Assembly (NCBI GenBank): GCA_025355875.1
Contig: JANXYV010000115.1
Location: forward strand, 1-64,000
From: Prolixibacteraceae bacterium
GTDB lineage: Bacteria; Bacteroidota; Bacteroidia; Bacteroidales; Prolixibacteraceae
Length of the DNA stretch: 64,000 nt
Reading direction: 5' to 3'
In this document: positions 1 through 64,000 of the stretch, one piece after another
Layout of the letters: every line of letters starts with the position of its first letter
Numbering within the stretch: position 1 is the first letter of the stretch
Notes under the pieces: model-generated
What the model saw: the letters and a program-made list of their open reading frames with translations, nothing else
The model's database searches: none
Told to the model about the DNA's origin: nothing
Translations under genes and position numbers: made by a program

Positions 1-215
1 ATAATTGCCAAAATAGCAACGAAACTGTCAACTGTCAGGCAGTAGCCTGATAGCGTGTCGATTAGTCAACTACTGAACAGATAATTATGAAACTTAACAT
101 GCCCTATTATCGGGCTTCAGATATGTGGGAAACTTCAATTATTTTAAAACTTGTCCCGTAACCGGGTATTCTTTGCCTTAGATTTTCCCTGATTTTTTAT
201 CCAAATCGGCAGAGT
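1..215. other. Left-edge non-coding stretch
   Basis: No gene can be supported here. The first 45 bases are open in frame 1 up to a TAG and could be the tail of a gene cut by the window edge, but too little is visible to say. Two short GC-rich inverted repeats of about 4 bp are too weak to call as a terminator for the PQQ gene that ends at 216. Confidence 0.4.
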
Positions 216-1595
216 TCATTTTTTTACACAATACAGCCTTTTAACTCCCCTGAAAATATAGGCATCATCGGTAATGGCAACTGAAGCCCAGAATTTGTCA
301 TCAATCCGGTTGGTTTGTGAAACCAGCTTAAATTCTTTTCCGGCCTGAAATACATTGGTATTGCCTTTTTCGTCGAAGAAATAAATCTGATTATTGAAGA
401 TCCATGGGGATGCCCAGCAAGCTCCAACTTTCTCCATCTTTTCTTTATAGACCTGAGCTCCTGTTGCAGCATCCAAACAATAGATTTCGCCTCCCCTTCC
501 GCTCACCAAATAAAGCAAACCATTGAGGAGTAAAAGCGAAGGATTAGAAACGCCCGTTTCTCTCAATACCCACTCTATTCCGTTGCTGACCAACCCACTG
601 TCGGCTGGTGTAATGTCTCCCTTTGAACCTGCCTTCACCGAAAACAAAATTCCCGGTTTGTTTGGTCCTCCGGATTTTCCAAGATAAATGTGATCGTTAT
701 CGAATACCGGAGAAGGAATTGCCATGCCTTCACCCATCTTAAACTCCCAAATTAAATTACCCGTTGCAGGATCGTATGAACGGGCTGAACTCCCGATCGT
801 AACCAATTCGGCACCAAATTTATTATTCCAGATTACCGGACTGCTGTAATTCGTTTTCTCTTTGCGTGCGATTTTCCACTTTTCGTTACCTGTGGCGGCA
901 TCCAGGGCAATCATGAACGAATTTTCTTCATTATCCACCTGGATATAAATCACATCATTATAAACCACGGGCGAGGAGCCTGTACCCCAATCGTTCAGCG
1001 TTTTATACGATTCGAGATCTTTTTTCCAAATCAGTTTACCTTCTAAATCGTAACAATAAACACCGGTCATACCAAAATAGGCATAAACCCTTTTGCCATC
1101 GGTAACGGGAGTTTCGCAGGCATAGGTACTGGCTGAATGTTTCTTTATGGTCGGATTTCCTGAACGGGCAACCTGTTTCCACAATTCTTTGCCTGATTTC
1201 AGATCGAAGCAGGTCAGTTCCCAACGGTAAACCTCCTGCAAATAGCTGTTATCTTCAGATTTGGGAGGTGGTGGACCCTGCTGGATTCCCGGAGCTGCGG
1301 GAGGCGGTGTGGTTTGCGCCGCAGCAGGAGCAGCTTTCTCCAGCACTGCCGATGTCAGGAAGATCCGATCGCCGTAAACGATAGGTGATGACCAGCCGGA
1401 ACCTGATAATTCAGTAGCCCATTTTAAATTCAAACTGTCGTTCCACTCTGTTGGATAATTCGATCCGGCAGCAATCATATTGCTTCCAGCTCCCCTGAAC
1501 TGCGGCCAATTGGAGCTTATCCGTGAAAACGAAAAAATTAAAAGGGCAGCAATCCCAAACAGCAACACCCTGAAAAACCTCGATTTAATTTTCAT
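216..1595 (-). CDS. Secreted PQQ-like beta-propeller protein
   Basis: An exported beta-propeller of the PQQ-binding-like/BamB-like repeat type. The first ~28 residues form a signal peptide or anchor (FFRVLLFGIAALLIFSFS). The rest carries recurring blade motifs such as LDAATGNEKW, YDPATGNLIW and LDAATGAQVY, in which a hydrophobic strand is followed by tG..lW. Residues ~85-110 are a Pro/Ala-rich insert (TPPPAAPG, GPPPPK) between blades. No catalytic residues of quinoprotein dehydrogenases are evident, so binding or scaffolding is more likely than PQQ enzymology. The gene is monocistronic as far as can be seen, about 45 bp from the end of the aldehyde dehydrogenase gene. Its substrate is unknown. 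Confidence 0.8.
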   Translation of the reverse strand: MKIKSRFFRVLLFGIAALLIFSFSRISSNWPQFRGAGSNMIAAGSNYPTEWNDSLNLKWATELSGSGWSSPIVYGDRIFLTSAVLEKAAPAAAQTTPPPAAPGIQQGPPPPKSEDNSYLQEVYRWELTCFDLKSGKELWKQVARSGNPTIKKHSASTYACETPVTDGKRVYAYFGMTGVYCYDLEGKLIWKKDLESYKTLNDWGTGSSPVVYNDVIYIQVDNEENSFMIALDAATGNEKWKIARKEKTNYSSPVIWNNKFGAELVTIGSSARSYDPATGNLIWEFKMGEGMAIPSPVFDNDHIYLGKSGGPNKPGILFSVKAGSKGDITPADSGLVSNGIEWVLRETGVSNPSLLLLNGLLYLVSGRGGEIYCLDAATGAQVYKEKMEKVGACWASPWIFNNQIYFFDEKGNTNVFQAGKEFKLVSQTNRIDDKFWASVAITDDAYIFRGVKRLYCVKK

Positions 1596-1640
1596 TTTTT
1601 GTGAGTTAAAAGGTTGGTTAAATATATTAAATTTATCGAA

Positions 1641-3002
1641 CTATTTTACCACCACCGTCTTCACATTCATAAATTCGCGGATGCCGATTGCCGACAGTTC
1701 GCGTCCAAAACCACTTTCTTTTATCCCACCAAAAGGCAAACGCGGATCAGATTTTACAAAGTCGTTCACAAATACACAACCGGCTTCCAGTCCCTTTTCA
1801 GCTAAACGTTTTCCTCTTTCAATGTCCGAAGTAAAAACACCGGCACCCAATCCAAACACCGTATCATTGGCAATCCGAATGGCTTCTTCTTCCGATTTTA
1901 CACGGAACAAAACAGCTACCGGTCCAAACAATTCTTCGTGATAAGCCGGCATTCCTTGAACCACATTTTCCAAAACCGTAGGCGGATAAAACGGGGCTTC
2001 TCCTTCGGGAATGAATCCACCCAGCAAAATTCGTGCTCCCAGTTCAACGCTTTTCAACACCTGCTGATGAAGTTCATCACGCAAATCAGTTCTGGCCAAC
2101 GGACCGATATGGGTTTGTCCGTCAAGCGGATCACCAAATTTGGCTTCGCTCATCAACCGAACAAATTCGGCTTTAAACTGATCATAAACCTTATTGACAG
2201 CAATAAAGCGTTTAGCACCAATGCAACTTTGTCCGGCATTCAGAAGGCGGCTGGTTACACAAAGTCGGGCTGCTGTTGCAATGTTAGCATCATCCAGAAT
2301 CAGGTACGGGTCGCTCCCACCCAATTCAAGCACCGATTTTTTTAACGCAAACCCTGCGGCAGAAGCCACCGATCTTCCGGCCGGAGTGCTTCCGGTGAGT
2401 GTCACCGCTTTGATTAGAGGATTTTCAATGACAGTTTTTACCTGTGAAGAATTGATCAGTAAAGTCCGGAAAACATTCTCCGGAAAACCTGCTTCTCTAA
2501 CCAGTTGTTCAATAGCCAAGGCACAGCCAGGAACGTTCGAAGCATGTTTCAAAACGCCGGTATTACCGGCCATCAGCGCCGGAGCCAGAAAGCGAAAAAC
2601 CTGCCAGAAGGGGAAATTCCAGGGCATCACAGCCAGGACAGTCCCAATCGGTTGCCAGGAAATGTAGGATTCGGTAGCCTCGGTTTTAATTGGTTCATTC
2701 TTCAGGAAAGATTCGGCATTTTCGGCATAAAACGCGCAAACCAAAGCGCACTTTTCAATTTCGCCAATGGCTTCGCGTTTCACTTTACCCATTTCCGAAA
2801 CGATGATTCCGGCCAGTTCTTCCTTTCTTTCGATCAGTTTTGCCTGAAGGTTTTTCATGCAAACCGCCCGTTGCCGAAAGCTCCTTTGTTTCCAGGAATG
2901 AAACGCACGATCCACTTTCAGGATGATTTGCTCCACTTCGGCGGACGAGTATTCGCGGTATTCGCCAATGATTTGGCCGGTAAACGGATTGATGGATTGC
3001 AT
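1641..3002 (-). CDS. NAD(P)-dependent aldehyde dehydrogenase, succinate-semialdehyde type
   Basis: A soluble aldehyde dehydrogenase of 453 residues, the short length typical of the Sad/YneI succinate-semialdehyde dehydrogenase branch (about 460 aa). It begins SINPFTGQ, the usual start of this subgroup. The general-base motif LELGGSDP and the nucleophile motif NAGQSCIGAKR are intact, and the C-terminal PFGGIKESGFGREL is the family signature. It oxidises an aldehyde, probably succinate semialdehyde, to the acid with NAD(P)+. No GABA transaminase or glutamate decarboxylase lies nearby, so the substrate is an inference from subfamily resemblance alone. Confidence 0.9.
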   Translation of the reverse strand: MQSINPFTGQIIGEYREYSSAEVEQIILKVDRAFHSWKQRSFRQRAVCMKNLQAKLIERKEELAGIIVSEMGKVKREAIGEIEKCALVCAFYAENAESFLKNEPIKTEATESYISWQPIGTVLAVMPWNFPFWQVFRFLAPALMAGNTGVLKHASNVPGCALAIEQLVREAGFPENVFRTLLINSSQVKTVIENPLIKAVTLTGSTPAGRSVASAAGFALKKSVLELGGSDPYLILDDANIATAARLCVTSRLLNAGQSCIGAKRFIAVNKVYDQFKAEFVRLMSEAKFGDPLDGQTHIGPLARTDLRDELHQQVLKSVELGARILLGGFIPEGEAPFYPPTVLENVVQGMPAYHEELFGPVAVLFRVKSEEEAIRIANDTVFGLGAGVFTSDIERGKRLAEKGLEAGCVFVNDFVKSDPRLPFGGIKESGFGRELSAIGIREFMNVKTVVVK

Positions 3003-3078
3003 TGTATTTCAGTTAAAAGAGATAATTTTGCATAGTAAACAACGTATTGACAACAGTTTTCAGGCAAAACGGTGACCC

Positions 3079-3390
3079 TCACTTAGTTCTTTCTTCCCAA
3101 ACTTTCGGGTTACGGCTAATACTAAACACAGCTAAAACTTCAATTGTGGAGTTATCGCGATTAGCATAATAATGAATCAGATATGGAAATTTATTTACTT
3201 TAACACAGCGAATCTCCTTGTAACGTATGGCAAATATCAGAGGATTAAAGGAAAGATCGTGAATCTGATTAATGACATTACATCGAAACCTCTTTCTAAG
3301 GCCATTACTTTTTCCTTCATACCAGGATGTGATTTCCTGAATGTCGCTCAAAGCATCCTGATCTATTTTTACCCGAAACTTTCTCATCAT
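3079..3390 (-). CDS. RelE/ParE-family toxin
   Basis: A 103-residue protein of the RelE/ParE toxin superfamily. It has the N-terminal helix pattern (D.ALSDIQEITSWYEGKS..L..RF) and the closing strand AVFSISRNPKVW, in which the usual H of AVFH..R.P..W is replaced by S. Its start codon overlaps the stop of the upstream antitoxin gene by 4 nt (ATGA), so the two are translationally coupled. Whether it cleaves ribosome-bound mRNA (RelE) or poisons gyrase (ParE) cannot be told from sequence. The pair appears intact. Confidence 0.85.
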   Translation of the reverse strand: MMRKFRVKIDQDALSDIQEITSWYEGKSNGLRKRFRCNVINQIHDLSFNPLIFAIRYKEIRCVKVNKFPYLIHYYANRDNSTIEVLAVFSISRNPKVWEERTK

Positions 3391-3620
3391 TCGTTTAAAG
3401 CATTCTTAGCTTCATCCCAATCAAGAAGTCGTTCAGGGTTTTTCCTGCTTTTTTCAAATCGCTCCATAACCAGATTTTGATGAGCCTCAGGAATGTCATA
3501 CGCTTTCGACTCATTTTTTTTGGCATAATCGAGTATGCTTTTAATTGCAGCAATCAGATCTGAATCATTTGCCTGTTTTACCTGCTCAATAATAATGGCT
3601 TTTTGCGTTTCTATGTTCAT
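3387..3620 (-). CDS. Antitoxin partner of the RelE/ParE toxin
   Basis: A 77-residue antitoxin-like protein that lies directly upstream of the toxin, overlapping it by 4 nt. The ORF track starts at 3683, but the ATG at 3620 (MNIETQKAIIIEQV) is preferred. A promoter with TTG and TATATTTG elements spaced 19 bp lies at 3650-3680, inside the longer ORF, so the longer start would not be transcribed. The C-terminal half is charged (LVMERFEKSRKNPERLLDWDEA), as in small addiction-module antitoxins that wrap around the toxin. It probably neutralises the toxin and represses its own promoter, by analogy with the family. Confidence 0.75.
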   Translation of the reverse strand: MNIETQKAIIIEQVKQANDSDLIAAIKSILDYAKKNESKAYDIPEAHQNLVMERFEKSRKNPERLLDWDEAKNALNE

Positions 3621-3649
3621 AACAAATACTTTATCAAAGTTAGGCAGAT

Positions 3650-3680
3650 CAAATATAATGGTTCCCAACTTCATTTCAAT
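3650..3680 (-). promoter_or_regulatory. Promoter of the RelE/ParE toxin-antitoxin operon
   Basis: Read on the minus strand, ATTG is followed after 19 nt by TATATTTG, matching the Bacteroidota housekeeping promoter (TTTG-N19-TAnnTTTG) closely. Transcription would begin about 7 nt further on, roughly 20 nt before the ATG at 3620. This decides the antitoxin start. Confidence 0.65.
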
Positions 3681-3692
3681 CACAAATATATT

Positions 3693-4343
3693 TCACATCC
3701 AAATCCACCAGGTGTCAACCAGACCATCACCATAGGCAATCAGGTCGAAGGTGGCATGACCGGCAACAGAGACCAGGGTATTTCCTGAAATTTCTTTCAA
3801 AGTTCCCGAAATGCAACCCACGCCAAAAGTCCAGATAAACAGGTAAAAATAGTCGGTCGGATGCTTCGCAGGCAGAATCAGAAAGATGGAACATTTGTAC
3901 AGGGAATGCAGGGCCGAAGCGCCCAGAATGGAAACAAGGATTCCCATATTTCTTAGCAATCGCTGTAGATAACCCCTGAAAATCAATTCCTCAACGGCAC
4001 CAATAGTCACCGCGATGAAAACAAATCGGGTCAGTCTTTCAGGAAAAAGCGGAATATTCAGATAATGCCTGAAAACGATACTCCAGAATGATCCAATCAG
4101 AATACTAATCACCAGAAAATAGCCGATGTGCCGGGAAATTGATTTCACCCCAAAAAGGTTGATCAGGTCATTTACAGAGCTGATTCCCTGAACCAGGATT
4201 GCCCCGGAAATGCAAATGCCCGCGACGGAAAAACAATTCCACGGAGATTTCAACTGAAGGAAACCCATAAAAATGAGGATACCGCTAAAAAAAATCAGGG
4301 CCCGAAATCCCGCACCCGATTTTGCTGGCTGGATGTTTCCCAT
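3693..4343 (-). CDS. CPBP-family intramembrane metalloprotease
   Basis: A 216-residue integral membrane protein of the CPBP (Abi, CAAX prenyl protease-like) family. Several hydrophobic segments are visible, starting with RALIFFSGILIFMGFL. The first motif is present as AVEELIFRGYLQRLL (EExxxR), the second as ASALHSLYK, and the third as GHATFDLIAYGDG. These residues coordinate the metal or form the active site in the family. It lies 3 bp downstream of the leucine-rich membrane protein gene and is probably co-transcribed with it. The protease substrate is unknown. Confidence 0.85.
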   Translation of the reverse strand: MGNIQPAKSGAGFRALIFFSGILIFMGFLQLKSPWNCFSVAGICISGAILVQGISSVNDLINLFGVKSISRHIGYFLVISILIGSFWSIVFRHYLNIPLFPERLTRFVFIAVTIGAVEELIFRGYLQRLLRNMGILVSILGASALHSLYKCSIFLILPAKHPTDYFYLFIWTFGVGCISGTLKEISGNTLVSVAGHATFDLIAYGDGLVDTWWIWM

Positions 4344-4346
4344 GAA

Positions 4347-5696
4347 CTATGAGTTAAAACTTTTCTTCCTGAAGTGAAAATAGACTGCTGCTCCCAGGAA
4401 AAGAACCAGGAAAAACACGATTAACCAGCCGCTTCCCATGCAAAAAGGTTCAGCTGGAACAACGAGTGTGTGGGGCATTTTGGCTTGCAGTTGCACCACA
4501 TTCAGCGAATCTGTTTTCTTATCCGAATTGAATGAGAGGAATTTCAGCTTTTGAAATTGAACCACCGAATCGGGCGGAAGACTGGTTTTGAGAAGAGAAA
4601 GATTTGCAAGCCGCGGCAATTTCCGCAACGGATGCAGGCTTTTCAGGTGTTTGCAATCGTACAAAACCAGGGTTTCGATTTCCGGAGAATTGTTCACAAT
4701 CGTTTCCAGGTCACGATCGCTGATATTCCATGGAGGCGCGAGCCATTTCAGATGTTGCAGTCCTGATAAGGGGCTCAGATCGGGGATTGAATCGGTTGCA
4801 ATTAACGAAAGAACCTCCAGTTTCGCGCAATTCCTGAGTGACTCGATGTTTTGCAGTTCACCGGCAATTAAATTCAGCTCTTTCAGTGTTGAACCGGCTT
4901 TCAAAAAATGAAGATCTCTAACTTTCGAATCAGAGATTTCAAGAGAAGAAATTCTGCCTGGCAAACGATCCAGATATGAAACAGTTACCGAATCGATTCC
5001 GGATAGAATGAGCGATTTCAGTTTAGGCAAACCGGAAAGCCTGCCGAGATCAAGGTTATTCCCTTCGAAGGCCAGCAATTCCAGGTTTTTTGATTCGTAG
5101 ATAGCGTTCATAGCATTGGAATCCGTTCCAGGACCTCCGGATAAGATCCAAACCGGTTTGATTTGTCTGATAATTTTCGGAATTATTTTTTGATCCTTCC
5201 CTAATATGAGTCCCAGGTGAGCCCCCGATTCTGCAATTCGTTTTATTCCGGGAAGGCAATTTTCGGTGAGGCTATCTTCAATCATGATTGACCGAAGATG
5301 GTTGATCAATTCACTCGGGCAATTTCTCAACCATTCCAGAGACCCGTTTTCTGCCGATATATCTAATGAAATCCGTTTATTCCCTAAAAATACGCCAAAC
5401 GAATCCGTCCTGAATTCAAGAACATCGCCATCTTCTTTCAAAGGCTTATAAAAGAACTGAAAATCATCGTCACCATTTGCAACATAAACAAGGTCTTTTC
5501 CGCTGGCTGGAATCGCAGAAAGGCTGTCTTTATTCATACCTGAAATGATGTAGATACATCCTTTCGAAAAGTTTGCAGCCGAAACTCCTTTCATTTTTAT
5601 AAGGCGTACGTCAGATTTGGATTCATTCAAACTCACATAAATGGCAAGCGAGGCAACCAAAAGAACAATGACTGAGATCAAAATAAATTTCTTCAT
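4347..5696 (-). CDS. Leucine-rich repeat-like membrane protein
   Basis: A 449-residue protein with an N-terminal membrane anchor or signal (FILISVIVLLVASLAIYVSL) and a C-terminal membrane span (WLIVFFLVLFLGAAVYF) followed by basic residues. Residues ~200-390 hold irregular leucine-rich repeats (LKSLILSGID, LKELNLIAGEL, LEVLSLIATDS, LANLSLLKTS), a protein-binding fold. The topology suggests a periplasmic sensor or adhesion surface held at both ends. It sits directly upstream of the CPBP protease gene, so a joint role is possible. I do not recognise a named family. Confidence 0.7.
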   Translation of the reverse strand: MKKFILISVIVLLVASLAIYVSLNESKSDVRLIKMKGVSAANFSKGCIYIISGMNKDSLSAIPASGKDLVYVANGDDDFQFFYKPLKEDGDVLEFRTDSFGVFLGNKRISLDISAENGSLEWLRNCPSELINHLRSIMIEDSLTENCLPGIKRIAESGAHLGLILGKDQKIIPKIIRQIKPVWILSGGPGTDSNAMNAIYESKNLELLAFEGNNLDLGRLSGLPKLKSLILSGIDSVTVSYLDRLPGRISSLEISDSKVRDLHFLKAGSTLKELNLIAGELQNIESLRNCAKLEVLSLIATDSIPDLSPLSGLQHLKWLAPPWNISDRDLETIVNNSPEIETLVLYDCKHLKSLHPLRKLPRLANLSLLKTSLPPDSVVQFQKLKFLSFNSDKKTDSLNVVQLQAKMPHTLVVPAEPFCMGSGWLIVFFLVLFLGAAVYFHFRKKSFNS

Positions 5697-5810
5697 GACA
5701 GAAATGATTAGTTTATTCGAGAGAAAAGTTAAGCATATTTTCCCATTAAATCATTCTGAATCACAGAGATTTCTCATATTTATCTTCGACCTGCAAGCTA
5801 TCAAACAGAA

Positions 5811-5839
5811 AATCCTCCCTGGCACTGCCCTGGAGGATT
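5811..5839 (-). terminator. Rho-independent terminator after the pirin gene
   Basis: A perfect 8-bp inverted repeat (AATCCTCC / GGAGGATT) with a 13-nt loop, followed on the minus strand by a T-rich stretch (TTTTCTGTTT). It lies between the end of pirin and the start of the leucine-rich protein gene. Confidence 0.7.
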
Positions 5840-5881
5840 ATTTAAATTCTATTCCCACTATTTGTTTTCCCGAATTTCGTC

Positions 5882-6592
5882 TTAAGCGGGGACTTCCATG
5901 ACCAAAATTTTCGATTGCTGATTTATTTTCAAGTCAATGGTCGAATAAATTTGTTCGATACCCAAGGCATCGCGCTGATTCAGCTTTTCAGCTCCAACCT
6001 CGACTTCTCCTGAAATCACGAACAAATAAATAAGGTTATCTGCTTTTTTGAGCTGATAGCCGACGGTGCTTCCCGGCCTGAAATCGCCCAGCGAAAACCA
6101 GGCTTGCTGATGAATCCACAGCGACTCATCCTGACCATCCGGAGAAACCACCGTACGCCACTTTCCATTCATTTCATCTTCCTCAAATTTTGCCTGACCA
6201 TACCGTGGTTCCACATTTTTTTTATCCGGAAAAACCCAGATTTGAAGAAGCTTTGCTTCATTCGCCTCAGAATGGTTAAACTCTGAATGCTTAATTCCTG
6301 TTCCGGCTGACATAACCTGAACTTCGCCGGGACGGATCACCGAGCCATTTCCCATGCTGTCACGATGTTCAAGTTCACCGTCAAGAACGATGGTAATGAT
6401 TTCCATATTGTCGTGCGGATGAGTACCAAACCCCATTCCGGCCTCAATTATGTCATCATTCAAAACCCGGAGTGCCCCGAAATGCATCCGGTCGGGATTG
6501 TAATAACTGGCAAAGCTGAACGAATGCCAGGTTTTCAGCCAACCGTGATCGGCATGGCCACGGCAACCTGAGCGGTGAACTGTAAGTTTCAT
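5882..6592 (-). CDS. Pirin-family bicupin protein
   Basis: A 236-residue pirin, a two-cupin non-haem iron protein; some relatives have quercetin 2,3-dioxygenase activity. The metal ligands are visible as THPHDNMEI (two His) and IKHSEFNH (His and Glu) within the first cupin. The conserved opening RSGCRGHADHGWLKTWHSF is near the start. The ATG at 6592 (MKLTVHRSG) was chosen over the track start at 6637 because the family begins there. The upstream region holds repeated GTCATT half-sites. Its role is probably redox or stress related, in line with neighbouring yceI and osmC; the substrate is unknown. Confidence 0.9.
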   Translation of the reverse strand: MKLTVHRSGCRGHADHGWLKTWHSFSFASYYNPDRMHFGALRVLNDDIIEAGMGFGTHPHDNMEIITIVLDGELEHRDSMGNGSVIRPGEVQVMSAGTGIKHSEFNHSEANEAKLLQIWVFPDKKNVEPRYGQAKFEEDEMNGKWRTVVSPDGQDESLWIHQQAWFSLGDFRPGSTVGYQLKKADNLIYLFVISGEVEVGAEKLNQRDALGIEQIYSTIDLKINQQSKILVMEVPA

Positions 6593-6620
6593 AGTGAATC
6601 TTTTGAAAATTGTGAATTCA

Positions 6621-6655
6621 TGGTCATTGATGGTCATTTTATAGTCATTAATGAC
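6621..6655. promoter_or_regulatory. Operator-like GTCATT array upstream of pirin
   Basis: TGGTCATT occurs twice with a 10-bp period (6621 and 6631) and is followed by the perfect 12-bp palindrome GTCATTAATGAC at 6644-6655. Half-sites on one face of the helix suggest a transcription factor site. The factor is unknown; the neighbouring AraC and Crp/Fnr proteins are candidates. Confidence 0.4.
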
Positions 6656-6683
6656 TTATAAATGAATCGCTTAAATCCCCTGG

Positions 6684-7268
6684 TTATTCCACTGCAACCA
6701 ATGAAAATTCAAGGGTGAATATGTCCTCAATAGCTTTGTCGCCCAAGTCGTTGAAGAAGGATTTGGAACCGTAACGGACATTGAATTTGGTTCGGTCAAC
6801 CGACAAGGTTCCGGTATAAGTCGTATTCTTTCCTTCTTTAGCCGAAGTGGCGGTAAAGGTTGCCGGATTGGTCACTCCTTTGATAGTCAGGTTTCCGGAG
6901 AGAGTGAGTTTGTTTCCGTTCGCTTCAACCTTGGTAATGGTCAGTTCCGATGTCGGGAAAGTGGCTACTCCGAAGAAATCATCCGTTTTCAGGTGACCGA
7001 TCAGTTTTGCATTCCAGGCCTGGTCGGTCAGGTCGGTATCGACGATTGTATTCATGTCGATGACTACTTTTCCTCCCGTGATTTTACCATTGTCCACTAT
7101 GAGGTTTCCCTCTTTGATATTGATGGTGCCAGTATGCTGACCCGTCACTTTTTTTGCCAGCCATTTTACTGAACTTTTTGCTGGATCAACGTTTTGGGTA
7201 CCTGCGAAGACTGAGGTGGTCAGGATAAGGGCAACCACCAGCATGCCCAATGTTTTTAAAGATTTCAT
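6684..7268 (-). CDS. YceI-family periplasmic protein
   Basis: A 194-residue exported protein of the YceI family, an eight-stranded lipocalin-like barrel that binds polyprenyl or other amphipathic molecules. The first ~22 residues are a signal peptide (LGMLVVALILTTSVFA). The family opening VDPAKSSVKWLAKKVTGQHTG is followed by the mid-domain TDLTDQAWNAKLIGHLKTDDFF and the ending DRTKFNVRYGSKSFF. It has its own promoter at 7301-7332. The precise ligand is unknown; many homologues respond to stress or accompany redox enzymes. Confidence 0.92.
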   Translation of the reverse strand: MKSLKTLGMLVVALILTTSVFAGTQNVDPAKSSVKWLAKKVTGQHTGTINIKEGNLIVDNGKITGGKVVIDMNTIVDTDLTDQAWNAKLIGHLKTDDFFGVATFPTSELTITKVEANGNKLTLSGNLTIKGVTNPATFTATSAKEGKNTTYTGTLSVDRTKFNVRYGSKSFFNDLGDKAIEDIFTLEFSLVAVE

Positions 7269-7300
7269 AACTGTTTAATTTTTAATTGTTTTTACAGTTA

Positions 7301-7332
7301 CAAAGATATGGCCGCGGATAGGGCAAGACAAT
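7301..7332 (-). promoter_or_regulatory. Promoter of the yceI gene
   Basis: On the minus strand ATTG is followed after 20 nt by TATCTTTG, a match to the Bacteroidota sigma-70 type promoter. The start site would lie about 25-30 nt before the yceI ATG. Confidence 0.6.
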
Positions 7333-7347
7333 GGACTAAAAACGGAT

Positions 7348-8229
7348 TTAATGGTACTTTTTTCTGCTATGATCGCGAAACTCATTCAAAGTGGAACCGG
7401 TATATTTCCTGAAAAAGCGGCTGAAATAGGCAGGATCTTCAAATCCAAGCTCAAAGGCAATCTCTTTTCCAGACTTCCCGCTGGAATACAACAGCTTCTT
7501 GGTTTCCTCAATGACCCTGTTCCGGATGAGTTCACCTGCGGTTATCCCTGTCGTTCGCTTGGAAAGCTCATTCAGACAGGACGGGTTAATATGGAGCATT
7601 TCGGCGTACGATGAAACATTTTTCTGAGTGGCATAGTTCTCTTCAATCAGTTCTTTGAACTTTATGATTGTTGTATCAGGAGTTGTATCCGTATCCTCCT
7701 GTTTTGCCGTCTGATACTGCTGGTCGAAAATCCGCCGTGATTCAAGTAAAAACAGATGCAGTAAATTCAACACGATGTCCTGACTGTAATCATCCGAATT
7801 CCTGATTTCGTCAAAAATAAGTGTGGTAATGTTTCTTAGTTTTTCGCGCTTTTCCGGAAACACCGTTATCAGGCTTTTAAAGTCAGGATTGTTGAATAAG
7901 CGGTATTCCTTTAATGGCGTATAGTTTTTGCGGTTATATTCAATGAAATCCTCGTTAAAAAGGATGTAGGTTCCTCCCACTGATTCGTCAATATACATCC
8001 TGTGTTTCAGTCCGGGCGGAACGAATAGAATGGTGTCTGCTTTCAGGCTGTATTCGACATAATCTGTGGCATGAATCGCTTCGCCTGATTCGATCCAGAA
8101 AATGGAGTAAAAATCATGAAGATGAGGCATGAGATTGTGCTCGATCTCCTCATGATCCAGATCACATATCTTCCGGATGGTAAAAATCTTCTCATTCCCA
8201 CCGTCAAAAAAGCCGTTATTCACAATCAT
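7348..8229 (-). CDS. AraC-family transcriptional regulator
   Basis: A 293-residue AraC/XylS regulator. The N-terminal half is a cupin-like sensing domain (HLHDFYSIFWIESGEAIHATDYVEYSLKAD in part). The last ~100 residues form the double helix-turn-helix domain, with the recognisable ending IAFELGFEDPAYFSRFFRKYTGSTLNEFR. It starts 4 bp after the stop of the osmC-like gene, so it is almost certainly co-transcribed with it. The effector is unknown; the context suggests an oxidative or chemical stress signal. Confidence 0.92.
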   Translation of the reverse strand: MIVNNGFFDGGNEKIFTIRKICDLDHEEIEHNLMPHLHDFYSIFWIESGEAIHATDYVEYSLKADTILFVPPGLKHRMYIDESVGGTYILFNEDFIEYNRKNYTPLKEYRLFNNPDFKSLITVFPEKREKLRNITTLIFDEIRNSDDYSQDIVLNLLHLFLLESRRIFDQQYQTAKQEDTDTTPDTTIIKFKELIEENYATQKNVSSYAEMLHINPSCLNELSKRTTGITAGELIRNRVIEETKKLLYSSGKSGKEIAFELGFEDPAYFSRFFRKYTGSTLNEFRDHSRKKYH

Positions 8230-8233
8230 AATG

Positions 8234-8650
8234 TCATTCTACTATCCTGATTTCCATAGATAAATCCATGGCTAAACGATAGGCAGCGGAGACCCCGCAA
8301 TATTTTTCCTGCGAAAGATTTACAGCCTTTTCAAGTTTATCCAGAGGCAAATCTTTCCCTTTAAACTGATAAACGATCCTCATCTGATGATAGCGCATCG
8401 GGTGTTCTTCGGTCAAATCGCCTTCAACAATTACATTGAATGCTTCGGGAACTACCTGCATTTTTTTCAGAATCATAATCACATCAATACCCGTACAGCC
8501 GGCAAGTGCTGTGAGCATCAGCTTTTTGGGTCGTGGGCCAAGGTCGTCTCCCCCACCCTCTTTGGATGCATCGATGACCAAATGATGCCCATCCATTTCA
8601 CATTCAAAAGCCAGATTTTGTTTCCACGCCAGATCGAGCACATGTTTCAT
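8234..8650 (-). CDS. OsmC/Ohr-family peroxide-reducing protein
   Basis: A 138-residue OsmC-like thiol peroxidase homologue. The two redox cysteines of the family are visible as LAGCTGIDVI (~residue 55) and KYCGVSAAY (~residue 117). Such proteins reduce organic hydroperoxides using dihydrolipoyl donors. It is the first gene of an osmC-araC operon and is divergent from a Crp/Fnr regulator with a 70-bp spacer, so that regulator or AraC may control it. Confidence 0.9.
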   Translation of the reverse strand: MKHVLDLAWKQNLAFECEMDGHHLVIDASKEGGGDDLGPRPKKLMLTALAGCTGIDVIMILKKMQVVPEAFNVIVEGDLTEEHPMRYHQMRIVYQFKGKDLPLDKLEKAVNLSQEKYCGVSAAYRLAMDLSMEIRIVE

Positions 8651-8720
8651 ATCAAGTTATTTAGTTTGTTGCAAATTGAATAATTAAGCTATTTTTACAA
8701 TCCTAAAACATATCAACCCG

Positions 8721-9425
8721 ATGAGAAGTTCAATTAAACGACCGGCAGACGACGAATGCGATTTAAGTGGGTTTCAATTATTCAAGAAACTAAGCGAGCA
8801 GGAAATCGCCCAACTCAATTACGACAAAACATGTTCGTTATATAAAAAAGGAAGTATCATTTACCGTGAAGGAAGCCGTTTAACGGGTTTCTATTGCGTT
8901 ACGCGAGGCATTTTAAAGATATTCAAGACTGGTATCGACGGAAAAGAACAAATCATCCGTTTTGCCAAAAAGGGAGACATTATTGCTTATCGCTCGCTCC
9001 TGAGCCAGGAATTGGCATGCACCACAGCCAAGGTCATTGAAGAATCGGTGCTGAGCCACATTCCTTACCAAACGCTTCTCTATCTGATCCAGAATAACTG
9101 GCAGTTTTCTCACCACATGCTCCAGATTGTTTGCAAGGAATTGCGCGAAGCCAACGACTACATTACCGACATCGCCCAAAAAACAGTTCGTGAACGGCTT
9201 GCAGAGGTTTTGTTGCTCCTGAAGGAAAACTTTGAACTCGACAATGCCAACACCCTCCAGATTTCGCTCACCCGCGAAGAACTGGCCAACATGGTAGGAA
9301 CTGCCACCGAAAGCGTAATTCGCCTTCTTTCCGAATTTAAACAGGATAAACTGATCGATCTTCAGGGAAGAAGGATCATTTTCATCAATGTTCCTGGACT
9401 GACTAAAGTAGCGAATTTGTTGTAG
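8721..9425 (+). CDS. Crp/Fnr-family transcriptional regulator
   Basis: A 234-residue regulator with an N-terminal cyclic-nucleotide-binding-like domain (YKKGSIIYREGSRLTGFYCVTRG) and a C-terminal winged helix (LTREELANMVGTATESVIRLLSEF). The sensing domain has no Cys cluster of the FNR [4Fe-4S] type; a few scattered cysteines occur (e.g. EC near residue 13). The cAMP-contact RS/T pair is not evident, so the ligand is unclear. It is divergent from the osmC-araC operon. Confidence 0.92.
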   Translation: MRSSIKRPADDECDLSGFQLFKKLSEQEIAQLNYDKTCSLYKKGSIIYREGSRLTGFYCVTRGILKIFKTGIDGKEQIIRFAKKGDIIAYRSLLSQELACTTAKVIEESVLSHIPYQTLLYLIQNNWQFSHHMLQIVCKELREANDYITDIAQKTVRERLAEVLLLLKENFELDNANTLQISLTREELANMVGTATESVIRLLSEFKQDKLIDLQGRRIIFINVPGLTKVANLL

Positions 9426-9447
9426 CTGCAATCAAACTTTAGATATC

Positions 9448-9669
9448 ATGGAATTACAATACGTTTCTAACAAAAAAGGTCAAAAAAGTGCAGTTCAATT
9501 GCGCCTTAGAGATTGGAAAAAAAAAGAAAAAGACCTTGAGGAACTTGAACGTCTGAGAAACAAAAAATTGTTTTTGGCCGAACTGGCTGAAGTCATTGAA
9601 GAAATGAAGCAAATCAAGGAAGGTAAAATACAGGCTCGCAATGCCGAAGATTTTCTTAATGAACTTTAA
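9448..9669 (+). CDS. Antitoxin-like small protein of a RelE/HigB-type module
   Basis: A 73-residue, highly charged, helical protein (RLRDWKKKEKDLEELERLRNKK) of the kind paired with RelE-superfamily toxins in Bacteroidota. Its last 11 nt overlap the ATG of the frameshifted toxin gene, the usual antitoxin-toxin order and coupling. The gene is 23 bp downstream of the Crp/Fnr gene and may be co-transcribed with it. It remains open even though its partner is broken, so it may now be an orphan antitoxin. Confidence 0.7.
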   Translation: MELQYVSNKKGQKSAVQLRLRDWKKKEKDLEELERLRNKKLFLAELAEVIEEMKQIKEGKIQARNAEDFLNEL

Positions 9670-9986
9670 GGTAAAAACGATAAAGGTATTTGAACGACAG
9701 GCAAAACGCCTGATGAAAAAATTTCCTTCGTTAAAAAACAGAACTTGCCGTTATTATTCATGAGCTAAAGCAAAACCCGACCAAGGGTACAGAAATTGGA
9801 AAAAACAGTTTCAAAATCCGGCTTTCGAAAGCAAGTAAGGGAAAAGGAAAGTCAGGAGGAGCAAGGATAATAACACATCTTGTCTATATCGATGAGACAG
9901 TTTTTCTGCTTTCCATTTATAACAAAAGTGAAATTGAAAACCTTACTGACAAAGAAATTATCGAACTCATAAAACAGATACCATAG
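9659..9986 (+). pseudogene. Frameshifted RelE-superfamily toxin
   Basis: Starting at the ATG at 9659 the frame reads MNFKVKTIKVFERQAKRLMKK and stops after 34 codons. Deleting one A from the six-A run at 9733-9738 restores a single ~108-residue frame. It continues with LAVIIHELKQNPTKGTEIG, then ASKGKGKSGGARIITHLVYI and a stop at 9984-9986. The restored protein has the GKGKSGGAR.I..... pattern of RelE-type toxins. The break is a +1 indel in a homopolymer, so it could be real inactivation, a phase-variable switch or a sequencing error. Confidence 0.8.
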
Positions 9987-10021
9987 AAAGCGGTCGTTTC
10001 AATAGATGAAGCGACCGCTTT
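9987..10021. terminator. Bidirectional terminator hairpin
   Basis: A perfect 10-bp stem (AAAGCGGTCG / CGACCGCTTT), extendable by four further pairs around a 7-nt loop. It starts immediately after the toxin pseudogene stop and lies between convergent genes, with A/T-rich flanks on both sides. Confidence 0.8.
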
Positions 10022-10047
10022 AAATTTTCTTTCCCTTTTTCCTGAAT

Positions 10048-11721
10048 TTATTCCACAAACTGTTTCGCATAGTATTTGGCGGTCAGTTTTTCGCCGGTGG
10101 CTTTTTCGATCATCCCATTCCATGAATAGCGGGCACCTGGAATAAATATTTGTTCTTTCAGGTAGTTACCCACTGCCTTTTCACCAACCAGCGACCGGTT
10201 TTTAGTAACCTTGGTCGTGATGTAATTGTAGATTTGTGAGGCAAGAAGGTCTCCCAGAAGGTAATTGTGATAGTAGCACGGATAGAGCGCTATATGGATT
10301 TTAGTCGCCCAGTCAGGCATGTTACGGCCTTCAGGCTTCTTTATCATCTGGTATTTCTCCACCATGTTCCACCACAACTGATTCAGATCCTGATCCGGAT
10401 TTTCATACATCGATTTTTCGAATCGGTACATCACCTGAGCCCAGCGGCTGAATACCATCATCTGAAGACGGAGTGACTTTCGGCAATCTTCAGCAATTTT
10501 TCCACTTTCTTTGGCATCAATGATTGCCATATTCTGCATCCATAGGGGATTGATAGCCATCCGGCCAAACATGTTCGCAATGGCTTCGGTGGTAAAAGTA
10601 TGGGCTGCATCACGAAGTGTGAACGGCAGGTTCATGTCGTTGTAATACGAATAAACGCCATGTCCCAATTCGTGAAGGATGGTGTTCATCCAGTAGGAGT
10701 CGGGCCGGATATTATCCAGCGTACGAACATCACCAGAACGATCGATATCGGTGCAGAAAGCGTGCTGGTTTTTACCGGGTTTTTCGTATAGGTCGCTTTT
10801 TGCCAGAATCGCGTCAACGGGCAGACCAATGCCACTATAGAAGGCTGAAACAAGTTTAACCGGATCCTGATTTTTGTAATACTGGTCAACATTCGAAGGA
10901 TAAATTTCAGGAGCTTCCTGAAAAAACCGGCCCTGGTAGTGCCAGGGCTGAAGTTCGCTGGTTTTAATTCTAAACCGTTTGGCAAAATATTCATCAATTT
11001 GACCTTTCAATTGGGCAAAATTTGCTCTTGTCAGGTTATCAAGTTCATCGAAAGTAGCAGTGACTTCGGCAGGATCCTGTCCTGACAGTTTCAGGCTCAT
11101 TTCATGATAATTACTGAATCCCAGATTCTTTGCAATGAGGTTCCGGTGTTTGACCAGTTGAATAATTTCATCGGCAACTGTCGGGCCGAGCTGTTTATGA
11201 GCCTCCCACGCGGCCTGAAGCTCTGCACTTGATTTTGAATTCTTAAGAATATCTTCAACCTGATTGTCGGAGAGAACCTTTTCATTCACTTTTACCCTGA
11301 AGTTGAGGTATTTTTTGTTGATTTCAGTTTCCATCCTGAGTTTTTGGGAAATCAGGATGGTATCAACCTGTTTTCCCAGGTATGAATCGTATATCAGATC
11401 CAATTGCCGAAGAAGAATCGGATCTTTTACAGCATTCGATTCCTTGATTTCTTTCAGTTCGGCAAAAGCTTTTTTGTCGGTGTAGTATTTATCGAATTTG
11501 AAGGCAGCTTGTTCGCTCTTCGCCAGATCGGCGTCCGTACCGGTGATATTGGCATTCCACGAAGTAATCGCTGATTCCTTATAAAGCGGAATGACTTTAG
11601 CATCATATTCAGTAAGAAACTCTTTCAGGCGGCTTTCCATTTTTTCCTGTTTGGTTGCACACGACATCAGTAAAGTGAGGGTCAATCCCGATACGACAAT
11701 TGGGTTTAATTTTTTTTTCAT
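10048..11721 (-). CDS. M2-like zinc metallopeptidase lipoprotein
   Basis: A 557-residue zinc peptidase related to the angiotensin-converting enzyme (M2) family, with some resemblance to M3. The N-terminus is a lipoprotein signal (TLTLLMSCATKQ). The ACE-like opening FLTEYDAKVIPLYKESAITSWNANIT follows. The zinc site is TILHELGHGVYSYYND (HExxH, ~residue 350), with the downstream AHTFTTEAIANMFG providing the third Glu ligand. The ATG at 11721 (MKKKLNPIVV) is preferred to the longer track start. It probably trims peptides in the periplasm from the C-terminal end; the substrate is unknown. Confidence 0.85.
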   Translation of the reverse strand: MKKKLNPIVVSGLTLTLLMSCATKQEKMESRLKEFLTEYDAKVIPLYKESAITSWNANITGTDADLAKSEQAAFKFDKYYTDKKAFAELKEIKESNAVKDPILLRQLDLIYDSYLGKQVDTILISQKLRMETEINKKYLNFRVKVNEKVLSDNQVEDILKNSKSSAELQAAWEAHKQLGPTVADEIIQLVKHRNLIAKNLGFSNYHEMSLKLSGQDPAEVTATFDELDNLTRANFAQLKGQIDEYFAKRFRIKTSELQPWHYQGRFFQEAPEIYPSNVDQYYKNQDPVKLVSAFYSGIGLPVDAILAKSDLYEKPGKNQHAFCTDIDRSGDVRTLDNIRPDSYWMNTILHELGHGVYSYYNDMNLPFTLRDAAHTFTTEAIANMFGRMAINPLWMQNMAIIDAKESGKIAEDCRKSLRLQMMVFSRWAQVMYRFEKSMYENPDQDLNQLWWNMVEKYQMIKKPEGRNMPDWATKIHIALYPCYYHNYLLGDLLASQIYNYITTKVTKNRSLVGEKAVGNYLKEQIFIPGARYSWNGMIEKATGEKLTAKYYAKQFVE

Positions 11722-11788
11722 GGTTTTTAAATTTTGACAGTCACGAAGATAATAAAATACCATTCATTTTAAGGCAACCCACGCGGCA

Positions 11789-13015
11789 TTATCGGGCAAT
11801 CCAGTCTTCCGGATCCTGCTTCATGTTTTCCTTCCAAATCTGGAATTTCAGCACAGTTTTATCGTCTTCGCCCACATCAGTCCCGATAGTCCCGATGGTC
11901 TGCTTGATCGAAACTTTATCCCCTGATTTGACTTGTACATTCACCAGGTTGGAATATACGGTCAGGTATTTACCATGCCGGATGATTACCGCATAATTTC
12001 CTCCGGAAACCATGAAAACCCGGCTCACTTCGCCGGCGAAAACCGAGCGGGCACTGGCTCCCTGTGCAGTTGAGATATCAACCCCATTGTTTTTTACCTG
12101 GATGTTTTTCAGGACCGGATGTTCGTGCACCCCAAAATGATCGGTGATCACTCCCCTTTCGACCGGCCAGGGCAGGTGGTGTTTGTTTTGCTCAAACTGC
12201 CCTGAAGCGATCTTTTCTTCCGGAGTCATCTCGTATTTTACGGTACCACTAGGTTTGCCCGTTTGTTTTTCTTTTTCTTTCGCCCTTTCCATCGATTTTC
12301 GAACTTCCTCATCGATGATTTTTTGAATCTCACGACTCAATTGCGCGTCGATTTGCTGCTGCTCACGGAGTTTCTTCTCGAATTCCTTTTGTTTCTGCTG
12401 AAGAGTGGTCAGCACTTTTCCCTGTTGTTTTTTCTCTGTGTTCAGTTTATCCGCTTCCTGTTTTTTAGCCTGAAGCAGGGTTTCCTTCTCGGTTCGTTGC
12501 ACCTGCAATCGTCCAACTTTTGCCTGAATCAGGTCGCGAATCCACTGAATCAGTTCAGCCTGTTTCTTTCGGTATTCGGTATATTGCCTCAAATACATCA
12601 GTCGTTTATAAGCCTGGTTAAAGCTGTTCGACGAGAGCACGAATAACAGCTTGCTGTAATTGGTTGGATTTTTCTGAGCAAACTGGATCATACCTGCATA
12701 TTCCTTTTTCAGCTGTTCCAGATCGGAATTCAACGAACTGACCAACCAGGCATTCTGGTCGATAAAGTCGGCCAAAACGCCCACTTCAGAATTAATTCCG
12801 GTAATCAGGTTGGTGCGGAGCTCAATTTGTTTATTCAGGATTTTGTATTTGCTCAGGGTTTGCTTTTCCGATTTTTTGGCGTCTTCCAGGAGCTTGGTAG
12901 TGTATTTGATCTGCTCGTTGGTTTTCTCCTTCTTTTTGCGCAATTCATCGAGCGACTGAGCTTCCAAGAGCACGGTCAATCCGAAGAAAAAAGCAAGGAG
13001 TAAAACGAATCGCAT
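11789..13015 (-). CDS. EnvC-like murein hydrolase activator with degenerate M23 domain
   Basis: A 408-residue exported protein with a signal peptide (LLLAFFFGLTVLLEA), a long coiled coil over residues ~20-260 and a C-terminal LytM/M23 domain. The active-site residues look degenerate: NNGVDI replaces the HxxxD motif and TVYSNL replaces YxHL. This is the pattern of EnvC, which activates amidases rather than cutting peptidoglycan itself. It is the last gene of a dut-TPR-DUF4292-envC operon, 1 bp after the DUF4292 gene. It likely acts in septal peptidoglycan splitting. Confidence 0.88.
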   Translation of the reverse strand: MRFVLLLAFFFGLTVLLEAQSLDELRKKKEKTNEQIKYTTKLLEDAKKSEKQTLSKYKILNKQIELRTNLITGINSEVGVLADFIDQNAWLVSSLNSDLEQLKKEYAGMIQFAQKNPTNYSKLLFVLSSNSFNQAYKRLMYLRQYTEYRKKQAELIQWIRDLIQAKVGRLQVQRTEKETLLQAKKQEADKLNTEKKQQGKVLTTLQQKQKEFEKKLREQQQIDAQLSREIQKIIDEEVRKSMERAKEKEKQTGKPSGTVKYEMTPEEKIASGQFEQNKHHLPWPVERGVITDHFGVHEHPVLKNIQVKNNGVDISTAQGASARSVFAGEVSRVFMVSGGNYAVIIRHGKYLTVYSNLVNVQVKSGDKVSIKQTIGTIGTDVGEDDKTVLKFQIWKENMKQDPEDWIAR

Positions 13016-13016
13016 C

Positions 13017-13898
13017 CTAATTGGTATTTATCCGCGTATATTTTTCGGGAACTTTAAAACGTATTTCATTATCGGTATCCATCGAAAACCCGGAGAGTTT
13101 CACATTCAGTTGAATATAATTTTCTGGATTTGAAAAATAAAGATTGATTTCGCCCGGATACAGTTGTTTGTCAATGGCCTGGTAATCCGAGAAATCTATG
13201 TTCAGTTTTCTGGAGTTTACCGCATCGTCCATCTTAATTTTCCGGATTTTGTAGGTTTCAGGATCCACATAAACCGATTGATTTACAGGCGAACCGGCCA
13301 CAACCTGTTGTGATTTCCGGGAGGATTTTCTCAATCCCTCGCGGTGGTTTGCCCTTTTTGCCTTCAACCTGGTAACCGATTCTAAAACATACATTCCTGA
13401 ATCGATCCGGGTGGTATATTCACTGCCTTCCGGATCCTTTTTTTCATCCCGAAGCGAAAAAATGTTGGTCGAAATAATGGCATTGATGGTTTTGAAATCC
13501 AGATCCATTTCGAGCCAGGAACTCAGATAACTGTAGTCGTCGAGAAAATACGTTTTATCAAGGTAATTGATGAATTTTATGCTGTCCGGGGTGAGCCAGA
13601 CCCGCCCAACCGGAATGTTTAATTTCGTAAGCATCACCGTGATCCGTTTGTCTTTTTCGGCCAGAATGCTTGCTTTGAACGAGGTTTTGGATTTCCCGTT
13701 ATCGAACTGGCAGGAGATTCTTTTGATCGCCAGATGCGTGTAATCAAATTTATTGTTTTCAATATTCCGAATCAGTTTCCCGGAGGTGATTGGTTTCGCT
13801 GTTGAACTTGTTGTAACAACCCGAGTAGTATGGCATGAGGACAAACCAAGCAAAACCAGGCACCCGATTCCCCAAACTAATTTTCTAATTCCAAACAT
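13017..13898 (-). CDS. DUF4292 outer-envelope lipoprotein
   Basis: A 293-residue lipoprotein with signal LVWGIGCLVLLGLSSCHTT and lipobox cysteine at about residue 22. The remainder is beta-rich and matches the DUF4292 pattern known from Bacteroidota, a fold reminiscent of the LolA/LolB carrier family. A basic linker (KRANHREGLRKSSRKS) sits mid-protein. It lies between the TPR lipoprotein and EnvC genes in a conserved-looking operon, which points to envelope assembly. The exact function is unknown. Confidence 0.85.
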   Translation of the reverse strand: MFGIRKLVWGIGCLVLLGLSSCHTTRVVTTSSTAKPITSGKLIRNIENNKFDYTHLAIKRISCQFDNGKSKTSFKASILAEKDKRITVMLTKLNIPVGRVWLTPDSIKFINYLDKTYFLDDYSYLSSWLEMDLDFKTINAIISTNIFSLRDEKKDPEGSEYTTRIDSGMYVLESVTRLKAKRANHREGLRKSSRKSQQVVAGSPVNQSVYVDPETYKIRKIKMDDAVNSRKLNIDFSDYQAIDKQLYPGEINLYFSNPENYIQLNVKLSGFSMDTDNEIRFKVPEKYTRINTN

Positions 13899-13913
13899 TC
13901 TTATTCCCTTATG

Positions 13914-15668
13914 TTATTTATCGAGGTAACGCTGCTGCTTGATTTTTTCGCTTATAAATTTGGTGGTATCACCAATTTTTTCGGCCTTTTTCCATTGTTC
14001 CAAGGCTGGTTCCTTGTCGCCAAGCATAAACAAAATGTCGCCATAATGTTCCACAATGGTTCCATTTTTATCGCCTCCGTTTTTGATGGCCGTTTCCATG
14101 TAAAATTTTGCCAGCGTGTAATTTTGTCGCATAAACAAAACCCAGGCATAGGTGTCCAGATAAGTTGGGTTATCAGGATTGGCGCGGACCGCTTTACTTC
14201 CTAATTCCTCCGCCTTGTCGAGTTTTTCATTCCGGAGGGAAAGGTAATAGGCATAATTGTTCATGGCCAGCCAGTTCTCCGGATCAAGGCTGATTACCTT
14301 GTCGAAGGCTTTGAACGCTTCTTCCACCTTGCCCATTTTATAATTGGCTTCGGCACGGTAAAGATCGAATTGTATTTTCAGGGGAATATTATCCAACAAA
14401 TACGGTTCGCCTTCGTCGAGGATTTCGATGGCCTCGGAAAACTTTTCGAGCTGCAAACAGGCAACCGCTTTCAAACCGTATAAAACCGGTTGGTTGGGAA
14501 ACAGCTCTATCGCTTTTTCGGCATCGGTATAGATGCTTTTAAAATCGAGCAAATCGTTGCTGACCAAAAGTAAGCGCTCCCAAATAAGGTAGTTGTCCTT
14601 GTTGGTTTCAAGTACTTTGCGAAGTTGTTCGCGGGCTTCAGCCAACTTACCCTTACTGATCAGATATTCGGCATAAACGGTAAAAACCCGGTAATCGTCG
14701 GAATTCGTCCGGACCAGGATGTTAACCAGTTCATTGATCTGATCTTCGGTAAAGAATGGTTTATCCGGCTCAGAGTTTATCATGACGTAATACTGGATTT
14801 TGGTTTCCACATCGACGGTTCTATTCTGAAAGCCTTTTTTGATGTATTCCCATGCCTTTTCCTTGTCTTCCTTCTGGCGATAATACGAAGTCAGCGAAAA
14901 CAGAACAAACCCATTATCCGGATCGATTTCAAGAATTTTATTGTAGTTTTTCAGAGCATTCACATCATCTTTTTCCGAAAGGTAATAATCGGCCAGAAGC
15001 CCATAGTAGTGTGCTTCTTTTGGATTCGAATCAATCAGTTTCTGAAGTTCGTCCATCGCTTCCTTTTTCTTTCCCTGAACCTGATAAATCTGCTGTTTTT
15101 CGACCGAAATCTGGTCGTTTATGCCAACTCTCTTTTCCAGTTGATTGTAAGCTTCGATAGCTTCGTCATATTTTTTGGCCGACGAAAGCATGGCGGCATT
15201 CATGTACAGGTATTCCAGGTTTTCGGGGTCTTTGCCATGCAGCTGCCCATAGACTTCAGCCGCTTTTTCGTATTGTTTTCCTTGCTGATAAATCTGGACC
15301 AACAGCAATTTATACCATTTGTTATCGGGTTCAAGGCTGATTGCTTTTTCGAGCAATAGTGACGAACTGGTCTGGTCGCCGTTGCCGCTGTGGATTTTGG
15401 CCAGTTCGAACATGGCCGATGACGAATTTGGATTGATTTCAAGGCATTTCGAGAAAAGGGTCAAGGCAGCTTTCTGATTGCCGATCATCTTTTGTTTTAA
15501 TGCTTCAATAAACGTGTATTCAAATTCATTTCTATTGTCATCCGAAAGTGGTGTTTCTTTGGATTCAGTTTTTGCGGAAACAACCGACTTGGTTTGTTTG
15601 CCGGTGGTTCCGCACGAAGCGACCAAAATTAAAATTACAAGCAGATAGATTATTTCTCTTTTCTTCAT
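13914..15668 (-). CDS. Tetratricopeptide repeat lipoprotein
   Basis: A 584-residue lipoprotein (signal LVILILVASCGTTG) made almost wholly of tetratricopeptide repeats, roughly a dozen. Examples are ALTLFSKCLEINPNSSSAMF, YEKAAEVYGQLHGKDPENLEYLYMNAA in part, and AFKAFDKVISLDPENWLAMN. Such proteins act as periplasmic docking scaffolds. It begins 5 bp after dut and is followed by DUF4292 and envC, so it probably helps organise an envelope or cell division complex. The partner is not known. Confidence 0.9.
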   Translation of the reverse strand: MKKREIIYLLVILILVASCGTTGKQTKSVVSAKTESKETPLSDDNRNEFEYTFIEALKQKMIGNQKAALTLFSKCLEINPNSSSAMFELAKIHSGNGDQTSSSLLLEKAISLEPDNKWYKLLLVQIYQQGKQYEKAAEVYGQLHGKDPENLEYLYMNAAMLSSAKKYDEAIEAYNQLEKRVGINDQISVEKQQIYQVQGKKKEAMDELQKLIDSNPKEAHYYGLLADYYLSEKDDVNALKNYNKILEIDPDNGFVLFSLTSYYRQKEDKEKAWEYIKKGFQNRTVDVETKIQYYVMINSEPDKPFFTEDQINELVNILVRTNSDDYRVFTVYAEYLISKGKLAEAREQLRKVLETNKDNYLIWERLLLVSNDLLDFKSIYTDAEKAIELFPNQPVLYGLKAVACLQLEKFSEAIEILDEGEPYLLDNIPLKIQFDLYRAEANYKMGKVEEAFKAFDKVISLDPENWLAMNNYAYYLSLRNEKLDKAEELGSKAVRANPDNPTYLDTYAWVLFMRQNYTLAKFYMETAIKNGGDKNGTIVEHYGDILFMLGDKEPALEQWKKAEKIGDTTKFISEKIKQQRYLDK

Positions 15669-15673
15669 CCTTT

Positions 15674-16108
15674 TTACTTTTTTCCGGTATGCCCAAAACC
15701 GCCGGCACCTCGTTCTGTTTCTTCCAATAATTCAACTTCGTTCCAACCTATGTGTTCATGACTGGCAATTACCATCTGGCAGATACGCTCGCCATGCTGA
15801 ATAACAAATTCTTCGTTTGAAAGGTTAATCAGGATAATTCCAATTTCGCCCCGGTAATCGGCATCAATGGTTCCCGGTGTGTTTAACACCGTGATTCCTT
15901 TTTTCAATGCCAGTCCGCTGCGAGGCCTGATCTGCGCTTCATAACACACAGGCAATTCGATAAACAAACCAGTAGGTACCAAAACCCGTTCCAGTGGTTT
16001 TAAGGTGATCGGATCAGAAATATTGGCCCGCAAATCCATACCTGCAGAGTGGATTGTACTATATTCCGGTAATGGATTGCCGGATTGATTAACTATTTTT
16101 ACGATCAT
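15674..16108 (-). CDS. dut: dUTP diphosphatase
   Basis: A 144-residue trimeric dUTPase that hydrolyses dUTP to dUMP and pyrophosphate, keeping uracil out of DNA and supplying dTMP synthesis. All five motifs are readable: [38 protein letters not shown] and [10 protein letters not shown]. In the last the usual S of GFGSTG is H. It is the first gene of the dut-TPR-DUF4292-envC operon. Confidence 0.97.
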
Positions 16109-16275
16109 TTGAAGTTTATTTTTTTACAAGCCGCTAAGATATGGATTTATAGTAGGAAAGAAATACTTAAAGTTTTCACATTAACATTATTTAGCAGCTT
16201 GAACCACAATCAGGCAAAAAGGAAAAAGGAAAAAACAATCTAAAAAGAACCTTGATATTGCGCGATTTAGGAATT

Positions 16276-17406
16276 TTACTTCACCACCATGAAATCCTCC
16301 ATGATATGATCGGATATAAATAATCCACTCTGACTTAAACTAACTGTTCCTGAAAGATAACTGATGTTTCCGGCCTGTAAATATTTATCCTTTGTATTCT
16401 GAAAATGAGCAAAATACGGTTCTGAGAACCGGCTGCGGATGTATTCTTCCCGGATTCCCCAGATAGTTCGCAAACCGGTAATGATAGAATCGTTATACCG
16501 GTCCTGTTCGCTCAGAATTTCGGTTTCGGAGTAGGTTTCACCATTTTCCAAACCATTCAGATAGCTCGGAATGGAGGATACATTCCAGCGTCGGCTATTC
16601 AAATCGAACGAATGTGCCGAAGGTCCAAATCCAAGGTATTTCCGGCCTTTCCAATAGGATGAATTGTGCCTGGAATACATTCCCGCCTTACAAAAATTGG
16701 AAATCTCGTAATGTTCAAACCCGGCCTCCTTCAATATCCTGATCAGGATTTCGAATTGCTGAACACTCAACTCATCGGGCAACTCCTTCAGAATCCCTTT
16801 TTTTAGTTGATCATAAAAGACGGTGCCTTCATGATAAGTCAGATGGTAAGCCGAAATATGCTGTACATCCAATTCAACGGCTATGCGCACATTTCGCTCC
16901 CATTCCTGGATGGTTTGGTTGGGCAAACCATAAATCAGGTCGATACTAAGGTTCGAAAAACCGGCATTCTTCGCCCATTTTATCGATTGTATTGCCTGCA
17001 TCACTCCATGACGACGGTTCATCAGTTTTAAGTCAGTTTCAGAAAATGACTGAATACCGATGCTCAGACGGTTAAATCCAATCTCTTTCCATGCCGAAAG
17101 AATGGACTGGTTTAAATCGTCGGGATTAGCTTCCATGGTTATTTCGGCATCCGGAGAAACCAGATAGTTTTGACGAATGGTTTCAAGAAGTTCTTTCAGT
17201 TCGCCAAGAAGCAGGGTAGAAGGAGTTCCTCCACCCAAATAGATCGTGTTTATTTCTTCGGAAGAAAGTTCGGATGAACGGATTTCAATTTCATGGTTCA
17301 GGCTGGCGAGCAATCTGTTTTTTAGTCCGAAATCAGTTGATTTGAAAAAATCGCAATAATGGCAACGCTTCCGGCAAAAAGGAATGTGAATATATATCCC
17401 GGCCAT
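16276..17406 (-). CDS. hemW: HemW, radical SAM heme chaperone
   Basis: A 376-residue radical SAM protein with the cluster motif PFCRKRCHYCDF (CxxxCxxC) within the first 25 residues and the HemW signatures YLGGGTPSTL, MEANPDD and LSIGIQSF. HemW binds and transfers heme and was long misnamed as coproporphyrinogen III oxidase. It probably delivers heme to respiratory enzymes. It follows the Rrf2 regulator gene by 5 bp, with the LutB-like gene just before that, so the three likely form an operon. Confidence 0.93.
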   Translation of the reverse strand: MAGIYIHIPFCRKRCHYCDFFKSTDFGLKNRLLASLNHEIEIRSSELSSEEINTIYLGGGTPSTLLLGELKELLETIRQNYLVSPDAEITMEANPDDLNQSILSAWKEIGFNRLSIGIQSFSETDLKLMNRRHGVMQAIQSIKWAKNAGFSNLSIDLIYGLPNQTIQEWERNVRIAVELDVQHISAYHLTYHEGTVFYDQLKKGILKELPDELSVQQFEILIRILKEAGFEHYEISNFCKAGMYSRHNSSYWKGRKYLGFGPSAHSFDLNSRRWNVSSIPSYLNGLENGETYSETEILSEQDRYNDSIITGLRTIWGIREEYIRSRFSEPYFAHFQNTKDKYLQAGNISYLSGTVSLSQSGLFISDHIMEDFMVVK

Positions 17407-17411
17407 GAAAA

Positions 17412-17855
17412 TTAAAGCATTATCAAATCCTCGATACCTTCCATATCGTTGGTGATTCCTGCAATAGTGGTTTTCTGATAGAACTGATGCAGCTGCGCAC
17501 GAATTGGGCCAAATTGTTTATGAATTGGACAAGGTTTTCCGCTAAGCGCATGGGAGGCACATGGTTGTAGGCCTATCAGGCAATTATTGAAGAAATCTTC
17601 TCCATCCACAATTTTCACGATATCGTAGAGTGAAATATCTTCGGCCTTTTTACCCAGTCCAAATCCTCCATTCGGACCTTTGGTTGAAACCAAAATCTTC
17701 TGCTTCACCATATTCTGAAGTATTTTCCCTAAAAATGGAGTGGGAATGGTCAAGTCAGAAGAAATTTTCTTAATACCAATTCTGGTTCCGTCGGAAGAAT
17801 TTTTTCCGAGATAAATGAGCGCCCGGATGGCATATTTACAAGTATTGGATAGCAT
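17412..17855 (-). CDS. Rrf2-family iron-sulfur transcriptional regulator
   Basis: A 147-residue Rrf2/IscR-type regulator. The winged helix is at the N-terminus (YAIRALIYLGKN, IPTPFLGKILQNM). Three cysteines lie in NNCLIGLQPCASHALSGKPC, spaced as in [2Fe-2S]-binding members. It probably senses iron-sulfur, redox or nitric oxide state. It sits between the LutB-like gene (3 bp) and hemW (5 bp), so it may regulate its own operon. Confidence 0.9.
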   Translation of the reverse strand: MLSNTCKYAIRALIYLGKNSSDGTRIGIKKISSDLTIPTPFLGKILQNMVKQKILVSTKGPNGGFGLGKKAEDISLYDIVKIVDGEDFFNNCLIGLQPCASHALSGKPCPIHKQFGPIRAQLHQFYQKTTIAGITNDMEGIEDLIML

Positions 17856-17858
17856 AGT

Positions 17859-19229
17859 TTATGATTTATTAGTCCATTGTTTACTAAATGATTGTTTGGC
17901 CAATTTGGGTATTTGCTTTTTCTCTCCCAAAGCGTTTGCACTAAACAAAGAAAAGACATTTTTTGTTTTTCCCCCTAAAAAATCCATACGGCTTCGTTTG
18001 GAGAAGGCAAATTCGTACACTTTCATTCCCTGGTTCCAAATAAATCCGCCCGCTCCTGCCCTGACTGCATCACGGCGGTTGATCAGTAATTGATGATGAA
18101 GAGGAATTTTAACCGGACAAACCTCTGTACACTTTCCACAAACTGAACAGGCCGAACTGAGGTGATTGAATTCTTTTAATCCCTTGAAGAATGGAGAAAT
18201 TACTGAACCAATCGGACCGCTGTATGTGGCATTATAAGTGTATCCTCCTATATTCCTGTAGATCGGGCAGGCATTCAGACATGCGCCGCAACGAATACAT
18301 TTTAAAACCGGATATTGTTCGTCGTTTTGATAGAGTTCGGAGCGTTTATTATCCAGAAGAATCACAAACATTTTTTCAGGGCCATCAATTTCACCATCCT
18401 TTTTCGGACCAGTGATCAAAGAATTATAAACTGAGATTTGCTGCCCGGTACCATGGGCCGCCAGTATTGGCCACATCAAACCCAAATCCTGCATTCTGGG
18501 AATTATTTTTTCGATTCCTGCAATGACGATATGAATTTTTGGGAAAGAAACCGACATCAAGGCATTGCCTTCATTTTCAGTTAAACATATTCCGCCCACA
18601 TCAGCCACCAAAAAATTGGCTCCTGTAATTCCAACATCAGCTGTTGTGAATTTGTTCCGAAGCTTTTTCCTGACCCAGGCCGTCAGGTATTCGGGCGAAC
18701 TTCCTTCCGGAGTATCAAACTTTTCGGTAAAGAGTTCGGCAATATCCTGACGTGATTTGTGCATACAGGGAGTCACAATGTGGTACGGTTTTTCGCCGGC
18801 CAACTGCACGATGTATTCGCCTAAATCGGTTTCGAGCGATTCAACTCCAATTTCTTCGAGATGTTCGTTCAAATCAATTTCCTCGGTGGTCATCGACTTG
18901 CTTTTGACGACCGTTTTCGATTGATTTTCAATCAGAATCTTTTTTACCGCTTCAATTGCTTCAACAGAATTTTCTGCCCAAATTACCGAAGCTCCATGGT
19001 TTGAAATGTTCTTTTCGAACTGAAGCAAATAATCATGCAAATGATCAATTGCCTGAGATTTAACATACGAAGCACGCGATTTTGCTAAATCAAGATTAAA
19101 ATACCGCTTCATTCCACGATCAACCGCAACATCGTATTTCGATATGTTGAACCGAATGACTGCCCGATGTTTCAGATCGAATGCAACCTCTTCCGATTTT
19201 TGAATAAATATATCTTTCTGTTCCGACAT
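17859..19229 (-). CDS. LutB-like lactate utilization iron-sulfur protein
   Basis: A 456-residue protein with an N-terminal LUD domain and two C-terminal [4Fe-4S] binding motifs (CIRCGACLNACPIY and CSVCGKCTEVCP). It matches LutB/YkgF of the LutABC L-lactate dehydrogenase complex, a three-part cytoplasmic enzyme oxidising L-lactate to pyruvate. No lutA or lutC lies in the window, so those subunits must be elsewhere or the protein serves another oxidoreductase. Its stop is 1 bp beyond the rpiB stop region order, i.e. it follows rpiB directly on the minus strand. Control by the adjacent Rrf2 protein is plausible. Confidence 0.9.
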   Translation of the reverse strand: MSEQKDIFIQKSEEVAFDLKHRAVIRFNISKYDVAVDRGMKRYFNLDLAKSRASYVKSQAIDHLHDYLLQFEKNISNHGASVIWAENSVEAIEAVKKILIENQSKTVVKSKSMTTEEIDLNEHLEEIGVESLETDLGEYIVQLAGEKPYHIVTPCMHKSRQDIAELFTEKFDTPEGSSPEYLTAWVRKKLRNKFTTADVGITGANFLVADVGGICLTENEGNALMSVSFPKIHIVIAGIEKIIPRMQDLGLMWPILAAHGTGQQISVYNSLITGPKKDGEIDGPEKMFVILLDNKRSELYQNDEQYPVLKCIRCGACLNACPIYRNIGGYTYNATYSGPIGSVISPFFKGLKEFNHLSSACSVCGKCTEVCPVKIPLHHQLLINRRDAVRAGAGGFIWNQGMKVYEFAFSKRSRMDFLGGKTKNVFSLFSANALGEKKQIPKLAKQSFSKQWTNKS

Positions 19230-19230
19230 T

Positions 19231-19668
19231 TTATACCGGTATCTTGTTTACCCTGTTCTGATGGCGACCACCTTCAAACGGCGTGGACAAAAACACTTTC
19301 ACAATTTCAACCGCTTCTTCGTCAGTGATATAACGTGCAGGAAGAGCACAAACATTGGCATCGTTGTGCAAACGTGCAAGTTGTGCAATTTCTGGAAGCC
19401 AGCAAATGGCTGACCGTATTTCCTGATGTTTGTTTGCGGTCATATTTATTCCATTTCCGCTACCGCACAACGTGATCCCGTAATCAAATTCTTTATTGGC
19501 CACCGCGATCGCCAAAGGATGTGCAAAATCAGTATAATCGCTCATTTCAGAAGAAAATGCGCCAAAATCTTTGAATTCAATTTTCTGTTCCTGAAGATAT
19601 TCCAAAATGGCTTGCTTGCGCCCAAATCCTGCATGATCGCTTGCAACAGCTATTTTCAACTTTTTCAT
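19231..19668 (-). CDS. rpiB: Ribose 5-phosphate isomerase B
   Basis: A 145-residue RpiB that interconverts ribose 5-phosphate and ribulose 5-phosphate in the pentose phosphate pathway. The opening ASDHAGFGRK, the catalytic cysteine segment GITLCGSGNGINM, and HNDANVCALPARY are the family landmarks. It is the first gene of a likely rpiB-lutB-rrf2-hemW transcription unit. A palindrome overlaps its promoter region. Confidence 0.95.
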   Translation of the reverse strand: MKKLKIAVASDHAGFGRKQAILEYLQEQKIEFKDFGAFSSEMSDYTDFAHPLAIAVANKEFDYGITLCGSGNGINMTANKHQEIRSAICWLPEIAQLARLHNDANVCALPARYITDEEAVEIVKVFLSTPFEGGRHQNRVNKIPV

Positions 19669-19686
19669 ATTCTATCTAAAAAATTT

Positions 19687-19709
19687 CAAAAATAATACTT
19701 TAAAGTATT
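19687..19709 (-). promoter_or_regulatory. rpiB -7 element with adjoining palindrome
   Basis: On the minus strand TATTTTTG (19687-19694) fits the TAnnTTTG -7 element, and the perfect 16-bp palindrome AATACTTTAAAGTATT (19694-19709) abuts it on the upstream side. No clear -33 element is seen. The palindrome is placed where a repressor would block the promoter. Confidence 0.4.
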
Positions 19710-19831
19710 TTATTGCTTTAATGCTTGATTAATCTTTGAAAGTGGATTTTTTTATTCAAAAAGAGTGTTTGATTATAGTTTTCATCAAAGTCAAATATGA
19801 GCCTGAAAGCCAAATGATTTTCAAATTGTCT

Positions 19832-19839
19832 TATATTTG
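19832..19839 (+). promoter_or_regulatory. -7 element of the glutaminyl cyclase gene
   Basis: TATATTTG, a perfect TAnnTTTG, lies 36 nt before the start codon. No convincing -33 TTG is seen at the expected distance. Confidence 0.45.
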
Positions 19840-19874
19840 AAGCCTGGTAAATACATCAACTAACACACAATCAA

Positions 19875-20945
19875 ATGAATTTCAGACTATCCGCTGGTTT
19901 TATTGTCTTAGCAATCTTTATCAGTTCTTTTTCCTGTTCAAACCAGCCAAATCGTTCCCGAAAACCAGTTGTTCAAATTAAAATTGACTATTTAAACAAA
20001 AAAATCGTCTATGGAGACGACCTCACAATTAACCTGACGATAAAAGTCAAAGATGGTCAACTTCAGGAAACTAAACTATATGTCGATTCTGCCTTACTAA
20101 CTTCAAGCACAGAAACTGAATTTACTTATAGCCTTAAAAAATTCAATAGCTTAGGTAAACATACCATAAAAGCTGTGGCAAGAAAAACCGATGGGGTAGA
20201 GGGCGCCTATTTTAAAACCTTTGAAGTTTTGTCGGATATTGTTCCTGAAATGTATGGTTATGAAGTGGTTCAAACTTATCCTCACAACGAAACATTTTTT
20301 ACGGAAGGACTTGAAATTCACAATGGTTTTGTTTACGAAAGTACCGGTGAAAACGGAAAATCTGCATTGAATAAAACAAATCTAAAAACAGGAAAAACCA
20401 TTCAGTCAATAAAACTTGCCGACAAGTATTTTGGGGAAGGGATCACTATTTTCAATAACCATATTTATCAGCTAACTTACAAAACAAAAATAGGTTTTGT
20501 TTATAATCTGGAAACTATGGCCGTTGTCGACAGCTTTCGTTTTGAATCGGCTGAAGGCTGGGGCATGACACATGATGATGAAAACCTGATCATGAGTGAT
20601 GGAACTAACTTAATAACATACATAAATCCTACTACTTATAAAACAGTAAAAAAAATTGAGGTTTATGATGACAAAGATGCCGTCATCTACGTGAATGAAC
20701 TGGAATATTCTGATGGTTTTATTTATGCCAATGTTTGGACAACCAATTTACTGATCAAAATTGATCCGAAAACCGGTAAAGTACTTCAAAAGATTGATCT
20801 TGACGGAATTTTATCAATGCCTGATTCAAGTAAAAAAGTTGATGTTTTGAATGGAATTGCCATTGATCCTCAAACAAAAAAAATCTACGTGACCGGCAAA
20901 CTTTATCCAAAAATTTTTGAAATAAAACTGGTCAAAAAAGGGTAG
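19875..20945 (+). CDS. Glutaminyl-peptide cyclotransferase lipoprotein
   Basis: A 356-residue lipoprotein (signal [12 protein letters not shown]). Residues ~120-350 form a five-bladed propeller of the plant-type glutaminyl cyclase family (PF05096 type), with the markers [35 protein letters not shown] and [18 protein letters not shown]. It converts N-terminal glutamine to pyroglutamate in exported proteins, a modification common after signal peptidase cleavage in Bacteroidota. An Ig-like domain occupies residues ~35-110. The 3' end overlaps the convergent ruvB gene by 14 bp. Confidence 0.9.
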
Positions 20946-21954
20946 GGGATTCTCCGTAATGGATTCGTCCCAAGTGTTTATAAGCCAGATCAGTTACTTC
21001 CCTTCCTCTGGGAGTCCGTTTCAAAAATCCCTCTTTGATCAGGAATGGTTCGTACACTTCTTCAATTGTTCCTGAATCTTCGCCAACTGCAGTAGCAATC
21101 GTCGAAACTCCAACCGGTCCGCCTTTGAATTTATCAATGATGGTGATCAAAATTTTATTGTCCATTTCATCAAGCCCATATTTATCAATATTCAAGGCAT
21201 CCAAAGCAAACAAAGTAATCGCAATATCAATATTTCCACTTCCTTTTACCTGTGCAAAGTCTCTCACACGCCGTAAAAGTGCGTTCACAATTCGTGGTGT
21301 ACCGCGACTTCTGGAAGCAATTTCAACAGCCGCCTGACCTTCAATTTTTACATTTAAAATAAAAGCCGATCGTTTTACAATTTTGGTAAGGATGTCCACA
21401 TCGTAGTATTCCAAATGCGATTTGATGCCAAATCTAGCCCTCAGAGGACTTGTTAATAAACCTGAGCGGGTAGTTGCACCAATTAATGTAAAAGGGTTTA
21501 ATTCGAGCTGAATGGATCGCGCACTGGGGCCTTTATCTATCATGATATCGATTTTGTAATCTTCCATGGCAGAATACAGGTATTCCTCCACGATAGGACT
21601 CAATCGATGAATTTCATCGATAAACAAAACTGCATTGGGTTCGAGGTTAGTCAGTAAACCAGCCAAATCGCCTGGTTTATCCAATACCGGCCCGGAAGTA
21701 ATTTTAAGGGAAACGCCTAATTCGTTGGCAATTATATTTGAAAGTGTAGTTTTTCCAAGTCCTGGGGGTCCATGTAACAATACATGATCCAAAGCTTCTC
21801 CGCGCATTTTGGCAGCTTTGACAAATATTTTGAGATTTTCAACAATTTTATTTTGTCCACTGAAATCATCAAATTCCAATGGCCTCAATTGCTTATCAAT
21901 TTCCTGATCGTTATCCGAACCATACTCTTCTCTGAAATCAAAATGATCGTTCAT
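20932..21954 (-). CDS. ruvB: Holliday junction branch migration helicase RuvB
   Basis: A 340-residue AAA+ motor that drives Holliday junction branch migration with RuvA. Walker A is [12 protein letters not shown], Walker B is [10 protein letters not shown], sensor 1 lies in [11 protein letters not shown], and the C-terminal winged helix ends with the usual GRIHYG. The N-terminal [12 protein letters not shown] is characteristic. ruvA and ruvC are not in the window, as is common in this phylum. Confidence 0.98.
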
Positions 21955-22025
21955 TATTAGCTTTTAGTATCAGCCAAAAGTAGGAAAAATAAAGCACTGT
22001 GTTTTTTAAAGTTGGGGAAAGAATA

Positions 22026-22415
22026 TCAGACCGCGAGTTCAAGTTCTATAAAAATTATTTTCAGTTTCTCAATATCAAATGGCTTTGCCATAAATTCATC
22101 CATTCCATATGAAATACATTTATCCCGGTCGTTATCCATTGTATTTGCCGTCAGAGCAATGATAGGCGTTCTTTTTTCAATAAATTTTGTAACTTCTTCT
22201 TCTCTGATTTTTATGGTTGCCTCCAGCCCATCCATAACTGGCATCATGATATCCATCAAAATTACATCAAATTTTCTCTCACGAAATCGTTCAATCGCTT
22301 CAACACCATTGTTGGCAATAACCACTTCATGATTGTACTTCTTTAAACTAAACGTTACAATACGTTGATTTAAAAGATTATCCTCAACCAGCAATATATT
22401 TAACCTCTCTCCCAT
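22026..22415 (-). CDS. Receiver-only response regulator
   Basis: A 129-residue single receiver domain of the two-component type. Phosphorylation site Asp is in VILMDIMMPVMDG (~residue 56), acidic pocket residues in LLVEDN, and the switch Thr in ALTAN with Lys in MAKPF. The sequence resembles receiver domains of hybrid histidine kinases, not DNA-binding regulators, so it probably acts through protein contact in a phosphorelay. The cognate kinase is not nearby. Confidence 0.92.
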   Translation of the reverse strand: MGERLNILLVEDNLLNQRIVTFSLKKYNHEVVIANNGVEAIERFRERKFDVILMDIMMPVMDGLEATIKIREEEVTKFIEKRTPIIALTANTMDNDRDKCISYGMDEFMAKPFDIEKLKIIFIELELAV

Positions 22416-22924
22416 ATCATTCGAGCTACCTTACTAATAATATATATTCCCTAAAACACTAAAAGGATACCCTCAATTTCAAAAATAAATTAGAATTGTA
22501 TTATTATTATATTTTTTGAATGAATATAAAAGGAATGAATATGAATATGTACTGTTAGTATTCATGATATCTTTTAGGTATTCTTCTTGCATATTTAAAA
22601 TCTCTTATTTTATTTTTTTTTGCTCACAGGTTATTAACAGTATAAACCTCTGAAAACAAAACTACTCTATTTTGCATTAACATCTGTTAGTTTGCTGCAG
22701 TATTTATAAATAAGTGTTACAAAACCATTCTAATTTTGTTTATAATAATTCTCACTACATTTTATTAATTCTTCTTGCTTCATTGGGAAAAGATATCTAT
22801 TACAAATTTCTATGAATATCTTTGCCAAAACTTTGACATTTTTTTTTTGAATTATAAACAAGAATTGAATAAGAATGTTTAAAAATTGAATTTATAATTT
22901 ACTAGTAATGAATTTATTGTAAAG
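22416..22924. other. AT-rich 509-bp strand-switch region
   Basis: No gene is supported here. The stretch is strongly AT-rich with long T and A runs and separates minus-strand genes on the left from plus-strand genes on the right. No DnaA box (TTATCCACA type) was found; the closest is TTATTAACA near 22632. A -7 element TATCTTTG occurs at 22817-22824 facing right. Confidence 0.6.
22817..22824 (+). promoter_or_regulatory. Possible -7 element for the DUF4175 operon
   Basis: TATCTTTG matches TAnnTTTG exactly, but no -33 element stands at 19-20 bp. It would give a leader of about 90 nt before the DUF4175 start codon. Confidence 0.35.
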
Positions 22925-25900
22925 ATGGGTAATAACTATAAACAGTTTGTTGATAAACTAAATTCATACATTAAGAAATTTTACTTCTACCAGTTAATAC
23001 GAGGCTTAATTCTCTTTCTGGTAGTTGCTTTAGTATATTTTGTTTTCGTTTCAACTCTCGAATATTTTAATTTTTTTAACCCTAATGTAAAGCTTTTAAT
23101 TGTAGTTTTTACTCTGATTCTTACATTTTTCATTTTCATTTATTTTCTTGTCATTCCTATAGTAAAATTGATAGGTCTGGGTAAAAGATTGAATTATTAT
23201 GATGTTTCTTCACTTGTAAATAAAACATATCCTGAAATTAGAGATCGGTTAATCAATATTGTTGAATTGGCTGAGAAAGGTGATTCATTATATTCAAATG
23301 AATTGAAAAATGCTAGTATAGATCAAAAAATTGATGAATTAGAAATATTCAGTTTTAGCGATGCTATACGTTTTAAAGACTTGAAGTTGATATTTGGTAT
23401 ATTAGTTTTTGGAATGGTTATTTTCTCAGTTATTTTTATAAAGTCACCAGCAATTTTTTCAGAGAGTTCGGCTCGTCTTATTCGTTTTCAACAAAAGTTT
23501 GAAAAACCTTCTCCTTATACTTTTCAGCTTGTAAATGATAATTTGGAAATAGTTACTGGAGGATCAATTGAACTCAGATTAAAATGCGAAGGAAAGGATC
23601 TGCCGGGGATGATGTTTGTAAATATCAGTGGAAATAATTTTATGATGAGTAAACTAGATAACTCTTATAAATATACTATTGAAAATTTGAATAGTTCTGT
23701 ATCAATTTATTTTACTGATAAAAAGTATGTTTCAGATATTTATCATATCACTGTTTTAAGTAAGCCATTTATCTCTTCTTTTATCGTTGAAGTTGAAGCA
23801 CCTTCCTATACCAATATAACCAATGAAGTATTCCAAAACATTGGTGATTTCAAAGTTACTTCGGGTACAAAATTGAAATGGAAGTTTAATACGGTAGATA
23901 CGGACAGTTTAAGTATTTTATTTAGTGATAGCTCAAGGGTAAATGGAATTCATATTGGAGATTCGTTTGAAGTAATAAAAACAGTTTATAACAATCTGGA
24001 ATATAGAATTTCTGTTAGCAATTTGAAATTGAGAGAAAATAATAGCTTGGTATACAAAATTGAAACAGTTGCGGATTTATTTCCAGAAATTAAAGTTGTA
24101 CAAATGCGTGATACGCTCGACTTTAAAAATTTTGTTTTCAAAGGAAATATTGTAGATGATTATGGTTTTAGCAAACTAGATTTTAATGTTAGTTGTAATG
24201 GAAAAGATAGTGTTTTTAAAATTCCATTTTCAACGTATATGATAAATCAGAATTTCTTTTATTCATTCAATTTTGAAATTTTGAAAGATTTTGGAAAATC
24301 ATTTTCTTATTATTTTTCTGTATCTGATAATGATTACATTAATCATTTTAAACGCTCTATGAGCGAAACTTTTACTTTTACTTTTCCGGATTATAATGAA
24401 ATCGTTTTGAAAGAAAATTCAGATTTGAACAGCATCAATCAAATATTGGAAAAAAGTTCAAAACTTTCTAAAGATATTCAACTGGAGTTGGAAAATTTTA
24501 AAAGAAAGCAGATTGATTCACAGCTTTCAGAATGGGATAAATTTCAAACTGTGAAGGATATAATGAATAAAACAAATGAACTTGAAAATGTAATAAATCA
24601 ACTTAACCAACAGAATAAGGATGCTGGCAATTTTCAGAAATCATTTACAGAAGAGAAAACTGATCTATTGAAAAAGCAGCAGCAAATAGAAGAATTATTG
24701 AACGAAGTGTTTAGTGATGAATTAAAAAAGCTTTTTGAGGAGTTTAATGACTTGGCCAAGCAGTTCGATATGAAAAAATTTGACCAATTATCAAAGGAAA
24801 TGGATTCAAATCTTGGAGACCTTTCGAAGCAGCTGGATAAAAATATGCAGTTGTTAAAGAAAATGAAGGTCGAGCAGAAAGTTGACAGGATTCTACAGGA
24901 ATTAAAGAAATTATCTGTCGAAGAGAAAAATATTTTAAATAAACTTAACCGAAATTCGGATTTAAAGGCAGCTAATCAACTGGAAAATGAAAATTCTTTG
25001 TTACTGAATAGTCTGGAAAAGGATTATCAGGATGCCTTGGAATATAATAAGGCACTTGAGAAACCGATGAATTTGTTCAAATTTGACAGTGAATTTAACG
25101 GCATCAAAGGAAACTATTCAAGGGTTTTGAAGGAGTTGGAAAATAAAAATTGGAAAAAGGCCTCTAATGGAATTGGAGATAACATAAAGGATATGGATCA
25201 ACTTGCATTTGCTATGGACCAGATGTTAAACATTGGAAAAAAGAAAGAAAACCAGGCAAATGTTGAGGATTTGGAACAGATTCTGGCAAATATGATTTAT
25301 GTATCGTTTGATCAGGAAAATGCAATGAAAAAGTTGAGTCTTACAGATTTTAATAATCCATTGATTAATGAGTTCAAGGCGAAACAGAAGAATATGATCA
25401 AGCAGGTTGGATTTGTAAAAGATTCGATTTATGCTCTTGCAAAACGAACTCCAGAAATAGGTTCGGTTGTAAACAAAGAAATGATTAATTTGGAAAATAG
25501 TGTCAATTATTCATTCGATTACCTGGAAAGCGGTAATATTGCAGGTTCGCTTATGTATCAGCAATATGGAATGACTGCGGCAAACAATTTGGCGCTTTTC
25601 CTAAGCGAAGCTCTTGAAAATTTAAAAAAACAAGAACAAAATGGACAGCCGGGTGATGGTGATTGTGACAAACCAGGTGGAAAAGGTTCAAAACCTGGAA
25701 TGAAAAAGCTGAAAGACAGTCAGAGTTCCATAAAAGATCAGCTTCAGGAAATGATCAGTCAAATGAAAAAAGGTGATCTTGGAAAAATGAGTAAAAGCAT
25801 TGGTCAAACGCTTGCACAGCAAGAAATGATGCAGCAGTTGATTCGGGAAATGTTAAATGGGAAATCGGTTGGATCAAAGGCTGGGGAACAGTTGAAAGCT

Positions 25901-26209
25901 GCTGATCAATTACTTGAGCAATCGAGGAAGGATTTGATGAGTAAAAATATCAGTTCTGAATTAATCAACCGGCAGAACATGATTATGTCTAAGCTGCTCG
26001 ATGCTGAAAAGTCAGAAATGGAAAGGGATTTTGAAGATAAGCGTGAGTCAAAAACTGCCAAAGATGTAAAAAATATTAACCCTGAAAGTTATTTTGAGTA
26101 TAAGAATAAGATGAAGAATGAAAATGAAATCATAAAAAGGAACAATTATTTATTGAGGATTTTTTACGATCAAAAATATAATAAATTCATAAATCAATTA
26201 AAGAACTAA
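22925..26209 (+). CDS. DUF4175-like large membrane protein with coiled coil
   Basis: A 1094-residue protein. Two membrane spans lie near the N-terminus (~25-47 and ~55-80) and a third at ~150-172. A beta-rich periplasmic-looking region runs to ~480. The remaining ~600 residues are Lys/Glu/Gln-rich coiled coil (LKKLSVEEKNILNKLN), with a Gly/Pro-rich linker (GQPGDGDCDKPGGKGSKPG) near residue 910. This layout matches the DUF4175/Bacteroidota family often near BatA-type genes. Base composition is unusually AT-rich compared with neighbours. It is the first gene of a run ending in ybeY and mnmG. Function unknown, likely structural at the envelope. Confidence 0.75.
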   Translation: MGNNYKQFVDKLNSYIKKFYFYQLIRGLILFLVVALVYFVFVSTLEYFNFFNPNVKLLIVVFTLILTFFIFIYFLVIPIVKLIGLGKRLNYYDVSSLVNKTYPEIRDRLINIVELAEKGDSLYSNELKNASIDQKIDELEIFSFSDAIRFKDLKLIFGILVFGMVIFSVIFIKSPAIFSESSARLIRFQQKFEKPSPYTFQLVNDNLEIVTGGSIELRLKCEGKDLPGMMFVNISGNNFMMSKLDNSYKYTIENLNSSVSIYFTDKKYVSDIYHITVLSKPFISSFIVEVEAPSYTNITNEVFQNIGDFKVTSGTKLKWKFNTVDTDSLSILFSDSSRVNGIHIGDSFEVIKTVYNNLEYRISVSNLKLRENNSLVYKIETVADLFPEIKVVQMRDTLDFKNFVFKGNIVDDYGFSKLDFNVSCNGKDSVFKIPFSTYMINQNFFYSFNFEILKDFGKSFSYYFSVSDNDYINHFKRSMSETFTFTFPDYNEIVLKENSDLNSINQILEKSSKLSKDIQLELENFKRKQIDSQLSEWDKFQTVKDIMNKTNELENVINQLNQQNKDAGNFQKSFTEEKTDLLKKQQQIEELLNEVFSDELKKLFEEFNDLAKQFDMKKFDQLSKEMDSNLGDLSKQLDKNMQLLKKMKVEQKVDRILQELKKLSVEEKNILNKLNRNSDLKAANQLENENSLLLNSLEKDYQDALEYNKALEKPMNLFKFDSEFNGIKGNYSRVLKELENKNWKKASNGIGDNIKDMDQLAFAMDQMLNIGKKKENQANVEDLEQILANMIYVSFDQENAMKKLSLTDFNNPLINEFKAKQKNMIKQVGFVKDSIYALAKRTPEIGSVVNKEMINLENSVNYSFDYLESGNIAGSLMYQQYGMTAANNLALFLSEALENLKKQEQNGQPGDGDCDKPGGKGSKPGMKKLKDSQSSIKDQLQEMISQMKKGDLGKMSKSIGQTLAQQEMMQQLIREMLNGKSVGSKAGEQLKAADQLLEQSRKDLMSKNISSELINRQNMIMSKLLDAEKSEMERDFEDKRESKTAKDVKNINPESYFEYKNKMKNENEIIKRNNYLLRIFYDQKYNKFINQLKN

Positions 26210-26211
26210 TT

Positions 26212-26610
26212 TTGAAACGCGATCTGGTCATACCTTCAAATCTTGCTTGTATCGGTGATGTGAGGAGCTTTTTGGATAGGATTTTTAATGAATCCAAACT
26301 TGACAGGTCGCAGTTCAACCGTGTTTTTTTGGGAATAAGCGAGGCAGTGAATAATTCTATTGTGCATGGAAACAAGTTCGATACGACCAAAAGTGTTTTC
26401 ATAAGTACAATACTTATAGACAGAAAGTTTTTAGTTCATGTAAAAGATGAGGGAAAAGGTTTTTCTTTGGATTACCTTGACGATCCGACTAGCACAGAAA
26501 ATCGCAGACGGGAGTGTGGAAGAGGAATCTATTTAATCATGCAATTCGCAGATGATGTTTTGTATTTAGATGGTGGAAGTAAAGTAGTCATTCAATATAA
26601 TTTTGATTAA
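26212..26610 (+). CDS. RsbW-like ATP-binding (HATPase) regulator
   Basis: A 132-residue stand-alone histidine-kinase-like ATPase domain of the anti-sigma/serine kinase type (RsbW, SpoIIAB). The N box is ISEAVNNSIVHGNKF, G1 is DEGKGFS and G2 is GRGIYLI. The start is TTG, 2 bp after the DUF4175 stop; no ATG gives the full domain. The stop overlaps the ybeY ATG by one base (TAATG). No sigma factor or anti-anti-sigma gene is adjacent, so the target is unknown. Confidence 0.85.
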   Translation: MKRDLVIPSNLACIGDVRSFLDRIFNESKLDRSQFNRVFLGISEAVNNSIVHGNKFDTTKSVFISTILIDRKFLVHVKDEGKGFSLDYLDDPTSTENRRRECGRGIYLIMQFADDVLYLDGGSKVVIQYNFD

Positions 26611-27029
26611 TGGGTATTCATTATTTTAAAGAAGATGTTGCCTTTCCTGATTTAAAGAGAAGGATTATAAATGCATGGATTAAGAAAGTGATTGATTCTG
26701 AAGGAAAGATTTGCGGTAATCTTTCGTTTATTTTTTGTTCTGACGATTACTTGCTTGAGATTAATAGGAAATATTTAAACCATGATTATTTGACTGATGT
26801 AATAACTTTCGATTATGTCAATGGTAATGTTATTGAAGGAGATATTTTTTTAAGCATAGACCGTATCAAGGAAAATTCAAAAGAATACAATACAACGTTT
26901 AAAAGTGAACTGGAAAGGATACTTATTCATGGAGTTTTACATTTACTTGGATATAAGGATAAAAGTAAAGCAGATAAGGATTTGATGACTTTTAAGGAAG
27001 ATATTTATCTTAATGTTTTAAATATTTGA
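26610..27029 (+). CDS. ybeY: rRNA maturation endoribonuclease YbeY
   Basis: A 139-residue single-domain metalloprotein involved in 16S rRNA 3' end maturation and ribosome quality control. The metal motif reads HGVLHLLGYKDK; two histidines are present and the third position is Lys-Asp, where the textbook form is GYDH. Related Bacteroidota proteins also have GYKDK, so activity is probably kept. It overlaps the HATPase gene by one base and is 20 bp before mnmG. Confidence 0.92.
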   Translation: MGIHYFKEDVAFPDLKRRIINAWIKKVIDSEGKICGNLSFIFCSDDYLLEINRKYLNHDYLTDVITFDYVNGNVIEGDIFLSIDRIKENSKEYNTTFKSELERILIHGVLHLLGYKDKSKADKDLMTFKEDIYLNVLNI

Positions 27030-27049
27030 GAATTACATAAATTTTAGAG

Positions 27050-28927
27050 ATGTTACCGTTTTACGATGTAATAATAGTAGGAGGAGGCCATGCGGGATGT
27101 GAGGCGGCTGTTGCTTCAGCAAATTTGGGTTCAAAAACATTGTTGATTACGATGGATATGACTAAATATGCTCAAATGTCCTGTAATCCTGCCATGGGAG
27201 GAATTGCGAAGGGTCAGATTGTTCGCGAAATTGATGCGTTAGGGGGTTTCTCTGGAATTGTTACTGATCAATCGAGTATTCAGTTTAGAATGCTGAATCA
27301 ATCCAAAGGACCGGCAATGTGGAGTCCGCGTGCTCAATGTGACCGGTTTCGTTTTACTGAAAATTGGCGCAATATTCTTGAAAGTACTAACAATCTTGAT
27401 CTATGGCAAGATGCGGTAGTTTCGCTGATTATCAATGAAAATGTTGTAAAGGGGGTAAGAACGAAAATTGGTGTTGACATTTATTCAGGTTCTGTGGTTC
27501 TAACGAATGGTACTTTCTTAAATGGATTGATGCATATTGGGCGGACTAAAATGGAAGGTGGTAGAATCGGCGAGAATGCCTCTTATGGTCTTTCAGATCA
27601 GCTTTCTGGTCTTGGTTTCAGGACGGGAAGGTTGAAAACCGGAACTCCGGTACGGATTGATGGAAGAAGTGTTGATTTTTCAAAACTTAAGGAACAGCAA
27701 GGTGATGAACATTTTCAAAAGTTTTCATTTCTTCCTGAAGTTAAAACTTCTCTAAAACAAAGAAGTTGTTGGATTACGTATACCAATGAGAGAGTTCATG
27801 CAATCTTGGAGGAAGGTTTTGCCGATTCTCCGATGTACAATGGAACAATTGTCGGAACTGGTCCCAGATATTGTCCAAGTATTGAATCAAAAATTGTAAC
27901 TTTTGCTGAACGAAGTTCTCATCAGCTATTTTTGGAGCCTGAAGGTGAGAATACCATTGAATACTATTTGAACGGTTTTTCTTCTTCTTTACCGTGCGAT
28001 GTTCAGTTGCGTGCATTGAAGGAAGTTCCCGGTTTAGAAAATGTCCGCATTTTTAGACCAGGATATGCTATTGAATATGACTATTTTGATCCAACTCAAT
28101 TAAGTCTGACTTTGGAAACAAAGTTGATCAAAAACCTCTTTTTTGCCGGGCAAATTAATGGAACTACTGGTTATGAGGAAGCTGCTGCTCAAGGTTTGGT
28201 TGCTGGAATTAATGCTCATCAAAATGTTCGCAAACTTGAACCTTTCATTTTGAAACGCGACGAAGCATATATCGGTGTATTGGTTGATGATCTAGTTTCA
28301 AAAGGTGTTGATGAGCCATACCGGATGTTTACATCGCGTGCAGAGTACCGTATCTTATTGCGCCAGGATAATGCAGATTTCAGATTAACACAGCGCTCTT
28401 TTCAGTTGGGTTTGGCTAATCAAATGAGGCTAGATCTGGTTGAGGAAAAATGGAAAGCAGTTGAATGCGTTGTTGAATTTGTTACAAATTTTTCAATTAA
28501 ACCGAAGTATATAGATTATATCCTTGAAAAGAAAGGTTCATCTGTTTTGAAGCAGGGAGTTAAATTGATTGATGTAATATCAAGACCACAAATTTCTATA
28601 TTTGATTTGATAGATGAGATTGATCCTTTTAAAGTATTTTTAAGGAGTATTCCTCAATATAGATTTTCAGAAATTTTGGAGTCTGCTGAAATAGCCATTA
28701 AATATTCAGGATATATCGATCGGGAAAAACTGGTTGCAGATAAGTTCAGACGGCTGGATAATATTTTGATCAAAGGAAAGTTTAAATATAAGTCAATACA
28801 TACAATAAGTACGGAAGCAAGACAGAAACTTGCAGATATTCAGCCGGAAACAATTGGACAAGCAAGTCGAATTCCTGGAGTCAATCCTTCTGATATCAAT
28901 GTTTTGCTTGTATTGTTGGGTCGTTGA
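27050..28927 (+). CDS. mnmG: tRNA modification enzyme MnmG
   Basis: A 625-residue FAD protein that, with MnmE, adds the carboxymethylaminomethyl group to U34 of certain tRNAs. The FAD motif [12 protein letters not shown], the signature [10 protein letters not shown] and the RIDGRS loop are present, as is [16 protein letters not shown]. The helical C-terminal MnmE-binding domain ends in [12 protein letters not shown]. Full length for the family (about 620-630). It follows ybeY closely and precedes apt, with the parS-like site between. Confidence 0.98.
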
Positions 28928-28934
28928 TGTTCAT

Positions 28935-28950
28935 TGTTCCACGTGGAACA
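28935..28950. promoter_or_regulatory. parS-like centromere site
   Basis: TGTTCCACGTGGAACA is a perfect 16-bp palindrome in the 37-bp gap between mnmG and apt. It differs from the Bacillus consensus TGTTTCACGTGAAACA by one symmetric pair of substitutions and has the GTTCCACGTGGAAC core seen in pseudomonad sites. ParB would bind here to organise the origin region. A scan for CACGTG found no second copy in the window. Confidence 0.8.
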
Positions 28951-28964
28951 CATAAAAACTAGAA

Positions 28965-29483
28965 ATGGATCTTAAGAAATTTGTTCGCACTATCGAAAAC
29001 TATCCTATCGAAGGGATCAGTTTTAAGGATATTACCACTTTGTTGAAAGAGCCGACTGCCTACAAGGAAGTTGTGGATCAAATTTCATCGCATTATAGAG
29101 ATAGAGGAATCACAAAAGTGGTTTCACTTGAATCCAGGGGGTTTATTGTTGGTGGGGCAGTTGCCTATTGTATCAACGCAGGATTTGTACCTATCAGAAA
29201 AAAGGGCAAGTTGCCATCGGTAGTGTTGAATGAAACGTATGAGTTGGAATATGGTGTGGATTCAATAGAAATCCATGTTGATGCGTTGAACGAAAATGAT
29301 GTGGTGCTGATTCACGATGATTTGTTGGCAACAGGAGGCACGGCTTTGGCAGCACTTTACTTAGTAAGACAATTAAATGTGAAGAAGATATATTTTTCCT
29401 TTATTTGTGATTTAAAGTTTATCGATACTGAAAAGAAAAAGGAATTGGCCACCTACGAAACACATTCTGTGATTCAGTATTAG
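28965..29483 (+). CDS. apt: Adenine phosphoribosyltransferase
   Basis: A 172-residue purine salvage enzyme that joins adenine to PRPP to give AMP. The PRPP loop reads VVLIHDDLLATGGTALAAL, and GISFKDITTLL and ESRGFIVGGAVAY are family landmarks. It lies between mnmG and uvrC on the same strand, 23 bp before uvrC. Confidence 0.97.
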   Translation: MDLKKFVRTIENYPIEGISFKDITTLLKEPTAYKEVVDQISSHYRDRGITKVVSLESRGFIVGGAVAYCINAGFVPIRKKGKLPSVVLNETYELEYGVDSIEIHVDALNENDVVLIHDDLLATGGTALAALYLVRQLNVKKIYFSFICDLKFIDTEKKKELATYETHSVIQY

Positions 29484-29506
29484 AATTGAATTTTAATTAG
29501 TTTCTG

Positions 29507-31315
29507 ATGATTCTTAAAAATGCTGAGCATCTCCGGTCTATTGCCTCTATTCTTCCTGATCAACCTGGAATATATCAGTATTTTGATTCGACCGGCAAGA
29601 TTATTTATGTCGGGAAAGCAAAGAATCTGAAGAAACGGGTTTCTTCCTATTTTAATAAGACACAGCAAAATCGTAAAACAGAATTATTAGTCAGGAATAT
29701 TGCTGAAATCCGGCATATGGTTGTTGAAACCGAGCAGGATGCGTTATTGCTTGAAAACAATCTGATCAAAAAATACCAGCCTCGCTACAATATCAGGTTA
29801 AAGGACGATAAAACTTATCCTTGGCTCGTAATCCGGAATGAACCTTTTCCGCGGGTTTTTCAAACTCGAACCGTCGTTAGGGATGGCTCCACCTATTTTG
29901 GACCATATACCTCTATTCTGACCGTACGAATGTTGCTTGATCTTTTTCGTAAGCTTTTTAAGTTGCGGAATTGTAAGTTAAATTTGTCCGATGAGAATAT
30001 CCGTCAGAAAAAATTCAAGGTCTGTCTCGAATATCATATCGGAAACTGTTTGGCCCCTTGTGTAGGAAAAATTGAAAGTGATTCATATTTGAAAAATATT
30101 GATCAAATAAAGGAGATATTAAAGGGCAACATCGCCGGTGTGATCAAATACCTGAAGGATATAATGAGACAGTTTTCAATCGAAATGAAATTTGAGGAAG
30201 CTGCATTAATCAAAGAAAAGCTCGATCTTCTCGAAATGTTCCAATCCAGGTCAACCGTCGTGAGTAATTCGATCAGCGATGTTGACGTTTTCACAATTGA
30301 CCAGGATGAATCCTTTGCTTACATTAATTACCTGAAAATAATTCGGGGCGCAATCATGCAGACCTACACGATCGAAATCAGGAAGGTTCTGGATGAATCA
30401 TCTGCAGAATTGCTTGAATTTGCCATCGTCGACATTCGCCAAAAGATATTTAGTAATGCAAAGGAAATACTGGTACCTACCAAACTTGATATGGTGTTGG
30501 AAGGTATAAAATTTCGAATTCCTAAACAAGGAGATAAGAAGAAGCTACTTGAACTTTCGGAACGAAACGCAAAGTATTTCAGAATGGAAAAAATGAAGCA
30601 TCAAATGGTTTCAAATTCTGAACAGACAGAAATTCGGGTTTTGGAAACCGTGCAAAAAGATTTGCGGTTAAAAGTTAGGCCCGTCCATATTGAATGCTTC
30701 GATAATAGTAACCTTCAAGGAACAACTCCGGTTTCCTCCTGTGTGGTTTTTAGAAATGGCCGTTCGTCAAGAAAGGATTATCGTCACTTCAATGTAAAAA
30801 CAGTTGTTGGACCAGATGATTTTGCTTCGATGGAAGAAGTCGTTTATAGAAGGTATAGAAGATTAATTGAAGAAGAGAAATCATTGCCTCAACTAATTGT
30901 GATTGATGGAGGCAAGGGGCAACTCAGTGCAGCTTTAGACGCGCTGGATAAATTGAATCTTCGTGGCAAAATCTCAATCATCGGTATTGCTAAAAAATTG
31001 GAAGAAATCTATTTTCCAGATGATTCTGTGCCTCTTTACCTTGATAAAAATTCTGAAACCATAAAAGTCATTCAGCAATTGCGCGACGAGGCACATCGGT
31101 TTGGGATAACCTTTCATCGGAACAAAAGGTCAGGTGAATTTTTGAAATCTGAGCTTGAAAATATTTCGGGAATAGGAGGGAAGACCATAACGTTAGTTTT
31201 AAAGCGATTTAAGAGCGTTGAAAATTTGAAAAATCAAAGCTTTAGTATGGTCGCTAATGAAATAGGCGATTCTAAAGCAAGGTTAATCTTTGATTTTTAT
31301 AAACTAAGCAGTTGA
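29507..31315 (+). CDS. uvrC: Excinuclease ABC subunit C
   Basis: A 602-residue nucleotide excision repair nuclease making both incisions around a lesion with UvrB. The N-terminal GIY-YIG domain (PGIYQYFDSTGKIIYVGKAK), the UVR helix pair (~200-235, EEAALIKEKLDLLEMFQ), the RNase H-like domain (HIECFDNSNLQGT, VIDGGKGQLSAA) and the C-terminal helix-hairpin-helix (LENISGIGGKTITLVL) appear in order. Length is normal. Confidence 0.98.
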   Translation: MILKNAEHLRSIASILPDQPGIYQYFDSTGKIIYVGKAKNLKKRVSSYFNKTQQNRKTELLVRNIAEIRHMVVETEQDALLLENNLIKKYQPRYNIRLKDDKTYPWLVIRNEPFPRVFQTRTVVRDGSTYFGPYTSILTVRMLLDLFRKLFKLRNCKLNLSDENIRQKKFKVCLEYHIGNCLAPCVGKIESDSYLKNIDQIKEILKGNIAGVIKYLKDIMRQFSIEMKFEEAALIKEKLDLLEMFQSRSTVVSNSISDVDVFTIDQDESFAYINYLKIIRGAIMQTYTIEIRKVLDESSAELLEFAIVDIRQKIFSNAKEILVPTKLDMVLEGIKFRIPKQGDKKKLLELSERNAKYFRMEKMKHQMVSNSEQTEIRVLETVQKDLRLKVRPVHIECFDNSNLQGTTPVSSCVVFRNGRSSRKDYRHFNVKTVVGPDDFASMEEVVYRRYRRLIEEEKSLPQLIVIDGGKGQLSAALDALDKLNLRGKISIIGIAKKLEEIYFPDDSVPLYLDKNSETIKVIQQLRDEAHRFGITFHRNKRSGEFLKSELENISGIGGKTITLVLKRFKSVENLKNQSFSMVANEIGDSKARLIFDFYKLSS

Positions 31316-31378
31316 AATATAAGAGATTAATCGAACAAAACTGAACAAAAATTGGCTTGGTTTCTGGCTTAAACTAAA

Positions 31379-32323
31379 TCAATTCCGGTACTTTTCTTCC
31401 CCCTCGAGCAAGCTGAGGTACGAATCATATCTGCTTTGCGCAATAAGACCATCTTCAACCGATTTTTTTACGGCACACATAGGTTCATGCGTATGGGTGC
31501 AATTGTAAAACTGACATCGTTCCAAGGTTTTGAATATTTCGGGAAAATAATGGGAGATTTCTTCCTTATCCATTTCAAGGACTCCAAAACCTTTGATACC
31601 CGGAGTGTCAATAATATATCCTCCAAATTCCAGTGCGTACATTTCAGAATTGGTTGTTGTATGTTTTCCGGAAGAATGAGTCTCCGATATTATTCCGGTT
31701 TTTAAAAACATGTTCGGTTGAACCGAATTGATGATCGTAGATTTTCCAACTCCTGAATGACCTGAGAATACATTGGTTTTATTGGTCATCATATTTTTCA
31801 ATTCATCGATGCCAATATTTGTCTTTGCCGAAAGTTTCAGACAGTCGTACCCAATTTTCTCATAGATTTCAATCAATGAATTCATCAAGGCAGTTTGCTC
31901 TTCATTGTATATATCAGTTTTGTTGAAAATGAGATGGCAAGGAATCCGGTATGCTTCAGCCGAAACTAAAAAGCGGTCGATAAAAGTAGTGGTGGTTACC
32001 GGATATTTAATGGTGACTATCAGAAAAGCCTGATCAATATTGGCAGCAATAATATGCGATTCTTTGGAAAGATTTGGTGATTTGCGAATGATATAGTTGG
32101 ATCGGGGAATGATCCTGGAAATGAATCCGACTAATTGGCCATTTACCGAATTATCTTCTCTGGATTCGGTCAATTCAACATGATCGCCTACTGCGACAGG
32201 ATTTGTGCTGCGGATTCCCTTTAACCGTAAATTTCCTTTAATTCTGCTTTCAATGAGATTTCCTTCTTCCGTTTTTACCGTATACCAGCTCCCGGTTGAT
32301 TTAATGACAATACCTTTTTTCAA
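31379..32323 (-). CDS. rsgA: Ribosome small subunit-dependent GTPase RsgA
   Basis: A 314-residue circularly permuted GTPase that checks late 30S maturation. An N-terminal OB fold precedes the permuted motifs G4 (NKTD), G1 ([11 protein letters not shown]) and G3 (DTPGIKGFG). The C-terminal zinc site is [14 protein letters not shown]. It is divergent from exonuclease III across a 73-bp spacer. Confidence 0.97.
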
Positions 32324-32396
32324 TGGATGTTTCAGATTTAATGATTTTCCGCTACTTTAGTAACCTGTTAAACATGAACCAAAAGTAACAAAAATT

Positions 32397-33164
32397 GTGA
32401 AAAGGATTTTAAGCTATAATGTAAACGGAATCAGGTCAGCGATCGGTAAAGGTCTGCTGGACTTTTTGAAAGAGGAAAATCCTGATATTGTTTGTTTTCA
32501 GGAAACAAAAGCTCAGCCGGGACAAATGCGTGAGGAAGAATTTGAAGCAGCCGGATATCATTGCAATTCATTTTCTGCCGTCAAAAAGGGTTACAGTGGT
32601 GTGGCTATTTTTACTAAGGTGAAACCGGACCAAGTCATATTTGGTATGCAAAATGAGAAATATGATATAGAAGGAAGGGTGATAAGGGTCGATTTTGGCG
32701 ATGTTTCAATTATCAACGCTTATTTTCCTTCAGGAACGACAGGAGATATCAGGCAAGCCGTTAAAATGGGTTTCCTTTCCGATTTTCACGAATACCTGAA
32801 TGACCTGCGCACCACCCGAGAAAAACTGATCATTTCCGGAGATTACAACATTTGCCGACTTTGGATTGACATTCATAATCCTGCGCAACAGCAAAATACC
32901 TCCGGATTTCTACCTGAAGAGAGGGAATGGTTTGCTAAATTTGTGGAGGATGGCTACGTTGATACGTTGAGGGAAATTCATCAGGAAAAGCACCAGTATT
33001 CGTGGTGGAGTTACCGCGCAAACTCACGGGAGAATAACAAGGGATGGCGGATTGATTACCATATTGTCACTGATAATTTGAAAGATAAAATTCTGGATGC
33101 CAGAATTTTATCTTATGCAGTTCATTCTGATCATTGTCCGGTTTTACTCGACATCGACATCTAA
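32397..33164 (+). CDS. xth: Exodeoxyribonuclease III
   Basis: A 255-residue AP endonuclease/3' exonuclease of base excision repair. Landmarks: LSYNVNGIRSA, VCFQETKAQ (metal Glu), ISGDYNIC (catalytic Asp and Asn) and the ending VHSDHCPV (catalytic His). GTG is the start codon, supported by the fixed family opening KRILSYNVNG. It is convergent with tdh, 4 bp apart, with no visible terminator. Confidence 0.96.
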   Translation: MKRILSYNVNGIRSAIGKGLLDFLKEENPDIVCFQETKAQPGQMREEEFEAAGYHCNSFSAVKKGYSGVAIFTKVKPDQVIFGMQNEKYDIEGRVIRVDFGDVSIINAYFPSGTTGDIRQAVKMGFLSDFHEYLNDLRTTREKLIISGDYNICRLWIDIHNPAQQQNTSGFLPEEREWFAKFVEDGYVDTLREIHQEKHQYSWWSYRANSRENNKGWRIDYHIVTDNLKDKILDARILSYAVHSDHCPVLLDIDI

Positions 33165-33168
33165 AAAT

Positions 33169-34197
33169 CTATTCCCAGTTTAGGATGATTTTTCCGCAAC
33201 TCCCTTCTTCCATGATCTGAAAGGCTTCCAGATAATTGTCAGCAGGGAACCGGTGGGTAATTACGGGTAGAATATTCAGACCGGTCGAAAGCATCATTTC
33301 CATCTGATACCATGTTTCGTACATTTCGCGTCCATATATTCCCTTGAGCGTAAGTCCTTTAAATATCAGTTTGCTCCAGTTCAGCTGAGTTGTTGAAGGA
33401 AGCAAACCAAGCAAGGAAACCTTCCCTCCGTTATACATATTTTCGACCATATCATTGAAAGCGGCTGCCGAACCACTGCATTCAAGGCCGATGTCGAAAC
33501 CACCCACCATTCCGAGCGATTTTAGGACATCTTTGATACTTTCCTTGCGTGGATCAATCACTTTGGTGGCGCCCATTTTTAGGGCCAGATTACGGCGGTA
33601 TTCACTCAAATCAGTGCCAACGATATTTCTGGCTCCTGAAAATTTGCAGACTGCAGTTGCCATTGCTCCAATTGGCCCACCGATTCCGGTAATCAGGACA
33701 TCTTCGCCAAGCAAAGGAAAGGAAAGAGCGGTGTGAGTTGCGTTTCCAAGCGGATCCATGACTGACATCAACTCATCTGAAATACGGTCATCGATTTTTA
33801 AAACATTCGATGCGGGAACGGAAATATATTCGGCAAAACCTCCGTCGCGATTAACTCCGATTCCAACGGTATGATCGCAGATATGCTGGCGGCCCCGGCG
33901 GCAATTCCGGCAAAATCCGCATGAAATATGGCCTTCAACTGTGACCCGTTCGCCCAGATGAACTCGCGATACTTCAGAACCTCTGTCAACCACGTAGCCC
34001 ATGTATTCATGACCGATAACCAATGGAGTTTTGATTGTATTTTGAGCCCATTCGTCCCATTTGTAGATATGAAGATCGGTGCCGCAAATGGCAGATTTTT
34101 TGATGTTGATCAATACATCGTTCGGTCCGACTACAGGCATTGGAACATCTGCCATCCAAATCCCTTTCTCCGGTTTGAGTTTTATAATTGCTTTCAT
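33169..34197 (-). CDS. tdh: L-threonine 3-dehydrogenase
   Basis: A 342-residue zinc alcohol dehydrogenase closely resembling E. coli Tdh, which oxidises threonine to 2-amino-3-ketobutyrate with NAD+. Catalytic zinc ligands are in KSAICGTDLHIY and IGHEYMG, structural zinc cysteines in CGFCRNCRRGRQHIC. The nucleotide loop reads TGIGGPIGA, one Gly longer than the usual GAGPIG. The start at 34197 overlaps the GH32 stop by 4 nt (ATGA), so it is translated with that gene. The partner kbl, usually adjacent, is absent here. Confidence 0.93.
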   Translation of the reverse strand: MKAIIKLKPEKGIWMADVPMPVVGPNDVLINIKKSAICGTDLHIYKWDEWAQNTIKTPLVIGHEYMGYVVDRGSEVSRVHLGERVTVEGHISCGFCRNCRRGRQHICDHTVGIGVNRDGGFAEYISVPASNVLKIDDRISDELMSVMDPLGNATHTALSFPLLGEDVLITGIGGPIGAMATAVCKFSGARNIVGTDLSEYRRNLALKMGATKVIDPRKESIKDVLKSLGMVGGFDIGLECSGSAAAFNDMVENMYNGGKVSLLGLLPSTTQLNWSKLIFKGLTLKGIYGREMYETWYQMEMMLSTGLNILPVITHRFPADNYLEAFQIMEEGSCGKIILNWE

Positions 34198-35663
34198 TTT
34201 TCTTTTTCTTTTGTCCAAATTGCTTTCATCGGGTAAACTTCCAGTTTTTCAACCATCAGCTCTCCTCCTATGTTAAACAAATACAAACCATCTCCGTTTT
34301 CATTCGGAACAAAACACGAACTCATGACCACTTTCCCGTCGTTTGCAAAGATCTCGACCGAGCTTCGGTCAAGCAGGATTTCAAGCTTAATTTTACCATC
34401 GACAGGCTCAACGATTGCCGAACTTCCTAAACAGCTGAGAACTTTAGTTTTAACATCATACATGAGTTCAGTTCCGTTATTCTTTTTATCCAGGCGCAGA
34501 ACAAAACCAAATTTATCGACTGTTTTCAACTTGAAATTGCCGATAATGTGCATGCAATCATTCTTTACGCCGTGAGTCGGATTTTTCTTGATTCCCGGTA
34601 TCAGATTTCGGTTCTCGTATACTTCGCCTTTTTCATGAAGAAGTGAAATTTCCTTTATCGGCTGGCGCACAAGCCGGATGCCTTCTGTGAATTTTTTAAG
34701 CGAAATTTCACAAGGGAAAGTCATTTGACCTTTGAAGGGCATTTTCGGATATTCGCCACCTTTCATCCAGGCAATCTGAATGGTCCTTCCGTCAGTTTCA
34801 GGAATATTGCTCCAGGTTTGGGCAGCGTAATAATTTGCTCCGTAATCGCTTAGCATTTTAACTGATTCAGCGGTAAACTTTTCGCCATTGAAAGTTCCGA
34901 TCAGGTAACTGCCATCACCGTTGAAGAGTACCCATTTCTTATCGTCCGACCGGTGGTTAACAGGTAGTTCAACCAAATCAGGACATTCGAAAAAACCAAC
35001 CAGATGGCTTTTAAATTGCCAGTCGATCAGGTTTTTTGAAGTGTAAAACGATATTCCTTTTTGTTTATCATCGTTATTTGGTTTTCGGTAGAGAACCATC
35101 ACAAACTGTTTGCTTGCTTCGTGCCAAATCACCTTTGGGTCGCGGGCATCATCAGTTTCATCAAAATGAATAATAGGATTCTTTTCGTATTTGATCCAGG
35201 TTCGTCCTTTATCGTTGCTGTAGGCCAGGCGTTGTCCGCATTTCTGGCTGGTATAGAAAAGCAGAATCGTTTTTTCTTTTCCTTTTTGCAGTCCGGTTAC
35301 ATTATTCTCATCGACCATCCCACTTCCTGAAAAAGCGGTACCGATTTCCTTGTCTTTCGAATCATTGTCAGGAAACAGGGCGATAGGCAGTTGTTCCCAG
35401 TGAACCAGGTCGGTGCTCACAGCATGCCCCCAGTGCATATAACCCCATTCGTTTCCAAAGGGATTATACTGATAAAAAAGGTGATATTCGCCCTTGTAAA
35501 AAACCAGGCCGTTCGGATCGTTCATCCAATTGATTTCAGGAGTGAAATGATATTGGGGCCGAAGCGATTCATTGTATGTTTTTACCGGCTTGGCTGAAAA
35601 GGCCGAAACCGGGCCAAGAAAGGAAGCAATAAAAAAAGTGAGGAGAAAAATAGTATTTTTCAT
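34194..35663 (-). CDS. GH32 fructan hydrolase, secreted
   Basis: A 489-residue exported enzyme of glycoside hydrolase family 32 (exo-levanase, inulinase or invertase type). The signal peptide is LLTFFIASFLGPVSAFS. The nucleophile motif WMNDPNGL, the RDPKV transition-state motif (DDARDPKVIWH) and the acid/base motif FECPDL are all intact. A C-terminal beta-sandwich ends in SSVEIFANDGKVVMSSC. It releases fructose from fructans or sucrose, probably in the periplasm. No SusC/D pair is adjacent. It is translationally coupled to tdh, an unusual partner. Confidence 0.94.
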   Translation of the reverse strand: MKNTIFLLTFFIASFLGPVSAFSAKPVKTYNESLRPQYHFTPEINWMNDPNGLVFYKGEYHLFYQYNPFGNEWGYMHWGHAVSTDLVHWEQLPIALFPDNDSKDKEIGTAFSGSGMVDENNVTGLQKGKEKTILLFYTSQKCGQRLAYSNDKGRTWIKYEKNPIIHFDETDDARDPKVIWHEASKQFVMVLYRKPNNDDKQKGISFYTSKNLIDWQFKSHLVGFFECPDLVELPVNHRSDDKKWVLFNGDGSYLIGTFNGEKFTAESVKMLSDYGANYYAAQTWSNIPETDGRTIQIAWMKGGEYPKMPFKGQMTFPCEISLKKFTEGIRLVRQPIKEISLLHEKGEVYENRNLIPGIKKNPTHGVKNDCMHIIGNFKLKTVDKFGFVLRLDKKNNGTELMYDVKTKVLSCLGSSAIVEPVDGKIKLEILLDRSSVEIFANDGKVVMSSCFVPNENGDGLYLFNIGGELMVEKLEVYPMKAIWTKEKEK

Positions 35664-35685
35664 ATCTAAATTGTTACTGTCTTTG

Positions 35686-35702
35686 TAGTTTTGACAAATA
35701 TA
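35686..35702. promoter_or_regulatory. Overlapping divergent -7 elements
   Basis: TAGTTTTG at 35686-35693 faces right toward the metalloprotease gene and TATATTTG at 35695-35702 (read on the minus strand) faces left toward GH32. Both fit TAnnTTTG; neither has a clear -33. The rightward one supports the ATG at 35712. Confidence 0.4.
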
Positions 35703-35711
35703 AATGAAATA

Positions 35712-38177
35712 ATGAGAGAACGACTAGTATTGATTTTGTTTCTCTTGTCCGTGACCATGAGCTACGGACAGAAAAACTGGAAGGCTGAAGGGATTAAATT
35801 GCCTCCGGCGGTCTGCTATGCATCACCCGAATCGTTTCAGACCTTCGTACATCCACCTGCTGATTACAGCGAAAGACTAAAATCCGGTATTCTCAAGAAA
35901 GCTGTAATTGTCGTCAAGTATGTAGATTTTCCTCCCGACGCACAGGCTGCATTTCAGTATGCAGTTGATATTTGGCAGACCCTGATTTATTCTCCGATTC
36001 CGATTCATATCACGGCAACCTGGACAAGTCTGGCCGCCACTATTTTGGGAAGTTGTGGTCCTTCCGATTATTACAAAAATTTCAATGCCACCGAAATTTG
36101 GAATACCTATTATCCGGTGGTGATTGCCGAGAAAATGCTTGGCGAGGAAATAAACGGGCCTGATCAATCGGATATGGATGCTTCGTTTAATAAGGATTTT
36201 CCAAATTGGTATTTCGGTATTGACGGGAAAACGCCGTCTGACAAATATGATTTTTCATCAGTGGTTCTGCACGAGCTGACCCATGGTTTGGGTTTTGTGG
36301 GTAAATTTTATGTGAGTCGTGGCCGGGGTGGCTACGGTGATGACGGGTTACCTGCCGTTTTTGATGTTTCGGTTCAAAACCAGGCAGCAGAAAAACTGGT
36401 CAATACCAAATTATTTGCCAACCCATCGGTAAAGTTAAACCTGGCTTTGACCTCCAACTGGCTTGCCTTCAACAACGGCGCAACCCAGGGAAGTTTTCCC
36501 AGGTTATATGCCCCAACCATCTGGGATACAGGCTCAAGTATTTATCATCTGGACGAAAATACCTATCCGGCCGGTGATCCGAATTCACTGATGACCCCGT
36601 TCACCGGAATGGGCGAAGCGATCCACAATCCAGGCGAATCTACCCTTTCCGTTATGTACCATATGGGATGGAAATCAGTTTCAATCTGGCATATGCCGTT
36701 GAAAGACATTGAATATGTGACTAAGCCACTCAGTTTCATGGCGAAGATCACCAGCGATTACGATCTCGATTCCACCAAATTGTTTCTGGTGTACTCGACC
36801 AATAAATTTGTGAAAAAGGATTCGGTCCTGTTGAAAGCGACTGCTGTTCCAACTGAATTTGCCACCACATTGAACCTGAAACAGAACGGTGAAGTTGACT
36901 ATTACTTTTCAGCGAGCGATGTCAAAAAGCAGCGATTTGTATTTCCGTCAGGTGCATCAACCCAATATTTGAGTTTCAATATTGGGATTGATAAAATAGC
37001 TCCGGTCGTCGTTCACACTTCTGTGAAATACCTCATGAACACTGACCTAAGCACAAAAATATCGGCCCAGGTGACCGATAACATTGCAGTAAAATCGGTA
37101 AAGCTGGAGTATTTTGTGAATGGTGGAATGATTCAGGAATTGGCCATGAAAAACGATTCTGCGGACACGTATTCAGGAAACCTGTCATTTCCTAAATGGT
37201 CTATAAAAGATGGAGATTTAGTGAGTTACCATATCGTGGCAGTTGATGCTTCCTCCCAGAGCAACATTGGTTATCTGCCACTTTCCGGATATTTTACTAT
37301 CCGGATCTATGGCTTTCAGAAACCGGTTCTGGTTTACACTAATAATTTCGACAAGGATTCGCTTGATTTCATCAGTTCCAGTTTCAGGAATTATAAGGTG
37401 GCAGGTTTCGACAGTCCAGCCTTGAATTCTCAACATCCTTATTCCAGCCCTGATGCCGACAATCAGGAACTCAATTTCACCACGGTTTTGAAATATCCGA
37501 TTATCCTGAAACCGGGAGGATTGATGCATTATGATGAAATCGTACTGGTTGAACCGGGAGATCCGGGAACCAAATTTGGAGATGCAAACTTCTTCGATTA
37601 TGTGATTGCAGAAGGCTCATTAGATAAGGGAACTACTTGGAAACCCTTGGCCGACGGGTATGACAGCAATTTGCACGCAGCATGGGCAACGCTCTGGAAC
37701 AGTGCAATTACAGGAAATAACAGTACCGCCGTGCCAACGAAGGATCAATTTGTCAATCACGAAATCAACTTGCTGGCCAACGGAAATTTCAAGGAGGGAG
37801 ATACAATCCAGGTCCGTTTCCGGTTGTTTTCCGATCCTTATGCGCATGGCTGGGGCTGGATGATTGATAACCTGAAGATCCAGGATATTGAAACCGGTCT
37901 CAAGCCGGGCCTTTTAGCTTCCGGAGAGGTGAATTTCTTTCCAAATCCGGCAACTGATCGCCTGAATGTACAGGTCAGGATGCAGAAAAATGTGCATCAG
38001 CTGATTCTGAAAGCATTCAATTCCTCCGGAAGTTTGGTTTATATTCAGACCTTTCCGGATGCATCCGGCGATTTCCGGACTGAGATTGATGTGAGCAATT
38101 TCACAAAAGGCTTGTATTTGTTTTCGGTTGAATCTGAGAATGGACCGATGGTTACCTGCAAAATTCTGATTCAATAA
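35712..38177 (+). CDS. Secreted metalloprotease-like protein with type IX sorting domain
   Basis: An 821-residue exported protein with signal peptide LILFLLSVTMSYG. A zinc peptidase-like domain holds VVLHELTHGLGFVGKF (HExxHxxGxxF, ~residue 195), the metzincin-type pattern. A region of Ig-like or Fn3-like strands follows, then a jelly-roll-like segment. The last ~75 residues are a Por/T9SS type A sorting domain (FFPNPATDRLNVQ to KGLYLFSV), so the protein is carried across the outer membrane and anchored or released. The ATG at 35712 replaces the TTG used by the ORF track. Substrate unknown. Confidence 0.85.
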   Translation: MRERLVLILFLLSVTMSYGQKNWKAEGIKLPPAVCYASPESFQTFVHPPADYSERLKSGILKKAVIVVKYVDFPPDAQAAFQYAVDIWQTLIYSPIPIHITATWTSLAATILGSCGPSDYYKNFNATEIWNTYYPVVIAEKMLGEEINGPDQSDMDASFNKDFPNWYFGIDGKTPSDKYDFSSVVLHELTHGLGFVGKFYVSRGRGGYGDDGLPAVFDVSVQNQAAEKLVNTKLFANPSVKLNLALTSNWLAFNNGATQGSFPRLYAPTIWDTGSSIYHLDENTYPAGDPNSLMTPFTGMGEAIHNPGESTLSVMYHMGWKSVSIWHMPLKDIEYVTKPLSFMAKITSDYDLDSTKLFLVYSTNKFVKKDSVLLKATAVPTEFATTLNLKQNGEVDYYFSASDVKKQRFVFPSGASTQYLSFNIGIDKIAPVVVHTSVKYLMNTDLSTKISAQVTDNIAVKSVKLEYFVNGGMIQELAMKNDSADTYSGNLSFPKWSIKDGDLVSYHIVAVDASSQSNIGYLPLSGYFTIRIYGFQKPVLVYTNNFDKDSLDFISSSFRNYKVAGFDSPALNSQHPYSSPDADNQELNFTTVLKYPIILKPGGLMHYDEIVLVEPGDPGTKFGDANFFDYVIAEGSLDKGTTWKPLADGYDSNLHAAWATLWNSAITGNNSTAVPTKDQFVNHEINLLANGNFKEGDTIQVRFRLFSDPYAHGWGWMIDNLKIQDIETGLKPGLLASGEVNFFPNPATDRLNVQVRMQKNVHQLILKAFNSSGSLVYIQTFPDASGDFRTEIDVSNFTKGLYLFSVESENGPMVTCKILIQ

Positions 38178-38198
38178 TCACAGATAAAATAAAAACTC

Positions 38199-38206
38199 TA
38201 TATTTG
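38199..38206 (+). promoter_or_regulatory. -7 element of the aromatic operon leader
   Basis: TATATTTG matches TAnnTTTG exactly. It predicts a start site near 38213, only about 13 nt before the leader peptide ATG. The -33 element is weak. Confidence 0.5.
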
Positions 38207-38225
38207 CCCTCAAATTGAACGTAAA

Positions 38226-38300
38226 ATGAAACGCACCAGTAACAATAGTTTTTTTTATTGGTTTTATTACTTCTGTTCTCAAATCGGGATCGGCGGGTAA
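38226..38300 (+). CDS. Aromatic leader peptide for transcription attenuation
   Basis: A 24-codon ORF too short for the track. Codons 9-16 read FFYWFYYF, eight aromatic residues in a row covering Phe, Tyr and Trp. It ends 29 nt before a terminator hairpin and 75 nt before tyrA. In leaders of this type, ribosome stalling at scarce charged tRNAs prevents termination and turns on the operon. The stop codon position is right for a ribosome finishing translation to cover GGGATC (38286-38291), which otherwise could pair with the terminator arm. Confidence 0.88.
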   Translation: MKRTSNNSFFYWFYYFCSQIGIGG

Positions 38301-38329
38301 TGTCTTGTTGTTACAAAAAGATAATTTAC

Positions 38330-38363
38330 AAAAGGGTCCCCGTGCTGAACGAGGCCCTTTTTT
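38330..38363 (+). terminator. Attenuator hairpin upstream of tyrA
   Basis: AAAAGGG pairs with CCCTTTT, continued by CCCCGT against ACGAGG with one mismatch and a bulged T, then a T6 run. GGTCCC in its 5' arm (38335-38340) can instead pair with GGGATC inside the leader peptide gene (six pairs, one of them G-U), a plausible antiterminator. Confidence 0.85.
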
Positions 38364-38375
38364 AATTTTAGAAAT

Positions 38376-39269
38376 ATGAAACTTACAGTAATTGGTTTGG
38401 GATTGATCGGCGGATCGATGGCAAAAGACCTTCGGAAAGCTGGTTTTGCTACTGAAATAACCGGGGTTGATGTCAATCCTGAGAATGCTCAGGAAGCGCA
38501 ACGTCTTGGAATTGTCGACCGTGTTGAAACGCTGGAAAATGCTGTTTTAAAAGCTGATCTGGTACTCATTGCAATTCCGGTCGACAAGGTGTTGGCGACC
38601 TTGACTACCGTCCTTGACCTTGTTTCGTCGCAAACCACGGTGGTGGATGTGGGATCGACCAAAAAATCAATTTCAGAAGCGGTCGAAAAGCATCCCCGGC
38701 GCCGAAATTACGTTCCTGCCCATCCGATGGCAGGTACCGAAAACTCCGGACCCGGAGCAGCGTTGGAAGGATTGTTCGAAGGAAAAATCAATATCATTTG
38801 CGATCAGGAGAAAAGCGGACCGCAGCACCTCGCCCTGGCCGAAAAAATGTTTCAGGTATTGGGAATGGACATTGCTTACATGACCGCCGACGATCAGGAC
38901 CATAGTACTGGCTTCATTTCTCACCTGCCACATGCGGCGGCTTTTGCTCTTGCCAACGCCGTGCTCGACAAGGAAGATCGCGAAATTATTTTCGATCTGG
39001 CCAGTGGTGGATTCAACTCAACAGTACGTTTGGCAAAGAGTTCTCCGGAAATGTGGGGACCCATTTTTCAACAAAACAAGGAGTATATTGTTGAATCACT
39101 GGAAGTTTATATCAAACACCTGAAGGCATTCAAAAAAAGCATCGAATCCGATCCGGAACAAATGATGGCACTGATGAAAAACGCCAACCGGATTCGGGGA
39201 ATATTAGCCGGCGAAGGCGATTCGCTGGTAAAAAATGAAAAGACAATCGTTAAACTTTATACAAAATAG
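38376..39269 (+). CDS. tyrA: Prephenate dehydrogenase
   Basis: A 297-residue NAD-dependent enzyme making 4-hydroxyphenylpyruvate from prephenate for tyrosine synthesis. The nucleotide motif GLGLIGGSMAKDL opens the protein; VDVGSTK, the active-site HPMAGTENSG and the helical SHLPHAAAFALA are family signatures. It is the first structural gene after the aromatic attenuator and is followed by the DAHP synthase-chorismate mutase gene 2 bp later. Confidence 0.95.
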   Translation: MKLTVIGLGLIGGSMAKDLRKAGFATEITGVDVNPENAQEAQRLGIVDRVETLENAVLKADLVLIAIPVDKVLATLTTVLDLVSSQTTVVDVGSTKKSISEAVEKHPRRRNYVPAHPMAGTENSGPGAALEGLFEGKINIICDQEKSGPQHLALAEKMFQVLGMDIAYMTADDQDHSTGFISHLPHAAAFALANAVLDKEDREIIFDLASGGFNSTVRLAKSSPEMWGPIFQQNKEYIVESLEVYIKHLKAFKKSIESDPEQMMALMKNANRIRGILAGEGDSLVKNEKTIVKLYTK

Positions 39270-39271
39270 TC

Positions 39272-40363
39272 ATGGGAATTCACTTGGAAATTAACCCGAT
39301 CAGGCACTGGCTGCCACAAATTAACAATCCGCTGATCATTGCCGGACCTTGCAGTCTCGAAACCGAAGAGCAGGCAATGGACACCGCCCTTCAACTCGCC
39401 AAAGATCACCGGGTTTTCGTTTACCGTGGCGGAATCTGGAAACCCCGGACCCGCCCCGGAAGCTTTGAAGGCATTGGTAGCATTGGCCTGAAATGGCTGC
39501 AAATGGTTCGCGAGGAAACGGGTTTGCCGGTAGGTACTGAGGTGGCAAACGCTCAACACGCTGAAGAAGCGTTGGATGCCGGTCTGGATGTACTTTGGAT
39601 AGGAGCGCGCTCGACCGCCAGTCCGTTTGTTGTCCAGGAAATTGCCGATGTGGTAAAAGGAACCGATGCGGTGGTAATGGTGAAAAACCCGGTCAATCCC
39701 GATGTTCAGTTGTGGGTTGGAGCGTTTGAACGGCTGAGCCAGGCCGGAATTAAAAACCTCGTGGCTATTCACCGTGGTTTTACGCCTTTTCGCGAAACCG
39801 AGTACCGGAACTATCCCAACTGGAAAACAGTGATCGAATTGCGCCGTTTGATGCCTAATTTGCCTATTATCTGCGATCCTAGCCATATTGGCGGCAAACG
39901 TGAATATCTTTTCGATATTAGCCAGAAAGCCTTCGATATGGGAATGGAAGGGCTGATGATCGAATCTCACCGCGACCCGTCGTGTGCACTGAGCGACAAG
40001 GAACAACAACTTACACCGGTTGATCTGGCCAAATTACTTGACAGGTTGGTGATCCGTACTGTCACTTCTGACAACAAATTGTTTGAAAATCAACTCGAAA
40101 TGCTGCGCAGCCGGATCGACGCCATCGATACCGAATTGCTCGAAACTTTATCGTCTCGTATGGAGGTTGTCAGGCAAATTGGTCAGTATAAAAAAGACAA
40201 CAATGTGACTGCGTTTCAGGTTGGACGTTTTTCTGAACTGATGGAGAAACGCATGAAACTGGGTGAAAGCCTGAACCTTGACCCGAATTTTGTGCTGCAA
40301 ATGTTCCAGCACATTCACGAAGATTCGGTGCGGATGCAGACAGAGATTATGGATAAGGAATAG
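39272..40363 (+). CDS. DAHP synthase fused to chorismate mutase
   Basis: A 363-residue bifunctional enzyme. Residues ~1-255 form a type I-beta DAHP synthase (IIAGPCSLETEEQA, FVYRGGIWKPRTRPGSF, CDPSHIGGKRE), catalysing the first shikimate step. Residues ~270-363 are an AroQ chorismate mutase (LRSRIDAIDTELLETLSSRMEVVRQIGQYKK). This order, synthase then mutase, is known in Bacteroidota, where the mutase domain also mediates feedback control. The start is 2 bp after tyrA, so both fall under the attenuator. Confidence 0.95.
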   Translation: MGIHLEINPIRHWLPQINNPLIIAGPCSLETEEQAMDTALQLAKDHRVFVYRGGIWKPRTRPGSFEGIGSIGLKWLQMVREETGLPVGTEVANAQHAEEALDAGLDVLWIGARSTASPFVVQEIADVVKGTDAVVMVKNPVNPDVQLWVGAFERLSQAGIKNLVAIHRGFTPFRETEYRNYPNWKTVIELRRLMPNLPIICDPSHIGGKREYLFDISQKAFDMGMEGLMIESHRDPSCALSDKEQQLTPVDLAKLLDRLVIRTVTSDNKLFENQLEMLRSRIDAIDTELLETLSSRMEVVRQIGQYKKDNNVTAFQVGRFSELMEKRMKLGESLNLDPNFVLQMFQHIHEDSVRMQTEIMDKE

Positions 40364-40678
40364 GAGTATATGGGAGAAAATTTTTAATCTCTACTTTAAA
40401 GGAAGCAGTTTGAAATCGAGTCACCGAATTAGATCCGAAAAGCAGAAAGGACCTCTATGTCAGAAATGAAGCTTTCAATGAGCTTGGGTTCTGTGCTTCA
40501 TTGGCCGAAATTTGGATTTACGCAAATATGGATAGTTAGAAAGGCAGTTATTTTTAGGCAGTTCATCTGGAAACTCCGATCTTTCCTGAAGGAAGGACTT
40601 TGCTGGCAACAGTAAAAATCTCAGGCATGCATGTATCGACATATTGGTTTCATAAAGATTAACATAATACAGTGAAAA
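40364..40678. other. 315-bp gap after the aromatic operon
   Basis: No supported gene. An 8-bp inverted repeat AATGAAGC / GCTTCATT lies near 40465-40502 but lacks a T run. A 54-codon ORF starting at the ATG near 40457 has no visible features and is not called. Confidence 0.5.
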
Positions 40679-41176
40679 ATGGCAACAGTTCTAAAATGTG
40701 ACAAAAGGGAATTTAGCGAAGACCCTAACAAGATTGATAATTTTCGTTTATTTTCGGATGTTTCGAGAGTAAAAAATGGAATAAAACCCGAAAATTTAAA
40801 CTTTGATTTGAGATTACTAAATCCGGGGCAATTTTCAGCGCCATACCATTTTCACAGATATGCTGAAGAATTGTTTATGGTGCTATCTGGCTCTATGACA
40901 ATGAGAACACCCAACGGACTTGAAATAATAACAACCGGAGATCTGGTATTCTGTGAAAAAGGAGATACTGGCGCTCATCAGTTTTTTAATCACAGCACAG
41001 AATCCTGCACCTATCTTGACATAAGAACATTTGCTGGCATGGATATATGCGAATACCCCGATTCAGGAAAGATACTTATAGCTCCGTCACTTGAGATATT
41101 TGCAAAGGATTCAAAAGTAGGATATTTCAAAGGCGAAGAAAATATTTTAGATAAGTGGAATGAAATTCAAAAATAG
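40679..41176 (+). CDS. Cupin-domain protein
   Basis: A 165-residue single-cupin protein. The metal-binding first motif is PYHFHRYAEELFMVLSGSMTM (H, H, E) and the second is GDTGAHQFFNHS. The fold binds sugars, small acids or metals; the function of this member is not predictable. It stands alone, downstream of a featureless 315-bp gap, and uses more AT-rich codons than the aromatic operon before it, which hints at a separate origin. Confidence 0.8.
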   Translation: MATVLKCDKREFSEDPNKIDNFRLFSDVSRVKNGIKPENLNFDLRLLNPGQFSAPYHFHRYAEELFMVLSGSMTMRTPNGLEIITTGDLVFCEKGDTGAHQFFNHSTESCTYLDIRTFAGMDICEYPDSGKILIAPSLEIFAKDSKVGYFKGEENILDKWNEIQK

Positions 41177-41301
41177 CCCTACCCATACCTGTAAGTTTTC
41201 AGCAAGTCATAGTTGAACGAAAGGTTTCGAAACTTCTTTGACAGGAATATTTTCAATAAAATGGATTGAATATCTGGCAGAGGTTAGATTTCCAATGGAA
41301 T

Positions 41302-42537
41302 TTATTCCCTGGTATTTTTCCATTCGGCCCAATTGATTGAGGAGAAGTAGCTGCGGAGCATTCCGTCGAACAAACGAACGGCTTGCAGGCGCGATTGGGT
41401 GGAACTTATTTTTTGGCTTTCGACCGTTGCCTGTTCGATTCGCCGATCGACAAAAGCAGCATAATCCTTCAGACTTTGGCTATAATCACCGATCGATTTT
41501 TGACGGAGGCTTTCCGGGATTTGCACCGTTTCTAAAGTAATTTCAGGCATGTACCTGGGCAGGATTTTAAATGTGTTTTCCGGCAATTTTTGCTGCCAGT
41601 CGGCATATTTGCCAATCAGCCGAAGCAGTTCATTTTGGTTTTCCTTCGATGATTGAGCCGGAAGTTTTCCAAGCTGAAGTTTTATATCTTGCAACAATGG
41701 GTCCAACTCACCCCAGTCGGTTTTTATCGATGCAAGAAAGCTGATATGCTGGTAGGGTTTATCGCTTGGAAGACCAATAAAAACAAAATTGGCCTTATAC
41801 GAAGTATTGTTCTTTTTCACTTCATCGATGGTTGTTTTAACCTCGTTTACTGAAGTTTGAAGAGTTTTGACCGATTGCTGGATAGCCGAAAAGTTCATCT
41901 TGTAAAAATGGTTTTCAATGCTGTCGAACTGGGCCTGAACTGCAACAAGGTTTTCCTCGACCCCCTCATTTCTCATTCCGCCCGCCTGTACATTTGGGCT
42001 TGAAAACCAAACATCGGATGAACCGGCAATTTTAAAATAAACAGTGCCTTCGGCCAGATTTTCTTCTTCAATGGTCTTTCCTTCACGAATAAACTGCCAG
42101 GTTGCTTTTGCCGTTACTTTAACGAAGGATTGCGAAAATTTGGCACTCGAAATTGTAATTTCTGCGTTGGATTGATCGGCCTGAGATTTTACTGTAACAA
42201 ACTCATCCCCCGCGAAAAGGAACTTTTGGCTCAGGAGTTTCCATTCGGCCTTAATGCCGTCAAGTTCGTAGCTCAGTCCATCATTTCCCCTCGAGAGGAT
42301 TTGTGCCGTTCCGGTAATGTCGGCATAGGTATCCGGAAATTTACAAAAATCTCTTCGGCCTCCCTCTAATTCAACATTCACAGTCAGTTTTTGGCCTGAT
42401 GTAACAGTCAGGATTCCACCACTTTTATAAGCCACTCCATCAACTTTAATTTGTAAAAATGGTTTTCGTGCCGGTTGTACAGCAATCAAAGTGTTAACCA
42501 GGATAACCATAATCAGGAAAGAGAGTAATCTTTTCAT
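41302..42537 (-). CDS. Secreted protein of unknown function with coiled coil
   Basis: A 411-residue exported protein with signal peptide LLSFLIMVILVNTLIA. A beta-rich N-terminal half (~20-175) ends at an acidic region, and residues ~190-245 form a coiled coil (IQQSVKTLQTSVNEVKTTIDEVKKN). The C-terminal third is helical. No family is recognised. It stands alone between a cupin gene and a GH13 gene; a link to the amylase 64 bp upstream is possible since both are minus-strand. Confidence 0.55.
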   Translation of the reverse strand: MKRLLSFLIMVILVNTLIAVQPARKPFLQIKVDGVAYKSGGILTVTSGQKLTVNVELEGGRRDFCKFPDTYADITGTAQILSRGNDGLSYELDGIKAEWKLLSQKFLFAGDEFVTVKSQADQSNAEITISSAKFSQSFVKVTAKATWQFIREGKTIEEENLAEGTVYFKIAGSSDVWFSSPNVQAGGMRNEGVEENLVAVQAQFDSIENHFYKMNFSAIQQSVKTLQTSVNEVKTTIDEVKKNNTSYKANFVFIGLPSDKPYQHISFLASIKTDWGELDPLLQDIKLQLGKLPAQSSKENQNELLRLIGKYADWQQKLPENTFKILPRYMPEITLETVQIPESLRQKSIGDYSQSLKDYAAFVDRRIEQATVESQKISSTQSRLQAVRLFDGMLRSYFSSINWAEWKNTRE

Positions 42538-42601
42538 ATCCCATGCTTTTACAGTCCATGAATTGGTTTAAAGATAATCAAAAATCTTTACGCTGATTCA
42601 G

Positions 42602-45331
42602 CTATTGGTCCTTTACGATTTTTTCGGTGAAAAGTTGACTGTGGGTTAAAATCCTGATCAGGTATATTCCTGTTTTAAAATCTGTTATATCTATATCTGT
42701 CCGATTTGTTTTTGGTGAAGATTGGTAAATCGTTTTACCATCGATGGTAAATATTTCAATATTTTCAATCGGATCTGTTGTTTCAATATGTAGGTTTCCG
42801 GAAGCCGGATTTGGGAAAATATGAATTGCATTTTGGTTGTTATTAACTGAAAGATCGGTTGCTAAATCCTTGAATGCCGGCAGGGCTTTATCGCTGTACA
42901 AACGATACTCGCCGGGTTTCAGGTTAAACGTTGTGTTGGCATTGGTCACGTCAAGAATTGACCCGCTGAAAAACTCCTGCCAGGTTCCGGTATGATGAAA
43001 ATTTACAGAAACTGTTTGGTTTGTCACATCGAAATTTCCAATCAGGGTAATGTTATGGTCATTTAAATTCAGCTGAATAGTTTTGGTAAGCCCGCCAACC
43101 GAAAGGGTTTCTTTTCCTGAAGTAAAAACATCGAATTGTGCCCGCAATCGGAGCATGGCCGAATATACATCCAGCAATTTCTGCCGGTTTGGCTCGTCAA
43201 GATAATTCCAGAGAACCGGTTTTTCACTCGTTCGGCCACCTTCATCGATTGAAATATCATAACCCAATTCCCCAAATTGCCAGATCATTTTTGGACCTGC
43301 CAGGCACATGAAAAAAGTAGTGGCTAATTGGCTTCGCTGCAAGGCAATTTCCAATTCTTTGGTATCGTAGGTTCCCAAAGAATTTCCGTTGGTAGTGGTC
43401 TTGAACATTTGTCGTTCTTCATCATGACTTTCCATGTAGGCAACCAGACCGGGTTTCGAATAACCTCTTTTTTGGTAGGATGCCCAACTGAAATCAGATT
43501 TTCCGGCATCGTTGAATCCCATCGCAGCCTGACAAAAATTGAAATTGGCATTGCCCCAGATCAGCATTCCGTTTCGGTATGCAGCCAGTTCCTGTTCTTC
43601 CGAATTGGCAGTGAAATGTTCGAGAATAACCTTGGCCTTTGGATTGACCTCCCAGATTTTATCGGCTATCCGCTTCAGGATAGCTATTCGTGAGGCATCA
43701 TAGGCGCTGCCATCGCCCGGTGTATTTGTAAAACCTTTGGAAAAGTCGAAACGAAAACCATCCACTTTGTATTCGGTTATCCAATATCGGATAACCCGGT
43801 CAACAAAGTCTTTGGTGGCCTGACTTTCGTGATTAAAATCGTTTCCCCAGAAATACACAGGGTTTGGCGATATCTGGTTGTACCACGGATTATCCGCTGA
43901 AGGCTGTTTAAGAGTGCTGTTCCAGTACATTTTCACCATCGGGCTTGAATTGAACGAATGGTTCAAAACGATGTCCTGAATGACAATGAAACCCTGTTTA
44001 TGGCACTCGTCGACCAGCGATTTCAGATCGTTTTTGGTTCCGTAGGCTTTATCCGGGGCAAAATAGAAATTCGGGTTGTATCCCCAACTGCTGTTTCCCT
44101 CAAATTCGCTGAAAGGCATCAGTTCTATCGTGTTAATTCCCACGCGTTTGAGGTAATCGAGTTTTGCCTGTACGGCCTTGTAGGTTTTTTCTTCGGTAAA
44201 ATCGCGGATCAGTAATTCGTATATCGAAAGCTTGCTTGTCTCCGGAACGGTGTATGAGGTGGTTTTCCAGGTAAAGGGAGTTTGTCCGGTTTGCAATATT
44301 GATGCCCGGTCGACTGCTTTCCCATTTGGGTAGGGAATCAGATCAGGATAAACAGCAGGTGAAATGTATTGGTCTTCCGGATCCGAAACCTTATCGGTGT
44401 AGGTATCGGCTATCTGCAGATTACCGTCGATCAGGTACTGGAAAATGTATTCTTTTTGAGGAGTCAGATTCCCGATTTTTAACCAGAAAAAGTCTCCATC
44501 CTTTTTCATCTGGAAGTTGTTATCGGGAAGCCACTGGTTAAAATCGCCGGTCACAAACAGGTAATTTTTCTTTGGCGCATAAACTATCAGGGTGGCCGAT
44601 TGATTGTCGGTGTAATTGATTCCGGTTTGCAATCCTGCAGGTTTGCTTTCGGTTGGAGTGGTTTCGCGGATGCACACATAAACTGAGTCGCGTGCAATGG
44701 TTGAATTTTGGGTGGCAGTCGATTTCAGCCAGTAGTTTCCGGCATCAGGAATTGTTAGATTTTGTGTAATTGTGGAGGCGGTTTGGGCCGAAACCTGCTG
44801 ATTGTTCATGAAAAGTTTCAGATCAGCAGTCGTGGTGCACGAGGCAGTAAACTGTATGTTCTGGTTTTTTTCGAAAACATTGACTCTGGAAGGTGAGCTG
44901 ACGGAGACGCGTAATTCTCCGGCATTCACGTCAATGAAAAGATCGTTGGTTTGTTGGGTCCCATCGGCCGAGCGAAATACAAAATCCAATTTTGTGACCA
45001 GTTCGTACGACAAAACCGAGTAAAAACTGATGATATCAGGACTGATCTCTAATTCATAAATTCCGTTTCCCTTGTTGGTAAGCTTGGGTTGTTTGGTGTT
45101 ATCGCCCCAGCTTCCAATCACATGTTTCCAGTTACCGCTGCCCAGTAGGGAAACTCCCGTGTGTGCATACAAGTCTCCTGAAAATTTTCCGAGCCGGGAT
45201 TCTTTTGAGGAATCAAAGAAAACGGTAACCGCCTTTTTATCAACCGGATGGGCTGGATTGGTGGTAAGCTGTGCAAAACAAACCTGCGAGAAAGCTATCA
45301 GCCAGAAAATGAATTGGATACGTCGGATCAT
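42602..45331 (-). CDS. Secreted GH13 alpha-amylase-like enzyme with type IX sorting domain
   Basis: A 909-residue exported enzyme. After a signal peptide (FIFWLIAFSQVCFA) come starch-binding or Ig-like modules, including a CBM48-like segment (YAPKKNYLFVTGDFNQW), then a GH13 barrel. The nucleophile lies in DGFRFDFSKG, the acid in KVILEHF and the transition-state residue in YMESHDEER. The C-terminus is a type A sorting domain (IFPNPASGNLHIE to TGIYLIRIL), so it is exported by the type IX system. It probably degrades alpha-glucans at the cell surface. Confidence 0.92.
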   Translation of the reverse strand: MIRRIQFIFWLIAFSQVCFAQLTTNPAHPVDKKAVTVFFDSSKESRLGKFSGDLYAHTGVSLLGSGNWKHVIGSWGDNTKQPKLTNKGNGIYELEISPDIISFYSVLSYELVTKLDFVFRSADGTQQTNDLFIDVNAGELRVSVSSPSRVNVFEKNQNIQFTASCTTTADLKLFMNNQQVSAQTASTITQNLTIPDAGNYWLKSTATQNSTIARDSVYVCIRETTPTESKPAGLQTGINYTDNQSATLIVYAPKKNYLFVTGDFNQWLPDNNFQMKKDGDFFWLKIGNLTPQKEYIFQYLIDGNLQIADTYTDKVSDPEDQYISPAVYPDLIPYPNGKAVDRASILQTGQTPFTWKTTSYTVPETSKLSIYELLIRDFTEEKTYKAVQAKLDYLKRVGINTIELMPFSEFEGNSSWGYNPNFYFAPDKAYGTKNDLKSLVDECHKQGFIVIQDIVLNHSFNSSPMVKMYWNSTLKQPSADNPWYNQISPNPVYFWGNDFNHESQATKDFVDRVIRYWITEYKVDGFRFDFSKGFTNTPGDGSAYDASRIAILKRIADKIWEVNPKAKVILEHFTANSEEQELAAYRNGMLIWGNANFNFCQAAMGFNDAGKSDFSWASYQKRGYSKPGLVAYMESHDEERQMFKTTTNGNSLGTYDTKELEIALQRSQLATTFFMCLAGPKMIWQFGELGYDISIDEGGRTSEKPVLWNYLDEPNRQKLLDVYSAMLRLRAQFDVFTSGKETLSVGGLTKTIQLNLNDHNITLIGNFDVTNQTVSVNFHHTGTWQEFFSGSILDVTNANTTFNLKPGEYRLYSDKALPAFKDLATDLSVNNNQNAIHIFPNPASGNLHIETTDPIENIEIFTIDGKTIYQSSPKTNRTDIDITDFKTGIYLIRILTHSQLFTEKIVKDQ

Positions 45332-45684
45332 GATGAATGAAATAATTTTAAATCCTGAAAAAGTGCATCATAAAAAGGACTGATTTTCGGTCCTGATTTA
45401 ATCGAGCAAATGTACTTTTTTCTTTCCAACCGATTCATGACATACCCAGATCATGGGATGCTGTTTTTACGAGACTTTCATGAAATAGAAAGGGCAGAAT
45501 TTTCATTCCACCCTTTCAGAATTTTTCCTCTTCGACTCGCTTCCTTCGATACGCTTCGATACTCAGGAACCATCGCGGCCTTCGGCGTGAACGTTCGACT
45601 GAGCTCACGTCGAAGTCTCAGTCGAACGCTCAGGGAGCGTCTCTTCGAACTTCTGACTTCGGTCTTCCGACTCCTGACTTCGGT
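45332..45684. repeat. Repeat-rich 353-bp gap next to glnS
   Basis: No gene. From about 45530 the DNA turns into short TTCGA-rich repeats typical of Bacteroidota intergenic repeats. It includes a perfect 12-bp inverted repeat CGTTCGACTGAG (45592-45603) / CTCAGTCGAACG (45617-45628). From 45645 a GACTTCGG-type tandem motif runs up to the glnS stop codon. Confidence 0.7.
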
Positions 45685-47385
<1,701 letters not shown>

Positions 47386-47503
47386 CGTTTTCAGTTTAAA
47401 ATCAAATTTGGAAATGGTATTTCAGCAAAAGTATAAAATGATTTCAGCTATCAGAATTCGGGGGTTTGAAAATTGATTTCCACGGCAATAAAATTAATTT
47501 TGA

Positions 47504-47575
47504 TGCGGAAGACGGAAGTCCGGAGACGGAAGTCCGAAGTCCAAAGTCCGGAGACTGAAAACGGAAGACCGGAGG
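47504..47575. repeat. Degenerate CGGAAGTCCG short repeats upstream of glnS
   Basis: About six imperfect copies of GGAAGTCCG / GGAAGACGG in 72 bp. The same motif family, in matching orientation with respect to glnS, is found after its stop codon at 45645-45687. Confidence 0.65.
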
Positions 47576-47636
47576 GACGCAAAGCTGAAAGTTGACACAA
47601 AATAGTAAATGGTAAATAGTTTAATAGTATATATTT

Positions 47637-47987
47637 ATGGCGCTGATCGAATTGGAAGGAATGGAATTTTATGCGTTTCACGGGCATTTTGAAGTCGAGA
47701 AAATTGCCGGAAACCGGTTTTTAGTGAACCTGAAAATAGAAGCCGACCTTAGCAAAGCCGGGCAAACCGATAAGCTGGAAGACACCCTCGATTACCAGAA
47801 AGCCTATCTGGCGGTAAAAGTGGAAATGGCTATTCCATCAGATTTACTTGAACATGTTTGCCAGCGGATCATTACGCGGATTAAAACTGAATATACAGAG
47901 ATCGAAAAAGTGACGATCAGAGTCTCAAAAATGAATCCGCCGATGGGCGGACAAATTGAAAAGGTGAGTGTGACGATGGAAGGATAG
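47637..47987 (+). CDS. folB: Dihydroneopterin aldolase
   Basis: A 116-residue folate pathway enzyme that cleaves 7,8-dihydroneopterin to 6-hydroxymethyl-dihydropterin and glycolaldehyde. Landmarks: MEFYAFHGHFEVEK near the start, LEDTLDYQ in the middle, LLEHVCQRI (substrate Glu), and VRVSKMNPPMGG-like VTIRVSKMNPPM near the end. No other folate genes are adjacent. Confidence 0.94.
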   Translation: MALIELEGMEFYAFHGHFEVEKIAGNRFLVNLKIEADLSKAGQTDKLEDTLDYQKAYLAVKVEMAIPSDLLEHVCQRIITRIKTEYTEIEKVTIRVSKMNPPMGGQIEKVSVTMEG

Positions 47988-48038
47988 AAAAAGAAAAAAG
48001 TAAAAAGTGAAATGCATGGTTTTTCTTTTTTCTTTTTC
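47987..48038. terminator. Terminator between folB and GH27
   Basis: A perfect 14-bp inverted repeat (GAAAAAGAAAAAAG / CTTTTTTCTTTTTC) with a 24-nt loop, straddled by the ends of two convergent genes. It is A/T only with few GC pairs, so it may rely on the T runs on each strand. Confidence 0.55.
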
Positions 48039-48042
48039 CTAC

Positions 48043-49413
48043 TTATTTTCTTTTCGTAAACCTGACCATTACCGATGAATGTGGTTCAACCGGAACGGTG
48101 AATATTCCGGTAACAGCGCCTTTGTTTTCCTTGGTCCACAGGTCTTTCGCCGTATAGTTACCTGAAATTCCAAGTTCGGGAGTAGTTACCGAAATGTCAG
48201 AAGTTCCCAGATCATTCGTGTTAAAGAAGGCGACGTATTTGTCTTTGGTGCCAGGCACGTCGGCAGTCCATACAATCAGGCCGTCTTTTTCTTTGAGTTG
48301 CTTGTTGTTTGTACTATTCTGATTGACCGCCAACACTTCGTCGTTGGTCAGAAGTGACAAAGTGAATTCGTCGTTCGTTGGTAAATCGCCGCCAAACATC
48401 AGGGGTGAACGGAAAATGGCCCAAAGATTCATCAGGGTGTATTGTTCAGGTTTTGTAAAACCCGTCATCCGGTCGTTTCCGCGTTCGGCGCGCAAAGCGA
48501 TATGGCCCAATGGAAGCATGTCAGCATCGGGCCAGTGACCTTCACCAATGTAGGGCGCCCAATTGGCACAACGTTTAAATTGCGGCCTCAGCATTTCCCA
48601 ATTGTCCCAAAAGTCGTCGCAGATTCGCCAGAGGTTGGCATGGTTCATCACATGACCTGCCTTTGGAAGCGGCGTAGCGCCTGGTGAGGTTGAGAAAACC
48701 ATCGGGCGTCCGGTTTGATAAATTGCTTTTCGGATCATTGCGATTTCGCCATGATGATAGGGTTTCGACAAATCGTCGACTTTCACATAATCGACTCCCC
48801 AGTTGGCATATAAATTGAAGATTGAATTATAATATTCCTGGGCACCTGTTTTCAGTGTATCAATGGTGAACATATCGTGTAGCCAACCGCACTGGAATTT
48901 ATCGGAATAAACATTAGCTGCCTTTACTGAACTTCCCATAACCGGACAATTTTTCTTCACCGCTTCTACCGGAATGCCGCGCATCAGATGAATTCCAAAT
49001 TTCAAACCTTTGGAATGGACATAATCGGCCAGTGGTTTGAAACCTTTGCCATCGGCTGCTGAAGGAAATTTCTTTACGGCAGGCATCATCCGGCCATATT
49101 CATCCATAGTATAAATCGGATCTTTTTCGTTGTAGCCACCCGCTTTGTCGTTTTCAACAAACCATCGAATATCAACAACGATGTATTCCCAACCATGTTT
49201 TTTCAGCTTCTCAGCCATATAGTCGGCATTGCCTTTCACTTCAGCTTCAGTAACTGTCGGTCCGTAGCAATCCCAGCTATTCCAGCCCATTGGAGGCGTT
49301 TTAGCATATTGCCAGAAATGTGTTGCCTGGTCTTTTTCAGTTGTTTTTTGTTTCTTTCCTGTACATGAGGATACTATAAACAGAGGCAGAAGCAGAAAGA
49401 ATAAGGTTTTCAT
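48043..49413 (-). CDS. GH27 alpha-galactosidase lipoprotein
   Basis: A 456-residue lipoprotein (signal FFLLLPLFIVSSCTGKK) of glycoside hydrolase family 27/36 type. The barrel opens with PPMGWNSWDCYG. The nucleophile Asp lies in GVDYVKVDDLS and the acid/base in WRICDDFWD. The ATG at 49413 was chosen because it begins the signal peptide; the track start is 34 codons longer without support. It releases terminal galactose, or arabinopyranose, from plant oligosaccharides in the periplasm. A GTAAAT-N5-ATTTAC inverted repeat lies 29 bp upstream. Confidence 0.9.
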   Translation of the reverse strand: MKTLFFLLLPLFIVSSCTGKKQKTTEKDQATHFWQYAKTPPMGWNSWDCYGPTVTEAEVKGNADYMAEKLKKHGWEYIVVDIRWFVENDKAGGYNEKDPIYTMDEYGRMMPAVKKFPSAADGKGFKPLADYVHSKGLKFGIHLMRGIPVEAVKKNCPVMGSSVKAANVYSDKFQCGWLHDMFTIDTLKTGAQEYYNSIFNLYANWGVDYVKVDDLSKPYHHGEIAMIRKAIYQTGRPMVFSTSPGATPLPKAGHVMNHANLWRICDDFWDNWEMLRPQFKRCANWAPYIGEGHWPDADMLPLGHIALRAERGNDRMTGFTKPEQYTLMNLWAIFRSPLMFGGDLPTNDEFTLSLLTNDEVLAVNQNSTNNKQLKEKDGLIVWTADVPGTKDKYVAFFNTNDLGTSDISVTTPELGISGNYTAKDLWTKENKGAVTGIFTVPVEPHSSVMVRFTKRK

Positions 49414-49532
49414 CTTTAATTGTTTTCCGTATTTTAAGAGTGTAAATATAACATTTACCACACTTCCAGATTCCTGCATTCCATAAACCATCACCAAATG
49501 ATCCATCGAAGCCATCCTATTTTCAAAAAAAA

Positions 49533-49571
49533 ATCAGGAATCTCGCGGCTGGAAAGCCTGTGATTCCTGAT
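49533..49571 (-). terminator. Terminator of the nitroreductase gene
   Basis: A perfect 10-bp stem (ATCAGGAATC / GATTCCTGAT) with a 19-nt loop, followed on the minus strand by a run of nine T. Strong rho-independent terminator. Confidence 0.85.
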
Positions 49572-49593
49572 CAGATCGTTATTTCAATTACTA

Positions 49594-50223
49594 TCAAATC
49601 CTGACAAACAATTCTTCTTTTTCTCTCCTGACTTTTGCTGCGCCATTCAGATAATCTTTTTCGGCGTCGCGGTATCCCAAAGTAAGAATTACGGTGCTGT
49701 GCAAACCTTTTTCGGTCAATCCCAGAGCGACATCGAGCGCATCGGGGTCAAATCCCTCCATGGGAGTGGCATCAACCTGTTCCTGGGCGGCTGCAACCAG
49801 GCCGAAACCCAGCGCAATATAGGCCTGACGCGAATTCCAGTTTAGCAATTGTTCCGGAGTTTTTCCTGAAACAGATCCGGTAATCATGTTTTTCATTCCA
49901 TCGAGCGATTCGACCGGAATGCCGCGTAGTGCAGCGATATGATTAATATACTTTTCAATGTTCTCATTGCTGTATTCCTTCCAGGCAACAAATACCAGGA
50001 CATGTGATCCTTCTGTAATCTGAGGCTGATTATAAATGGCCGGAGCTATTTTTGCTTTCACTGCCGGGTCTTCAACCACAAAAACCGTAAAAGGCTGAAG
50101 CCCGATTGACGTTGGTGCCAGCCTGATGGCATCCAAAATACGTTCAAGTTTTTCCGCAGGAACTTTTTCACCGTTCATCCGCTTGGTGGCATAACGCCAA
50201 TTCAAATTTGTTAATGTGCTCAT
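49594..50223 (-). CDS. Nitroreductase-family NAD(P)H oxidoreductase
   Basis: A 209-residue FMN enzyme of the NfsB/NfnB-like nitroreductase family. The FMN-binding opening NLNWRYATKRMNGEK, the mid segment RLAPTSIGLQPF and the C-terminal LTLGYRDAEKDYL are typical. It reduces quinones or nitroaromatics with NAD(P)H. The divergent HxlR gene, 103 bp away with an inverted repeat between, is its likely regulator, giving an electrophile- or redox-responsive pair. Confidence 0.92.
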   Translation of the reverse strand: MSTLTNLNWRYATKRMNGEKVPAEKLERILDAIRLAPTSIGLQPFTVFVVEDPAVKAKIAPAIYNQPQITEGSHVLVFVAWKEYSNENIEKYINHIAALRGIPVESLDGMKNMITGSVSGKTPEQLLNWNSRQAYIALGFGLVAAAQEQVDATPMEGFDPDALDVALGLTEKGLHSTVILTLGYRDAEKDYLNGAAKVRREKEELFVRI

Positions 50224-50264
50224 CTTTAATTTCTTTTTAATTGTTCAATTGTTTTAACGCCTTA

Positions 50265-50303
50265 ATAGTTACTAAAAGTATCTTACAGATATAAAGTAAC
50301 TAT
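50265..50303. promoter_or_regulatory. Inverted-repeat operator between nitroreductase and HxlR genes
   Basis: ATAGTTACT (50265-50273) and AGTAACTAT (50295-50303) form a perfect 9-bp inverted repeat with a 21-bp spacer, about three helical turns centre to centre. It sits in the divergent promoter region and fits a HxlR dimer or dimer pair. Confidence 0.6.
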
Positions 50304-50326
50304 CAATTAAACAAATCCGATTACAA

Positions 50327-50767
50327 ATGGTTTATAAGAATATGGAAATTGAACAAACAAATAATCAAAGTCCTGAACTTCAGCAAAAATTGAATGCGTT
50401 TTTTCAGGAAGGTTCCGAACATCATGAGTTTTGTCCGATCCGCGATGTCGTGGACCGGTTTGGCGACAAATGGTCGTTGCTGGCCATCCTGAATTTAGGC
50501 AATTCAGGCAAAACCCGGTTCAATGAATTGAAAAACAGAATTGAAGGAGTTTCTCAGCGGATGCTGACCGTAACGCTTCGTTCGCTTGAGCGTGACGGAT
50601 TAATTAGCCGGAAGATATTTGCCGAAGTTCCGCCGCGTGTGGAATATGAATTAACCGCGCTTGGGGAAAGTCTTCTCAGTCAGATCTGGGAGCTGGCGCA
50701 ATGGGCTTCAGGAAGTAAGGAAGAAATTGTTCGGGCAAGGACCGAATACGACAACCAACATCCTTAG
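50327..50767 (+). CDS. HxlR-family winged-helix regulator
   Basis: A 146-residue regulator of the HxlR/YodB type. A conserved Cys lies in HEFCPIRDVVDRFGDKWS, followed by the winged helix GKTRFNELKNRIEGVSQRMLT. That Cys is the redox or electrophile sensor in relatives such as YodB and HypR. An in-frame ATG at 50342 is an alternative start. It is divergent from a nitroreductase gene and probably represses both until a quinone-like or oxidising compound appears. Confidence 0.88.
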   Translation: MVYKNMEIEQTNNQSPELQQKLNAFFQEGSEHHEFCPIRDVVDRFGDKWSLLAILNLGNSGKTRFNELKNRIEGVSQRMLTVTLRSLERDGLISRKIFAEVPPRVEYELTALGESLLSQIWELAQWASGSKEEIVRARTEYDNQHP

Positions 50768-50859
50768 CTGTGTTTTTTACTTCATCATCATTTTTCCCTT
50801 GCAGCTTGGACTTATTTTTTGTTATCTTTGCCCACCCAAAACGGGAAAAACCATATAAT

Positions 50860-50930
50860 GGTCGGTTGGCCGAGTGGTTAGGCAGCGGTCTGCAAAACCG
50901 TGTACGGCGGTTCGAATCCGCCACTGACCT
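50860..50930 (+). tRNA. tRNA-Cys (anticodon GCA)
   Basis: A complete cloverleaf: acceptor GGTCGGT/ACTGACC, anticodon stem GCGGT/ACCGT with loop CTGCAAA (anticodon GCA), T stem GGCGG/CCGCC with loop TTCGAAT, and U73 as discriminator, typical of tRNA-Cys. CCA is not encoded. Its 3' end is the attachment site of the integrative element that follows; the tRNA itself stays intact. Confidence 0.95.
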
Positions 50931-50936
50931 CATATT
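50919..50936. repeat. attL, left direct repeat of the integrative element
   Basis: CGCCACTGACCTCATATT, the 3' end of tRNA-Cys plus six bases beyond. The identical 18 bp recur at 54542-54559, and the flanking bases differ on both sides. Confidence 0.9.
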
Positions 50937-50962
50937 CTTACTTTTTTAGAATTTGGTAAAAC

Positions 50963-50991
50963 AAAAAACCCTTGATTTTCAAGGGTTTTTT
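50963..50991 (+). terminator. Terminator just inside the element's left end
   Basis: AAAAAACCCTTGA / TCAAGGGTTTTTT, a perfect 13-bp stem with a 3-nt loop. It lies after tRNA-Cys and probably stops tRNA transcription before the integrase gene. It resembles the host terminator at 54568. Confidence 0.85.
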
Positions 50992-51103
50992 GTTTTTATA
51001 GTTTCAGGAAATAAAAATAAATTGCAAAAAGAAAAGAAAATACCGCCCCCCAGACCGCCCCTGTAAATATTTATTGTAAATTGCTGTATCTTAATCTAAA
51101 GTT

Positions 51104-52513
51104 ATGGCACAGGTTACACCACAATTCAAACTTAAAGACCAAAAGTCTATAAATGAAACACTTATATACTTAATTGTCTATTATAATAAAGAAAGATTCA
51201 AGTATTCAACCGGGTTACTTATTCGCCCCGACCTTTGGAATAGTGACGAAAACCGCCCCCAGACGAAAAATGATCAGGGGCGGTCAGTTACAATGACCAA
51301 AGAGGAAATTAAACAGGCTGCAATAATTGACAACGAACTAGACCGATTTAAGACCGAAACCGCCCGTATTTTCAACTATTTCAGTTATCAGCTTATACAA
51401 CCCGCAAACGAACTGTTAAAGATTGAATACGACAAAGTATTTAGACCGACTGACCCCGAAAAGAAAACGACCGCCCCCGAAAAAATTAACCTGAATCAAT
51501 ACATTGAACAATTCATTCAGGAAATTAAGACCGGGAAACGAACAACGGAAAACGGAACACGATACACCGCCGGAACCATTAAAAACTATTTGGGGTTTCA
51601 GGCTATGTTTAATCAATTTCAGTTAGACCCCAGAGATAGACAAAATTCAGAGGAACGGAAAAAACGGAAGGACAACAAACCCAAAGAACCAAAATTCAGA
51701 AAGAGAAATTTTGATTTTGAAGATATTACCATTGACTTTTACGATAAATATGTATCGTTTTTCAATGCAATGAACTATTCACCCAACACAGTAGGCCGCC
51801 ACATCAAGAACCTGAAAGTAATAATGAAAGCCGCCGGAGAAGATAAACTACACGAGAATAAAGACATTGACCGTAAAAAATTTAAAGTTATCACTACTGA
51901 AGTACACCCGATATACTTAACACAATCGGAAGTTGAAACCCTGTTTAATCTGGATTTGTCGGACAATAAACCCCTTGATATTGCCCGTGATATTTTCCTG
52001 ATTGGTTGCTATACCGCCCAACGTTTCAGCGATTACAGCCGAATAAACGCCAAACACATTAAAGAAGTAAAAGGCGGAAAATTTATAGAACTCATTCAAA
52101 AAAAGACCGGGGAACGTGTCACAATACCAATCAGGCCGGAACTGGAAACGATTTTAAAGAAATACGATTACAACCCACCACACACCCACGAACAAAAGGC
52201 CAATGAACGGATAAAATTAGTTTGTGAAAAGGCTGATATAAAAGAACTGATTGAGATTGAGGAAATAAAAGGCAGTTTAAAAGTCGCACAGAGCAAACCG
52301 AAACACGAACTGATAAAAACCCACACCGCCCGGCGAACGGGTGCAACCCTAATGTTTTTGGCCGGAATACCTGCTATTTCAATAATGAAAATCACAGGCC
52401 ACCGCACGGAAAGAGAATTTCTAAAGTATATCCGTGTAACCAAAGAAGAAAACGCCACATTGCTAATGAATCACCCCTATTTCAAAGGAACACCTTTAAA
52501 AATTGTAAAATAA
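51104..52513 (+). CDS. Tyrosine recombinase (integrase)
   Basis: A 469-residue site-specific recombinase of the phage integrase family, as carried by Bacteroidota elements. An N-terminal arm-binding domain (~1-110) precedes a core SAM-like domain (~150-270) and the catalytic domain. Catalytic residues are seen as TAQRFSDYSRI (Arg), KKTGERV (Lys), HTARR (His, Arg), GHR (His) and the nucleophile Tyr in FLKYI near the C-terminus. It lies next to attL. The reading frame is intact, so the element may still excise. ACCGCCC occurs unusually often in this gene and at the element ends. Confidence 0.95.
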   Translation: MAQVTPQFKLKDQKSINETLIYLIVYYNKERFKYSTGLLIRPDLWNSDENRPQTKNDQGRSVTMTKEEIKQAAIIDNELDRFKTETARIFNYFSYQLIQPANELLKIEYDKVFRPTDPEKKTTAPEKINLNQYIEQFIQEIKTGKRTTENGTRYTAGTIKNYLGFQAMFNQFQLDPRDRQNSEERKKRKDNKPKEPKFRKRNFDFEDITIDFYDKYVSFFNAMNYSPNTVGRHIKNLKVIMKAAGEDKLHENKDIDRKKFKVITTEVHPIYLTQSEVETLFNLDLSDNKPLDIARDIFLIGCYTAQRFSDYSRINAKHIKEVKGGKFIELIQKKTGERVTIPIRPELETILKKYDYNPPHTHEQKANERIKLVCEKADIKELIEIEEIKGSLKVAQSKPKHELIKTHTARRTGATLMFLAGIPAISIMKITGHRTEREFLKYIRVTKEENATLLMNHPYFKGTPLKIVK

Positions 52514-52541
52514 TATTAACCCCCCCCTAAAAACAAACGAC

Positions 52542-52718
52542 ATGAAAAACTTAAAATCTCTAATTATCAGCAACATTGACGAAGTGATTAACCTTTATGA
52601 ACCGTATTTAAACGAACTTTCAGAAGTTGAAAAAGAAGATATTGAACAATTAAAAATCTGTTCTATGATACTTTGTAGTAAAAATAAGTCTTTCAATTCT
52701 GATTTTAAAATTTCATAA
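52542..52718 (+). CDS. 58-aa ORF of the element
   Basis: An ORF too short for the track, starting 28 bp after the integrase stop. It is acidic and helical (SEVEKEDIEQLK, NIDEVINLY). It could be an excision helper or regulator by position, but nothing in the sequence identifies it. An eight-C run (52520-52527) lies in the spacer before its ATG. Confidence 0.45.
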   Translation: MKNLKSLIISNIDEVINLYEPYLNELSEVEKEDIEQLKICSMILCSKNKSFNSDFKIS

Positions 52719-52762
52719 TCAGAACAATAAACTAAGGATTTTTTAATAGAATAGAACCTAGC

Positions 52763-53152
52763 GGAAACAACTCAGGCCGGGAACCATTGATCAGGAACAA
52801 CAGATCAGGCCACCGGGAACAATCAATCAACCTGAATTGAATCACTCATTCGATTGCATACTGGTATCCATCGAAAGGAACAGGCCGTCGTCGCACGGAG
52901 CTTTCGCCTGATGGATGGATGCCACCGGAAACAACTCAGGCCGGGAACCATTGATCAGGAACAACAGATCAGGCCAAAGGGAACAACCAATCAACCTGAA
53001 TTGAATCACTCATTCGATTGCATACTGGTATCCATCGAAAGGAACAGGCCGTTGTCGCACGAAGCTTTCACCTGATGGATGGATGCCACCGGAAACAACT
53101 CAGGCCGGGAACCAATGGAAGGAACAACAGATCAGGCCAAAGGGCCTGAATT
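52763..53152. repeat. 164-bp direct tandem repeat, about 2.4 copies
   Basis: Copies start at 52763, 52927 and 53091, giving an exact 164-bp period; the third is partial and loses about 13 bp near its end. The first two differ at only a few positions. The period is not a multiple of three, so the frames change between copies and coding is unlikely. Each unit holds ATCCATC / GATGGAT around GAAAG / CTTTC, a hairpin-like pair. GC content is visibly higher than in the neighbouring genes of the element. The surrounding 52719-53298 has no supported gene. Confidence 0.9.
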
Positions 53153-53298
53153 GTATTAATGGAAGGAAACCCACCAACAGGCTGAAACACCTTAACAGCA
53201 CGAACCTAGTTTCCCATCCTGTAAATAATAAAACGGATAAGCTGCGAATTGAAAAGAAAGTTGTAAATTGTTTAATCTTTTCACTTAAAACAATTTGA

Positions 53299-53751
53299 AT
53301 GAAACTGTTAATCATTGCCTTTCTTTCGACCCTTTTTAATGTTTCAGCAGTAGGACAAAACGAGATCAAGGAAATTCCAAAAGGGACTACTAAAATAATA
53401 GTTGAAACGAATCAAAATCAAGCTGAAAACTTTAAACAAGTATTGAACTTACTTTTAGATAATGATTTTGAAATTGAAAAAAAGGATTTAGAATTACTCA
53501 CAATAAAATCAGGTATAAAACCACTTCCAAAATCAGGTAACTTTTATCTAAATTTTAGATTTAAGGATGATAAAATAGAGATAACCGGAAAATTTCATTC
53601 AGGAATTAGTATTGAATTATCCAATGTAAAGTCTGAAGATAATATTGAAACAATTATCAATAAAGGGATGAAAGGTTCTATTTATTATACGAGTTTTTTA
53701 GAGATGTATAAATTTTCTAAACTGTTAGGGAACAATCAAACATTTCAATAA
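53299..53751 (+). CDS. Small secreted protein of unknown function
   Basis: A 150-residue protein with signal peptide IIAFLSTLFNVSAVG. The mature part reads like a Bacteroidota secreted family with the pattern TTKIIVETNQNQAENFK followed by a helix and DFEIEKKDLELLTIKSG, perhaps a beta-alpha-beta fold. It is cargo of the integrative element, between the tandem repeat and hicAB. No function can be assigned. Confidence 0.6.
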   Translation: MKLLIIAFLSTLFNVSAVGQNEIKEIPKGTTKIIVETNQNQAENFKQVLNLLLDNDFEIEKKDLELLTIKSGIKPLPKSGNFYLNFRFKDDKIEITGKFHSGISIELSNVKSEDNIETIINKGMKGSIYYTSFLEMYKFSKLLGNNQTFQ

Positions 53752-53793
53752 ATAGAAAACTGACAAATCATTGACGTGTTTTTAAATACTACG

Positions 53794-53824
53794 TTTGTAA
53801 ATGGTATATAATTATATACCTTTG
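53794..53824 (+). promoter_or_regulatory. hicAB promoter with operator palindrome in its spacer
   Basis: TTTG (53794-53797), a 19-bp spacer and TACCTTTG (53817-53824) form a textbook Bacteroidota promoter. The spacer and -7 start together hold GGTATATAATTATATACC (53803-53820), a perfect 18-bp palindrome, the likely HicB binding site. A start site near 53831 precedes the hicA TTG at 53850. Confidence 0.8.
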
Positions 53825-53849
53825 TGATGTAATAAAAACAGTTGAAAAA

Positions 53850-54032
53850 TTGAAATATTCAGAGTTTCACCGAAAGATTATAAAAAATGGATGGAAATTT
53901 AGCCATGCCGAGGGCAGCCATTATTTTTATATGAAAGATGGAATTCTTTCAGAGCCAGTCCCTTTTCATGGAAGTAAAGAGTTTTATGAACCGCTTAGAA
54001 TTAAAATTGCAAAGAATATGGGGCTGAAATAA
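53850..54032 (+). CDS. hicA: HicA-family mRNA interferase toxin
   Basis: A 60-residue toxin with the dsRNA-binding-like fold: KYSEFHRKIIKNGWKF, then the catalytic histidine in AEGSHYFY, and LRIKIAKNMGL at the end. It cleaves mRNA. The start is TTG, the only start preserving the family N-terminus. It precedes hicB by 22 bp, the usual order. It likely stabilises the element in the host. Confidence 0.9.
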   Translation: MKYSEFHRKIIKNGWKFSHAEGSHYFYMKDGILSEPVPFHGSKEFYEPLRIKIAKNMGLK

Positions 54033-54054
54033 TTCCAATAAAAAAAATACAAGC

Positions 54055-54462
54055 ATGGAAAAATTAATTATTCAAATTGGAGCAAGTTCAAATCATTTTG
54101 GCGGTTTCGCAGTTAATTGTGATGGAATCAATGGAGCTGGAAATACCATTGAGGAATGCAAGGCGAATATATTGGAAGGGTTAAAATTAATGGTAAAGAA
54201 TAGTGAAAAAAGTTACTGCAAAGCCCCCCAATGGTTAATCGACGGTGATTACGAAATTGAATACAGGTACGATACCCAAAGTATATTGAACCATTATTCA
54301 AACGTATTTACAAAACCTGCATTAGAAAAATTAACCGGAATCAACCAGAAACAATTACATCATTACGCCACCGGGTTGAAAAAACCACGTTTGGAACAAC
54401 GGAAAAAGATTGAGAACGCCCTTCATAATTTAGGGAATGAACTGTTGACCGTCCAACTGTAA
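54055..54462 (+). CDS. hicB: HicB-family antitoxin
   Basis: A 135-residue antitoxin. Residues ~1-60 are the degenerate RNase H-like HicB fold (GGFAVNCDGINGAGNTIEECKANILEGL), and the C-terminus is a helix-turn-helix (LEKLTGINQKQLHHYATGLKKP). It neutralises HicA and should repress the promoter at 53794 through the palindrome there. Confidence 0.9.
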   Translation: MEKLIIQIGASSNHFGGFAVNCDGINGAGNTIEECKANILEGLKLMVKNSEKSYCKAPQWLIDGDYEIEYRYDTQSILNHYSNVFTKPALEKLTGINQKQLHHYATGLKKPRLEQRKKIENALHNLGNELLTVQL

Positions 54463-54541
54463 AATATTAAACCGCCCCTGTGACCGCCCCTATGTTTTAA
54501 TATATTTATAAAACACTGATAATCATTGGTCAGTTGAGATA

Positions 54542-54559
54542 CGCCACTGACCTCATATT
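54542..54559. repeat. attR, right direct repeat of the integrative element
   Basis: CGCCACTGACCTCATATT, identical to attL. The preceding two ACCGCCCCT copies at 54472-54491 mirror a similar pair inside the left end at 51045-51062. Confidence 0.9.
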
Positions 54560-54567
54560 ATGCGAGA

Positions 54568-54596
54568 GACTCCTTGATTATCAAGGGGTCTTTTTT
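54568..54596 (+). terminator. Original tRNA-Cys terminator, now right of attR
   Basis: GACTCCTTGA / TCAAGGGGTC, a 10-bp stem (one G-T pair) with a TTA loop and T6. Placed 8 bp after attR, it would have followed tRNA-Cys before integration. Confidence 0.8.
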
Positions 54597-54600
54597 GCGT

Positions 54601-55473
54601 TTAGGACAAAGTTGTTTTCAGATATTGCTTTTGATAATCCGATGGGCTCACTTTCAGGTTCTGCTTGAACTGTTTGTTGAAATTGGACAGGTTATTAAAA
54701 CCGCATTCGTAGCAGATCTCAACAACACTCATCTTTTCATCGATCAGCAACTTGCAGGCGTGGCTTAGACGAACTTCGTTCAGGTATTTCACAAATGGTT
54801 TCCGGGCCCGCTGACTAAAATACCGTGAGAATGAGTTTTCGGCCATGTTGGCAACATCGGCGGCATCAGCCAGTGAAATGTCTTTGTTGAAATTTTTCAT
54901 CACAAAATTGACCACTTTCCCCATCCGTTCCGATTCCTTTTCGCTCGTCCATTTTACTCCGCTTCCCGAAATATATTCGTATTCGTCCGACGAAAGCAAG
55001 ATATTAAGTATTTCGAGCAATTTAAACCATCGTGGAAAATCTTTTAACGTCAGGATTTCGTGCATCTTCAGGCTTACCATGCGGTTTGTTTCTCCTTTGA
55101 CGTCGATGCCCCGGCTCGACTTTGAAAACAAGGTCTGCAAGGCCGCTGTTTCCGGAAGTGAAAAGAAATTATCACCAAACGAAGATTCCTGAAAATGAAC
55201 CACAATCGAACTGGCTTTTAATTCCTTGTTGTGATAATATTCATCATGGTTACGGTACAAATGTGGGAGGTTTGGGCCAATCAGAGCCAGATCGCCAGGC
55301 ATAAAATCCGAAATCCGGTCGCCAATAAACCGTTTTCCAACACTCTCAGTCACCAGAACCAACTCATATTCAGGATGAAAATGCCAGGGGTTGGGGTAAT
55401 AATTGAACTCAAAATACTCAACAACAAACGATTCGGCTGACTTTTTTGGCAAATGTTCCAGGACTGGTTTCAT
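54601..55473 (-). CDS. AraC-family regulator of the keto-sugar operon
   Basis: A 290-residue AraC regulator with an N-terminal cupin (PWHFHPEYELVLV, MPGDLALIGPNLPH) and a C-terminal double HTH (LADAADVANMAENSFSRYFSQRA, ECGFNNLSNFNKQFKQ). It is divergent from the DUF1080 operon across 278 bp, so it probably controls that operon in response to a sugar or sugar derivative. It starts just to the right of the integrative element. Confidence 0.9.
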   Translation of the reverse strand: MKPVLEHLPKKSAESFVVEYFEFNYYPNPWHFHPEYELVLVTESVGKRFIGDRISDFMPGDLALIGPNLPHLYRNHDEYYHNKELKASSIVVHFQESSFGDNFFSLPETAALQTLFSKSSRGIDVKGETNRMVSLKMHEILTLKDFPRWFKLLEILNILLSSDEYEYISGSGVKWTSEKESERMGKVVNFVMKNFNKDISLADAADVANMAENSFSRYFSQRARKPFVKYLNEVRLSHACKLLIDEKMSVVEICYECGFNNLSNFNKQFKQNLKVSPSDYQKQYLKTTLS

Positions 55474-55751
55474 TGACTAGGGTTTAGGATTTATTTAGGA
55501 CGACCGAAAATTAGCTAATTTGAAGATAAAATCAGGGGTACTAATTCTTATTCGCAAATATTTGACTTAAATTTGTTCGAATCACGTTAGAAAAGTATCA
55601 GTTTCGATCATTTTTTGTGTAGATCGCTTAGAGCGGATCACCTACATTCGATAACGAATTGAACTCAGAAATTTCATACTTTCTGGATTTATGAATCTCC
55701 TTAAATCCGGGCATGAATCAAACTAACTGTAAAACCAATAATTTAATCGCC

Positions 55752-56513
55752 ATGAAAAATTCAGTATCTCAAATCAGGCTAATTGTTCTGATTGCAGCAT
55801 TCTTCTCCGGAATCGTCTGCTCGACTACAAATGCTCAAACTGCCAAGGCCGGCGAAGCGTCGCCCAATACCTTAACTCCAAAGGAAAAGGACTCCGGGTG
55901 GAAACTCCTGTTCGACGGAAAAACCTTCAATGGCTGGCACGGATACAACATGAAAGGCATTCCTGATTGCTGGGTGGTTCAGGATGGTATCATGAAAATG
56001 ACTTCTGTTGGCAGCAAAGAAGATCAGGATGTGATTACCGATAAAATCTATAAAAGTTTTGAGCTGACGCTCGAATTCCGCCTCACCAAAGGAGCAAACA
56101 GCGGCATTATCTATCATGTTGCCGAAGATCCCAAATACAAATATCCGTATGAAACCGGCGCCGAATATCAGGTAATTGATCAGGACAACTGGCCCGACAA
56201 ACTCGAAGACTGGCAGATTTGCGGGGCCGATTATGCCATGTACCCGCCCAAAGTAAGACCTTATAAACCCCTTGGCGAATGGAACCAGGTTCACCTGATT
56301 GTGAATGGAAATAAAGTCACACACATCCTGAACGGAAAAGTCGTGGTTGAGTTCGAGAAATACTCTCCGGATTGGAAAAAACTTCGTGCCAGCGGCAAAT
56401 GGAAGGATTTTCCGGATTACGGCAAATTCGACGAAGGCCACATTTCATTGCAAAATCACGGAACTCATGTGGATTACCGGAGTGTTAAGATCAAAGAACT
56501 AACGACTAAATAA
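55752..56513 (+). CDS. DUF1080 3-keto-disaccharide hydrolase-like protein
   Basis: A 253-residue exported protein (signal LIVLIAAFFSGIVCSTTNAQ) with one DUF1080 domain, a concanavalin-like beta-sandwich. Characteristic pieces are WKLLFDGKTFNGWHG, FELTLEFRLTKGANSGIIYHV and EWNQVHLIVNGNKV. Members of this family hydrolyse 3-keto-glycosides. The ATG at 55752 gives a proper signal peptide. It is first in an operon with an oxidoreductase, which could create the 3-keto group. Confidence 0.9.
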   Translation: MKNSVSQIRLIVLIAAFFSGIVCSTTNAQTAKAGEASPNTLTPKEKDSGWKLLFDGKTFNGWHGYNMKGIPDCWVVQDGIMKMTSVGSKEDQDVITDKIYKSFELTLEFRLTKGANSGIIYHVAEDPKYKYPYETGAEYQVIDQDNWPDKLEDWQICGADYAMYPPKVRPYKPLGEWNQVHLIVNGNKVTHILNGKVVVEFEKYSPDWKKLRASGKWKDFPDYGKFDEGHISLQNHGTHVDYRSVKIKELTTK

Positions 56514-56523
56514 CCAAACGATC

Positions 56524-58008
56524 ATGAAAATCAATACATCAAGACGCGACTTTCTGAAAAATACAGCCCTTGCCACCGCAGGAATTACCATCCTTCCAAG
56601 TATGACCGTCAGCGGCCTGGGATACAAAGCTCCAAGCGATAAACTGAATATTGTGGGTGTTGGCGTTGGCGGAAAGGGCCATCCAAACCTGGTCGGAATG
56701 AATACCGAAAACATTATCGGACTTTGCGATGTCGACTGGAAATATGCCCAAAAATGTTTCGACGAATTTCCGAAGGCAAAAAGATACTACGACTGGCGGA
56801 AAATGTTTGACGAAATGGGCAAATCTATCGATGGGGTGATGGTGGCCACTGCCGACCATTCTCATGCCATTGTTGCAGCCACTGCACTGACCATGGGCAA
56901 ACATGTTTATTGCCAGAAACCATTAACACATTCTGTTTACGAATCAAGATTACTTACCAAACTGGCGGCAAAGCAAAAGGTTGCCACTCAGATGGGAAAC
57001 CAGGGCAATTCGGGCGATGGGGTTCGTCAGGTTTGCGAATGGATATGGAACGGCGAAATTGGTGAAGTGAAAGAAGTCCATTCCTGGACAAACCGTCCGA
57101 TCTGGCCACAGGGTTTGCAACGTCCCAAAATAATAAATACCCCGGCTGATACCTTGAACTGGGACTTGTTTATTGGTTCAGCACCGATGCGGCCCTATAA
57201 CGAAATATACACTCCATGGAACTGGCGCGGATGGTGGGACTTTGGAACCGGCGCTTTTGGCGATATGGCCTGTCATATCCTCGACCCGGTTTACCAGTCG
57301 CTCAAACTAGGTTACCCCAGTGCGGTGAGCGGCAGTTCAACCCTGCTGAATACAGAAAGTGCACCGCAGGCCGAGAAAGTAAAGTTTAGCTTTCCGGCAC
57401 GTGCGAAAGTAAAAAATGTAACTATGCCTGAAGTGGATGTTCATTGGTATGATGGTGGCTTGCTGCCCGACCGAAAAGATCTGCTCGATGGCGTCAACCT
57501 GATGGCTGATGATATGGGCGGATTGCTATTCGTTGGATCAAAAGATACTTTGATTTGCGGCACCGGCGGATTCAATCCCCGTTTGCTTTCGGGTCGCGTA
57601 CCGGCTGTTTCACCTTATCTCCGCCGGATACCCGGCGCCAAAGGTTATGTCGATGGTCCGCACGAACAGGATTGGATCAGGGCATGCAAAGAATCGCCAG
57701 AAAACAGGGTTGAGGGAACATCCAATTTTGCTTATTCCGGACCTTTCAATGAAATGGTTTTACTGGGTGTTTTGGCAATCAGGTTACAAGGTTTAGGAAA
57801 AATCCTGAAGTGGGATGCCGAAAACATGAAATTTTCCAATATTTCAGGCAGTGACAAACTCAAAATCTTAACGGTGGACGAGTTTAGTGTGATTGATGGA
57901 CATCCGCATTTTAACACGCAATATGCCGAATTCAATGCACTGGAAGCAGCTTCAGGTTACATCAAACATACCTATCGTGAAGGCTGGAATTTACCGGCCA
58001 TGCCATAA
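56524..58008 (+). CDS. Gfo/Idh/MocA-family oxidoreductase with Tat signal
   Basis: A 494-residue NAD(P)-dependent sugar oxidoreductase. The N-terminus has a Tat motif (SRRDFLKNTALATAG), so the folded enzyme is exported with its cofactor. The nucleotide motif is GVGVGGKGH and the catalytic loop is YCQKPLTHSVYE (the EKP loop as QKP). It may oxidise glycosides at C3 for the DUF1080 protein, 10 bp upstream. Confidence 0.92.
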   Translation: MKINTSRRDFLKNTALATAGITILPSMTVSGLGYKAPSDKLNIVGVGVGGKGHPNLVGMNTENIIGLCDVDWKYAQKCFDEFPKAKRYYDWRKMFDEMGKSIDGVMVATADHSHAIVAATALTMGKHVYCQKPLTHSVYESRLLTKLAAKQKVATQMGNQGNSGDGVRQVCEWIWNGEIGEVKEVHSWTNRPIWPQGLQRPKIINTPADTLNWDLFIGSAPMRPYNEIYTPWNWRGWWDFGTGAFGDMACHILDPVYQSLKLGYPSAVSGSSTLLNTESAPQAEKVKFSFPARAKVKNVTMPEVDVHWYDGGLLPDRKDLLDGVNLMADDMGGLLFVGSKDTLICGTGGFNPRLLSGRVPAVSPYLRRIPGAKGYVDGPHEQDWIRACKESPENRVEGTSNFAYSGPFNEMVLLGVLAIRLQGLGKILKWDAENMKFSNISGSDKLKILTVDEFSVIDGHPHFNTQYAEFNALEAASGYIKHTYREGWNLPAMP

Positions 58009-58020
58009 TCCTGAATTTTT

Positions 58021-59283
58021 ATGACATCAAAAGAAAGATTTGATTTGACGGTCAACCATCGTCAACCTGACCGGATTGTCGTCGATTTTGGAGCCACTTC
58101 AGTGACCGGAATACATTGCCTGGCCATTGAAAACCTCCGGAAATATTACGGACTTGAGCCAAAACCGGTCAGAATTGTCGATCCGTATCAGATGCTGGGC
58201 GAGGTCGATGCTGAACTCATCGAGATCATGGGCGTCGATACGATTGCCGCCCGCGGAAAAAACAGTTCCTTTGGATTTTACAACCACGAACCTTTGAAGG
58301 AATTCCACACGCCATGGGGGCAAAACGTTTTGGTTCCAGAAGGATTTCGTTTCATCAACGATGAAAAAGGCGATGTTCTGATTTATCCCGGAGGCGACAC
58401 GTCGGCCGATCCATCAGCCCGGATGCCTGAGGCAAGTTACTTTTTTGATGCTATTATTCGTCAGCTGCCTTTTGAAGAAGAAGATCTTGATCCGCAAGAT
58501 AATCTGGAAGAGTATGGCTTGGTTACCGAAAGCGATCTGGAATATTGGAAAATAACCACCCAAAAAGCCCGGGACTCTGGAAAAGCGATGGTTGCAGGTC
58601 TGGGCGGAACTGCATTGGGTGATATTGCCCATATCCCCGGCATGAAACTTAAAAAACCCAAAGGAATCCGCGATGTCACCGAATGGTACATGAGTATTTT
58701 GATGCGGCCCGATTATGTCAAGGCCATTTTTGAACGGCAAACTGAACTGGCATTGGAAAATTTCACCCGTCTGCATCAGGTAATTGGTGATAAGGTGGAT
58801 GCGGTTTTCATTTGCGGTACCGATTTCGGAACCCAGGATTCGACCTTCTGCGCGCCCGAACAATTCGACGATTTGTGGCTGCCGTATTACCGCAAAATCA
58901 ACGATTGGGTGCATTCGCACACCAACTGGAAAACCTTCAAACACTCGTGCGGTGCCGTTGAATCGTTCATGCCCAAATTCATTGAGGCAGGTTTTGATAT
59001 CATCAATCCGGTACAAATTAATGCCAAAGGAATGGATCCGGAGCATCTGAAAAAGATCTATGGGAAAGACCTGGTATTTTGGGGCGGAGGAATCGATACC
59101 CAAATCACACTACCTTATGCCACTCCTGAAAAAGTCCGGGAAGAAGTGCTCCGCCTGTGCGGTATTTTTGCCCCCAACGGTGGATTTGTTTTCAACACGG
59201 TTCATAACATTCAGGCCAATGTCCCTGTTCAGAATATTGTGGCCATGATCAATGCAATTCAGGAATTTAATGGAAAGACTTAA
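58021..59283 (+). CDS. UroD/MtaA-like family protein
   Basis: A 420-residue TIM-barrel protein of the uroporphyrinogen decarboxylase-like superfamily. It is longer than true HemE and has the zinc-type motif FKHSCGAVESFMP (HxCG), as in methylcobamide methyltransferases MtaA/MtbA. It therefore more likely handles a methyl group or C-C/C-O lyase chemistry than heme. It is cytoplasmic by absence of a signal peptide, 12 bp after the oxidoreductase gene and 3 bp before the ROK gene. Role in the pathway unknown. Confidence 0.85.
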   Translation: MTSKERFDLTVNHRQPDRIVVDFGATSVTGIHCLAIENLRKYYGLEPKPVRIVDPYQMLGEVDAELIEIMGVDTIAARGKNSSFGFYNHEPLKEFHTPWGQNVLVPEGFRFINDEKGDVLIYPGGDTSADPSARMPEASYFFDAIIRQLPFEEEDLDPQDNLEEYGLVTESDLEYWKITTQKARDSGKAMVAGLGGTALGDIAHIPGMKLKKPKGIRDVTEWYMSILMRPDYVKAIFERQTELALENFTRLHQVIGDKVDAVFICGTDFGTQDSTFCAPEQFDDLWLPYYRKINDWVHSHTNWKTFKHSCGAVESFMPKFIEAGFDIINPVQINAKGMDPEHLKKIYGKDLVFWGGGIDTQITLPYATPEKVREEVLRLCGIFAPNGGFVFNTVHNIQANVPVQNIVAMINAIQEFNGKT

Positions 59284-59286
59284 ACT

Positions 59287-60183
59287 ATGTCAACAATAAC
59301 TATTGGAATTGATCTTGGTGGGTCAAGAATTAAAGCTGTGGCCATCGATAAAGTTGGAAATATTGTCTACCAGCAATATTTACCGACCAACGACGGCGAC
59401 GATACCGTCTGGAAGAGTGCCGTTTATTCGGCGGTTCAGGATATCAAAAACAAGCTCCATTGCAGCTGGCACACCATTGGTATTTCGGCTCCTGGTTTGC
59501 CCAATGCCGAAAATTCAGCCATCGCTTTTATGCCTGGCCGCCTTCAGGGACTCGAAAACTTTATCTGGTCAGACTATTTAAAAGCAAAAACGTTTGTTTT
59601 GAACGATGCCATTTCGGCCATGATGGGCGAAGCCAGGTTTGGCGCGGCACGGGATAAAAAAAATGTCGTCATGCTTACCCTGGGAACCGGTGTTGGCGGC
59701 GCCATCCTCATCGACGGGAAACCGTATCAGGGTTCTTTCAACAAAGCGGGCCATATCGGGCACATGGTGGTCGATAGTGACGGAGAGCCGGACATCATTG
59801 GAATTCCGGGAAGCTTGGAAGACGTCATTGGGAACTGCACCATTGAAAAACGAACGGCAGGAAAATACAACTCGACTCACCAACTGCTGGAAGCATACCG
59901 GGCAGGCGACAGCTTTGCCTCTGAAGTATGGCTGACTTCGGTAAAAAAATTAGCGATTGCACTGGCATCCCTCACAAATATCCTTTCACCTGAAATGATT
60001 ATCTTGGGTGGCGGAATCACCGAAGCCGGGAATCATCTTTTTGAGCCACTGAGAAATTTCATGAGCCGTTACGAATGGCGGACCAGTGGAAACCAGACCG
60101 AGATTGTGAAAGCACAATACGGCGATTTCTCAGGAGCGGTTGGCGCAGCCTGTTATGCCCGGGAATCAAAGGTTTTAAAGTAA
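59287..60183 (+). CDS. ROK-family sugar kinase-like protein
   Basis: A 298-residue member of the ROK family. The phosphate loop is GIDLGGSRIK, the second is LTLGTGVGGAI and the sugar contact lies in NKAGHIGHMVV. The usual zinc cluster CxCGxxGCxE is missing: the sequence runs GHIGHMVVDSDGEPDII, without cysteines. It probably phosphorylates the hexose released by the pathway. It is last in the operon. Confidence 0.9.
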   Translation: MSTITIGIDLGGSRIKAVAIDKVGNIVYQQYLPTNDGDDTVWKSAVYSAVQDIKNKLHCSWHTIGISAPGLPNAENSAIAFMPGRLQGLENFIWSDYLKAKTFVLNDAISAMMGEARFGAARDKKNVVMLTLGTGVGGAILIDGKPYQGSFNKAGHIGHMVVDSDGEPDIIGIPGSLEDVIGNCTIEKRTAGKYNSTHQLLEAYRAGDSFASEVWLTSVKKLAIALASLTNILSPEMIILGGGITEAGNHLFEPLRNFMSRYEWRTSGNQTEIVKAQYGDFSGAVGAACYARESKVLK

Positions 60184-60292
60184 ATGCAGGGTCAGGAAAG
60201 GGTTTGAATATTAATACTCTCGACCGGAGTTAAAACTTTTTGGCTTTACTTTGAATCAAAGAAAGGTGGTCACATTTCAGAAATCCGAAACC

Positions 60293-61168
60293 ATGGATGA
60301 TGTTCATAGTACATATGATTTTTTTGTTCAGGTCGTCAAAACAAGTCTGTATCAGTTCTTTTGTCTTTTTGGATTGATTCTGTTATTTGGACTTTTGCTG
60401 TACCTTATTTCACGTTCAACCCGAAAAGCATTCAGTAATTCCGGCCACGATCGATTAGATGTTTTTTTAACCGGCTGGATAGGCACTCCGGTTCACGAAA
60501 TTGGGCATGCGGTTTTTTGTATTTTATTTGGACACCGGATTACCGATATCAAACTATACAGCCCGAATAGTGAGGACGGTACTCTTGGATTTGTGAAACA
60601 TTCCTTCAATTCAAAAAGTTTTTACCAGAGAATCGGAGGCTTTTTCATTGGCACCGGACCCATTTTATTTGGGTCTTTTATCCTATTTCTTCTGATCTGG
60701 TTTTGTTTGCCAAATTACCGGCAGATCTCCGAAATCATTTCAAATAATGAACTAAGTGGTACAGGCATTTTTGATCTGGTGAAAAATACAGGCAGGATGT
60801 TTACCGTTGCAGTTGGCTTATTTATGAAGGTTTTTTCTCCGGAGAATTTTGGGAAGCCTTCATTCTGGCTATTCATCTATCTGGCATTTTGTATCTCCTC
60901 ACATATGCAGTTAAGTCCATCCGATTTAAAAACCATGGGATCGGGAATATTAACCATTCTGCTTATTTTTCTACTGGTCAATCTCGCAACTTTGATCCTG
61001 GAATTTGATATTACCGCCTATATCCTGAAATTCAACCGGTTAACCGGCAGTATTATAAACGTATTTATACTTGCAACAATCATTTCTTTTGTCAATTTCC
61101 TGGTAACCTACCTGATCCTTTCTGTCTTTCATTATAAAAAGCATAAAAGTTTATTATCTGTCTGGTAA
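60293..61168 (+). CDS. M50-like membrane metallopeptidase
   Basis: A 291-residue membrane protein. Spans are visible near residues ~15-40, ~110-135, ~165-185, ~205-225 and ~245-275. The zinc motif is GTPVHEIGHAVFC (HExxH). The second M50 landmark resembles FIGTGPILFG, and CISSHMQLSPSDLKTMG later may complete the site. The ATG at 60293 is chosen over the track TTG at 60251, because a -7-like sequence lies at that TTG. Substrate unknown; possibly regulated intramembrane proteolysis. Confidence 0.7.
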   Translation: MDDVHSTYDFFVQVVKTSLYQFFCLFGLILLFGLLLYLISRSTRKAFSNSGHDRLDVFLTGWIGTPVHEIGHAVFCILFGHRITDIKLYSPNSEDGTLGFVKHSFNSKSFYQRIGGFFIGTGPILFGSFILFLLIWFCLPNYRQISEIISNNELSGTGIFDLVKNTGRMFTVAVGLFMKVFSPENFGKPSFWLFIYLAFCISSHMQLSPSDLKTMGSGILTILLIFLLVNLATLILEFDITAYILKFNRLTGSIINVFILATIISFVNFLVTYLILSVFHYKKHKSLLSVW

Positions 61169-61208
61169 GACTTGAAATGCCGTGTAATCAATTCTTTTCC
61201 GATAAAAA

Positions 61209-61514
61209 TCAGGCTTTGCCGCCTTGCTTTTTAATGATGATCTGGGGCTTCACTTTTTGATCTTGCTTTTTCTCCGGATTCTGTTTTACTCCCTCCGCCA
61301 TCGGTCCCCGATTGTATATGATCAATCCGTTCAGGAAATTCCGGAGCAGTTGGTCACCGCATTCCTTGTAATTTGGATGATCTTCGGTCCGGAACAAGGC
61401 ATTTATTTCGGCCTTTGATACCGGAAAATCAACCAGTTTCAGTATTTCCAGAATATCGTCATTACGCAGTTTCAGGGCTACGCGGAGTTTTTTGAGGATG
61501 TCGTTGTTGGTCAT
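61209..61514 (-). CDS. DUF1456 (YehS-like) protein
   Basis: A 101-residue protein with the DUF1456 pattern: NNDILKKLRVALKLRNDDILEI, then FPVSKAEINALFR and DQLLRNFLNGLI. The last 25 residues are a basic, Lys/Gln-rich tail. The fold is small and helical; function is not known, though relatives are linked to stress. It stands alone on the minus strand. Confidence 0.85.
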   Translation of the reverse strand: MTNNDILKKLRVALKLRNDDILEILKLVDFPVSKAEINALFRTEDHPNYKECGDQLLRNFLNGLIIYNRGPMAEGVKQNPEKKQDQKVKPQIIIKKQGGKA

Positions 61515-61566
61515 CTGGTTAGATTTTGAAATTATTTGGTCAAAGAAACAAAAAACTTTAGAAAAA

Positions 61567-61597
61567 GTCAGGGTTCCACTCGCGGCGAAACCCTGAC
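61567..61597 (-). terminator. Terminator of the GH172 gene
   Basis: A perfect 9-bp inverted repeat (GTCAGGGTT / AACCCTGAC) with a 13-nt loop and T5 on the minus strand, 14 bp after the GH172 stop codon. Confidence 0.8.
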
Positions 61598-61610
61598 AAA
61601 AACTTCATGC

Positions 61611-62807
61611 TTATTTTTTGTCTGAAGGTCGTTTTTCGTCGCCCCACAACTGGCTTTTCTTGCCGTTTTCAATCCTCCAGGCATCGCGCCATTTATGGAT
61701 TTCGGAAGGTCCGATGATGGGTTTGAACTGACGTTCCGCTTTTGTAAATGATCTTGGAAGGGCGGTGGCTTTATCCTGGTACCAGTAGGCAACCGAAGCC
61801 AGATCAAGCGTCAGGTTGTTGTTGTGTCCGTGTTCGATGGTGAATTTGCACGACTGGTCGAAGTACACCGGATCGGCAATGAAAAACCGGTAAATATGCG
61901 TGTGACCGAGCCATCCGGTTTCGTTGTTGACGCGTGGGAACCCGAAATACGGATGCGAGAATAATTCCTTCGGGCACCAGGAAGTATTGAAAAAGTCTTC
62001 GGTACCGGTTCCGTTTAAGGTGGGAGTGGTATCGCCGTCGATGAATACCATTTCATCGCCTTCACCATACCACATCGGAGTAGGGCAATTGACGTAATAA
62101 TTGACGCCCACAAACTGTCCTTTCCCATGAATATCGGCAAACAAATAGTTGCCAATCCCTTTTGGATTTTTACCGGTTTCGCCCAGCGTGCCCCATTCGT
62201 TTTCCCCATCTGGAAGCGCTTCGGTCAGTTCGTGGTTGTACCAGGCATGAAATCGTCCGGAATTCTCCGGAAGTTCAGGCACTTCGGTGTAGTCGATGTT
62301 GAAATAGAACGAGTTGATTTTTTCGCCGGTCTGGTTTTCGATCTCAATTCTTGCGCCTTTGGCAAAAGGCATCGCGAAATAACTGACGTACGATTTTCCC
62401 CAACCAGGCGTGACCGACAATGGCACGCTCACAAAATTGTATGCTTCGTCCCATCCGTTTCCGAAAAATGGTCCGATGGGCGATTCGACCGACGGGAACG
62501 CGTTTCCATCCCAGTACATGCGGAGGATAATGTCGTTGCGGCTTAGTTTGGTTGCTTCAGGAGCGATGGTAATCCAGATGTGATCAATAATCCCGGCTCC
62601 TTTCACATCCATGATGGTGATTTTTTCGCCGGTCGAAATCCCCGACAGACAATCTCCATTGCCGCCTGTTCGGTCGTAGCTGCTGACCCGTTTGGTTTTC
62701 ACATTCTTTTTGATCTGGGAAAGAGATAGCATTTCGGTGGATGAATTCTGTGAAAACAGAACTCCAAAACTAAAAACAAGGATTAAAAAGAGGTTGATAC
62801 GTTTCAT
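61611..62807 (-). CDS. GH172 (DUF2961) glycoside hydrolase, secreted
   Basis: A 398-residue exported protein of the DUF2961/GH172 family (difructose dianhydride I synthase/hydrolase and related D-arabinan or galactan hydrolases). The signal peptide is LFLILVFSFGVLFSQ. Typical pieces include MDVKGAGIIDHIWIT, LRMYWDGNAFPSVESPIGPFFG and LNGTGTEDFFNTSWC. The ATG at 62807 begins the signal peptide. The substrate cannot be read from sequence; with GH32 nearby, fructose-containing sugars are possible. Confidence 0.88.
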   Translation of the reverse strand: MKRINLFLILVFSFGVLFSQNSSTEMLSLSQIKKNVKTKRVSSYDRTGGNGDCLSGISTGEKITIMDVKGAGIIDHIWITIAPEATKLSRNDIILRMYWDGNAFPSVESPIGPFFGNGWDEAYNFVSVPLSVTPGWGKSYVSYFAMPFAKGARIEIENQTGEKINSFYFNIDYTEVPELPENSGRFHAWYNHELTEALPDGENEWGTLGETGKNPKGIGNYLFADIHGKGQFVGVNYYVNCPTPMWYGEGDEMVFIDGDTTPTLNGTGTEDFFNTSWCPKELFSHPYFGFPRVNNETGWLGHTHIYRFFIADPVYFDQSCKFTIEHGHNNNLTLDLASVAYWYQDKATALPRSFTKAERQFKPIIGPSEIHKWRDAWRIENGKKSQLWGDEKRPSDKK

Positions 62808-62928
62808 GATTGTTAGATTTAGGTTCGTTTGACAAAGCATAAATTTACAACATTATCCTGAAGCATTTCTTTTTCTGTTGCTTCATTTTTTTTGTTATTT
62901 TGCATACTTATAAATTGCCAAATCCTCC

Positions 62929-63699
62929 ATGAAAAGAATACTTTCCTATCTCCTGACTCCATTGTATTTGATCGTGTTTGGATTCCTTTTGGTCATTTTT
63001 CACCCGGTGCAAACGTTTACCAATTGGATATGGGGCTATCCGGTCCGGAAGAAAGCAGTGGATGTTTTAAATTTTGGACTTTTATACAGTCTTTGGATTT
63101 TAGGAACCCGGATTACTTTTCGGGGACTGGAAAAGATCCCTCAAAACCGGCCGCTGATTATTGTTTCGAACCATCAAACCACGATTGATATTCCGGCAGT
63201 AATCGTTGGATTCCGGAAAAACCACCCGAAGTTCATTTCAAAAATTGAACTTGGGAAATGGATTCCCAGCATTTCGTACAATCTGCGGCACGGAGGATCG
63301 GTGCTGATCGACCGCAAAAACCCAAGGCAAGCCGTTAAAGATATCCTGACCCTTGGAAAACATATCGAAGCCAATAATTATTCAGCCTGCATTTTTCCGG
63401 AAGGGACCCGAAGCCGCGACGGAAAACTCAAGACATTTCAACCTGCGGGAATTGCTTCGCTTATAAAAACCTCGCCTTCCGCTTTGATTGTTCCTTTTGC
63501 TATCGATGGCAACTACGAACTGATGAAACATGGCTACTTCCCCATGACAGTTGGCGTTCATCTGAAACTGACTGTGTTCGACCCAATCGATCCGAAAGGC
63601 ATGGATACCACCGAACTCGCCCGTCAAATTGAGGATATGATCCGGAAAGAAATAAGTTCAGGAAAAAGTTATGAGGAAAAAGGAAAAGTTGTGTCTTGA
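62929..63699 (+). CDS. 1-acyl-sn-glycerol-3-phosphate acyltransferase
   Basis: A 256-residue PlsC-type acyltransferase making phosphatidic acid at the inner membrane. An N-terminal membrane helix (LTPLYLIVFGFLLVIFH) is followed by the HX4D motif NHQTTID and the glycerol-phosphate motif FPEGTRSRDG. Length is normal. It is 50 bp upstream of a GH8 gene, with which it need not share function. Confidence 0.94.
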   Translation: MKRILSYLLTPLYLIVFGFLLVIFHPVQTFTNWIWGYPVRKKAVDVLNFGLLYSLWILGTRITFRGLEKIPQNRPLIIVSNHQTTIDIPAVIVGFRKNHPKFISKIELGKWIPSISYNLRHGGSVLIDRKNPRQAVKDILTLGKHIEANNYSACIFPEGTRSRDGKLKTFQPAGIASLIKTSPSALIVPFAIDGNYELMKHGYFPMTVGVHLKLTVFDPIDPKGMDTTELARQIEDMIRKEISSGKSYEEKGKVVS

Positions 63700-63748
63700 C
63701 AACGGAAATATCGATTTTTTTAACTCAAAAAGCCAAACCCATACTGAA

Positions 63749-64000
63749 ATGAAAACTATACTTTGTTTTGCCCTTCTAACTTTTACTTTGACTGGCTTGT
63801 GTTTTGGACAGACAACATCGTCAGCTCTGGATTGTAATCAGGATATCAAAGATCCCCGCAGAAAAATGATTGCCTGGGAAAAAGGGGCGCATGAAACCGG
63901 GAAATACCGGAATGTGTTTCTCGATGCCGGTTACAGTCAGCCTGACATTAATGCCAAACTGGCCAAAGCGTATCAGGATGTGTTTGAAGGACCAAGCCGC
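63749..64000 (+). CDS. GH8 glycoside hydrolase, 5' part
   Basis: The first 84 codons of a gene cut by the window edge. After a signal peptide (ILCFALLTFTLTGLCFG) comes YRNVFLDAGYSQPDINAKLAKAYQ in part, the typical N-terminus of family 8 reducing-end xylosidases (Rex) and endoxylanases. The catalytic residues lie beyond the window, so this call rests on the opening only. Confidence 0.7.
   Translation, partial: MKTILCFALLTFTLTGLCFGQTTSSALDCNQDIKDPRRKMIAWEKGAHETGKYRNVFLDAGYSQPDINAKLAKAYQDVFEGPSR

Follow-up and report, generated by a model that had tools for sequence, protein, structure and literature searches.

A small integrative element in the window (the whole 64,000-nt stretch of DNA analysed here) carries a tandemly repeated block between its integrase gene and its cargo, and the question raised by this locus is what the block is and whether it has a function of its own. 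TRF located an array of period 164 with 2.3 copies and 95% matches at 52762-53144 (score 696), in agreement with the sequence-only reading, which had placed the starts of the copies at 52763, 52927 and 53091. Features are given below on the + strand. Repeat unit 1 (52763-52926) was delimited by TRF and by comparison of the copies, and repeat unit 2 (52927-53090) differs from it at 6 of 164 positions (96% identity), so the first two copies are nearly identical, as first described. Because of these six differences, the array, which lies on one draft contig, is not an exact assembly duplicate. The third unit (53091-53201) is partial and degenerate: its first ~50-55 nt match, ~14 nt are then deleted and a faint similarity runs on to ~53201, with homology clear up to ~53154. 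The GC content is 49.8% within 52762-53201 and 26.6% and 28.9% in the flanks, which confirms the elevated GC that had been noticed by eye. The period is not divisible by 3 and thus breaks the reading frame, and no ORF in the array gave a significant match to Pfam or NCBIfam. A coding remnant was rejected on the latter ground, and the description of the array as noncoding stands. The array as such goes far beyond what chance would produce.

The array is contained in a complete 3.6-kb integrative element (50860-54560) at the 3' end of a tRNA-Cys gene. The integration target, tRNA-Cys(GCA), was identified by ARAGORN at 50860-50931. Two direct repeats identical at 20 of 21 positions form the att cores, ATCCGCCACTGACCTCATATT on the tRNA side (50916-50936), with the same layout in the related element L018, and ATACGCCACTGACCTCATATT at the distal end (54539-54559). 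A repeat search revealed paired repeats with a putative arm-type role at the left end (ACCGCCCCCCAGACCGCCCCT, 51040-51062) and the right end (AACCGCCCCTGTGACCGCCCC, 54470-54490). The gene at 51104-52513 encodes a tyrosine recombinase with Arm-DNA-bind_5, Phage_int_SAM_5 and Phage_integrase domains (Pfam), and is followed by a 58-aa ORF (52542-52718), a doubtful gene without significant family match. Located 3' of the array are the genes for a 150-aa protein with a signal-like N-terminus (53299-53751), a HicA-family toxin (53850-54032, Pfam PF07927) and a HicB-type antitoxin (54055-54462), the last sharing 43% identity with a HicB annotated on a Parabacteroides plasmid; all genes of the element are on the + strand. 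The 150-aa protein had no Pfam match of its own. It is DUF4468-like by its position and start region, and shares 41% identity with an ORF adjoining tRNA-Cys in another related element, L044.

The motif RACCGCCCC had six matches in the window, all within the element, against 0.65 expected by chance. The arm-type motif GACCGCCCC was present at both element ends and within the integrase gene and absent from the array, and the array was therefore rejected as an integrase arm or att site. Some of the RACCGCCCC matches, in both orientations, are found inside the integrase gene at 51251-51477. With a tRNA gene as its target, an integrase, and att repeats at either end, the surrounding element belongs to the tRNA-inserted class, for which the 10K island of Riemerella anatipestifer, a tRNA-inserted integrative element of Bacteroidota, is a comparison case (PMC6764341). 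It shares with Bacteroidota tRNA-inserted elements of the Arm-DNA-bind_5/SAM_5 type an integrase beside the tRNA gene, direct repeats at the ends and cargo between them, but differs in being only 3.6 kb long, in lacking an excisionase-like gene and in holding the array.

In L018, from a congeneric genome, an element of like kind occupies the same tRNA, and its integrase is 77% identical to that in the window. DNA homology between the two elements begins upstream of the tRNA and ends at the integrase stop codon. A run of C lies just past this codon (52514-52530), where the boundary with respect to L018 is sharp. Downstream of the integrase, L018 encodes in order a 239-aa protein, a helix-turn-helix excisionase-like protein, proteins of 138, 444 and 92 aa, and a DUF4468 protein. 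Five of these genes, the excisionase-like one included, are missing upstream of the cargo in the element in the window, which is probably non-autonomous. The elements measure 3.6 kb in the window and 5.7 kb in L018. The 444-aa protein of L018 (5134-6468) matched nothing in Pfam or PHROG, and from its position we suspect that it may be a replication protein. The gene order surrounding it resembles that in L044 and L011. Paired arm-type repeats occur at both ends of L018 as well (~9400-9440 and ~3950-3980), with the core GACCCC instead of GACCGCCCC; since they differ despite the 77% identity of the integrases, it is possible that arm sites and arm domains co-vary. Related integrases are also encoded at other loci, close to tRNA-Cys, tRNA-Phe and further tRNA genes, and no comparable array was detected in 14 loci carrying related integrases. 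With the integrase as query, no relative was found in viral contigs and one distant relative was found in genome contigs.

The repeat unit is itself repetitive. Its first ~70 nt are made up of diverged modules built on GGAAC and CAGGCC. As compared with dinucleotide shuffles, and for motifs picked after inspection, GGAAC/GGAAAC occurs 5 times per unit (0.6 expected) and CAGGCC 3 times (0.04 expected). The 6-mer repetition of the unit also exceeds that of dinucleotide shuffles (P = 0.0005). The short modules are unevenly spaced, at 14, 22 and 61 nt. Because the unit is built from such short diverged modules, the best reading is a nested repeat of the sort expected from recurrent slippage or unequal recombination.

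The unit was found at a single locus in its own genome. BLAST detected no homologue of it in 140 genomes of the family, 393 of the order, 385 of the class and 396 of the phylum, with few candidates scored per genome, so that more remote homologues may have escaped detection. Phages and plasmids yielded no homologue either, nor did exact patterns in viral contigs. Beyond the array, BLAST gave merely short, marginal matches, and the one inspected was inside a coding gene. A profile built from the three units (R1) produced 10 weak matches in the family outside the array, which is the chance level at that threshold; two of these were compared with ORF lists and both fell inside genes. A unit lacking conservation and compensatory change, which the sequence-only reading had named as the outcome that would speak against it, is largely what these samples from family to phylum yielded.

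We consider it probable that the array arose by nested tandem duplication within a reduced integrative element and most likely has no specific function. The divergence of the copies, the single locus, the internally repetitive unit, the truncation of copy 3, the lack of homologues in the samples searched, the end of homology with L018 at the integrase stop codon and the lack of an array in related loci all argue for this explanation. We infer the following course. Within a GC-rich noncoding block of ~440 bp between the integrase and the cargo of the small element, short GGAAC/CAGGCC modules would first have been duplicated in tandem, and the whole 164-bp segment would then have been duplicated once or twice, either through slippage during replication or through unequal recombination at short homologies. 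The first two copies would be young and the third decaying, and the block would occupy the place of the excisionase-like and other genes of the relatives. Among the interpretations offered at first, recombination debris fits best, while small-RNA, iteron, packaging and antisense roles found no support. The statement that the array fits no feature type was too strong, as tandem duplications of noncoding DNA are an established kind of feature. Bacterial noncoding VNTRs or minisatellites resemble the array in their head-to-tail arrangement, noncoding nature, few copies, single locus, nested modules and degenerate edge copy, but the array differs from them in its long period (164 bp) and its location in a mobile element. 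Two observations weigh against a duplication without function, namely the hairpin pairs kept in copies 1 and 2 and the sharp GC step together with the flanking GAACCTAG.

The second of these observations allows an inserted unit of outside origin. The 440-bp block at 52762-53201 would then have arrived as a small non-autonomous insertion, bringing its repeat from another source and duplicating 8 bp of target, GAACCTAG; we regard this as unlikely. GAACCTAG occurs twice in the window: at 52754-52761 it abuts the first repeat, as a possible target-site duplicate, and at 53202-53209 it recurs to the right of the array. The 8-bp sequence recurred in 57 of 20,000 shuffles of 53145-53300, and the GC content rises from 27-29% outside the block to 50% inside it. 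However, terminal inverted repeats, expected of an insertion sequence or MITE, were not found at the block, and the block has no second copy in the genome. Moreover, the right-hand GAACCTAG may belong to the degenerate third unit (GCACGAACCT, compared with GCACGAAGCT in unit 2).

The hairpin pairs would suit an array that is a structured noncoding RNA transcribed from the + strand, or a regulator of the downstream cargo or HicAB genes, and we judge this improbable. The pairs ATCCATC/GATGGAT and GAAAG/CTTTC, noticed at first sight, are indeed present and give a potential long + strand RNA hairpin in unit 1 (TGGTATCCATC...GATGGATGCCA, 52862-52924) and, with the same pairs, in unit 2 (53026-53088). 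For chosen 70-nt windows the z scores were -2.9 and -3.5, but an equally good 70-nt window was found in 14/150 and 21/150 shuffled units (9% and 14%; best window, either strand), so that allowing for window choice leaves the hairpin unexceptional. Three changes separate units 1 and 2 in the hairpin half; two are in pairs and leave the pairing intact and the third is unpaired, a comparison of two sequences with tiny numbers that is no test of conservation. The position of the array upstream of the cargo genes on the same strand would also suit a regulator. On the other hand, Rfam models gave no hit across 52740-53230, even at E values up to 5, and a promoter scan of the array was at chance level, with no Bacteroidota-type promoter found within it. 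Terminator-like sites were weak, and a stem at 53132-53149 sits within the third copy and is followed by a poor T tail. No homologue with which to look for covariation was found in the samples searched. The proposal of a small-RNA array accordingly fails on promoter, Rfam match and conservation as well as on the corrected hairpin. A structured RNA peculiar to this small-element lineage, encoded or controlled by the array and acting for example as a regulator of the cargo or of mobilisation driven by a related helper element, is very improbable.

A replication origin or iteron-like protein-binding array, with the GGAAC/CAGGCC modules as putative sites, also seems hardly credible. The modules are enriched in the unit, but their spacing is irregular, and iteron origins are expected to have regular repeats of ~17-22 bp, far shorter than the main period of the array. 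No replication gene was recognised among the ORFs of the element, a relative with an additional gene module has no such array, and the arm-type motif is found outside the array. Nothing was found in support of a packaging or antisense signal. A type III toxin-antitoxin system (ToxIN and relatives), in which a promoter precedes the repeats and a hairpin terminator follows them (PMC8860590), is resembled in having tandem repeats upstream of a ~150-aa protein gene, but was rejected because the product of 53299-53751 has no match to the ToxN family of endoribonucleases and resembles secreted DUF4468-type cargo proteins, no promoter beyond chance was found, and no good terminator lies between the array and the downstream gene. 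The RNA, origin and toxin-antitoxin explanations are thus disfavoured.

By itself, a nested duplication of this kind matters little. The case illustrates how a small element can retain its ends, integrase and cargo although an excisionase-like gene and four further genes present in a close relative are missing from it. Should the array prove to have a function, it would represent a new repeat-based control element in elements of this sort.
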